Notes under the pieces: generated by a model | Seen by the model: only the letters and a program-made list of their open reading frames with translations | Databases searched by the model: none | Told to the model about the DNA's origin: nothing | Origin: an uncultured Acidobacteriota bacterium | GTDB lineage: Bacteria; Acidobacteriota; CAIWXX01 | Length of the DNA: 39,138 nt | Direction of reading: 5' to 3' | Assembly: GCA_903916735.1 (NCBI GenBank) | Contig: CAIWXX010000160.1 | Span: 1 to 39,138, forward strand | In this document: piece after piece, positions 1 to 39,138 of the stretch | Layout: each line of letters starts with the position of its first letter | How positions within the stretch are numbered: position 1 is the stretch's first letter | Translations under genes and position numbers: made by a program

Positions 1-108
1 ACACTCCCAGATTTTCTCGCGGTTGACGAATATGACCCTATCTTTGCGAAATTCCTCCGCGATAGAATTGATATCGAAAGAACGGAGGGTTCCAGACTCA
101 TCGCCTAA
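1..108 (+). CDS. C-terminal end of an unidentified protein (partial, cut by window edge)
   Basis: Frame 1 is open from the first base to a TAA at 106-108 and gives 35 residues, ending in ERTEGSRLIA. The composition (LPDFLAVDEYDPIFAKFLRD) looks like a genuine globular protein C-terminus, rich in Asp, Phe and Arg, and no other frame in this stretch looks as protein-like. I do not recognise the family. The following 260 bases are AT-rich and non-coding up to the hydrolase at 373. They contain a perfect but widely spaced inverted repeat (138-147 with 198-207). Confidence 0.45.
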   Translation, partial: TLPDFLAVDEYDPIFAKFLRDRIDIERTEGSRLIA

Positions 109-372
109 CTGACGATTCTCCGGAAATCGGTACTCTCAAGTAAAAAGGAAAACGGAAAATTTCCGGAACGACAATTGTGCGAAATATTTTACTTTGTCTT
201 TTTACTTCACATTTTCAACCACTAACGCTGACCTTGCCTCAGTCTTGCCTCCAGAGCGAAGGGCATGCTGTCAACTGATGAGAAATATGAGATGATCTCT
301 GTGCCTTAATTAACGCGCTCCGCCATCATGGCACCGGTCACTCGGATTGATGCCGAGGAGGATGTGATCCCA

Positions 373-1584
373 ATGAAGAAAACCTTTAAAAATCCCGAGT
401 TTCAATTCGGGTTTCTGCTGACGCTGGGTGCGAGCTACCATCAGGGGTCCGATGTGGGGGAGTGCCTGGAGACGGCTCGAAGGATCAAAAACGGCGACGC
501 CGAAAGCTGGTTTGTCGAATGGTCTGCGACGGCGGATCGAATCCGGCAGATCGCAGAATCCTGTCACGTCAAAGGACACCTCATCAGCGCGCGTGAGGCC
601 TTCCTGCGAGCATCTACTTACTACAGTGCGGCACTCGGCCTTATCGACAGTTCGAAAGATCCTTCGCGAATGATGCCCACATGGGAACAGCACCGCTCCT
701 GTTGGGATCATTTCGTCGATCTCACCGACCCTGCGGGTGAACGAATCGCAATTCCATACAAGGGCACAACGCTACCCGGATATTTTTTTTCGGTCGATCG
801 CTCCGGCAAGCCCAGGCCGCTCCTCATCATGAACAACGGCAGCGATGGGCCGACCAGTTCCATGTGGACCATGGGCGGAGCTGAAGCGCTTGAGCGCGGC
901 TACAATTTCATGACGTTCGACGGGCCCGGTCAACAGGCGGCTCTCTTCAAGCAGAACATCGGCTTCCGCCATGATTGGGAGAAGGTGATCACACCGGTGG
1001 TCGACTGCCTTCTTGGCCGCACGGATGTCGATGCCAGGCGGATTACACTACTGGGCGTGAGTCAGGCCGGATATTGGGTGCCGCGCGCCGTCGCCTTCGA
1101 ACACAGGATCGCAGCGGCGATTGCGGATCCGGGAGTATGGGATGTTGGCGCGCAGACATGGTTCAAGTCTCTGCCGAGGAGCATGGCGCAACTGCTGGAT
1201 TCGGACGATCCGGTGGCGAAGGCGAAATTCAATCGGAATCTGGAATGGTTCGGGCGCTTTTCGAAAGCAACCCGCCGCAAGCTTGATTTCCGCATGCGCC
1301 CATATCTGCTGGAAACACCCTATGATACCTTCAAGGCCATTCGTCAATATACGATGCGTGGGGTCGCGAGGCTGATTTCCTGTCCGATGCTCATCACTGA
1401 TCCTGAGAATGAGCAGTTTTGGCCCGGTGAATCTCAAACACTTTACAACGCACTCACATGCCCAAAGACGCTCATCACCTTCGCGACGTCGGAAGGCGCG
1501 GACGGACACTGCGAACCGACGGCAGGCGGCCTGCGCGAACAACGCATTTTCGACTGGCTGGACGAGACCCTGATGCATGTGTGA
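373..1584 (+). CDS. Alpha/beta hydrolase, FrsA/DUF1100-like esterase
   Basis: A 403-residue serine hydrolase, probably cytoplasmic since there is no signal peptide. The helical N-terminal part (about 1-140) precedes the alpha/beta core, as in FrsA, 2,6-dihydropseudooxynicotine hydrolase and related esterases. The oxyanion-side strand contains NNGSDG. The nucleophile elbow is GVSQAG (GxSxG), the acid is probably the Asp in MLITDPENEQ, and the His lies in ADGHCEPT near the C-terminus, so a full Ser-Asp-His triad is present. I chose ATG 373 because GAGGAGGAT at 355-363 is a good ribosome binding site. An in-frame ATG at 328 would add 15 poorly convincing residues. The substrate cannot be predicted. 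The gene stands alone, followed by a decayed HD-hydrolase gene. Confidence 0.85.
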   Translation: MKKTFKNPEFQFGFLLTLGASYHQGSDVGECLETARRIKNGDAESWFVEWSATADRIRQIAESCHVKGHLISAREAFLRASTYYSAALGLIDSSKDPSRMMPTWEQHRSCWDHFVDLTDPAGERIAIPYKGTTLPGYFFSVDRSGKPRPLLIMNNGSDGPTSSMWTMGGAEALERGYNFMTFDGPGQQAALFKQNIGFRHDWEKVITPVVDCLLGRTDVDARRITLLGVSQAGYWVPRAVAFEHRIAAAIADPGVWDVGAQTWFKSLPRSMAQLLDSDDPVAKAKFNRNLEWFGRFSKATRRKLDFRMRPYLLETPYDTFKAIRQYTMRGVARLISCPMLITDPENEQFWPGESQTLYNALTCPKTLITFATSEGADGHCEPTAGGLREQRIFDWLDETLMHV

Positions 1585-1628
1585 AAGCCGGCGCAGAACC
1601 ATGAATTGACATTGTGGAATATTGAATC

Positions 1629-2017
1629 GTGGAAAAAGCTAAAGTCATCCGAATGATCGGAGAATTTGTACGCAGGACTCTCGATGGCGAAACTACGGGT
1701 CATGATTGGTGGCACATCGAGTGGGTGCGAAAACCGGCGATGCGGATCGGTGCCATCCGAATTGCGCGGGCCGTCGCAACACGGGGGACCCAGGGGGTCG
1801 CGAAATCAATAATCCTGATGTTGCCCCTGAAATGCATCTGACATTTGAGCAGTAATAGAAGAGCAGAGGGCCAGTCATCAATCACTTTTTTGAGAAGCTG
1901 CTGCTCCTCCGGGACCGCATGAATACTGAGACCGCCAGGAGAATTGCAAAGGATCGCCATGCATACATGGAAAATTTTCGGAAACGGTTTCTTGCAGAGT
2001 GGAATGCCGAGGAATGA
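1629..2017 (+). pseudogene. Relic of an HD-domain phosphohydrolase (YedJ-like)
   Basis: Two pieces of one family lie in different frames. From GTG 1629 the translation runs through TTGHDWWHIEWVRKPAMRIG, which matches the start of the small HD hydrolases that carry GHDWWHIxRV. After about residue 40 the similarity stops. From 1874, in another frame, it resumes with VINHFFEKLLLLRDRMNTET and ends at TGA 2015-2017 with FLAEWNAEE, the usual C-terminus of the same family. Intact members are about 210-220 residues. Here about 90 family-like residues remain, and the central segment holding the metal-binding HD dyad is gone, replaced by about 130 unrelated bases. The product cannot be functional. Confidence 0.8.
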
Positions 2018-2065
2018 GGCCCGTGCCCGGCGTCGACGACAACCCTCACTCCCCATCCCGCGGCA

Positions 2066-2111
2066 GTCGGCGCTCGGCCCGCTTCACGTGGGCTGAGCGT
2101 CGCCCGCCGAC
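2066..2111 (-). terminator. GC-rich hairpin 3' of the phosphatase gene
   Basis: An imperfect hairpin just past the stop codon of the 2121-3554 gene: GTCGGCG (2066-2072) pairs with CGCCGAC (2105-2111), and CTCGGCCC (2073-2080) pairs with GGGCTGAG (2090-2097) with one G-U type mismatch. A 7-base bulge separates the two stem parts and the loop is 9 bases. It has no clear U-run, so it is a candidate stabilising or terminating structure and not a textbook intrinsic terminator. Confidence 0.35.
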
Positions 2112-2120
2112 CGTGGGGCC

Positions 2121-3554
2121 TTATTCCTTCCGGTGCTTACCGCGATGCTTCTTTGGTTCTTTTCCCGGCGCCTTTACCGGTGGCTGCGAATTTTCCTGCT
2201 TGACGGGCCCCTGGATATAGCCGAGGGTCTGCAGATCTTCCAGGACTTTTTGATCCGTTTCCGATTTGCTTTCTCCTGCGACACCGACCTTACGCTTCGT
2301 TGTTTCATAAGTGTCTATGTATTGCGGCGGGAACCGCTTCAGGACGGAGTCTTCGATGGCGCCCTTGAGTAACCCCCCATCCATGTCGCGCGCGAGAGGC
2401 TGGCCGATCAGGTACAGAATGGTCGGAGTGATATCAAAGAGCTCCGTGTGAGGGATCTCGTATCCTTTCTTGATGCCGGGGCCAATAGCGAAAATGACAC
2501 CTTCCGGCATTTTCGTTGTCCATTCGGCATGAGCGTAGTGCCCTTCGGAGTAAACGAATCCGTGATCGGAATTGATGATGAGCACCGTGTGATCGTCGAC
2601 ACGGCGCATATACTTGTCGATAAGGCGGTCCATGAATTCATAAACGGGTGCAACGACTCTTGCGAAGTCCGCATCGATGCGCTGGCGGGCGGGCACCGGG
2701 AGTTCACCGGCCTTTTCCAGTTCCACCGTTTCAGCATAGATCTGCGGATTGATGTAATGCCATGCAAAATGGCTCGTCACGTCAACCAGCCGAAAATATG
2801 TCGCGAAAACAGGGACGGGTTCATGTTCCCAAAGATAGTCGCTCACGCGGTCAGTGGTCATGTCTTGCGCAAAGTAGAACGGATACGCCTGCAGGGTTTT
2901 CAGCGAACCTTTGAGTTCCATGGCGGCATCATCAGGTTTCAAGAGCGGAATTCCATGCTTCTGCATCTCTTGCGTAACATCTTTGCGACGCTTGAGTGGC
3001 AGGTTCTTCACCTTTTCAAAGAGAGAAACGGGATAGACGGTATCCGGAATATCATGCCGCATCATCGTATGGAGGCGGAATCGGTCGGTGATGATGTAAC
3101 CGTTTTGAATCGGTGCCGGCGGGTATGTCCACCACCAGTTGATGACGCCCGCCTTGATGCTGCGCTCGGACAATATCTCCCAAAAAGTCTTGACCTTCCG
3201 TTCAGGATCCGAGTACGGGACTTGCAGCCCGGCCTTTTGAACATAGGTCCAGTCGATGACGCCGTGCTTCAACATCGTTTTGCCGGTGGCGACGGATGTC
3301 CAGAGGATTCCCGATTCGGTCGGACGAAATGTCGTCATGTGGCCGTATGATCCCTGCTCCATGAGGCGCTTGAAGGCGGGGAGTTTTCCTTGAGCCATGA
3401 GCGGCTCGATCATATTCCATCCGACGCCGTCGATGCCGAGGAGGATCACACGATCGACGGGGCGGCGAGGGCGCATGTGCGAGTAGAGTTCCCATCCGCC
3501 GGCAACAATACCGATGATGACAATCAGTATAATAATTTTCCAATACTTCTTCAT
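2121..3554 (-). CDS. Alkaline phosphatase superfamily / type I phosphodiesterase-like protein, membrane-anchored
   Basis: A 477-residue protein of the nucleotide pyrophosphatase/phosphodiesterase branch (PF01663-type) of the alkaline phosphatase superfamily. Residues about 5-25 form one N-terminal membrane anchor or uncleaved signal (IIILIVIIGIVAGG). The catalytic domain then starts with the metal-binding LLGIDGVGWN and the likely nucleophile region FRPTESGILWTSVATG. Later metal ligands lie in the RLVDVTSHF and NSDHGFVYSEGHYAHAEW segments, and the fold closes with HTELFDITPTILYLIG. The C-terminus is a low-complexity basic, Pro/Lys-rich tail. It probably hydrolyses a phosphodiester or phosphomonoester outside the cytoplasm; the substrate is unknown. 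The glycosyltransferase gene lies about 360 bases upstream on the same strand, with a dispersed repeat in between. Confidence 0.85.
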   Translation of the reverse strand: MKKYWKIIILIVIIGIVAGGWELYSHMRPRRPVDRVILLGIDGVGWNMIEPLMAQGKLPAFKRLMEQGSYGHMTTFRPTESGILWTSVATGKTMLKHGVIDWTYVQKAGLQVPYSDPERKVKTFWEILSERSIKAGVINWWWTYPPAPIQNGYIITDRFRLHTMMRHDIPDTVYPVSLFEKVKNLPLKRRKDVTQEMQKHGIPLLKPDDAAMELKGSLKTLQAYPFYFAQDMTTDRVSDYLWEHEPVPVFATYFRLVDVTSHFAWHYINPQIYAETVELEKAGELPVPARQRIDADFARVVAPVYEFMDRLIDKYMRRVDDHTVLIINSDHGFVYSEGHYAHAEWTTKMPEGVIFAIGPGIKKGYEIPHTELFDITPTILYLIGQPLARDMDGGLLKGAIEDSVLKRFPPQYIDTYETTKRKVGVAGESKSETDQKVLEDLQTLGYIQGPVKQENSQPPVKAPGKEPKKHRGKHRKE

Positions 3555-3601
3555 AGCAGGCGGATGTTGAACTAACTACCATCGTAAGTCAACAGAGGAC
3601 C

Positions 3602-3741
3602 GCCGACCCCGATCCGCGAGTAAGCACACGCAAATGGCTTCGGAGCCTCTGCTGCACGGCTCGCGAGGGTGCCGAGCCGTCATGCCGGGTCTATCGAGAC
3701 TATCTGATGGCTTGCCGCCATTCCATATCCGCGGATTTCGG
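3602..3741 (+). repeat. Dispersed repeat, shortened copy 1
   Basis: This 140-bp block matches, in inverted orientation, the 216-bp block at 34684-34899, with only scattered substitutions along the shared parts. Both run from GCCGACCCC, through a shared segment GGCTTCGGAGCCTCTG, to CCGCGGATTTCGG. Copy 1 lacks 11 bp near its left end and 65 bp in its middle. The 65 bp are exactly the segment between two GCCGAGCC direct repeats in the longer copy, with one repeat left behind. It lies between two minus-strand genes and encodes nothing convincing. Confidence 0.85.
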
Positions 3742-3911
3742 TCCCACCTTCAATCGATCCAGATTTTACGTTTTAAGATGCGCCATATTTCATTCGGACG
3801 TCGATGTCATCGTCGATGAAAGCGTGTACGAATCTGGCTGAATTCGCCAACGTTTGCATTTTCTTCTAACCAAAGATCGAGGCGAGAGGCTCTTGGATGC
3901 TGAAAGGGGTT

Positions 3912-5099
3912 TCATGCCCATTTTTCATTGACGACCATATCAATCATCTTCCGGTATTTCTCGACGACTTTCTCCCACGTGTAGTTTTGTTCAACAAACA
4001 TCATCCCGGCTTCTCCGAGGCGCTGCCTCAGAGAATCATCGGAAATAAGAAGGTGCAGGATTTCGGCGAGTTCATCCGAGTCCCGATAGAAGAGCCCCCC
4101 GCCACTTCTTTCACACATCCCCTTGACCACGGTGCAGAATTCGGTTGTGACGACCGGCTTCTCAAGCGCCCATGCTTCGAGGGCAATCATTGACAAACTT
4201 TCGAAGCGTGAAGGGACGAGAACGGCCGTGCATCCCGCAATTGCATCGAATTTATCCTGCTCATCCACAAAGCCCCCATAGAAGACCCCGGGATTTTTGG
4301 GAATTTCCATTTCCGTCTTGCCGAGAAGAACCAGCGACGACTTGTCGTCGTGGATGGATTGATAATGCTGGAAACCTTCGATGAGCTCCTGGCAACCCTT
4401 CGAGACAACGATTCGGCCCATGTAGAGGAAGTAGGGTCCATTAATTCCAAATTTTTTTCTGAAGCGGTCGGGAGATGGATTTTCCGGGACATCCACTCCG
4501 ACCCCGACGATTTCATTGGGTATGTAGTCATTTCCAAACAGTCGATAGATGAAGGCGCGTTCTTCTTCGGTGTTGAAAATAAAGCCGCGAGGGGCATGGA
4601 AGAATGATTTGTAGATGTTCAGGTAAATCGGTTTTTCATCATGGGCCGTGGGGATCAGCAGGGCTTTGTCGGGAACGAGGCGCAGGCCCAGTGCTGTCGT
4701 GTAATAAAGGTAGGTGAAGAAGATGAACGCATCGGTCTCATGTCTGACGCGAATGATGGCGTCCAGCAACGATGGTGAAACAGGCCCCTGCGCGTGAAGC
4801 CAGTCGATTTCCTGTCGCCGGGAATGAGGATTTGCGAATAGGGCATCCGACAATTGATTGAAATCAGGATGCCGGTGCCCGATCACAGGGAACCTGTGAA
4901 TACTCACTCCATTCAACTCCTCGACACCTTCCGGATAGAAATTGTCCCAGGTCGTATAGTCCTTGGCGCAGGTCGTCAGGATCTGAACGTCGGCGAACGG
5001 CAACAGCCTCTCGGCGACCTGCCTGGCATGTGCTTCGGAGCCTCCGACAATCCCGTCGCCATATCGCTGGACCACAACGGTGACTCGATATTTCTTCAC
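3912..5099 (-). CDS. GT4-family glycosyltransferase
   Basis: A 395-residue GT-B fold glycosyltransferase of family 4. The N-terminal acceptor domain has the typical start VVVQRYGDGIVGGSEAHARQ, with the glycine-rich loop used by retaining GT4 enzymes. The C-terminal nucleotide-sugar domain shows YFLYMGRIVVSKG and the EX7E-type motif in FESLSMIALEAWALEKPVV. It would act at the cytoplasmic face on a sugar nucleotide, for cell-surface polysaccharide, glycolipid or protein glycosylation; neither donor nor acceptor can be read from the sequence. The length is normal for the family. No other glycan genes are nearby, so context does not help. Confidence 0.9.
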   Translation of the reverse strand: MKKYRVTVVVQRYGDGIVGGSEAHARQVAERLLPFADVQILTTCAKDYTTWDNFYPEGVEELNGVSIHRFPVIGHRHPDFNQLSDALFANPHSRRQEIDWLHAQGPVSPSLLDAIIRVRHETDAFIFFTYLYYTTALGLRLVPDKALLIPTAHDEKPIYLNIYKSFFHAPRGFIFNTEEERAFIYRLFGNDYIPNEIVGVGVDVPENPSPDRFRKKFGINGPYFLYMGRIVVSKGCQELIEGFQHYQSIHDDKSSLVLLGKTEMEIPKNPGVFYGGFVDEQDKFDAIAGCTAVLVPSRFESLSMIALEAWALEKPVVTTEFCTVVKGMCERSGGGLFYRDSDELAEILHLLISDDSLRQRLGEAGMMFVEQNYTWEKVVEKYRKMIDMVVNEKWA

Positions 5100-5243
5100 G
5101 CTTCAGTCCTCTCTGATGAATGCGAGAAATTTTCAATTGGCATTTTCCCGGCACGAGAGAAATCATGATACGGCGGGGATGCGGCATGAATCAAATGATG
5201 AGGAGCGCGAGAACAATTGGATATCAAAAATGGATTGGGCTGC

Positions 5244-5614
5244 TCATTTCTTCATCGCATTGAAAGTCTCCATGCCGGCGATTCGAGCGGCGTATGCATC
5301 AGCATCGAATTTGCGGCGGAGCACAGCGGCTGAATAGGCTTCGTGATCCATGGCGGTTTCCACCGGCACAATCGCTCCGTCTCCTGCAGTCCCTCCAACA
5401 TGAATTGATAATGACGTTGATTGGCCTCGGGATAATCAGGAGAGAGACCGAAAAAAACGATGACAGGCAGGTTCCTTTGATTCGCTTCCAGGATGGAATA
5501 CTCGAGCGCGTGGTTGTCATAAGCAGGCTGTGAGGCTTGCATCCAGTAAAGCACGTGGTGGCCGGCACGCCCTACCCGAGCGCTCAACACCTTGATACGA
5601 AAATCTTCAATCAT
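5244..5614 (-). pseudogene. Relic of a class II DNA photolyase
   Basis: From ATG 5614 the reading frame gives the N-terminus of a class II CPD photolyase: HHVLYWMQASQ, DNHALEYSILEAN, and EANQRHYQFMLEGLQE. Similarity then breaks. In another frame it continues with AIVPVETAMDHEAYSAAVLR, which matches the segment that in intact enzymes lies roughly 60 residues further on (VVP...E..AA.T.R.K). It stops at TGA (5244-5246) after FNAMKK. So an internal deletion with frameshift and complete loss of the C-terminal FAD-binding domain have occurred; intact proteins are about 450 residues. It lies directly after the FliB-like gene. Confidence 0.8.
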
Positions 5615-5639
5615 CTTAATTGATGCGCCATCCAATTTC

Positions 5640-6866
5640 TCAGGTCAGTGACACGATGCGGTGAGGGTTTGATCGGAGTCTGTATTCTGCGAATCCTAAG
5701 GCCGTCCTGATAAGCTCTGGAGTGACCGAGGATTGTAGAACTGCGGAAAAAGCCGCCGCATATCTTAGTGCCTGCGAAAGGGCCGTGCCGAGATAATCGA
5801 GATTCATGGTCATGGATCTTCCAGCATCCAACCCTATGGAGGCCAGTTTGACGAGAAGATATCTCTCAAAGAACGGTGCATACGCCTGTTCATCTGAGAG
5901 GACATTGTTGAGGAGGTTATTCTGCCAGTTTTCAAACAGGGTTCTGGGGACATTTTTTCCAAAAAGCCTTTCCACTGTGCGCTCTGCAAAGACTCGAAAG
6001 GAATTCCAATCATTAAAAATGCTTTCGGTTGAACCAGCTGTCGCCGCCCTCATGAAATATCCGGCATAACACGACTGTTTTTGGAAAGGCGATAAGGTCT
6101 CTCCCGGCAACGGTGCCAGAGATTCGAGAAGCTCGGGGGTTCTCGTCAGCGCGTTGAGGAATGCGCCGATCCCTTCACGCCGTGCGCGAAATTCCTCGAC
6201 TGTGCGGATCTCCGATAGCATCGAATGGATCACCCCCATGCGAAACATGAAAGGCCTTTGCGTGTTCATAACCATCGCAATCATCGCATCACGCAGATGA
6301 GTGTATTCATCCCATTCGATGAAGGTTGCCGTGCGGAGAGGGATTCGCCTGATGCAATTGAGAGCGCTTCCGACTCGAAGATTGAATCTTCGACCTGCAG
6401 GCGGGCGCAGTTCCTTCACGACCTGAAACGGGGTCGTCGCCTGCATCAGGCATTCTCGAGCAGCCGGACAAACCACATCGACCAAAACCTCAATGCCATC
6501 CGGGGTTCCGGCGCCGTACATAGGGAAATTGTTGCAGATCTCCGGCAAGCAAGAGTCTCCGAACTCGGTGTGGATTCGACAGCTCTTCCCTTCCGTTAAA
6601 AATGCACATTGGCCGCTTCCGCTTCTCGCCACAACGGCGAAATCGCCCTCCGGTTCCAGGATGGGAGGATCGTTCGATGAGTTTTCACAGGTCAATATGA
6701 CTCCACTCGCGAAGAGACCCTCGAGCTCCGAGTCACAAGCTCGATCTCTCAATCGGGAGTAATCTTCGAAACTTAACCGGATTTTCTGAAAATGCCGACA
6801 ACAGCACCCTGTCTGAAGACATCGGAAATTCCTGAACCATTGAGGAAAAAGAAACTGCGAATCCAT
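5640..6866 (-). CDS. Cysteine-cluster protein, FliB (lysine N-methylase)/YkgJ-like
   Basis: A 408-residue protein whose N-terminal 120 residues carry the cysteine pattern of the YkgJ/FliB family: RCLQTGCCCRHF with FRC upstream, then GQCAFLTEGKSCRIH and SCLPEICNNFP. In FliB-like proteins this cluster probably binds iron-sulfur or zinc, and some members N-methylate lysines of flagellin. The remaining 280 residues are helical and poorly conserved. I prefer ATG 6866 (MDSQFLFPQW); a longer in-frame start at 6923 would overlap alr. The gene follows alr by 25 bases and is probably cotranscribed with it. No flagellin gene is visible, so the substrate is unknown. Family membership is an inference from the Cys pattern. 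Confidence 0.65.
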   Translation of the reverse strand: MDSQFLFPQWFRNFRCLQTGCCCRHFQKIRLSFEDYSRLRDRACDSELEGLFASGVILTCENSSNDPPILEPEGDFAVVARSGSGQCAFLTEGKSCRIHTEFGDSCLPEICNNFPMYGAGTPDGIEVLVDVVCPAARECLMQATTPFQVVKELRPPAGRRFNLRVGSALNCIRRIPLRTATFIEWDEYTHLRDAMIAMVMNTQRPFMFRMGVIHSMLSEIRTVEEFRARREGIGAFLNALTRTPELLESLAPLPGETLSPFQKQSCYAGYFMRAATAGSTESIFNDWNSFRVFAERTVERLFGKNVPRTLFENWQNNLLNNVLSDEQAYAPFFERYLLVKLASIGLDAGRSMTMNLDYLGTALSQALRYAAAFSAVLQSSVTPELIRTALGFAEYRLRSNPHRIVSLT

Positions 6867-6891
6867 TTTTGCAGGGCGCTCCTGCTGCGGC

Positions 6892-8055
6892 TCATTTAAT
6901 CGACGATGCTCGATTACCGACAATCAATCTCGGGAGTTCCGGGTTGATCCTACTTAGGATCTCGTAGTTGATCGTCCCCGCAATGCCCGCCAGTTGTTCG
7001 GCGGTGATCACTTCGCCGCCCTGCCGGCCGATGAGAACGACTTCATCCTCCAGATGGGCCTCGGGAATGTCGGTGACATCCGCCATCATCACGTTCATAC
7101 AAATTCGTCCTCGCACCGGCGCTCGTTTTCCGTGTATGAGCACATGAGCGGCATTCGAGAGGCGCCGGTCATAGCCGTCGAAATAACCGAGCGGGAGTAT
7201 CGCGATCTTGGATGGGCGTGTTGTTTTATATGTGCCGCCATACCCAATCGCACCGCCGGCCGGCACTTCCTTGATTTGGGCGATGATCGTTTTCCAGTTC
7301 AGGATCGGCAGTAAATTAATGCGCGATTTTCTTTCTCTCGCCGACACAAATGTTTCTCGGGACGGCCAGTAGCCGTAGGCACCGATGCCGACTCGCACCA
7401 TGTCGAAATAGGTGCGTGAGAAAAGGATCGCCGCCGCCGTGCACGCCGTATGCCTGATTCGCGGATGAATACCTGCTCTCTCGAGGCATTTAACGAGATG
7501 AATGAACCGGGCCAGCTGATTCATTGCATAGGTGTGATCGGTCGTGTCCTCGATGTTGGCAAAATGCATGGATGCGCCTTCGACGATCAGCTCGGAATGC
7601 TCCTTGAGGATCTCTATGAAGGAAGGCAAATCTTCTTCCCTGATCCCATGACGATATGTGCCGGTTTCGAGTTTGAGATGGATGCAAGCTTTCTTTCGCG
7701 TTTTCCTGCAGATGGAAATAAGCCGATTGAGAGTCTCGATATTGAAGACAGTCAGATGGTAGCCATGCCTGACAGCGACCGGCAACTGCCGCACGGTCAC
7801 ATAGCCAAGAATCAAAATGGGCTTCTTTGACCCATTCCGTCGCAACGCCTCCGCTTCGTCCAGTGTCGCAACGCTGAACCAGTCAACGCCGCTCTCTTCA
7901 GCAATTTCCATGGCCGGTGAGATGCCATGGCCATAGGCGTTTGCTTTGACCACGAGGCAGAGCTTCACGCCGCCGACACGTCTTTTGAATTCACTGATAT
8001 TCGATGAGAACGCTTCTTTATCGATCTCCACCCAGCTCAGTCGCTCTTTTCTCAT
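6892..8055 (-). CDS. alr: Alanine racemase
   Basis: A 387-residue PLP enzyme that interconverts L- and D-alanine for peptidoglycan. The N-terminal barrel has the PLP-lysine motif VVKANAYGHG (lysine near residue 37). The segment YGGTYKTTRPSKIAILPLGY contains the catalytic tyrosine region, and the C-terminal domain has GRICMNVMMADVTDIP and EVVLIGRQGGE, all typical of Alr. Length and ends are normal. ATG 8055 is preceded by a purine-rich GAGAGG sequence. The FliB-like gene follows by 25 bases. Confidence 0.95.
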   Translation of the reverse strand: MRKERLSWVEIDKEAFSSNISEFKRRVGGVKLCLVVKANAYGHGISPAMEIAEESGVDWFSVATLDEAEALRRNGSKKPILILGYVTVRQLPVAVRHGYHLTVFNIETLNRLISICRKTRKKACIHLKLETGTYRHGIREEDLPSFIEILKEHSELIVEGASMHFANIEDTTDHTYAMNQLARFIHLVKCLERAGIHPRIRHTACTAAAILFSRTYFDMVRVGIGAYGYWPSRETFVSARERKSRINLLPILNWKTIIAQIKEVPAGGAIGYGGTYKTTRPSKIAILPLGYFDGYDRRLSNAAHVLIHGKRAPVRGRICMNVMMADVTDIPEAHLEDEVVLIGRQGGEVITAEQLAGIAGTINYEILSRINPELPRLIVGNRASSIK

Positions 8056-8394
8056 TTTTCGGTTCTACCTCTCTCCTCCCCCAGCGACACCTCTATCATG
8101 ATGGCGCCTAAATGCGCACCCCTGACGCATGAAAGCCACCGGTTCTCGGCAGAATGTTCGCCTCATGAGGCTAAAGGAGGAGCTTTTCCAGAAGCACAGG
8201 GGCCTCCCCGTAAAGTCGCATCGAAACTTCTTCACGTCCAGAAATTCGGCGATTTGGAAGGCAGAGACCGTCAGCCGTGTTCTGGAGGAATGCGTTTTTT
8301 CCGGCACACTGTCATTGTACTGTCCCCAATGGCCGGAGTAAAACCGGGATCTTTGTGGCCGATTTATGAGGGCGACGGCCTAACGCACATCGCG
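8056..8394. other. Non-coding gap between the radical SAM gene and alr
   Basis: About 340 bases with no gene I can defend. Short open frames exist on both strands but look random. On the minus strand there is a GGGGACAGTACAATGACAGTG sequence (around 8304-8326), resembling the ends of small mobile elements, next to inverted CCGG-rich bits. It may be the residue of a REP- or IS-like element. That is only a resemblance. Confidence 0.3.
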
Positions 8395-9987
8395 CTATTC
8401 CAAATCAGGCGATGGAATCGACTTAACGTCGATGCCAATGATCGGTTGGAGATGCGGTCGCTTCTTCATGTGCCTGCTGCGAAAGAACACTTCCCAGAAT
8501 GACCGGCGGTTCTCCCAAAAAAGCCTGATCCAGGCTCTCGTATTCATCTGTGGGAAATAGACACCCCGGAAACAAAGATTGGCCACAAAAATAATGAGTT
8601 TCTCAAAGAGAGGCCTGTTTCGCATGCGACGGATGCGATCGTAGATGGCCTTCGGCCCGTAGGCCATCCCCCACGCCGCACGGACCTCTCCCTGAAGTTC
8701 TTCGGCCGACATGGCGCTCGGCTGAAATGCAGCGGCATATGGTTTGTACTGAATCCAGTGAGCTTCTACGAGGCGCTTCTCGGAGCGGAGTTTTGCAAAC
8801 TGAGCAGTGCCGGGCAGCGGAGTCAGTTGTGAAAAAACAGGAATCGCTGATGGCGGGTAGTGACGGATGATATCCCATGTCTGCTGGGCCACTCCGACCC
8901 GGTCAGAATCCAATCCGTAGATGAACCCCGTCACTGAATAAATGCCGGATCCGTCCAAGTAGTTCAGGATTCGTTCGTAGTGTTCCGGTTTGTTGAACGA
9001 TTTGGAAACTTCCTTAAGCGATGCCGGGATGACGGATTCGAGTCCCACGTAAAGACCGATGCAGCCCGAGCCGCGCATCAAGTCGACGAGTTCCCGGCCG
9101 TCGTGTGTTTCGGGATCGATGAGATTCGATGAAACCTGGGCCGCCCAGGGGATGTCGGCTTTGGCATCAATCATCGCTTGCATGAGCCGGCGGGACCGAT
9201 TGGTGTAGCTGTCGTCCGTGCGGCCGAACTTGTCATAGATCGCAAAATTGTCATCAACGAAAAAGATGAAGCGACGTTTGAGTTGCTTGAGGAGCAGCAA
9301 TTCCTGAACCACGCTGTCGATGTCGCGAATGCGGACCTTTTCGCCAAAGAAATTGGTCACTGTGCAGAAGTCGCATCCATACGGACAGCCTCGCCCGGAT
9401 TCAATCGGCGTCAGGTTAAAATCAAATTCGTCATAGCCGCTGGCTCGTATCACCTGTTTCAGAATTCGGGGAATGACGGAAAACTGTTTCAGGTTGGCCT
9501 CTTCCCACGGGATTCGCGGGTAATTCTTCAAATCCGGCTTGATCGTCGAGCGATAGCTGGGCTGGAGTCGCCCTGATTCGACGTCGTGGAGGACTTCAGG
9601 CCAGAGATTGTCCGCTTCACCGATAACGGCACTATCGCAATGCTGCAGGGCCTCTTTGAGGATTTCATCCGGATCAGGATTGAGGAAGCTGCGGTCGCTG
9701 CTGACATGAGGACCCCCCATGATCACGGGCACACCGAGCTTTCGAACCTCGTCGGCCGCTCTATAGGCGGATTGGATAGTCCGTGTCATTCCTCCGATGC
9801 CGACAAGATCAATCCGCTGCCGCCGTACCAGACCGGCAATCTCATTGGGTGAGAATCCATCCGAATTGCCGTCGATGATGGTGATTTCGTGGCCTTTGGG
9901 AGTCAGCGCCTTCAGGAGCCATGGCCAGAGTACCGGCATATAGTTTTTCGTAATGCGGTTGTCAGGAATGTAAAAAACGATTCGCAT
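8395..9987 (-). CDS. B12-binding domain radical SAM protein
   Basis: A 530-residue protein with an N-terminal cobalamin-binding Rossmann domain (about 1-140, with IDLVGIGGMTRTIQSAYRAA and VPVIMGGPHVS) followed by a radical SAM barrel. The cluster motif GCPYGCDFC (CxxxCxxC) is near residue 205. RFIFFVDDNFAI and CIGLYVGLES follow, as in the BchE/HpnJ-like class of B12 radical SAM enzymes. It probably catalyses a methylation or other radical rearrangement on a lipid or cofactor; the substrate is not predictable. AAGGA precedes ATG 9987 by seven bases. It is the first gene of the minus-strand group that includes alr, but a 340-base gap separates them, so cotranscription is uncertain. Confidence 0.9.
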   Translation of the reverse strand: MRIVFYIPDNRITKNYMPVLWPWLLKALTPKGHEITIIDGNSDGFSPNEIAGLVRRQRIDLVGIGGMTRTIQSAYRAADEVRKLGVPVIMGGPHVSSDRSFLNPDPDEILKEALQHCDSAVIGEADNLWPEVLHDVESGRLQPSYRSTIKPDLKNYPRIPWEEANLKQFSVIPRILKQVIRASGYDEFDFNLTPIESGRGCPYGCDFCTVTNFFGEKVRIRDIDSVVQELLLLKQLKRRFIFFVDDNFAIYDKFGRTDDSYTNRSRRLMQAMIDAKADIPWAAQVSSNLIDPETHDGRELVDLMRGSGCIGLYVGLESVIPASLKEVSKSFNKPEHYERILNYLDGSGIYSVTGFIYGLDSDRVGVAQQTWDIIRHYPPSAIPVFSQLTPLPGTAQFAKLRSEKRLVEAHWIQYKPYAAAFQPSAMSAEELQGEVRAAWGMAYGPKAIYDRIRRMRNRPLFEKLIIFVANLCFRGVYFPQMNTRAWIRLFWENRRSFWEVFFRSRHMKKRPHLQPIIGIDVKSIPSPDLE

Positions 9988-10623
9988 ATCTAAATCCTTG
10001 GTTGCCGAAAGGGCAGTGTCCCGATGGCTCCGGTTAACGGAGTCGTTCCCTGTGAATGGCGCGCAAGTCCGTCATCGGCCGTTTACGGCAACAAACCGGA
10101 GTGGCTGCCGAGGCATTAGCAACAACCGACGGATGCCTGTGCTGAATTTCCGTTCGAGGCCCCAACTCAATGTGCATTCTACTCCCAGTCTATTGTTCCG
10201 ACACGGATTGGTCAAGGATAAACCTTGAAACCGGGGCGCTTCCATGCCGAGTGGAGCGGCTCATGGGCAACTCATCTCGGACATCAGATGCTTTGTATCG
10301 ACCTTTCCAGAGGGCGCGAATGGCAGCCTCCCAATGCAAAATGCAGATGACAAAATGCCCTGATTCCTGTTTTGACTTTTGCATTGAATCTGATCATCTG
10401 AATGGCCCTCTGAATATGCGCCATGAGTGCGACTTACGGCCGGGCTTCCTGCAGGATTTTTGTCGGTTTTCGCCCCTGATCCCCAGCCCATTATCGGTTC
10501 GGCACTGCATACAGGCGAAGCACGATCTCTTTGTTGATGGAATTTCCGCAACATTGAATTAACCATCGTTTTGGAAAGAATGATAAAATTCCACATCACG
10601 GTGAAGTGCTCGGGGCGGAGTAT
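9988..10623. other. Divergent intergenic region
   Basis: About 640 bases between the divergently oriented radical SAM gene (minus) and the PATAN protein gene (plus). The short open frames have no recognisable similarity or good ribosome binding sites. Both promoters must lie here, but I see no strong -35/-10 pair to name. No RNA gene or repeat was recognised. Confidence 0.4.
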
Positions 10624-13086
10624 ATGGTTGCGATGAGTGAATCAGATGTAACGGCAAAGGTGCGTGAGGCTCTGGCCGAGTTGCGCCAGTATCTGTCGGA
10701 TGCCATCGCGCCGTTGGTCGCCGCCGATTCGATCGCACTCCTGTTGCAGTGCCCTCCGGATTTGATCGTCGCCGAGATCCAGGCGTGGATGGCGACACAA
10801 TACCGGAAGACGGGCGCCGATGCCCCTGTGTCCGATTACCTTTTCCATGCTCTTCGGAAGATTTATCTGATTGGAGAATTCGAGCTCATCCCCAAGGAGA
10901 GCATGGAGGGATTCTTACGAGAGTTGAAGAGAAGGCTTCTGGAGATCTGCCCGGAAAATGATCGTCAACTGTTGCGCGTCAATTTCGAGAATCTCGGTTA
11001 CTCGGAGATGACGAGCGCTTCTCCGGTGACTCTGCTCCATCGTCCCGCCACATCGCAGCCTCTGCGCGCCGAGTCCATCGTGGGAGGGGTGGGAGCAGAA
11101 GATCTTGCGCGCCTTGATCGCCGCCTCGCACTACTGCTGCAGCGGCTGGAGCGACCGGCGGCTTCGATTGGACAGAACACCGCCGGAGGGCCTTCCGAGG
11201 AGCGCTCGGCGATCCTCGCGCAGGCTCTCGCAGAGGCCGCCAATACAGCGCGAACCGGCGCCGAGTTCAATCACTATAAAGAAGGGCTTCGCCGGATCGG
11301 TGTCGATACATCGATGCAGGAGATCTTTCGAGCCCTTGGCCGCAGCCTCCCCGAATGGGCGTCACCTCAAATCGTCGGCGCTGCATTGCCGGCAAGCCCT
11401 GAGCGGAAAGACACGCCGCTCGAAGCGATGCACCGGATCGTGGCGATGGAACAGGATCCACACGAAAGTGAGAAGCGCGTCCATGAGATCGTGCAGGCGG
11501 CGGTCGAGCAGCTCAACGCCGGCTCACTCCCACGGGGCGCGACCATTCTTGGATTGGCGGCGCTTCTCGTCTCAGAAAAGAAAATCAATCCGACGATCCT
11601 CGATGGCATTCAGACACGGGCACGCGAATCGATTGACGCAACACTGTTGCGGAAATGGGCTGAAGATCGGAGCCGGCACGTGCTCCTCCGTAAAGTATTT
11701 GATTTCTTTCCGGGATTTTCGCCGCAATCGCTATTGGATGCGTTGCAATCTGAGCAGGTCCGTGATCGTCGTCGCTCGATTCTGGCTCTCCTAGCGGCTC
11801 ACGGCGAACGTGTGCGTGAGAAAGTGAGGGAGCGACTCGAGAGGTCCGTCAACAGCTTCGGCGATTCCGATTGGCAATTCCAGCGAAACCTCCTCTATTT
11901 GCTCCGAACCACCGAAGGGAGCGAAACGCCGGCGGAAGCTGAGTTGAATATCATCATCAAGCTTTCCGAGCTGGGGCGGCCAATCGGGATCATGAAAGAA
12001 TCCATCACGAGCATGGGACAGATGAAAAATGATCGGGCTGAAAAGGCTCTGACCATGCGGCTCGGAGAAATCGAACGTGTCCTCCGAAAGCCGGGCGAAT
12101 CCCCCTATGAAGCCACTGAATTGCTGGCTGTGGTGGATCGAATCGTCTCGGCGCTCGCACGGATTGGAACTCCACGAGCCTGCCGCACGGTCGCCACGCA
12201 TGGACTCAGGCGCCAGCCGCATCTCGGCAATACAGTCGGTCGCCTCGCCGAGCTGGCCGGCCACGATCTCTCGCCACTTGACGACGTCGTTGACGAGATC
12301 ATCAAGGCGATGACGGCTGAGCTCCCGCGGAAAGTACTCGGTCTCCGTGTTCAAGGCGATCGGTCAAAAGTGATGAGCTATATCGCGGCGCTCTCGGCAA
12401 CAGGCACAAATGCTGTGCGTGAGGCCTTCGAAGAGATCGCAGGACGATTTCCCGACGAGGAATTTGGAAAAGAAGCTGCGCGTGCGCTCAACCGGGCAGA
12501 CTCGACAACGCTGCCTGGTAGCGCAGCGAGCCTTACCGGGGACCTGCAAGTCTTTGGCCTTCCACCCCTCCTGCAGAACCTAGCCCAGACCCAGGCGACC
12601 GGCATACTCACAATCTCCGGTCCCGATGGCTCTTGTACAAGCACACTGGCATATCAAGAAGGACGGATTATCGCCTGCCAGGCAGGCCATCGTGGCGGCA
12701 TTTCCGCTGTCTATCAGCTCTTCGAACGACCGGTGCCCGGAACGTTCGCTTTCGTCAGCGAGTCCGCCGATGAAGATGCTCTCGGGCCACTGAGCTCACT
12801 GACCCATACCGATCCTCTTCCACTGGTTCTGGAAGGCATGCGGAGGTATGACGAGCTTCGGAGAGCCGACGCACTTGTCTCGGATGCAATGATCATGAAG
12901 CCGACCGGCACGAAGCCGACACGATTTACGGAGGAACAGGATAGCCGGTTGCAAAAGACCGTATGGAGCCGGGCCGCGTCTGGAGCAACCTCATTTGCCT
13001 GCGAAGAAGGATTGCAGCCGGATTCCTACCGCGTGCGCCGGCTGTTGGTTCATTGGGTCGAAGAGGGGTCTCTTCAGCCGCAATAG
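10624..13086 (+). CDS. Large helical-repeat protein with C-terminal PATAN (DUF4388) domain
   Basis: About 820 residues, no signal peptide or membrane segments. The first 600 residues are Ala/Leu/Arg-rich and alpha-helical, with HEAT-like character in places (LLRKVFDFFPGFSPQSLLDA, RRRSILALLAAHGERVREKV). Around 625-740 is a PATAN/DUF4388 domain: LTGDLQVFGLPPLLQNLAQT, then TGILTI and YQEGRIIACQ. PATAN domains are found in bacterial signalling and motility-linked scaffolds, so a role in protein-protein interaction and signalling is likely but unproven. The start is ambiguous: ATG 10624 or ATG 10633 (MSESDV), both after GGGGCGGAG at 10612-10620; the second has the better spacing. A second PATAN protein is encoded at 32488-34020. 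The gene appears to be monocistronic. Confidence 0.7.
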   Translation: MVAMSESDVTAKVREALAELRQYLSDAIAPLVAADSIALLLQCPPDLIVAEIQAWMATQYRKTGADAPVSDYLFHALRKIYLIGEFELIPKESMEGFLRELKRRLLEICPENDRQLLRVNFENLGYSEMTSASPVTLLHRPATSQPLRAESIVGGVGAEDLARLDRRLALLLQRLERPAASIGQNTAGGPSEERSAILAQALAEAANTARTGAEFNHYKEGLRRIGVDTSMQEIFRALGRSLPEWASPQIVGAALPASPERKDTPLEAMHRIVAMEQDPHESEKRVHEIVQAAVEQLNAGSLPRGATILGLAALLVSEKKINPTILDGIQTRARESIDATLLRKWAEDRSRHVLLRKVFDFFPGFSPQSLLDALQSEQVRDRRRSILALLAAHGERVREKVRERLERSVNSFGDSDWQFQRNLLYLLRTTEGSETPAEAELNIIIKLSELGRPIGIMKESITSMGQMKNDRAEKALTMRLGEIERVLRKPGESPYEATELLAVVDRIVSALARIGTPRACRTVATHGLRRQPHLGNTVGRLAELAGHDLSPLDDVVDEIIKAMTAELPRKVLGLRVQGDRSKVMSYIAALSATGTNAVREAFEEIAGRFPDEEFGKEAARALNRADSTTLPGSAASLTGDLQVFGLPPLLQNLAQTQATGILTISGPDGSCTSTLAYQEGRIIACQAGHRGGISAVYQLFERPVPGTFAFVSESADEDALGPLSSLTHTDPLPLVLEGMRRYDELRRADALVSDAMIMKPTGTKPTRFTEEQDSRLQKTVWSRAASGATSFACEEGLQPDSYRVRRLLVHWVEEGSLQPQ

Positions 13087-13630
13087 CGCAGTGCTCAGAT
13101 TGTTTTTTCCAACGACAGCCCCACGCCATTAATATCTGACCAGTCAACTCTGTGCACAAAAATGGCAAGACCGGTGCCAGGGCATAATCACGAATTCCTC
13201 TCAGGAAGCCAGGAAGAAAGGAATGCAGGAATGGCTTATGAAATCACCGCTGCTGGTCGATATGAAAATCCGTTCCTGCTTTCTTCTCTTCCTGCATTCC
13301 TGAGAGGTTCGGGAGCGATGGTTGTCGACCCCATCTTGTTTGGTTGCGGCCATGCCGCGTTAGGATTCAGGCTTTTTTGCTGATCTGCGGTGTACCTTTT
13401 CAGCTGGGAATCCCCAGCATTGATTCTCATGCCGGCTGCCATTTCCGTTTCGATATGACGGTTTTGCGGGAGTCTTTTGGAAGGGGGGGACGCAATTGCG
13501 AGAGTGTGAACCGGCGACTCTTGATCATAGTGAGTGAGTTGATGCAACGCTCTGCGCGGCTCAGGAATTGATGCCGCTCGCTTGACGATGGAAAGTCTCT
13601 TGTCCTCTAATTTAAGTTTCGAATACTGAA
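13087..13630. other. Intergenic region before the redox operon
   Basis: About 540 bases with no defensible gene. It contains the long imperfect inverted repeat described separately (13198-13306). The rest shows only random short frames. No rRNA, tRNA or CRISPR signature was seen. Confidence 0.45.
13198..13306. repeat. Long imperfect inverted repeat (37-bp arms)
   Basis: Arm 1 (13198-13234, starting CTCTCAGGAA) and the reverse complement of arm 2 (13270-13306) match at 31 of 37 positions without gaps, around a 35-base loop. Each arm is itself built of degenerate CAGGAA/GGAAGA units. As RNA it would fold into a long purine/pyrimidine-biased hairpin. It could be a MITE-like remnant or a structured 3' end for the upstream PATAN gene. 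No T-run follows. Confidence 0.7.
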
Positions 13631-13659
13631 TTGACAAACCAGGCGGTCATCCATATATT
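13631..13659 (+). promoter_or_regulatory. Sigma70-type promoter of the redox operon
   Basis: TTGACA (13631-13636), exactly 17 bases, then TATATT (13654-13659): a perfect -35 and near-perfect -10 at ideal spacing. Transcription would start near 13666 and give a leader of about 155 bases before the first gene at 13823. I found no recognisable operator or riboswitch in that leader. It is the only strong promoter upstream of the nine-gene cluster. Confidence 0.65.
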
Positions 13660-13822
13660 TGTGCCAATGACTCAAAATGTATTGATAATGGATAGTCTTA
13701 TTCGCTCGCCGATTTCCAATTCCATGCATCGCAAAAGGGCACTAACAGCTTGGTTCGCAACGTCCAGTGGAAGCAACTCTGACCATCGAATAGACGCAAT
13801 TTCTTTTTAAGAGGGAGGAGCA

Positions 13823-14344
13823 ATGAGTGATTGCAGGCATGAGTGGGCCATGTGCAATCTCCGATCCGGCTACCTCGTCGTTGAGGGATGTTGGGAGTGC
13901 GGTGGTCGTTCTTCGTTCTTCTCCGCTGAACCGGTTCCTCCGATCGATGAGTATCGCGAAGGCAGGCATTTCTGGATGTACAGGGGGAGCTTTCAGACTG
14001 TGAAGTTCGACTTGAAATGCCATGCCTGTGGTACGATCGTCAATCTCGATGATGTGAACGGGCTCATGCTCTCCGACTGCACCGATCACGACTGCCAGGT
14101 CGGAGCGCTGGTGAACCAGCAAGGCGCAGACACGCTGGTCTATGTCGCCTTGTGTGCGGACAGCACTCATGCTCAAGGGAAATGCGTGAGCAGCGCAGGG
14201 ATCGAGGCACTGAGCCAGTACTTCAATAAAAACATCGAAGCACTGGGCAGGAAAGTTCTCGTCGTCCCCTGCAAGTTGTGCAACAGCATCGATAAATGCA
14301 GAGGCACAGTCATTGCCGATGTCGGCTTGACGGATATTCAATAA
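13823..14344 (+). CDS. Cysteine-rich conserved-looking protein, first gene of the redox operon
   Basis: A 173-residue soluble protein preceded by a strong GGGAGGAG site ten bases before ATG. I do not recognise the family. It has many ordered cysteines: VEGCWECGG (CxxC), KCHACG (CxxC), SDCTDHDC, LCADSTHAQGKC, and VVPCKLCNSIDKC near the end. The regular CxxC pairs suggest two zinc ribbons or a small iron-sulfur site. The body is well folded in appearance (HFWMYRGSFQTVKFDL). Its place at the head of an operon for a multi-cluster oxidoreductase suggests assembly, sensing or regulation of that complex. This is inference from position only. Confidence 0.75.
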   Translation: MSDCRHEWAMCNLRSGYLVVEGCWECGGRSSFFSAEPVPPIDEYREGRHFWMYRGSFQTVKFDLKCHACGTIVNLDDVNGLMLSDCTDHDCQVGALVNQQGADTLVYVALCADSTHAQGKCVSSAGIEALSQYFNKNIEALGRKVLVVPCKLCNSIDKCRGTVIADVGLTDIQ

Positions 14345-14393
14345 CACATCGAATAGGCCCACCCCAGGCTTGGCACTCAGCAGGAGGAAGCAA

Positions 14394-14723
14394 ATGAAAA
14401 TCTCAGAACTCGTCGAGAAAACCGGGCTCAAGACGATCAACGACTACAAGGATCGGGAGGTTGAAAGCGTTTACATCTCGGACATGGTTTCGGACATCAT
14501 CACATCGGCGAAACGAAACAGCATTCTGATCACACTGCAGACTCACAAGAGCCTGATCGCCGCCGCCAACCTTGTAGCCGCTGCCATGATCGTCATCGTC
14601 AAAGGCAGGAGGCCGAATGATGATGTGGTGGAGCTCGCTACGAAAACAGGAATCGGGCTTTTCACATCGGATCTCGACACCTGGACATTTGCCAAGAAAC
14701 TCACCAAACTCGGGCTCGAATAA
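14394..14723 (+). CDS. DRTGG-domain protein (copy 1)
   Basis: A 109-residue stand-alone DRTGG domain, the domain also found in HPr kinase-associated, CBS-containing and phosphotransacetylase proteins. Typical features are ESVYISDMVSDIITSAKRNS, ILITLQTHKSLIAAANLVA, the IVKGRRPNDDVVELATKTGI block, and LFTSDLDTWTF near the end. The function is probably ligand binding or signalling. ATG 14394 has an ideal AGGAGGAAG site; an upstream in-frame start is not needed. Single-domain DRTGG proteins are commonly encoded beside HydABC-type and hydrogenase-like genes with RsbW-type ATPases, as here. A second copy lies at 22012. The two share layout (ISD/ASD, GRRPND/GTRPND) and are paralogues. Confidence 0.85.
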   Translation: MKISELVEKTGLKTINDYKDREVESVYISDMVSDIITSAKRNSILITLQTHKSLIAAANLVAAAMIVIVKGRRPNDDVVELATKTGIGLFTSDLDTWTFAKKLTKLGLE

Positions 14724-14801
14724 ATCGAGGTGCCCGTAAACACACGCATGATCCTTTCCAAGGTTGAGGGCGTCCTCTATGGATGAAAGGGTCTTCAACA
14801 G

Positions 14802-15269
14802 ATGACGAACCAAGTGTTTTCCGATGTTGTCCGGGAGTTTAAAGGAGATCCGTCTGAGCTGATCCCCGTTCTCCAAAGGGTTCAGGCCGCCGACGGCTAT
14901 CTCTCGTCGGATTCTCTCACCCGAATTTCCCGCTGGCTGAGAATTTCCGAGAATGAGATCTATGGAGTTGCCACGTTTTTCGCTCAGTTTCGGTTCACGC
15001 AGCCGGGGGAGCATATCATCAAGGTATGCCTCGGCACGGCCTGTCACGTCAAAGGCGGCGAACAGATCCTTGAGGTATTGAAGCGCCGGCTGGATGTCCA
15101 GCCGGGCCGGGCCACTGCGGATGGGAAGTATCAACTCGAACGAGTTGCATGTCTCGGCTGTTGCGCCTTGGCGCCGGTCCTGTCGATCGACGAGAAGGTT
15201 TATGGCGAGACATCGGTCTTGAGAGTTCATCAGATGATTGAGGAGCGAGAAAATCGTGAGAACGCTTGA
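14802..15269 (+). CDS. NuoE/HydC-like [2Fe-2S] subunit
   Basis: A 155-residue thioredoxin-fold [2Fe-2S] protein of the 24-kDa subunit family of complex I and bifurcating hydrogenases. The N-terminal helical part (LIPVLQRVQAADGYLSSDSL) precedes the cluster motif KVCLGTACHVKG (CxxxxC) and VACLGCCALAP (CxxxC). It passes electrons to the NuoF-like partner encoded next, whose predicted GTG start lies inside this gene (14-base overlap), which implies translational coupling. Length is normal for the family. Confidence 0.93.
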   Translation: MTNQVFSDVVREFKGDPSELIPVLQRVQAADGYLSSDSLTRISRWLRISENEIYGVATFFAQFRFTQPGEHIIKVCLGTACHVKGGEQILEVLKRRLDVQPGRATADGKYQLERVACLGCCALAPVLSIDEKVYGETSVLRVHQMIEERENRENA

Positions 15270-17127
15270 AGCGCAAAGGAACCGTGCGATCCAGGCGTGG
15301 AACGAGCTTCAGAATAACGCTCGTCCATTGATCTACATCGGCGCCGCATCATGCGGCCTCGCCGCCGGGGCTGCGGAGGTTATCGACGCCATCAGGCGCT
15401 ATTTGGCGGAAAGGCGGAAAGAAGCCGACATTCTCAAGGTCGGATGCATCGGCCCTTGCTACCTCGAACCGCTCGTCGACATCCAGATGCCCGGCAATCC
15501 CCGAGTCAGCTATTCAAACATCACACCGGATCTGGTCAAGCAGCTCTTCAACTCTTTCTTCGAGAATGGAGAGGTGTTCAAACCTCATCTGGTCGGACAT
15601 TTCGGGCTGAATGGTTTCGCGGATGCGCCCAAGTTCTTCGAACATCCGATGCTCGCTCGCCAGGTTCGCATCGTCCTTCGTAATTGTGGAATCATCGATC
15701 CGGAGAAGATTGATCACTATCTGGCGCGAGATGGATACAAGGCTTTGGAAAAATGCCTCTCGATGCCCTGGTCGGACGTCCTTGAAATGGTTAAGGCCTC
15801 CGGGATCCGGGGCCGCGGGGGAGCCGGCTTTCCAACGTGGCGCAAGTGGCTCGTCTGCCGTGAGACGGCGAGCGACATGCGATATCTGATATGCAACGCC
15901 GATGAAGGAGATCCCGGCGCTTTCATGAATCGATCGCTCATCGAAGGCGATCCACACTCGGTTCTTGAAGGGATGCTCATCGCCGGCTATACGATCGGCG
16001 CCTGCAAGGGCATCATTTACATCCGCGCTGAATATCCGCTGGCGATCGAGCGTCTTAAATCGGCCATCTCCCAGATGCGCGAACTGGGGCTTCTGGGGCG
16101 GCAAATTCTCGGAAGCGATTTCGACTTCGACATCCACATCAAGGAAGGCGCCGGCGCCTTCGTGTGCGGCGAAGAGACGGCTCTCATTGCCAGCATCGAA
16201 GGCCGGAGAGGCATGCCTCGCACGCGACCTCCGTTTCCGGCAGTCTCCGGCCTTGCGGGGAAGCCCACTATCATCAACAACGTCGAGACACTCGGCACTC
16301 TTCCCAACATCATCCGAAACGGAGCTGACTGGTATTCCTCTTACGGCACTGAGACCTCCAAGGGGACGAAGACATTCAGTCTTGTCGGGAAGGTCCGCCG
16401 CACCGGTCTCATCGAAGTTCCGCTCGGGACAACCCTTCGCAACGTCATAGACGATGTCGGCGGCGGCTCGGCCAAAGGCTTCAAGGCCGTCCAGACCGGT
16501 GGGCCATCAGGGGGATGTCTGGGTGAGGAGTTTCTCGATTCACCGATTGATTATGAATCCTTGGCGGCGGCCGGCTCCATCATGGGATCCGGCGGCCTCA
16601 TCGTCCTCGATAAAAATACGTGCATCGTGGATACTGCCAAATACTTTCTGAACTTCACTCAAGCAGAATCCTGCGGCAAATGCGTACCATGCCGGGTTGG
16701 AACCAGGCACCTCGTCGATATTCTCGAGAAGATTTCCCATGGCCATGGCGAAATTTCGGACATCGCCAAGCTCGAGCGGCTGGCTGTCACGATCAAGGGA
16801 GGTGCTCTCTGTGGCCTCGGACAGACCGCTCCAAACCCGGTCCTCACCGCGCTCAAATATTTCCGCGGCGAATTCCTTGCGCACATCATCGATAAACGCT
16901 GCCCTGCCGCCGTGTGCCGCGATCTCGTCATTTATCGGATCATCAAAGATAAGTGCACGGGCTGCCAGAGATGTGTGAAGGTATGCCCAACCGGGGCCAT
17001 CACGGGTCCGAGATCCGAGGCCCATAATCTTGATCTGAGCAAATGCATCAAATGCCGGTCGTGCTACGAGATCTGCCGATTCGATGCAATAGCCGGCGAC
17101 GCCATCGTCATTGAATCGGGAGTTTGA
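15256..17127 (+). CDS. NuoF/HydB-like NADH-binding flavoprotein with extra ferredoxin domains
   Basis: A 623-residue soluble flavoprotein, the NAD(H)-oxidising subunit. Order of domains: N-terminal thioredoxin-like [2Fe-2S] part (ASCGLAAGA and VGCIGPCYLEP, three cysteines); FMN/NAD core (IRGRGGAGFPTWRKW, CNADEGDPGAFMNR, EGAGAFVCGEETALIASIEG); SLBB; the complex I-type [4Fe-4S] motif ESCGKCVPCRVG with GGALCGLGQ; and a C-terminal 2x[4Fe-4S] ferredoxin (KCTGCQRCVKVCP, KCIKCRSCYEICR). The extra ferredoxin tail is typical of bifurcating HydB/HndC-type enzymes and not of respiratory NuoF. Likely start is GTG 15256 with GAGGAG at 15240-15245. The next gene starts two bases after the stop. Confidence 0.93.
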   Translation: MRTLEAQRNRAIQAWNELQNNARPLIYIGAASCGLAAGAAEVIDAIRRYLAERRKEADILKVGCIGPCYLEPLVDIQMPGNPRVSYSNITPDLVKQLFNSFFENGEVFKPHLVGHFGLNGFADAPKFFEHPMLARQVRIVLRNCGIIDPEKIDHYLARDGYKALEKCLSMPWSDVLEMVKASGIRGRGGAGFPTWRKWLVCRETASDMRYLICNADEGDPGAFMNRSLIEGDPHSVLEGMLIAGYTIGACKGIIYIRAEYPLAIERLKSAISQMRELGLLGRQILGSDFDFDIHIKEGAGAFVCGEETALIASIEGRRGMPRTRPPFPAVSGLAGKPTIINNVETLGTLPNIIRNGADWYSSYGTETSKGTKTFSLVGKVRRTGLIEVPLGTTLRNVIDDVGGGSAKGFKAVQTGGPSGGCLGEEFLDSPIDYESLAAAGSIMGSGGLIVLDKNTCIVDTAKYFLNFTQAESCGKCVPCRVGTRHLVDILEKISHGHGEISDIAKLERLAVTIKGGALCGLGQTAPNPVLTALKYFRGEFLAHIIDKRCPAAVCRDLVIYRIIKDKCTGCQRCVKVCPTGAITGPRSEAHNLDLSKCIKCRSCYEICRFDAIAGDAIVIESGV

Positions 17128-17128
17128 C

Positions 17129-20100
17129 ATGACCTCAAATCCTGTTCGCGCCAAAGATGCCCGGACGATCTCAATCGAGATCGACCATCGCGCCGTCGGT
17201 TGCCCGGAAGGCCTCACGGTGCTGAGGGCCGCTGAGTTGAACGGGGTCTATGTTCCATCACTCTGTTCTCACAAAGATCTATCTCCCTTCGGTGGATGCC
17301 GCCTCTGTGTCGTGGAGATTGGTGGAATGCGCGGTTATCCACTGGCCTGCAGCACGATTGTTCAGGAAGGTATGAAGATACTGACTGAAACGACGGCGCT
17401 GCGAGAAATGAGGCGGGAGATACTGGAGCTGATTCTGAGTGAGCACCCGTCGAGCTGCCTCGTGTGCGGCGAGAAAGCCGCATGCCAGGGGAACGTGCAT
17501 ACGGTGCGAAAGTCCGGCGTCAGCACGGGATGCCGTTACTGCCCCAACGACGCGCAGTGCGAACTCCAGACACTCGTCGAAAAGTTGGGCGTGACCGAAA
17601 TTCATTACCCTGTGTACTACCGTGAATATGAGCCTGAACACGAGGACGCATTTTTTGATAGAGATTACAACATCTGCATCCTGTGCGGCCGCTGCGTTCG
17701 AATGTGCCAGGAAGTGCGCGGAACATCGGTGCTCGCCTTCAAGCACCGAGGCCCCAAGACACAGATCGGCCCGGCTTTCGGAAGGAACCATGTGGAGGCC
17801 GGATGCGAGTTTTGTGGCGCCTGTGTCTCTGTCTGCCCGACGGGCACACTCGCGGACAAGGCTTCGAAGTGGGATGGCCAGCCTGACGGATTCGAAGTCT
17901 CCACATGCCCCTTCTGCGCGCTGGGCTGTCAGATCGAGCTTCTTCATAAGGACGGACGTCTGTCGAAGGTTCATCCGCACTTGGACCCCGAGATCAATGA
18001 CGGGCAACTCTGCGTGCGCGGGCGATTCTGCCTCCCCGAAACCACTCATAATCACCAACGAGCTCGAAAGCCGGTGCTTAAGCGTGGTCAATATTTCCGT
18101 GATGTGAGTTGGCCGGAAGCGTTGGACGATGTTGCATCGCATCTCAAGGGTGTCAAGCCTGATGAGATCCTGATGGTCGTCTCGCCGGACCTCACCAACG
18201 AGAGCCTCTACAAGGCTCAGAAGTTCATCCGATCCGTTTTGAATTCAAACAGCATCGATTCCACTGCGCGCTGGGCTCTGCCCGGCGGGCCCGGCCTGTG
18301 GGCTGAGCTTTTTTCGCGGCCCATCTCGATCAAGAGCATCGCTCACGCCGATGCCATCATTGCGGTCGGTCTTGATTCGAGGTTCTCCTTCTCCGTGGCG
18401 GGGGTGGAAATCCGACGCGCCTTGAAAGAAGGCGCGACACTGGTGACCATTGATCCACGCGATTCCAATCTGGCTCGATACACCAAACATTGGTTGCGGC
18501 CTCGCCCGGGCGCTGAAGGGAATTTGCTCCGCGTCCTGGCTGAGAGCCTCCTCACTGGAAAACCAGTCTCACAGGGAGCCGTCGACAAGAGTGGCGTTGA
18601 TAAGAGTACAGTGGAAAGGGCCATCGAGGTTCTTGCTGCCGGCAAGGAGCTTGCCGTCATCGTGGGGCCCACTGCCTTTGCAGTCGATGCAAACCATGAG
18701 CTCGGCGACGCTCTTCTCAAGCTTGCAGAGCGGGAGAGGACGACGATCCTTCCCCTCTATCAGGGTACCAATACCAGAGGCGCACTCGAGCTCGGCGTTT
18801 TTGGGGAATTGCTCCCGGGGCTTGAAAGAGCCAAGGATCGCGGTGTATCGCTTGCTGATTTATTGGAGGGTCGGGCAAAGCCGAAAGTTCTTTTTCTTGT
18901 CGGGGAGTCTCCCTTCTTCGTACGTCCGGACTGCGACTACATCATCGCTCAGGACACCTACAAGCCGCCTTTCGAAGTGGATGCATTTCTGCCGGCTGCC
19001 AGTTTCGCGGAGAGCGATGGGACGCTCACCAACATCGAAGGCAGGATTCAGCGGGTCGTCAGAATCGAGAATTTGCCGGATGGCGCGAGCATGGGATTTG
19101 CGCGTCCCGATTGGTTCATTTTCGACGCGCTCGCTGAGAAACTTGGTCACGCCGAGCCTCCCTCCGAGAACGCGAGCCAGATCCTCAAAGAGATCAGCGA
19201 AAAAGTTGCAGGGTTCCCGGCAACCCCCGACCGTCAACCTCGAAAGCTCCAGCCCGCCTCACGCATCCCCTGGGACACGCCCCGCATGGCTTCTCATGAA
19301 ACCAATGGATTCCGCCTTATTCTCGAGCCTGGTGGATTTCGCCATCGCGGAATCGACATGAGATTCGTGGTCGAGGGGCTTTCGGAATTGGCGCTCGAAG
19401 AGGGCTTCCGCCTCCATCCCGCCGATCTGGAAGAGCTCGGCATCAAGAACGGCGAGATCGCCGTCCTGCGCGCTGACGGCGTGGAGGTTTTCGGCCCGGT
19501 CAAAGCCGATCCCGATTGCCCCGGCGGTTCAGTTTATGTTTATCGCCCTTTCGCTTATGGTGGCCTGCCCCACAGAAGCAACCTCGAACCGCTCTATCGC
19601 CTTGGTGAAAGCCTGCTCACGGCGACAATCGCTCCAGCGGGCTCGTCACAACCTCAGGGAATCACGCGGCCGGCATCCATGGGCGCCGGTGGAGAATCAG
19701 CGCCGCCTGACAGTTACAAAATTATTGAACGTCGCATGATCGTTCCGAATCTGCATGAGTTCATCGTGGAAGCGCCGCTGGTTACGATGGCAGTTCAACC
19801 GGGGAATTTTATTATTCTGCGACCCGATGTGACTGGGGAACGCGTGCCTTTGACGGTGGCCGATTGGAATCCTGATGCTGGAACAGTGACGTCAATTTTC
19901 CTTCAGGTCGGCGCATCGACAGCCAAGCTCGCACGCCTCAAGCCAGGCGACACAATTCCCACTTACGCCGGCCCGCTCGGCAGGGAAACTGAGATCGCCA
20001 ACTACGGGACTGTGCTCTGCATCGGAGGCTGCTATGGCATTGGAAGTATCTACCCGGTTGCTCGCGCTCTTCACAACGCCGGCAATACAGTCTATTCATT

Positions 20101-20545
20101 TCTCGAAGGGCGAAGCCGATATCTCCTCTACTGGCAGGATAAATTCAGGCTCGTTTCCACGAAGGTCTTCGAAATCACCCGGGACGGTTCGGCCGGTTAC
20201 AAAGGTCACATCTCTCGCCTCCCGGAAATTCTCACATTGGAGAAAATCAAGCCCGACCGCATCTTCGTCAACGGTTGCACATTCTTGATGATGAGGACAT
20301 CTGAAATAACACGCGAGCTCGGGATCAAGACGATCGTCAATATGAATCCGATCATGATCGATGGAACAGGAATGTGCGGGGTCTGCCGTTTGACGGTGGC
20401 CGGCAAAACAAAATTCGCCTGTGTCGACGGCCCTGACTTCGACGGCCACGAAGTCGACTGGGAAGAGTTCCTCAACCGGAGAAAGACATATAACCTCGAA
20501 GAGGTTCAGCCTTTACGCAGGAGCGGCTGTGCTTCGCATTACTGA
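17129..20545 (+). CDS. NuoG-NfnA (SudB) fusion: multi-cluster iron-sulfur and FAD/NAD(P) oxidoreductase
   Basis: 1138 residues. In order: plant-type [2Fe-2S] (cysteines about 46, 57, 60, 74); His-Cys [4Fe-4S] region (HPSSCLVCG and SGVSTGCRYCPNDAQC, about 106-144); 2x[4Fe-4S] (about 183-237); a Mo/W-bisMGD-type [4Fe-4S] domain (CPFCALGC, final Cys near 295); a molybdopterin-oxidoreductase-like domain to about 840; then, from about 860, a complete NfnA/SudB/PyrK-like FAD- and NAD(P)-binding module with a C-terminal [2Fe-2S] site (DGTGMCGVCR ... FACVDGPDFDG). The Mo-like domain has no Cys or Sec at the usual active-site position, only two Cys far apart, so like NuoG it is probably structural. 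RBS GGGAG lies at 17119. The fusion physically joins the NADH-side and the NADP/ferredoxin-side of two enzymes. NfnB follows 17 bases later. Confidence 0.9.
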   Translation: MTSNPVRAKDARTISIEIDHRAVGCPEGLTVLRAAELNGVYVPSLCSHKDLSPFGGCRLCVVEIGGMRGYPLACSTIVQEGMKILTETTALREMRREILELILSEHPSSCLVCGEKAACQGNVHTVRKSGVSTGCRYCPNDAQCELQTLVEKLGVTEIHYPVYYREYEPEHEDAFFDRDYNICILCGRCVRMCQEVRGTSVLAFKHRGPKTQIGPAFGRNHVEAGCEFCGACVSVCPTGTLADKASKWDGQPDGFEVSTCPFCALGCQIELLHKDGRLSKVHPHLDPEINDGQLCVRGRFCLPETTHNHQRARKPVLKRGQYFRDVSWPEALDDVASHLKGVKPDEILMVVSPDLTNESLYKAQKFIRSVLNSNSIDSTARWALPGGPGLWAELFSRPISIKSIAHADAIIAVGLDSRFSFSVAGVEIRRALKEGATLVTIDPRDSNLARYTKHWLRPRPGAEGNLLRVLAESLLTGKPVSQGAVDKSGVDKSTVERAIEVLAAGKELAVIVGPTAFAVDANHELGDALLKLAERERTTILPLYQGTNTRGALELGVFGELLPGLERAKDRGVSLADLLEGRAKPKVLFLVGESPFFVRPDCDYIIAQDTYKPPFEVDAFLPAASFAESDGTLTNIEGRIQRVVRIENLPDGASMGFARPDWFIFDALAEKLGHAEPPSENASQILKEISEKVAGFPATPDRQPRKLQPASRIPWDTPRMASHETNGFRLILEPGGFRHRGIDMRFVVEGLSELALEEGFRLHPADLEELGIKNGEIAVLRADGVEVFGPVKADPDCPGGSVYVYRPFAYGGLPHRSNLEPLYRLGESLLTATIAPAGSSQPQGITRPASMGAGGESAPPDSYKIIERRMIVPNLHEFIVEAPLVTMAVQPGNFIILRPDVTGERVPLTVADWNPDAGTVTSIFLQVGASTAKLARLKPGDTIPTYAGPLGRETEIANYGTVLCIGGCYGIGSIYPVARALHNAGNTVYSFLEGRSRYLLYWQDKFRLVSTKVFEITRDGSAGYKGHISRLPEILTLEKIKPDRIFVNGCTFLMMRTSEITRELGIKTIVNMNPIMIDGTGMCGVCRLTVAGKTKFACVDGPDFDGHEVDWEEFLNRRKTYNLEEVQPLRRSGCASHY

Positions 20546-20562
20546 GGCTGGGAGGAGAGGCC

Positions 20563-21957
20563 ATGCCGGCCAAGACCATCGATCCTAAGAAGCGGCCAAT
20601 GCCGAAACAGGAGCCCTTCGAGCGGGTCAGGAATTTTGATGAGGTGGCTCTTGGGTACACCCCCGAGCTGGCTCGCGAAGAAGCCTCTCGCTGTCTTGTT
20701 TGCAAGAATCCGCATTGCGTCGAGGGATGTCCTGTCGGCATCGACATCCCGGGTTTCATCAAACACATTGTCGATGGCGATTTCAGCGGGGGCATTAGAA
20801 AGATCAAAGAGAGAAACGCTCTGCCGGCGGTCTGCGGCCGGGTGTGCCCGCAAGAGGAACAGTGCGAGAAGGTATGCGTGCTCGGGAAGAAGCACGAGCC
20901 TGTTGCCATCGGGCGGCTCGAACGTTTCCTCGCCGATCGGGAAGCAGCCGGCGGATTGATCGAGAAGCCGGATATTGTATCGACAAACGGGCGGCGAATA
21001 GCCATCGTGGGCTCGGGACCCGCGGGAATAACCGTGGCGAGTGATCTGGTGTTGCTGGGGTACAGGGTGACAATGTTCGAAGCGCTCCATGAAGCAGGAG
21101 GCGTTCTCACATATGGCATCCCTGAATTCCGTCTGCCCAAGGCCATCGTGCGGCGCGAAGTGGAATACGTGAAGAGCCTTGGAGTGAAGCTCTATCTCGA
21201 TTACATCGTCGGCAAGACCAGGACGGTGAACGCTCTTCAAAATGAGTTCGACGGAATCTTCATCGGCGCCGGCGCGGGGTTGCCGTGGTTCATGGAAATT
21301 CCAGGCGAAAATCTGAACGGCGTTTACTCGGCTAACGAATATCTGACGCGCTGCAATCTGATGAAGGGATTTCTCTTCCCGGCCTACAACACGCCGCTCA
21401 AGCGAGCATCCCGTGTCGCCGTCTTCGGCGGCGGGAACGTGGCGATGGACGCGGCACGCACGGCACTGCGACTTGGCGCCGACGAAGTGCATATAGTCTA
21501 TCGACGCAGCCGGAGCGAGCTGCCGGCGCGATTGGAAGAGGTCGAGAATGCCGAAGAGGAAGGTGTAATCTTCGACTATCTCACCCTCCCCACCAGACTC
21601 ATCGGCAACGAGAGGGGATGGCTCACGGACATCGAGTGTTTGAGGATGGAGCTCGGCGAACCGGATGAGTCCGGGCGCCGCCGACCCATCGCGGTCAAGG
21701 GGTCCGAATTTCTCATGAAAGTGGACGCTGCTGTTTGTGCGATCGGAAACAGTCCGAACCCGCTCATTCCGATGACGACGCCGGGACTGACCATCGGCAA
21801 GAAGGGAAACATTGTCGCCGATGAAGCGACGGGCTTGACCTCCCGCGAGAAAATCTGGGCGGGAGGCGATGTGGTCACCGGCGCCGCCACCGTCATCAGC
21901 GCAATGGGAGCAGGCAGAAAAGCTGCCAGGTCCATTCATGAAACATTATCGAAATAA
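20563..21957 (+). CDS. NfnB / SudA / GltA-type NADPH-dependent FAD oxidoreductase subunit
   Basis: 464 residues, the normal length for NfnB, SudA and homotetrameric GltA. The N-terminal iron-sulfur domain carries RCLVCKNPHCVEGCPVGIDI and AVCGRVCPQEEQCEKVC. The FAD motif is VGSGPAGITVASDLVLLG with GGVLTYGIPEFRLPK. The NADPH motif is VAVFGGGNVAMDAARTALRLG. The FAD-closing part includes IWAGGDVVTGAATVISAMG. In NfnAB this subunit oxidises NADPH and bifurcates electrons to ferredoxin and, through NfnA, to NAD. Here the NfnA partner is fused to the preceding NuoG-like protein, so this is its obvious partner. Strong GGAGGAGAGG site. Confidence 0.93.
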   Translation: MPAKTIDPKKRPMPKQEPFERVRNFDEVALGYTPELAREEASRCLVCKNPHCVEGCPVGIDIPGFIKHIVDGDFSGGIRKIKERNALPAVCGRVCPQEEQCEKVCVLGKKHEPVAIGRLERFLADREAAGGLIEKPDIVSTNGRRIAIVGSGPAGITVASDLVLLGYRVTMFEALHEAGGVLTYGIPEFRLPKAIVRREVEYVKSLGVKLYLDYIVGKTRTVNALQNEFDGIFIGAGAGLPWFMEIPGENLNGVYSANEYLTRCNLMKGFLFPAYNTPLKRASRVAVFGGGNVAMDAARTALRLGADEVHIVYRRSRSELPARLEEVENAEEEGVIFDYLTLPTRLIGNERGWLTDIECLRMELGEPDESGRRRPIAVKGSEFLMKVDAAVCAIGNSPNPLIPMTTPGLTIGKKGNIVADEATGLTSREKIWAGGDVVTGAATVISAMGAGRKAARSIHETLSK

Positions 21958-22011
21958 ACAAGTGGGGCCGAATCTGCTGATGACTGGAGAGCCAATGATG
22001 GAGCTGTGGGT

Positions 22012-22356
22012 ATGAAATTGTCCGAAATCAAAGATCTTCTCAAATGTGAAGTGCTGGCTGGTGCCGACGCCCTCGAAACCGATATCGACACGGCCGTTGC
22101 TTCGGATGCGATGAGCGTTGTGCTCGCTTCGCCTTATCCCCGAGCCTTGTTGATCACCGGACTCACAAACATCCAGTCGGTACGGACGGCGCAGATATCC
22201 TTCATCTCATCCATCCTCTATGTGCGGGGCACGCGTCCTAACGATACCACTGTTCAGCTGGCGCGCGACAATAAAATGGTTCTGCTCGCGACAGATACCG
22301 GTATGTTCAACAGCTGCGGCCTTCTACATAATCGCGGTATCAAGGGCGTCATCTAA
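22012..22356 (+). CDS. DRTGG-domain protein (copy 2)
   Basis: A 114-residue stand-alone DRTGG domain: LLKCEVLAGADALETDIDTA, VASDAMSVVLASPYPRALLI, LYVRGTRPNDTTVQLARDN, ending in NSCGLLHNRGIKGVI. It is a paralogue of the 14394 gene, though closer to the DRTGG form in HPr-kinase-like neighbours. GGAG at 21999-22002 precedes ATG 22012. The next gene starts at GTG 22358, one base after this stop codon. The pair DRTGG plus RsbW-type ATPase is a typical small signalling set beside hydrogenase-like genes. Confidence 0.88.
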   Translation: MKLSEIKDLLKCEVLAGADALETDIDTAVASDAMSVVLASPYPRALLITGLTNIQSVRTAQISFISSILYVRGTRPNDTTVQLARDNKMVLLATDTGMFNSCGLLHNRGIKGVI

Positions 22357-22357
22357 A

Positions 22358-22795
22358 GTGACCGAGGAACTTCTCAGAAGAACTTTCGAATTGCGTGGAC
22401 GCGACTTCGAAAATGCGGGAGAGAAATCGACCGAGGTCACCTCGATTCTGAAGGAGCTCGATATCGATCCCGACGTCATCCTGCGCGTCGGCGTCGTCAC
22501 ATTCGAAGCGGAAATGAATGTTGTGATGTATGCGGATAAGGCGATATTGTCCTTCATCCTGACGGACGATGAAATCGCCATCGAGGTCGCCGACCAGGGA
22601 CCAGGGATTCCGAACATTGAATTGGCGATGCAGCCCGGCTACTCAACTGCCTCCGACGAAATGCGCGAAATGGGATTCGGATATGGCATGGGGCTCCCGA
22701 ACATCAAGAAGAACTCCGACGAGTTTTTCCTGGAATCTCAGGTAGGGAAAGGGACGAAAGTGTATTGCATGATCCGGCTGAACTCCAATGGCTGA
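22358..22795 (+). CDS. RsbW-type ATPase (anti-sigma factor/serine kinase-like, HATPase_c)
   Basis: 145 residues, a single GHKL-type ATPase domain. The N-box lies in VVTFEAEMNVVMYA (Glu and Asn present), the G1 box is VADQGPGIPN and the G2 box is MGFGYGMGLPN, so ATP binding is probably intact. Proteins of this size act as anti-sigma factors or Ser/Thr kinases on small partners. No STAS-domain antagonist or sigma factor is in the window, so the target is unknown. GTG start directly after the DRTGG stop. The last 8 bases overlap the start of the hydrogenase-like gene, which points to coupled expression. Confidence 0.88.
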   Translation: MTEELLRRTFELRGRDFENAGEKSTEVTSILKELDIDPDVILRVGVVTFEAEMNVVMYADKAILSFILTDDEIAIEVADQGPGIPNIELAMQPGYSTASDEMREMGFGYGMGLPNIKKNSDEFFLESQVGKGTKVYCMIRLNSNG

Positions 22796-24095
22796 GCTCA
22801 CTCACGGATTTAAAATCGACCGGGAAAAGTGCAAGGGGTGCCTTGCCTGCATGCGGGTCTGCCCGACTCACGCGATCCGGGTCAAAGACGGCAAGGCGCG
22901 TTATAAGCCCGATCATTGCATTGACTGTGGAGTTTGTCTCACGGCGTGCCCGTGGAACTCAATCGGCGCGACGACGTGGTCCGTCGAGGACCTCAGCCGG
23001 TTCAAGTTCAAAGTGGCTGTGCCGTGCCCCGTTCTGTTCGGGCAGTTTCCGACAGGGATCACGCCGGCCAACATCGTCGACGGGTTGCTCACGCTTGGGT
23101 TCGATGCTGTTTGGGATTATTCGGTTGAGATCGATCTGGTGGCGCGGGCGATTCAGGAGTATGTGGAGAAGTGGAAGGGAGCGACGCCGTTGATCTCCAT
23201 TTCGTGCCCTGTCGTAGTGCGACTGGTGCAGGTTTCCTATCCGCGGATGGCCGATCAGCTCATCCCCATCCAGCTTCCACGCGAAATCGCCGGCCGCGAA
23301 GTCAAGCGACGGTACTCCGCGGATCTCGGCTTGAATCGAGACGATATCGCGGCCATCTATATCACGCCTTGCCAGGCCAAGACGATTTCCATATTGCAGC
23401 CCGCGGAGGGAGCGGTGAGCCATCTGGACGGCACGCTGGGGATCACCGACGTTTACAACGCTGTCCTCGCTTATGCGAGTCTGCAGAAGGACGAAACAAG
23501 CAAGAGCGGTCATCGTCCGATCATCCGCAACTCGACATTTCTCCGGTTACATGCAAGTGAAGGGTTAGGGCACCTTCTGCCCGTGCATCGATATCTGCGC
23601 GTGACGGGACTAGCGAACACGATTCATGTCTTCAACGACATCGAGAAAGGGAAGCTACGGAATGTGGACTTCCTCGAGGCCTACAGCTGCTGGAGCGGAT
23701 GTTCGGGAGGCAATCTGACGGTCGCGAATGTGTATGTCACGCGGAGTAAATTCCACTCACTGGCTCGAAATCTGCCGGAAATGGATGCTGAAACTCAGAC
23801 GGAAGTCGAGAGGCGTTACTCGATCGAGGACTTTACACTCGATGCGCCCATTCGACCTCGCCCCATCAAAGGCCGGACGGCAGGGACCCTCAAGGAAAAA
23901 GTGCAAATGGTCCAGCTGGCAGAATCCACGCTGGCCGGCTTACCCGGGCTCAATTGCGGTCTCTGCGGAGCGCCGACGTGCAAGGAACTGGCACGGGATG
24001 TCAGCATCGGCGAAGCTGCCAAGCAGGACTGCATCCTCCTTTCCAAGAACCGCCTGCAGGAGCTTCAACGAACCTATCTGCGCGAAACGGAATAG
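22788..24095 (+). CDS. [FeFe]-hydrogenase-like protein (group C/D-type, putative H2/redox sensor)
   Basis: 435 residues. Two [4Fe-4S] motifs at the N-terminus (CKGCLACMRVCP, CIDCGVCLTACP) lead to the hydrogenase large-subunit C-terminal domain. All four expected ligands of the H-cluster cubane are present: Cys in SISCP (about 139), TPCQAK (about 195), and both Cys of SCWSGCSGG (about 300, 304). But the proton-transfer Cys of TSCCP is Ser here, the Met of MPC is Thr, and the acidic residue after the L2 lysine is missing. A further Fe-S motif NCGLCGAPTC lies near 390, as in sensory-type group C/D proteins. There is no PAS or GGDEF tail and no maturase (HydEFG) in the window. Sensing, not turnover, is the likelier role. 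Confidence 0.85.
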   Translation: MAELTHGFKIDREKCKGCLACMRVCPTHAIRVKDGKARYKPDHCIDCGVCLTACPWNSIGATTWSVEDLSRFKFKVAVPCPVLFGQFPTGITPANIVDGLLTLGFDAVWDYSVEIDLVARAIQEYVEKWKGATPLISISCPVVVRLVQVSYPRMADQLIPIQLPREIAGREVKRRYSADLGLNRDDIAAIYITPCQAKTISILQPAEGAVSHLDGTLGITDVYNAVLAYASLQKDETSKSGHRPIIRNSTFLRLHASEGLGHLLPVHRYLRVTGLANTIHVFNDIEKGKLRNVDFLEAYSCWSGCSGGNLTVANVYVTRSKFHSLARNLPEMDAETQTEVERRYSIEDFTLDAPIRPRPIKGRTAGTLKEKVQMVQLAESTLAGLPGLNCGLCGAPTCKELARDVSIGEAAKQDCILLSKNRLQELQRTYLRETE

Positions 24096-24103
24096 GCGGC
24101 ACT

Positions 24104-24290
24104 GAAGCGGATCCATCTTGGTACGTCGATGAAAAATTCCAACAGCTATGCCGGCGCAATTATGAAAATTTGTTGGAAGGCGGGATTGCAGTCCTTCCAA
24201 TAGGCGAAAATTTGCGACCCGCAATTCCGGCCGCACGTCGAGGAGGCCAAGCAGGAAATCGCCCGGTTGAAGAATGAAATTGGGCAGTAA
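24104..24290 (+). pseudogene. Relic of an unidentified gene (3' end)
   Basis: Two protein-like stretches in different frames meet here. DPSWYVDEKFQQLCRRNYEN and LLEGGIAVLP come first. Then, in another frame after a TAG, AKICDPQFRPHVEEAKQEIA continues and closes with RLKNEIGQ and a TAA at 24288-24290. Both look like parts of one helical protein split by a frameshift, ending in a coiled-coil tail. I cannot name the family. No start or ribosome site is evident. The 175 bases after it, up to the ATPase gene, hold nothing recognisable. Confidence 0.35.
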
Positions 24291-24465
24291 GGCCTCTGCG
24301 GCCTTCCTGGTCGTTCGGACGGCTCCTGAAAGGCCGGATACCACGAATGGAGCCGTCAGGCTGCAACAAAGCCCGATGGCTACAAGAAAGCCGGACAAAC
24401 GACGTCATTATCATTACCTTGAAATTTCTGTTGATGCCGCTGAATTTTCAAGATAGCATACGGTC

Positions 24466-25626
24466 ATGATCGAACGACTCAAGGAACACGAAACCCTGCG
24501 ACGGCTCATTGCCAGGCACCCGGTTGTGGGTATCATCGGTGCGCGCCAGGTCGGCAAGACAACCTTGGCCCGCTCATTCGTCCGGACAACTCACGAGCCA
24601 TATTCTTTTTTTGATTTGGAGAATTCCGAGGACTTGGCGCGTCTCAGCGACCCTCTCTTTACGCTCAAGAAACTCAAGGGCCTTATTGTCATCGACGAAG
24701 TCCAACGGCTTCCGGGGATTTTTTCAGCGCTCCGCGTACTTGTTGATCGGCCCCGACCGTCTGCCCGTTTCCTGGTATTGGGAAGCGCCTCTCCAAAACT
24801 GCTTCGCCAAAGTTCGGAAACACTCGCCGGACGCATCTTCTATCATGAGGTCACCGGATTTGGGGTCGATGAAGTGGGAATAGGCAATCATGAGCGACTC
24901 TGGGTTCGCGGAGGGTTCCCCCGGTCCTATCTGGATCGGACTGCCGATGGAAGCCTGGAATGGCGGCAGGAATTCATCACCACGTTTCTGGAACGAGACC
25001 TCCCTCAACTGGGCATCGCCTTCCCGGCCATCACCATGCGCCGGTTCTGGAATATGCTCGCCCATTGCCACGGTCAAATCTGGAACTCATCCGAATTCGG
25101 CCGCGCTTTCGGTGTGGCCGACACCACTGTACGGAGATATCTCGATGCTCTGGTGGCCGCCATGGTCATTCGAACGCTTCAACCCTGGCACGAAAATATA
25201 ACCAAGCGTCAGGTCAAATCGCCGAAGATCTACCTGAGCGACAGTGGGCTTCTCCACGCACTGCTCAACATGACGACACTTCATGACCTGGAAGGGCACC
25301 CGAAAATCGGCGCTTCCTGGGAGGGATTTGTCATCAATCAGATCATTCGCCATCTTCGCATCCGTGCTGAAGAATGCTATTTCTGGGCTACTCATGCCGG
25401 TAGTGAGCTGGATCTCCTGGTGATCAGAGGAAATAGGAGGCTGGGGTTCGAGATCAAACGCAGCAGTTCGCCACAGCCGACTCCATCCATTCGTCATGCA
25501 ATGGCAGACTTGAAACTCAACCGACTGAACATCATTCATGCAGGGGACGAAACCTTCGAAATGACAAAAGGCGTGAGGGCCGTCGCATTTTGCAGATTGC
25601 TTGAAGATCTCGGCCCCATCCGCTGA
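24466..25626 (+). CDS. AAA ATPase with DUF4143 domain
   Basis: 386 residues in the common AAA_14 plus DUF4143 arrangement. Walker A is GARQVGKTT (about 26-34) and Walker B is LIVIDEVQRLPG. The RxxxLGSASPKLL part with the sensor region follows. The DUF4143 half begins around 170-200 (FLERDLPQLGIAFP, GVADTTVRRYLDALVAA) and ends in a small PD-(D/E)XK-like beta region with SELDLLVIRGNRRLGFEIKR. Such proteins are widespread in accessory regions and are often linked to mobile or toxin-antitoxin-like contexts; their function is not known. The gene is flanked by two decayed genes, so it may be a recent insertion. Confidence 0.9.
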   Translation: MIERLKEHETLRRLIARHPVVGIIGARQVGKTTLARSFVRTTHEPYSFFDLENSEDLARLSDPLFTLKKLKGLIVIDEVQRLPGIFSALRVLVDRPRPSARFLVLGSASPKLLRQSSETLAGRIFYHEVTGFGVDEVGIGNHERLWVRGGFPRSYLDRTADGSLEWRQEFITTFLERDLPQLGIAFPAITMRRFWNMLAHCHGQIWNSSEFGRAFGVADTTVRRYLDALVAAMVIRTLQPWHENITKRQVKSPKIYLSDSGLLHALLNMTTLHDLEGHPKIGASWEGFVINQIIRHLRIRAEECYFWATHAGSELDLLVIRGNRRLGFEIKRSSSPQPTPSIRHAMADLKLNRLNIIHAGDETFEMTKGVRAVAFCRLLEDLGPIR

Positions 25627-25811
25627 AGGCCATTCTTTTGGATTTCGTTGACAAAAGGATGCCCCAGCCCTAGATTTTGAGTCATGCTCCTTCACAACCG
25701 AACCATAGGAAATATGCTCAGAAGACCGTTGTCCGAGCCACTCACGCACATATTCCTCAATCCGGATTTTTTCCATAATCACTTATACAGATCCGACAAA
25801 GGTTAGAGTTC

Positions 25812-26215
25812 ATGCAGGTCACAAAACAGCTCCGTGTAACGGTCGAGCCCCTTGTCTTCTAGCACCCTTTCATCCTGGCTTCGGCGCCACCCACAGCCAC
25901 GGGGGCCATGATCCGGACGGCCTTCGCCTACGGGTGGGCCGGGGCGGTCACAAAAACCATCAAGCCCGACCACATGACCATCCGGGATGTCTCACCTCGC
26001 TTTGCTGTCCTCCGCGACTTGCAGAATGCCATCATGGGATTGGAAAACATAGAGCTCATCAGCCGGCGCCGATGCGATTGCCGCCATCAACACGGTTCAG
26101 TGCCTCGTGGGCGTGGATCTGGAAACGCTCGATCCTTTGCCCGCGATCCACGGCCATTCCACCTATGGCGGCTACTCGGGGAGAGCCGTGCAGCCCATCG
26201 GCCTGCGCGCTGACT
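25812..26215 (+). pseudogene. Relic of PreA (NAD-dependent dihydropyrimidine dehydrogenase subunit)
   Basis: From ATG 25812 the frame reads 16 residues, hits an in-frame TAG (25860-25862), then continues in the same frame with PFILASAPPTATGAMI and GWAGAVTKTIKPDHMTIRDV, the start of PreA/dihydroorotate-dehydrogenase-like barrels. After about LENIELIS there is a jump: in a shifted frame from about 26062 the translation is AGADAIAAINTVQCLVGVDL and HSTYGGYSGRAVQPIGLR, a later part of the same protein. So a nonsense codon, a large internal deletion with frameshift, and loss of the 3' end (including the ferredoxin tail) are all present. The remains run into the convergent propeller gene. Confidence 0.85.
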
Positions 26216-26252
26216 GCGATGAACCTGAGGCTTTTCTTGGCGAGTATCTCTT

Positions 26253-28790
26253 TCACTCGCTTGATCCGCGATCGCCAGTTTCATGTTTCGACAGATCGGG
26301 GAAGTGTTTTGCGAGGCATTCGGGACAGATGCCATGGCTGAAATCGGCGTCGGTGTGTTCCTGAATGTAATGCTCGAGCTCGCCCCAATAGCCCTCATCA
26401 TCCCGCACCTTGCGGCACCATGCGCAAATCGGGAGGAGCCCTCTCAGCACGCCCATATTGGCCACCGTTTCATCGACTCGCTGCTGCAGTTCCTCGGCGC
26501 GTCGCGCCAGTCGGCGATTGCGAAAGCGCACAATACCGAAAACGGCGCCGATGAGGATCATCAAGACAAAAAGCTGGACCCACCTTCTTTCCCAAAAATG
26601 AGGCGCCATGTAAATGCGAATATGCAATGGGGCTGTCCAGGAGCTTGTACCGGTGTTTTCGACATGGGCGGAGACATCGATATCCCAGTAACCCGGACCG
26701 AGATCGGGTAGTGTGAGCTCGTTCGACAGACTCGCCGATGACCAATCCATGCCTAGCTGTTTAACACGCGTCCGGTATTCGATATGGGTCGGCAGAAGCC
26801 ATGGGGCCGACCATGAGAAGTGGAGCCATGATTGAGAAGCGGGCAGATGAATGATGCCGTCGGCTCCGGCGAACCCCGGCAATTCTCGCCAGTAACAACG
26901 AAGAGATGGCTGAGGCAGCGGAGGGACGCGCGGATCGAAGTGTGCCAGTGAACGCATTGTCCCAACGAAAACACTTCCATCGGGAGCTATCCAGAGCCCG
27001 CCGAGATTGCATTCGCCTTCCATCAATCCGCGACGCGAATCATAGACTCTCCAGCTGCCTTTGGAATAATGCCCGATCCCATCGGAACCACCGGCCCAGA
27101 TCGTGCCGTCTTGAGCTCGAGCCAATGAGTAGATCGTGTTCCCGGGGATGCCATCCCTCTGCGTGAGCATCCGCCATTTCCCGGCATCATAGATGCCGAT
27201 GCCGCCCATGCCTCCAACCCACACCTCGCCATCGCTCACCTCCAATACGCAATTGGCTGCTGGAGGCATTCCGCGGATGTTGAGTGAGCTGAGCCAGTCC
27301 GCGCGTCCATGATCGCCAAAAATTGCCACTCCACGCATCGTCGCCACCCAGAGCTCGCCGTTGCGACGCCAGGTCATCCCTCGGACATTCTGAGTGCCTA
27401 AGAGGGCGTTTAATTTTTCGGCAGGTTTCCATTTCCCATTTTCTAGCAGGAAAGCACCGGCCGATGATGAGGCGGCATACCAATCGCCGTCCGGCGACCG
27501 AAAAATACCCTGAATAAACCCCTCGGGCAGATCGAGACTCTTATGGAATTTCTCTCCGTGTTCGGATTCAAAGATGCCGAATCGGGCTCCAACCCAGATC
27601 CTGCCGGGCTCGGGTTGGACGGCGCACCGGGTGTTCTCAGTCAATCCATCTTCTTCTCCATACAGAGTCATTGCGTGACCATCCCAGCGATATATCCCAT
27701 GAACGAAATCGGCCGCAAGAAAACCGTCATCGGATGTTCCGTTGATACCGAAGACGGTCGAGTTCATTCCATACAGATCCCCCGGCCAGCGATTTCGGTG
27801 CGACCATTCTTCTCCAATCCATTGCAGCAACCCGTAGGCGTTGAGCCCAATCCAGATGCTGCCTTCATGGTCGGCGAGAATTGCATTCACGAGTGCAGGC
27901 TTGATCCCGTTGGCCGGCCCCCACTCGGTCCACTCACGAGCCTCCTCGCTCCCGAAACATACCGTTCCGACATTGCACCCTGCCCAGATCCGGCCTCGGC
28001 GATCAAGAGCCATACAGCGGATAAGCCCCTTCTTCATGGCGACTGTTGCGGCAATTGTCCAGTGTGTGTCTCCCGGCTTTGTCGAGCAGATCTGCCCTTT
28101 TTGTGTACCGATCCAGCAGTGCTCATCAGGCGTCACCAACAGAGCCGTGATGGAATCGGGCGGCAGTGATCCTCCAGCAACCTTGATCACTTTGTTATCT
28201 TCAATGCGCATAACTCCATCGCGCCATGCGACCCAGGCTGCACTACCTCCGCATGAAGCGACCAGGACCGCGGGCCAGGGGAATTGGGCCTGCGACATCG
28301 GCTTCTCCCATGCAGCCTTTTCCGGATTCGTGCAACGATAGAATCCTCCCTTTCGATCGGTCATCCACAAAGAGCCGTCAGATGTCTCGGCCAGGGAATT
28401 GACGACGGATTCAGTCGGAAGGAACGTGAATATTTTTCCGTCGAAGATATGCACTCCCGCTGATCCGCCAATGAAAACTCCTCCCTTTCTGCGGGCTATG
28501 ATGGCGCTATTGGCGCCGAAAGGGATCATCCCGGGCGGGAGTCGGACTGTTTGAATCGTCGTCCCATCAAATCTGCCCACGCCATCCAGTGTTCCGATCC
28601 AGAGAACCCCTTCTTCATCCTGTGCCAGAGCGGCGACGCTGCTTTGAGGGAGTCCTCGCTCAGTGGCTCGTTCAAACGAGCGAAATGCACGCAGCGGGGT
28701 GGGATCAGGAGATGGATCGATGGTCATCGATTGAGATGATGTGACCCTGAGGATCAAGCAGAGAAGCAGGGAAGCGGTTCGCCTTATCAT
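26253..28790 (-). CDS. Two-component-regulator-type beta-propeller membrane protein with CxxC tail
   Basis: 845 residues from ATG 28790. The N-terminus MIRRTASLLLCLIL is a signal peptide. Two propellers of repeated WIGTxxG-type blades follow (EGVLWIGTLDGVGRFDG, GSIWIGLNAYGLLQWIG, TIWAGGSDGIGHYSKG), then a Y_Y_Y-like beta sandwich with PGYWDIDVSAHVENTGTSSW, one membrane segment (LFVLMILIGAVFGIV), a short coiled coil (RRAEELQQRVDETV), and a cytoplasmic tail CAWCRKVRDDEGYW ... HGICPECLAKH. The usual histidine kinase or GGDEF domain is absent. The tail resembles a small Cys-pair module found at the ends of sensor proteins in several phyla. A periplasmic ligand probably signals through this module. 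An in-frame upstream start at 28892 is less likely. Confidence 0.85.
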   Translation of the reverse strand: MIRRTASLLLCLILRVTSSQSMTIDPSPDPTPLRAFRSFERATERGLPQSSVAALAQDEEGVLWIGTLDGVGRFDGTTIQTVRLPPGMIPFGANSAIIARRKGGVFIGGSAGVHIFDGKIFTFLPTESVVNSLAETSDGSLWMTDRKGGFYRCTNPEKAAWEKPMSQAQFPWPAVLVASCGGSAAWVAWRDGVMRIEDNKVIKVAGGSLPPDSITALLVTPDEHCWIGTQKGQICSTKPGDTHWTIAATVAMKKGLIRCMALDRRGRIWAGCNVGTVCFGSEEAREWTEWGPANGIKPALVNAILADHEGSIWIGLNAYGLLQWIGEEWSHRNRWPGDLYGMNSTVFGINGTSDDGFLAADFVHGIYRWDGHAMTLYGEEDGLTENTRCAVQPEPGRIWVGARFGIFESEHGEKFHKSLDLPEGFIQGIFRSPDGDWYAASSSAGAFLLENGKWKPAEKLNALLGTQNVRGMTWRRNGELWVATMRGVAIFGDHGRADWLSSLNIRGMPPAANCVLEVSDGEVWVGGMGGIGIYDAGKWRMLTQRDGIPGNTIYSLARAQDGTIWAGGSDGIGHYSKGSWRVYDSRRGLMEGECNLGGLWIAPDGSVFVGTMRSLAHFDPRVPPLPQPSLRCYWRELPGFAGADGIIHLPASQSWLHFSWSAPWLLPTHIEYRTRVKQLGMDWSSASLSNELTLPDLGPGYWDIDVSAHVENTGTSSWTAPLHIRIYMAPHFWERRWVQLFVLMILIGAVFGIVRFRNRRLARRAEELQQRVDETVANMGVLRGLLPICAWCRKVRDDEGYWGELEHYIQEHTDADFSHGICPECLAKHFPDLSKHETGDRGSSE

Positions 28791-28892
28791 ATGGCTATCG
28801 TGTGATACTCTGGCGGGAAATAGCGGCTTTGTATCCTGGATGGAAGGCTGACCGGGCCGGAAACGGAATCCCAATTTGCCCAAGGTGTGCAC

Positions 28893-29047
28893 AGAGAAAA
28901 TCCTCCGACAGATGTTCTGCAGACTCAGATGCGCTCTCTTGAAAATGGATCATGCAGTACTTAATGTGACATATTTTCACTGTAAGTGGCAAGAACGAAA
29001 GTGAGATTGCCCAATGAATCGGAAAGGAAACCGTTCCTTGCGATTTC
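28893..29047. other. Short gap, no feature seen
   Basis: About 155 bases between the propeller gene and the lactate-permease relic. The sequence is AT-rich near 28960-28985 and could hold the propeller promoter, but I see no convincing -35/-10 pair. Confidence 0.3.
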
Positions 29048-29836
29048 TCACCGGGGGATGAAGGCCGGCACGATATACGCCTGTATGACAACGAGCACTC
29101 CGACGAGACACGCGAGAACCGGGCTATGCCAGAAGACATACCTCAGGATATGGCCCTCGTGGCCGTGTTGACCAGTGGCCGTCGATGCGACGACGAGGCA
29201 CGCGGGCCATGTTTCGATCGTCTTTCTGAACCCCGACATGGCACACACGAGCCGGAATGGCACGAGGATTGAGAAAAACGGCAGCTGGCGCCCCACCATC
29301 GCCGAAAGAAGGCTTTCTGAGAGACCTGTGACCTTGGCGAGCGTGAGATGATGGGAGTGCCGAGCGATCCGAAAGCCACCGGTGCCGTGTTGCCGATGAG
29401 CATGGCTGCGGCGGAGATGGCGACGGGAGTACCGACCCCGGCCGCACCTTCAATAAAAGGCGCCGAAGCTGAAACCGATCAGCAGTAATTGGATCCGTCG
29501 ATCGCCGGCAAGCCCGGCGATTGTGTTTCTCACAATCTCGGACGTACCCGTCTTGACTGTGATGTCATACACGAAGATGGCGTTCAGAACGATCCAGCCG
29601 ATGGGGAGTAATCCAAAGGCGACTCCGTAAAGCGCACTGGCGCCGGCCATCTTCATCGGCATCCCAAAAATGAGCACGGCGTTAAGCAGGGCAATGCCCA
29701 CTGCCAGGAGGGCGGCGAGATGTGCCTTCACATGGAAAAAGGCAAGCGCTCCCAGCAGTGCCACAATCGGCAGTGCCGCGACCAAGGCCGATATATAGAG
29801 ACCACGCAGTTGAGTGTACACCTGAGTCCATGTCAT
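29048..29836 (-). pseudogene. Relic of an L-lactate permease (LctP)
   Basis: From ATG 29836, preceded by AGAGGG, the frame gives a clean LctP N-terminus: YISALVAALPIVALLGALAF, FGLLPIGWIVLNAIFVYDIT, LLLIGFSFGAFY. It then breaks. In a second frame [20 protein letters not shown] and FGSLGTPII continue with a small deletion. In a third frame [20 protein letters not shown] and ETWPACLVV appear. The chain then jumps to the very C-terminus of Lct[19 protein letters not shown] and IVPAFIPR, ending at TGA 29048-29050. Intact LctP has about 550 residues; about 250 remain, in three frames. A transporter cannot be made. Confidence 0.88.
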
Positions 29837-30198
29837 GTGACAACCCTCTGGTAATGTGATCGAGTGATGAGCCATGTCATATGCAAGAGCATTTTCGTCA
29901 CCTCATTATTTGCTCCTGGCAAGAATTCGATAGACCCCCCAATCGCGGACGGCACTCGCGGATTGATGCTGATGGTGACAACTTGTAACTCCAACCCGTT
30001 TGGCTTTACTATAGTCTCGATTATGAATACGCGGATTTGTTCATCGCAGACAGAAACCGAAATCCGTTTCCCATCCTGCGGCCTGTACACGATGCATCCG
30101 CGTATCATCCTCTACGTCAATCGCTTCAGCGGCCTGTAAATCTCCTCCGCACTCTCTCTTAGATAACATTTCAAAAAATTGAATAATGGAGAACTTTC
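29837..30198. other. Intergenic region
   Basis: About 360 bases between the permease relic and the dehydrogenase gene. Short open frames on both strands show no family resemblance. A GGAGA ribosome site at 30189-30193 serves the next gene. Nothing else recognised. Confidence 0.4.
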
Positions 30199-31329
30199 AT
30201 GAAAATTATTGTATTGGGATGCGGATTGGTCGGAGGCCCGATGGCCGCCGATCTGGCGAAGGACAATTCATATTCCGTGACGGTGGCTGATATTAACGGG
30301 CCGGCGCTTGAGAAGATCAAGCAGGAATTGCGAGTCGACACGATTCGCACCGATCTGCGGGAAAAGTCACAACTGCAGAAATTGGTTGCGGGCTATGACA
30401 TGGTCGTGAGCGCCGTTCCGGGGTTTATGGGATTTGAAACTCTGAAGACGATCATTGAAGCCGGAAAGAACGTCGTTGACATCGCATTTTTCCCCGAGGA
30501 TCCTTTCCAACTCGATCCGCCGGCCAAAGCGAAAGGTGTCGCCGCTCTCGTTGATTGCGGCGTCAGTCCGGGCATGACCAGTATGCTGGTCGGCTATGCC
30601 TACCATATGCTCGACGAAGTCGATGATGCTCTGGTCTATGTCGGCGGATTGCCGCAAGTTCGAGAATGGCCTTTTGAGTACAGAGCCGTTTTTTCGCCGG
30701 TGGATGTGATTGAAGAGTACACGCGGCCGGCGCGATACATTGAAAATGGCCAGCTGATCGTTCGCCCGGCACTATCGGATCCGGAGCTTATTTTTTTCCC
30801 CGGAGTCGGGACTCTCGAAGCCTTCAACAGCGACGGCCTGCGCACCATGTTGCAAACGATCAAGGCGGCCAACATGAAGGAGAAGACCTTGCGTTATCCC
30901 GGGCACATCGAAAAGATGACGCTTCTGCGTGAAACAGGCTTCTTCAGCAAGGATGAGATCGTCGTGAACGGCGTGCGGGTAAGGCCGCTCGATGTGACCG
31001 CCGCGTTGATGTTCCCTCAATGGAAGTTGCAGGAAGGCGAAGGCGATCTCACTATTTTGCAGGTGAAAGTTGTTGGAAAAAGAGATGGCCGGACGTGCGG
31101 TTTTCAGTATGACATGCTCGACCGCTATGATGCTGCAACCCGAACCATCTCCATGGCCAGGACCACAGGCTACACGGCAACGGCGGCTGTGAGAATGCTG
31201 AATGCGGGGTTGTATAAGAGCGCCGGGATCACCGCCCCGGAGATGTTGGGGAAGCACCCGGAATGCGTGCAGTTCCTGCTCGAAGATCTCTCCAAGCGTG
31301 GCGTGGTCTACCGCGAAACACGGCTGTAA
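30199..31329 (+). CDS. Saccharopine dehydrogenase family protein (lysine 6-dehydrogenase-like)
   Basis: 376 residues. The N-terminal Rossmann domain starts IIVLGCGLVGGPMAADLAK (GxGxxG type), followed by VTVADINGPALEKI and VAGYDMVVSAVPGFMG as in the saccharopine dehydrogenase NADP-binding family. GVAALVDCGVSPGMTSMLVG and the C-terminal catalytic-type domain (FPGVGTLEAFNSDGLRTM, MTLLRETGFF) place it with L-lysine 6-dehydrogenase-like and carboxynorspermidine-related enzymes. It would oxidise an amino acid such as lysine with NAD(P). The exact substrate is not clear. Single gene, start ATG 30199 with GGAGA seven bases before. A hairpin lies downstream at 31366-31399. Confidence 0.88.
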   Translation: MKIIVLGCGLVGGPMAADLAKDNSYSVTVADINGPALEKIKQELRVDTIRTDLREKSQLQKLVAGYDMVVSAVPGFMGFETLKTIIEAGKNVVDIAFFPEDPFQLDPPAKAKGVAALVDCGVSPGMTSMLVGYAYHMLDEVDDALVYVGGLPQVREWPFEYRAVFSPVDVIEEYTRPARYIENGQLIVRPALSDPELIFFPGVGTLEAFNSDGLRTMLQTIKAANMKEKTLRYPGHIEKMTLLRETGFFSKDEIVVNGVRVRPLDVTAALMFPQWKLQEGEGDLTILQVKVVGKRDGRTCGFQYDMLDRYDAATRTISMARTTGYTATAAVRMLNAGLYKSAGITAPEMLGKHPECVQFLLEDLSKRGVVYRETRL

Positions 31330-31365
31330 ATAAACCCGCTGCTACATGCCTGTTCGTTCGTGGTG

Positions 31366-31399
31366 AGGCAGAGGCCTGCCAACCTGCGGGCCTCTGCCT
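31366..31399 (+). terminator. Candidate terminator hairpin after the dehydrogenase gene
   Basis: A perfect 11-bp stem AGGCAGAGGCC (31366-31376) pairing with GGCCTCTGCCT (31389-31399), around a 12-base loop, 37 bases after the stop of the 30199 gene. The stem is stable and GC-rich, but no U-run follows, so intrinsic termination is only possible. Confidence 0.5.
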
Positions 31400-31596
31400 G
31401 TGCGTCTCGTGATTGTAGGCAGTGGATTTTCCAAAAAGTTCTTCGGGTATATGTCATACCCCATTGGGTATCCGATTGAACCGAACCAGGTAGACTTTTT
31501 TCGGGATTACTTAACTGGACTGCCTTTGCGGTCACATCCGAACCCTGGCATAAAAGTTGCTGCTAAATTTACGAAGCATTCTAAAAGGAGGATGGC

Positions 31597-31698
31597 ATGC
31601 AACAATGTCAGTTATGTAAGGAAGAAATTCGGGATGGGGCTGGAAGAAGCAGGCTCGATAATTCATCCGCGGCGGAGGCAGACCATGGCCAGATTTAA
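31597..31698 (+). CDS. Small zinc-ribbon-like peptide overlapping the next gene
   Basis: A 33-residue open frame that has the best ribosome site of this region: AGGAGG at 31586-31591, five bases before ATG 31597. It begins MQQCQLCKEEIRDGA, the usual first half of an N-terminal zinc ribbon (CxxC), then drifts into an unrelated tail. Its TAA at 31696-31698 lies 14 bases inside the next gene. In many related membrane proteins such a ribbon is the N-terminus of one longer protein. Here it is either a separate coupled peptide or a frameshifted former N-terminus. Confidence 0.45.
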   Translation: MQQCQLCKEEIRDGAGRSRLDNSSAAEADHGQI

Positions 31699-32344
31699 GA
31701 GAGACATCCGTACCGACAAAAGCCCGGAAGAGCTGACATGCATTATCGCCAACTATCTTACTGCCAAGGGCTATACGCAGAAACGCGATAGCCAGCAGCA
31801 CGAGTGGCGCAAGGGCGTCTATTGGATCAAGTATCTGACATTCGCCTTCACGCCGGGAAAGGTCGCCGTGGAGGCGTGGATAAACGTCCCCCTGGCCGGC
31901 TTCGGAAGCTATATTAAGTACTTTCTTGGCAAGAAGGAGTTGCAAGATATCCTGAAGGAACTGGAGACCTACCTGGCAAGTTCCAGCCCGGGGCAGACAC
32001 CGGATTGGCTGACAAATCAAGCCTTGGCAGTTGAAGCGGCGAGCGCCCAAGCAGCGCCGGGAGAATTAAAGAGGTGGAATTGGGCGGCATTTCTCTGGGG
32101 ACCTGTTTGGGCGATTGGACACAATGTCTGGATCGGATTATTGACGTTGATTCCCTACGTCGGGTTGGTCATGTTTTTTGTCCTTGGTGCCAAGGGGAAT
32201 CAGTGGGCCTGGGAAAAAAATAGTTATGGCAGCCTGGAACAGTTCCAGGCGAGGCAGAATAAATGGATAAAGGCGTGGTTTTTAACCCTTGGGCTGCTGA
32301 TTGTTCTGGCTGTCTTTATCCCATTTTTGGTTAGGAACCGGTAG
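31685..32344 (+). CDS. DUF2628-like small membrane protein
   Basis: 219 residues. The first 100 form a soluble part with MARFKRDIRTDKSPEELTCI and a beta-rich middle (YWIKYLTFAFTPGKVAVEAW), followed by a linker. The C-terminal half has RWNWAAFLWGPVWAIGHNVW, as in DUF2628-type proteins, a membrane hairpin (IGLLTLIPYVGLVMFFVLGA) and a last membrane segment LTLGLLIVLAVFIPFLV. It is an inner-membrane protein of unknown job. ATG 31685 is chosen because upstream in-frame codons (from 31400) are not protein-like. GGAGG near 31674 is a fair ribosome site. It overlaps the zinc-ribbon-like peptide by 14 bases. Confidence 0.75.
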   Translation: MARFKRDIRTDKSPEELTCIIANYLTAKGYTQKRDSQQHEWRKGVYWIKYLTFAFTPGKVAVEAWINVPLAGFGSYIKYFLGKKELQDILKELETYLASSSPGQTPDWLTNQALAVEAASAQAAPGELKRWNWAAFLWGPVWAIGHNVWIGLLTLIPYVGLVMFFVLGAKGNQWAWEKNSYGSLEQFQARQNKWIKAWFLTLGLLIVLAVFIPFLVRNR

Positions 32345-32487
32345 TTCGTTCTTTAATTGCAGTGGAGGTTCTTCCAGAAATGCGATTGTTTCAATAGTTT
32401 CGTCCGGTTCCATAGGTGGTCAGCAGTGCTCGTCGACAATTGTTTCGTGATGTTATCGACGGCATCCACCGTGAGCCGGAATTATTT

Positions 32488-34020
32488 CTAATGCCCCGTG
32501 ACCTTGTCCCAAATGCTCTTCTTTTTTGTTTGAAGTCCTGCGATATCTGAGATCTCCTTCAGAGCCTCCTTGTGATGGTCGTCCAGAATGAGAGCCCGCT
32601 GGAACAGAGCCTTTGCTTTGTCGTACTCTTTCCGCTCTTTGAAGTACTTTCCCATCTGAATGCACGGCTCGGGGTTGAATTTCTCAAGATTGATGGCGCG
32701 GGCAAATATTTTTTCCGCTTCTGAGGCCGATGCGCGGTTTTTCGAATGCGCCCATGCGAGCGCGATCATGTATTGAACGCTTCGAGGATTGGCTTTCACA
32801 GCTTGCGAGAGGCGCTGGACGGCTTCGGAGTACATTCGAGCGGCAAAGAATTCGGTGCCCTTCTCGAAGTTACCATGAGCCCATTTCTCCACGGCCTCGG
32901 TTTCGACCTTCGTCACCCGCTTTCTTACTGTGTGTCCATCAAAATGCTTTCTCTCGTCAGGGGCGGCGAGATCATAGGCACACCGTGCATCTTCATCGAC
33001 CAGAACCTGATAGGCTTCGGTGATCCTTGCGAACACGCGTTCGGCTTTCTTCTGCGCCTCCGCCCCCTCAGTCGCTCCGATGCGATCCGGGTGATACTGC
33101 TTCGATAGCTGATTATAAGCTCGTTTGATCTCACCGCTCGATGCATTGTCGGTAACGCCGATGACATCGTAATAGTCAAGGTCGTTGATGCGGGAGAAGA
33201 GATGATCGAGATCGGAAATCTCCCGGCTCGGCCGGGCCTCTGTATCGTTCTTTGAATCATTGATCTGAGGTCGCGTCGCCGTGTCGCTCGACTTTGCAGT
33301 CGAGGAACTCTGTGGAGTGATACCTTCAAGCAGGCCGAGCACATGCAATCCGTAAAGAAGCTTGCATGTCTCCGTTTCAAGCCCCGGCGCGCTCCGCATG
33401 ATTTCATGCGTCGTCGTCGCGCCATCAATCCGCGAGAGCGTTCGGGCTTCAGTCGGGCGCAGCGCCAGGCTTCTGGCAATTTGTGAAGAAGGGGTCGTGA
33501 GTTTTGGAGATTGGGTTGATGAACCGAGCGCCGACGTCATTTCATCTCGAATCGGCATGCGGCGAATGCCTTCCATAACGATGTTGGGTGTGGATAGCTC
33601 GAGCCGATGAAGATCACGAGGAATCTTGGCGCCATCGTTAAAGCGGTATTGACCCGCTTGCATGCAGAAAGCGGATGTACATATCGTGAAAACCTGCTTT
33701 GCGATGGCCATTGCGAGGTCTTCCGATTGTATTTTTCCAAGCCGGATGAGGATTTCTCCAAATCGCTTCCCCGGCATGATCAGACTCATGGCCAGCGCAT
33801 TGTCATTCTGTGAAATAAGCCCTTCTCTGACTAGCATCGGCCCGAGTCGCTGCTGGTCCTCGGCATTTGTGGCATAGACCACGATGCCGTCGACAAAATA
33901 AATGCATGTTTGTGCAGGACCTGTGGCCATCCGAAGTTTGCCTGTCCGGCGCTCGGCGATGATACGGCCAAAAATGTCGGGCAGGAGTATCTTATCGAGT
34001 TCGCCATGCATCGGAATCAT
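32488..34020 (-). CDS. PATAN (DUF4388) - DnaJ J-domain - TPR protein
   Basis: 510 residues. The N-terminal PATAN domain (about 1-130) has MHGELDKILLPDIFGRIIAE and IYFVDGIVVYATNAEDQQRL. A disordered, Ser/Thr-rich linker follows. A complete J-domain starts around 285: YDVIGVTDNASSGEIKRAYN with the HPD triad in KQYHPDRIG. TPR-like repeats (about 380-490) close it: AVQRLSQAVKANPRSVQYMI and KALFQRALILDDHHKEALKE. The J-domain should stimulate DnaK ATPase; the TPR and PATAN parts would bind the client or scaffold. No ATP or kinase domain is present. ATG 34020 with AGGGTGA five bases before is the best start. A TATAAT box on this strand at 34221-34226 may be its -10, but without a clear -35. Confidence 0.88.
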   Translation of the reverse strand: MIPMHGELDKILLPDIFGRIIAERRTGKLRMATGPAQTCIYFVDGIVVYATNAEDQQRLGPMLVREGLISQNDNALAMSLIMPGKRFGEILIRLGKIQSEDLAMAIAKQVFTICTSAFCMQAGQYRFNDGAKIPRDLHRLELSTPNIVMEGIRRMPIRDEMTSALGSSTQSPKLTTPSSQIARSLALRPTEARTLSRIDGATTTHEIMRSAPGLETETCKLLYGLHVLGLLEGITPQSSSTAKSSDTATRPQINDSKNDTEARPSREISDLDHLFSRINDLDYYDVIGVTDNASSGEIKRAYNQLSKQYHPDRIGATEGAEAQKKAERVFARITEAYQVLVDEDARCAYDLAAPDERKHFDGHTVRKRVTKVETEAVEKWAHGNFEKGTEFFAARMYSEAVQRLSQAVKANPRSVQYMIALAWAHSKNRASASEAEKIFARAINLEKFNPEPCIQMGKYFKERKEYDKAKALFQRALILDDHHKEALKEISDIAGLQTKKKSIWDKVTGH

Positions 34021-34683
34021 GGAATCACCCTGCAACGAAGATGGAAAAATCGGGCGAGAACCGCGCGACGAGATGGCCGCATGCTGCTTGTCGATACGAC
34101 AGTCACAACATTGAAACTCCGGCTGCAGAAGCCGGCGGATCCTGCTGGCTTACCTCTGATCCACATGCAGATCTCCTTTGACGCGAAGGGCATGCTCAAA
34201 ATAAATCGTTCACCGACTCCATTATACCGCCAAAAGCATCAATCATATGAGAAGAAATCGGACAATCCAAACGGGTCGATTGGTCAACGCGTACGTCAAA
34301 ATAATATTGCCCGATAATAATTTAGCTCAATGAATGGAAACAAGGATTCCCGGCATCCAATCTATGTTCATGCTTGTTCATCTGTGGTTCCAAAGTATCT
34401 TTCCTTGCCGGCAACGGTTTTATCGTATGCTCGCTGGATGACGGCGTCAGACATCGCCGGGCAGTAGGCGCCGTCATGCTCACGAGAGAGACGGCAAGGA
34501 GGCTGATCCGGCGAGCAGCCAGCGCCCATGGCACGCAGCGTTATCGCAGCGAGGCTCTTTCAGCCACGGGTTTGCATTCTTGGCGACAACGCTCATTCTG
34601 CTGTGACATGTCGTGCAATTGAGCCCGAAATTCAGGGACATCGATCGGGCCTTGATCTCACCCTGTCACCCTGTCGCTCGGCC
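34021..34683. other. Intergenic region upstream of the PATAN-DnaJ gene
   Basis: About 660 bases. The short open frames on both strands have no family resemblance. A TATAAT (minus strand, 34221-34226) is the only promoter-like element I noted. The region ends where the longer dispersed repeat begins. Confidence 0.4.
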
Positions 34684-34899
34684 CCGAAATCCGCGGATAA
34701 GGAATGGCGGCAAGCCATCAGATAGTCTCGATAGGCTCGGCATGACGGCTCGGCAGGAGCCTCGCCCTCCCAAACCATCGATCAGGGAAATGCTTGATAT
34801 ACGGAGGGGAGGGCTCGGCATCCTCGCGAGCCGTGCCGCAGAGGCTCCGAAGCCATTTGGTCGCAATAGGTGTGTGCTTGCTCGCGGATAGGGGTCGGC
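34684..34899 (-). repeat. Dispersed repeat, longer copy 2
   Basis: A 216-bp block that matches, in reverse orientation, the 140-bp block at 3602-3741. Both run between CCGAAATCCGCGG and GGGGTCGGC. This copy still has the 65-bp segment (start to start) between two GCCGAGCC direct repeats, which contains GGAGGGCGAGGCTCC. It also has an extra 11 bp near the GCACAC end. Minus-strand translation of part of it gives GRGSCRA and SRLSDGLPPF, a phrase I associate with spurious proteins annotated from similar repeats in several uncultured lineages. Confidence 0.85.
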
Positions 34900-34982
34900 C
34901 CATCTGAACTTGAAAAATTCTGAAATATTTGATATCACATATCAGTTGTCAGGCCATGAGTTATTGAAAAAGGAAGCTCATC

Positions 34983-35161
34983 ATGAGAAATTTCCTACGA
35001 CTCCTTCATTTTGGATTCATTTTTGCTCTTCACATCGATCTTCGCGCAAAATAAAAAGCCCAAAATTCTGGCTATCACCCATGCCAGGCTTTATTGATGG
35101 AACCGGCAGCCAGCCACTCGATGGTATCAAGGACCTGCGTTCGGCGTGCGTCATCATATAG
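34983..35161 (+). pseudogene. Relic of a secreted amidohydrolase (5' end only)
   Basis: An AAAGGA site precedes ATG 34983. The first frame gives MRNFLRLLHFGFIFAL, a signal peptide. One frame over, LFTSIFAQNKKPKILAITHA continues, and one more shift gives FIDGTGSQPLDGI. Read together these spell the signal peptide plus the first strands of an amidohydrolase (typical pattern: ITHARxIDGTG). Everything after about 35 mature residues is gone, including the metal-binding HxH motif. Two frameshifts and a 3' deletion are needed to explain it. Confidence 0.7.
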
Positions 35162-35214
35162 GGTGTAAAAATCATCAAGCAATAAAAAAGGAATTTTAGA
35201 AAGCCGGCGTTGAT

Positions 35215-37260
35215 ATGAAAAAATCTCTTCTTCAAAAAAGCAATCGATTCGACTTTCTGCTTCTTTTTCTCTTCACGGCCGCCATCACAGACCCGATGAG
35301 ATCATTCGGCGCATCGACTGAATCAACTGGAAGCCTGGACACGGCATCGATTCCAATCGATCCACAAAAATGTCAGGACCAGCAGGATATGACGTGGGCC
35401 GACGACCATCCCATTCCCGGAAAGAACTGGGCCGACCCGTCGCTCGTGCCCAATCGTCAGCTGCGCATCGCGCTCGTGGCGGTCGATTTCCCGAATCAGC
35501 CATTCGTGATCACGCTGCCCAGGAAATCGGATTTCTTCGGCAATCCGCAAATCGATTCGATAGCGCGAGCCGATGTCCCTCGCTTCTACGCCGATTTCTA
35601 CAACACCCCCAGCCCGCTCAATCACGGGCATACGATCAATGGGTATTGGATGGAACAGTCGCGCGGCCAGATCGGCATTCCCACGATGGACACTTACGGG
35701 CCATATCGAATGCCGAAGATGCTTTTCCAATATGGTCTCAATGAATATCATCAGCAGGGCGGGTGCCCAACGGGGTTCACGTGCGATGGCGAGCTCGAGC
35801 ATGATGCTGATGCGCTCTGGAAGGCGGCCGCAGGAAAGACCATCATGTCCAGGTACGACATTGTTCTGCGGATCTACGCCGGCTACGATGAAACGAGTGT
35901 CTGGCAGGAATTTGGTGAGATGAAATTCCAGACACCGGATGACATCCCGATGGAATGGGGCAATATCGATGTGAAGAAGCCGAGGTGGATTGTCACGCGA
36001 TACGTGCCATGGACATCCTGGAAGGCCGGCCAGATGCAGTGGGGCCTCTCATCAATGCGTCAGGGCGAAAACTCGGGCACAATCACACACGAGATTGCCC
36101 ACTACGCATTCGACATTGGCGACAATAACAATAATCCCTATCGCGCGCCGTACCGGCGAGTAGGCTCGGGCCCCTGGGACATCATGGATCGCGGTTCCTT
36201 CAATGGCCCCGGCGGCCCGCATCAACGTTGGGTCGTGCCGGCTGCTGAAGGGGCATCAATGCCGGCCGGGTTCATGCTCCGCAGCAGAATTCTTTTCAAA
36301 TTGGTCCGAGAATCGAACGTCTTGAGGCTTGGTCGAGACGGCCTTGCAGGATCAGGATTAGTGGTCGCGACGGTCACCGCTCGTGCCGTCGACCCAGGGC
36401 CTGCCGGGTTGTCAGGCATCACTGTCGCTCTGGACGGCAAAGCGCCGCAAGACAAAACTCCGCCGTGTGATATGAACAAGGATCCACTTTGCCCTGGGGC
36501 ATCCGTCTTCAATTATTATTCAATCGAAGTCGTGCAGCGGATCGGCTACGACTCTTTCACACCGGATAACGGCGTCCTCATCGCCAGGAACAAAAATGAC
36601 GAAAGCGATTCGTGTGGTTATGGATGTTTCACATGGGTCATTGATGCGCATCCGGAAGACATCACAATGGTCGACTACAAGCGGCCTGATGGCACGCCTG
36701 TGCCGCGAACAATTGCGGACTACAGGCAGCTGAACGACGCCCTCTTTCATGCAGGCACTAACTCAGGCAGCCAGTATGAGTGGGAAGACACGGCAAATCG
36801 GCTGCGCTTCTATGTCATCGATATGCAGCACGATAGCGAGGGGATTCTGTCCTACACAGTTGGTGTGCGGTCACTGGACGGGTCGGGCCCTCAGCTGCGA
36901 GGCGTGGCGATCTCTCCGCCGGCCAATCAGGCGATGACATTGCCTTCCGCCGAATACACATTCACTTTGACCAACACGGGTGCGCCGGCAACAACAGATC
37001 GGTCATTTCATCCACAAGATGTGTCGTCCTACCTGGCGGGTGACATCTATCGCCTCTCGATTTCCATTGACGGGCAGGGATGGACAGCTCAGGTGCGGAA
37101 TGAACTGGCGGCGGTCAAATTCGGTGAATCAGTGATGATACCGGTGCGTGTGGATCACGCGCCTGGAAGTACTCCGTCAGCGACGGTCATTCTTAAAGCG
37201 CAGTCGGAGGGTGATCCGACGAAGATGGCGACATCGATTCTGGTGATTCAGGCTCAGTGA
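35215..37260 (+). CDS. Secreted M6-like metalloprotease
   Basis: 681 residues with an N-terminal hydrophobic signal (FDFLLLFLFTAAI). The catalytic domain shows M6-type landmarks: LVAVDFPNQPF near the start, VPRFYADFYNTPSPLNHGHT, YWMEQSRGQIGI, the zinc motif THEIAHYAFDIGDN near residue 290, and GPWDIMDRGSFNGPGG. M6 peptidases such as immune inhibitor A have a close HExxHxxGxxD; here the expected Gly and Asp are replaced or moved (HEIAH then FDIGD), so the third ligand needs a model. A C-terminal beta domain (about 560-680, TLTNTGAPATTDRSF, MIPVRVDHAPGSTPSATV) resembles NEW3-like accessory domains. It is probably secreted to degrade extracellular protein. Confidence 0.82.
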   Translation: MKKSLLQKSNRFDFLLLFLFTAAITDPMRSFGASTESTGSLDTASIPIDPQKCQDQQDMTWADDHPIPGKNWADPSLVPNRQLRIALVAVDFPNQPFVITLPRKSDFFGNPQIDSIARADVPRFYADFYNTPSPLNHGHTINGYWMEQSRGQIGIPTMDTYGPYRMPKMLFQYGLNEYHQQGGCPTGFTCDGELEHDADALWKAAAGKTIMSRYDIVLRIYAGYDETSVWQEFGEMKFQTPDDIPMEWGNIDVKKPRWIVTRYVPWTSWKAGQMQWGLSSMRQGENSGTITHEIAHYAFDIGDNNNNPYRAPYRRVGSGPWDIMDRGSFNGPGGPHQRWVVPAAEGASMPAGFMLRSRILFKLVRESNVLRLGRDGLAGSGLVVATVTARAVDPGPAGLSGITVALDGKAPQDKTPPCDMNKDPLCPGASVFNYYSIEVVQRIGYDSFTPDNGVLIARNKNDESDSCGYGCFTWVIDAHPEDITMVDYKRPDGTPVPRTIADYRQLNDALFHAGTNSGSQYEWEDTANRLRFYVIDMQHDSEGILSYTVGVRSLDGSGPQLRGVAISPPANQAMTLPSAEYTFTLTNTGAPATTDRSFHPQDVSSYLAGDIYRLSISIDGQGWTAQVRNELAAVKFGESVMIPVRVDHAPGSTPSATVILKAQSEGDPTKMATSILVIQAQ

Positions 37261-37267
37261 GTGATGA

Positions 37268-37390
37268 AAATTTTCCATTGCCAATCCCGATTCGGGCAAT
37301 GATCCCTCCAAAGGCGTTGCCTACAACGCTGAAGCCGATCGATGTTCCTGGGCGGCGATGAAAGAGTTTTACGAGGAGGTCTTTCAATAG
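37268..37390 (+). pseudogene. Relic of a dienelactone hydrolase (C-terminal end)
   Basis: Open from 37268 to TAG 37388-37390 with no start codon in a sensible place. The 40 residues contain SIANPDSGNDPSKGVAYNAE followed by SWAAMKEFYEEVFQ, which is the usual C-terminus of dienelactone hydrolase family proteins (HAFxN...YNxEAAxxSWxxMKxFF). The nucleophile and most of the fold are missing. The catalytic His that normally precedes this segment is also absent. It directly follows the protease gene. Confidence 0.72.
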
Positions 37391-37530
37391 AAGGAGCCAA
37401 TGGCCATGACAGCGGGCAGAGGGAGATCAAAGATACTCTGGTGAACTGAGCCGATCTCGATATTGCGATCTCTTGGCGGAGCGCTGTAGTTCCACTGGGG
37501 GCTTTGCGCTCCAGGCCGAAAGATTTCCGT

Positions 37531-38427
37531 TCAAACCCTCACGATCAAGCTCAGTGCCAAGAGGGCTGTCACGAGTAGATGACACTGAATCGTGAGCGCC
37601 TGCGCCGGGACAATGCGAAGGGGATCATTCCAAACGCGGAGAAATACGATCAGAGCACGCGCAACCAACGGCGACGCCAGAATCACAGCCAATGTGCTGA
37701 AGGGTAGCAAACGCAATGAGACGAGAGCGATGATGGTCGGGAAGGGCAGGCACATCAGAACCACATACGGCCAGCGTGCCCAAGCCTTGCCAAGGCGGAC
37801 AACGAGGTTCTTCTTGTCAGTAGTGGCGTCTGCTTCGTAATCAGGAAACTGGTTGATCCAGAGGACCGCTGTAATCAAATAGCCGGGGATGGCACCGACC
37901 AGAATCTGCATTGGATGAATGCATCCCGTCAGGGCATAGCCGGCGCCCAGTGTCAGGAGAGGTCCGAAGGCTATGAAGATGCAGAACTCCCCCCACCCTT
38001 TCGACATCAGGTTGGATATGCGCGAGGAATAGAAATATCCAATGAGCGCTCCTGCCAAGCCAAAGACAACCACCAGTGGGCGGCCCTGGTATACAAAATG
38101 AATGGCGATGACGCCGGCCAGAGCCATCAGCGAAAGGGCCAGGAAAAAAACTCCACGAGCGCTCATGGCACCATCCAGTATGATCCGGCTGCCTCCCGAA
38201 AACGGAGTGCGAAAACGATTGATGCGATCAGTGCCTTCAGTGTCGAAGTAATCATTGACCAGGTTGCTGCTCAGGTGAAGCAAAGCCGCCGCCAGGGTGA
38301 CCAGCGAGAGATCAAGCCACACGCTCACAATCGCCTGATGCTCATAAGCGGCTGCAGCCCACACAGGCAGAATTGAACCGGTCAGAAACGGGAGTCTCAT
38401 TCCTTGGAGAATCGATTTGAGTCGCAC
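37531..38427 (-). CDS. UbiA-family prenyltransferase (MenA-like)
   Basis: 298 residues with about nine hydrophobic segments. The first Asp-rich motif is NLVNDYFDTEGTD (NDxxDxxxD), the second is PDYEADATTDKKN, as in MenA-type 1,4-dihydroxy-2-naphthoate prenyltransferases and other UbiA members. It would attach an isoprenoid chain to an aromatic ring in the membrane; menaquinone is the likely product but no other men gene is near. GTG 38427 has AGGAA eight bases before; an internal ATG 38400 is less likely. It lies 12 bases after the GbsR-type gene and is probably in the same transcript. Confidence 0.88.
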   Translation of the reverse strand: MRLKSILQGMRLPFLTGSILPVWAAAAYEHQAIVSVWLDLSLVTLAAALLHLSSNLVNDYFDTEGTDRINRFRTPFSGGSRIILDGAMSARGVFFLALSLMALAGVIAIHFVYQGRPLVVVFGLAGALIGYFYSSRISNLMSKGWGEFCIFIAFGPLLTLGAGYALTGCIHPMQILVGAIPGYLITAVLWINQFPDYEADATTDKKNLVVRLGKAWARWPYVVLMCLPFPTIIALVSLRLLPFSTLAVILASPLVARALIVFLRVWNDPLRIVPAQALTIQCHLLVTALLALSLIVRV

Positions 38428-38439
38428 GGATGATCTTTC

Positions 38440-38970
38440 CTATTCAAGCGCCTTGAGCGCTTTGCCTACTTTATCGCCCATCTTCACCAGCCTCATCACC
38501 ACTCCGCGGGGAATTCGCTGGATCTGTTGATACCACGTCGTCATCGTCTCGAGGAAGGAGTGAAGCTCAGTCAGTCGCGCCCTTGTATAGGGGTCGCATT
38601 CAACGGTGTCGTCCATGCATTCGCGAAGCGTGGCAAGTGCCGGGTCGAACTCTCGCCGTTTCCGTCCCTCAACGATCATCCGAAACATCTCCCAGACGTC
38701 GCTTTCCGCATGAAAGTGATCGCATCGATCACCGAAATTGTGGACCACCTTGATGAGTCCCCAGGCGCTGAGCTCCTTGATGCTGGTGCTGACATTTGAG
38801 CGCGCCACAGCCAGTCTCTCGGCGATCTCATCGGCTGTCAGCGGCCTTTTGGATATATAAAGAAGCGCATGAATCTGCGCGACGGTTCTGTTGATCCCCC
38901 AGCGCGCCCCCATCTTTCCCCAATGGAGGATGAATTTCTGCGCCGCTGGATCAAGCCCGTTTTTGTTCAT
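38440..38970 (-). CDS. GbsR/MarR-type transcriptional regulator
   Basis: 176 residues from ATG 38970. A winged helix-turn-helix of the GbsR branch of the MarR superfamily: FILHWGKMGARWGINRTVAQ, then LLYISKRPLTADEIAERLAV and ARSNVSTSIKELSAWGLIKV, followed by a helical dimerisation and effector part (RCDHFHAESDVWEMFRMIVE). It probably represses its own gene and the prenyltransferase behind it. There is no Shine-Dalgarno sequence before ATG 38970, so a very short or leaderless transcript fits. A TTG at 38988 inside the palindrome is a less likely start. Confidence 0.87.
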   Translation of the reverse strand: MNKNGLDPAAQKFILHWGKMGARWGINRTVAQIHALLYISKRPLTADEIAERLAVARSNVSTSIKELSAWGLIKVVHNFGDRCDHFHAESDVWEMFRMIVEGRKRREFDPALATLRECMDDTVECDPYTRARLTELHSFLETMTTWYQQIQRIPRGVVMRLVKMGDKVGKALKALE

Positions 38971-38972
38971 TT

Positions 38973-39002
38973 CTGTAATTTCTGTCAATACAGAAATTAC
39001 AG
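38973..39002. promoter_or_regulatory. Perfect 13-bp palindrome, likely GbsR operator
   Basis: CTGTAATTTCTGT (38973-38985), four bases, then ACAGAAATTACAG (38990-39002): an exact inverted repeat directly upstream of the regulator's ATG. Size and symmetry suit a winged-helix dimer. It covers the predicted -10 hexamer, so binding would block transcription. Confidence 0.75.
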
Positions 39003-39022
39003 CAAAGACATAAAGACGTCAA
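38994..39022 (-). promoter_or_regulatory. Promoter of the GbsR-UbiA transcript
   Basis: On the minus strand TTGACG (39017-39022), exactly 17 bases, then TAATTT (38994-38999). The -10 lies inside the right arm of the palindrome. Transcription would begin around 38986-38988, leaving only about 16-18 bases before ATG 38970. Confidence 0.6.
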
Positions 39023-39096
39023 GAGAAAATGGGGCCAGGTCTTCACTTTTCATTTTTGTTGTTGTTGGAGGAGCAGTGAGATAGAATGGTAGATGT

Positions 39097-39138
39097 ATGG
39101 CTCGGCCCACAAGAATTGAGTTTGATGGTGCGCGCTGT
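39097..39138 (+). CDS. Start of a REP-associated (Y1, IS200-like) transposase, cut by window edge
   Basis: Only 14 residues are inside the window: MARPTRIEFDGARC. This matches the very common start of REP-associated tyrosine transposases (MARPLRIEFPGAxYHV). Just before it, 39028-39060 has TGGGGCCAGGTCTTCACTTT, the type of sequence often found at the ends of such elements, and a GGAGGAG site. The catalytic HUH and Tyr are beyond the window. Confidence 0.65.
   Translation, partial: MARPTRIEFDGARC

Follow-up and report, generated by a model that had tools for sequence, protein, structure and literature searches.

The stretch of DNA analyzed here (the window; 39,138 nucleotides from an uncultured Acidobacteriota bacterium) carries five redox genes on its forward strand, two of which are joined in a single reading frame:

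14802-21957, + strand: nuoE-nuoF-nuoG-nfnA-nfnB operon of conserved gene order, with NuoG and NfnA fused in the window
14802-15269, + strand: NuoE/BfuC/StnA-like subunit, a thioredoxin-like [2Fe-2S] protein of 155 aa (Pfam 2Fe-2S_thioredx, E 1.8e-43)
15238-17127, + strand: NuoF/BfuB/StnB-like subunit, 629 aa, assigned from solved relatives and cluster ligands
17129-20545, + strand: NuoG-NfnA fusion protein, 1138 aa, an open frame without a stop, with Pfam and NCBIfam domains
20563-21957, + strand: NfnB/GltD-like NADP(H)-FAD subunit with two [4Fe-4S] clusters (4ylf_B, E 8.6e-169)

A predicted bifurcating core

The NuoF subunit combines an N-terminal [2Fe-2S] site, an FMN/NADH site, an N3-type [4Fe-4S] site, a histidine-containing B2 site and a C-terminal ferredoxin site with two [4Fe-4S] clusters. 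Its best solved relatives are 9bov_B, 8oh5_B (StnB), 9n5u_B and 7t2r_B, and the B chains closest to it belong to Stn-type and Nfn-Bfu enzymes. The B1 ligands (C479/482/485/525), the eight B3/B4 cysteines and the B2 site (C462/H549/C555/C560) are retained in all 35 operon NuoF sequences, while the fourth B2 position (Cys/Thr) is variable and is S500 in the window. According to PMC9304861, nearly every BfuB has the B2 histidine, and non-bifurcating homologues lack it. At the N-terminal [2Fe-2S] site, B5, the window has C39, C70 and C74, found in 7/8, 8/8 and 9/9 of the sequences that reach that far (many loci end earlier), and C150 is less conserved. NuoF therefore has the ligands that mark the Bfu family (B1, B3, B4, B2 with the diagnostic histidine, and B5), and it is adjoined, again as in that family, by a BfuC-type [2Fe-2S] subunit, NuoE, whose five cysteines, including the cluster ligands, are invariant in 8/8 operon sequences. 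Because the cluster ligands of this core are wholly conserved, we infer that NuoE/NuoF would split or merge electrons between NAD(H) and ferredoxin.

A NuoG subunit with an inactive molybdenum-like domain

The first part of the fusion protein contains the following features:

17129-19699, + strand: NuoG-like part (residues 1-857), with a Mo-like domain without active-site Cys/Sec
17444-17560, + strand: doubled Cys motif H106 C110 C113 C119 ... C135 C138 C144, invariant in 36/36 homologues
17906-18013, + strand: Mo-type [4Fe-4S] ligands C260 C263 C267 C295, present in 36/36 homologues and kept despite the lost Mo active site

Residues 12 to ~810 match the Pfam/NCBIfam domains Fer2_4, NADH-G_4Fe-4S_3, Fer4_Nqo3, Molybdop_Fe4S4, Molybdopterin and Molydop_binding, and 23 Fe-S ligands are invariant in 36/36 homologues. 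The best solved match is an NAD-dependent formate dehydrogenase (6tg9), from which the window protein differs in its missing Cys/Sec active site: the window has Ala at the corresponding position, which is unconserved across the 36 homologues, in agreement with the original prediction of a NuoG-type chain whose Mo-like domain lacks this residue. Formate or other Mo chemistry in NuoG was considered and is excluded by the missing, unconserved Cys/Sec ligand of Mo. Comparison of ligands across the 36 homologues found no substrate site of NuoG's own, and the chain carries a Mo-like domain rather than the H-cluster domain of an [FeFe]-hydrogenase HydABC.

Ordinary NuoG has a single H-C-C-C motif, to which the operon NuoG adds three cysteines. 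The host's own StnC, encoded elsewhere in the genome, aligns to residues 14-111 and 144-674 of the window NuoG with StnC residues 103-593 inserted between, which places its NfnB-like domain of ~490 residues exactly where the operon NuoG has the doubled Cys motif. Because the NfnB-like domain of StnC is inserted at this point, the separate NfnB of the operon would be expected to dock at the Cys-rich segment H106-C144.

A canonical NfnB and an NfnA with rewritten NAD motifs

NfnB is canonical by comparison with NfnAB, keeping the FAD, NADPH and cluster motifs (two [4Fe-4S] clusters), the Glu ligand (Glu120) and the Arg of PEFRLPK. The FAD-proximal cluster has Glu in the window and in the operon NfnBs, as opposed to the Lys (K170) of Stn; two rows with Lys in the NfnB alignment are GltD-like proteins of other types, the L052 row coming from a neighboring gene. 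Since Glu is common to operon and standalone NfnB, Glu versus Lys alone is no proof of bifurcation.

The NfnA part departs from its relatives at defined positions:

19715-20542, + strand: NfnA-like part (residues 863-1138), NfnA/SudB family PRK06222, with FAD motif RVPLT
20024-20038, + strand: GGCYG (C968) in place of the GGGxG NAD-binding loop; Cys in 34/34 operon and Gly in 13/13 standalone NfnA
20180-20182, + strand: R1018; Arg in 34/34 operon and Asp in 13/13 standalone NfnA
20273-20281, + strand: GCT (C1050) instead of GP, the motif that lies in the NAD pocket at its nicotinamide end; Cys in 34/34 operon and Pro in 13/13 standalone NfnA

Residues 863-1131 match PRK06222 (E 1.6e-95) and also the solved NfnA chains 5jca_S and 4ylf_A, and the Asp and three Cys ligands of a [2Fe-2S] cluster are present (D1078, C1083, C1086, C1098), so that an NfnA module with its own [2Fe-2S] center, as first proposed, is indeed found. 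A modest model of NfnA alone (pLDDT 61, pTM 0.67), good enough to judge the fold, matches that of 5jca_S with Z 22.3 and an rmsd of 3.1 over 247 residues. Among the features of NfnAB, the FAD motif and the Asp/3Cys [2Fe-2S] ligands are kept in the 34 operon NfnAs while the GGGxG and GP motifs are rewritten, the glycine loop reading GGC[YF]G; all 13 standalone sequences, which include the host's own copy, are canonical. The operon NfnAs form one clade (support 100/99) even with the Cys columns left out, and in predicted models C968 and C1050 each occupy a turn from strand to helix in the nucleotide domain.

We take the GGGxG and GP loops to frame the NAD pyrophosphate and nicotinamide in ferredoxin-reductase-like folds. 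Because both loops are rewritten in the operon NfnA, NAD(H) use at this subunit has probably been lost or changed; NAD(H) probably reacts at NuoF only, and the flavin of NfnA could have taken on a new role. Strict retention of the flavin and [2Fe-2S] sites, together with two new cysteines, suggests that this role is more than docking.

A predicted ferredoxin-dependent transhydrogenase

We consider it fairly probable that the products of the genes at 14802-21957 assemble into a single soluble complex, NuoE-NuoF-(NuoG-NfnA)-NfnB, and that this is a Bfu-family (HydABC-like), electron-bifurcating NAD/NADP transhydrogenase that depends on ferredoxin. Judging by its motifs, NfnB would react with NADP(H) at its FAD. 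The original prediction had electrons pass from NuoF through NuoG and the NfnA flavin to NfnB, a path that is disfavored by the rewritten NAD motif of every operon NfnA and by the analogy with Stn; a likelier route would lead from the NfnB FAD through the two NfnB [4Fe-4S] clusters to the NuoG cluster chain and the NuoF FMN (PMC10482914), with entry into NuoG probably at the extra Cys-rich segment (residues ~106-144). With the NuoE/NuoF core handling NAD(H) and ferredoxin, the enzyme would reversibly couple NADPH + NAD+ + ferredoxin, in a direction that is likewise predicted. The Mo-like domain of NuoG would be structural, with neither formate nor H2 involved. The operon NfnA, its NAD motifs carrying two invariant cysteines and an aromatic residue, would no longer handle NAD(H) normally, and because these motifs are rewritten and the FAD and [2Fe-2S] sites kept, it may give NfnB either a side branch, with tuned flavin and [2Fe-2S] centers, or a docking part, and in addition hold NfnB on NuoG.

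We read this enzyme as related to Stn (StnABC; PMC7483475, PMC10482914) but of another architecture, with a whole NfnAB as the NADP(H) module of a Bfu-type core. Shared with Stn are the BfuBC-type core (StnAB), a NuoG with an inactive FdhF-like domain, an NfnB/GltD-like NADP(H) module and, as predicted here, the substrates NAD, NADP and ferredoxin; the FdhF-like domain of Stn is inactive yet needed for assembly (PMC10482914). In Stn, however, the NfnB-like domain sits inside NuoG (StnC), NfnA is missing and the proximal cluster has Lys, whereas in the window NfnB is a separate gene with Glu, NuoG has no insertion, and NfnA is present and fused to NuoG. The earlier statement that the fused components are separate proteins in known systems accordingly holds for NuoG and NfnA, although a fusion of NuoG to an NfnB-like domain is already known from Stn. 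The Thermococcus sibiricus Nfn-Bfu (Bfu Type 1, clade 53; PMC9304861) is also an NADP-linked Bfu enzyme with a related BfuB (9n5u_B ranks in the top three of the solved matches of NuoF), but its NfnB-like domain lies within a BfuA that lacks the A4 cluster ligands, and it has no described NfnA subunit. The NfnAB enzymes of Thermotoga maritima and Pyrococcus furiosus share the canonical NfnB and the NfnA fold, FAD and Asp/3Cys [2Fe-2S] sites, and differ in that the operon NfnA has NAD motifs rewritten with two cysteines and is linked to NuoEFG. NiFe-HydABCSL and FeFe-HydABC (PMC8880783, PMC9499530) share the ABC core, but the operon NuoG has no H-cluster and the operon no NiFe subunits.

The literature searched yielded neither a NuoEFG-NfnAB complex nor a Cys-motif NfnA, and Acidobacteria go unmentioned in the main text of PMC9304861. 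The operon would unite both known solutions to ferredoxin-dependent transhydrogenation (Bfu/Stn and NfnAB), with one module predicted to be rewired, and the invariant Cys pair of NfnA offers a test of substrate loss or swap in a bifurcating flavoprotein docked on another bifurcation core.

Alternative readings of the operon

Possible, though doubtful, is a four-substrate enzyme in which the NfnA flavin and C968/C1050 have become a catalytic site of a new kind, whose acceptor might for instance be a disulfide, a persulfide or another thiol-type compound. The NfnB FAD could then still bifurcate, sending one electron to the NfnA site and one into NuoG/NuoF, so that two bifurcation centers would work in series. 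Consistent with this are the two invariant cysteines and R1018 at the NAD pocket alongside intact FAD/[2Fe-2S] ligands in 34/34 operon NfnAs, the modeled position of C968 and C1050 at turns of the nucleotide domain, the retention by NfnB of both Glu120 and the PEFRLPK Arg, and the double centers proposed for Bam-Bfu (PMC9304861) and sub-type I BfuB (PMC11406978). The operon has no substrate gene, however, and C968/C1050 could be structural or metal-binding. The specific assignment in which NfnB would take NADP(H), NuoF/NuoE would take NAD(H) as well as ferredoxin, the NfnA Cys-pair/flavin would act on a thiol, a disulfide or a sulfur compound, and two bifurcation centers would be coupled in one complex, we regard as a little more doubtful again.

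It is unlikely that the operon encodes two independent enzymes, a BfuABC with some third substrate and an NfnAB, even though NfnAB is an enzyme in its own right elsewhere (PMC6405883). The two sets of genes are tied together by the NuoG-NfnA fusion and by gene spacing, the gap from NuoG to NfnA being ≤20 nt at 34 of 37 loci, with overlap at 25 of the 37; at two of the three loci with larger gaps, the NuoG frame is broken. Moreover, the operon NfnA is set apart from standalone NfnA by its separate clade and rewritten NAD motifs, and NuoG itself lacks a substrate site. A still more improbable reading, close to the scheme of the original prediction, is that the Nfn module bifurcates in the ordinary way, with NADH still reacting at NfnA, and that NuoEFG provides an additional entry for NADH; the NfnA fold and cofactor sites are retained, as it would require, but GGGxG and GP are absent from 34/34 operon NfnAs and present in all standalone copies (13/13).

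The NuoG-NfnA fusion

The prediction that NuoG-like and NfnA-like chains lie in one 1138-residue protein is borne out by the open frame and by the presence of both domain sets. At the junction, the DNA aligns with the two closest homologues as follows:

19700-19714, + strand: fusion junction, with GCG for the relatives' NuoG stop TGA and AGT for the NfnA ATG (ungapped DNA alignment with L009 and L012)

In these homologues (L009, an Acidobacteria MAG, and L012, a Thermoanaerobaculaceae MAG), NuoG and NfnA are two genes in one frame, the NuoG TGA being followed by nine bases and the NfnA ATG; the window has GCG at 19700-19702 against TGA and AGT at 19712-19714 against ATG. A frame error at about 19640-19710 had been named as the finding that would separate the two genes, but because the junction DNA aligns without gaps, an indel error is a poor explanation of the fusion, and an artefact would therefore need substitution errors at the stop codon and the start codon alike. 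Differences from L012 amount to 11% and 4% at codon position 2 in the two halves and to 46-49% at position 3, and by this comparison both halves evolve under purifying selection. That an assembly or frame error joined two genes is thus very improbable, for although the fusion comes from a single draft assembly and is absent from close relatives, the gapless alignment, the replacement of both codons and the selection on both halves argue against it, and even if right it would leave the operon-level conclusion unchanged.

NuoG and NfnA are separate genes at 37/37 other operon loci examined, which makes the fusion private to the window genome, a lineage-specific event and not what defines the system. 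A fusion common in relatives, hinted at by open-frame lengths of 1142 (G110) and 1291 (G319), was rejected as the stop-to-stop frames show an intervening stop; in G145 the two abut as separate genes. That one lineage fuses both genes without a frame change is a Rosetta-stone sign of contact between NuoG and NfnA. The proposal that the fusion itself fixes the geometry of electron transfer is not supported, since 37 related operons use two polypeptides. The AlphaFold model of the whole fusion is poor (pLDDT 55, pTM 0.45, from an 18-row alignment).

Distribution, host background and flanking genes

The five-gene operon was found in Acidobacteriota (including Aminicenantes), Actinomycetota and Planctomycetota (Phycisphaerae). 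At E 1e-85, the fusion query matched 31 of 396 sampled genomes of the window's phylum, as well as 2/294 and 5/296 genomes in the two other phyla; five of the matches in those phyla (L076, L078-L081) carry NuoF and NuoG but lack NfnA on the stretch examined. The NuoF, NuoG, NfnA and NfnB of the window share 76-88% identity with those of L009/L012 and 66-84% with those of Phycisphaerae. By its RpoB (59-61% identity to Acidobacteria and Aminicenantes, 48% to the Planctomycete), the host belongs with the Acidobacteria and Aminicenantes and not with the Planctomycete; as the operon identities are high relative to these values, the comparison suggests that the operon spread by horizontal transfer. 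As for annotation, NuoEFG-, PyrK/SudB- and GltD-looking genes in ~8% of the sampled genomes of the phylum probably form one central redox-balance enzyme.

The host is an anaerobic bacterium, probably an acidobacterium, in which the predicted machine would move electrons among NADH, NADPH and ferredoxin. Elsewhere its genome encodes an Stn-type operon (C62), a standalone NfnAB (C55) and PFOR (C57), and contig C70 combines an FDH-type cluster with HydG and a HydA-like protein. The view of a NAD/NADP/ferredoxin complex free of H2 or formate chemistry consequently stands for the operon, whose NuoG has no formate dehydrogenase active site, but does not extend to the genome as a whole, which also has a degenerate sensor-type [FeFe]-hydrogenase gene downstream of the operon. 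Since ferredoxin chemistry is already well represented in the host, the operon should have a role that the other enzymes lack. The presence of Stn, standalone NfnAB and HydA/FDH makes a further enzyme for this reaction look redundant unless its role differs, which counts against the predicted transhydrogenase.

Several conserved genes flank the operon:

13823-14344, + strand: Cys-rich protein, family unassigned, a conserved neighbor in L009, L012, L017, L038 and L039
14370-14723, + strand: DRTGG-domain protein (Pfam), upstream, a conserved neighbor
22006-22356, + strand: small conserved neighbor, DRTGG-like by eye, the window copy having no Pfam match
22220-22795, + strand: HATPase (anti-sigma/histidine-kinase-like) protein, a conserved neighbor (Pfam HATPase_c, E 3e-8); the true start probably lies further downstream than 22220
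22788-24095, + strand: sensor-type [FeFe]-hydrogenase-like protein with degenerate H-cluster motifs (Pfam Fe_hyd_lg_C, E 2.3e-24)

The DRTGG, HATPase and sensor-type hydrogenase-like genes were not found flanking the Actinomycetota operon loci; they lie beside the operon in several other loci. The degenerate motifs of the hydrogenase-like protein read SISCPV, TPCQAK and CWSGC.

Gene neighborhood and related loci

Features beside the nuoE-nuoF-nuoG-nfnA-nfnB operon in the window:

13823-14344, upstream of the operon: protein of 173 aa with 13 Cys
22788-24095: sensor-type [FeFe]-hydrogenase-like protein
24466-25626, immediately 3' of the operon: protein carrying the Walker-A motif GARQVGKTT

The Cys-rich protein, which is without a Pfam family, is kept at this upstream position in loci from Acidobacteria and Aminicenantes. 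The hydrogenase-like protein has a single Cys in its L1 motif (SISCPV) and, as a sensor acting with the HATPase and DRTGG-domain genes, may place the operon under the control of H2 or redox state. The Walker-A protein looks like an unrelated, AAA-type neighbor.

Loci from Planctomycetota and Actinomycetota (L076, L078-L081) encode NuoF-NuoG pairs (NuoG identity 29-34%), and NfnA was not found on the fetched stretch around them.

Elsewhere, the host genome has a complete operon of the Stn type (Sporomusa-type Nfn; locus L064, G000:C62:8000-22000), comprising NuoE, NuoF and StnC (1252 aa), with a HATPase and a hydrogenase-like sensor (581 aa), similar to that at 22788-24095, standing upstream. 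Another host contig (C70; L065/L066) encodes NuoE, NuoF, NfnB-like and HydA-like proteins, and also an FDH-type set and HydG (C70:6523); this is probably an NADP-linked hydrogenase/formate dehydrogenase system.
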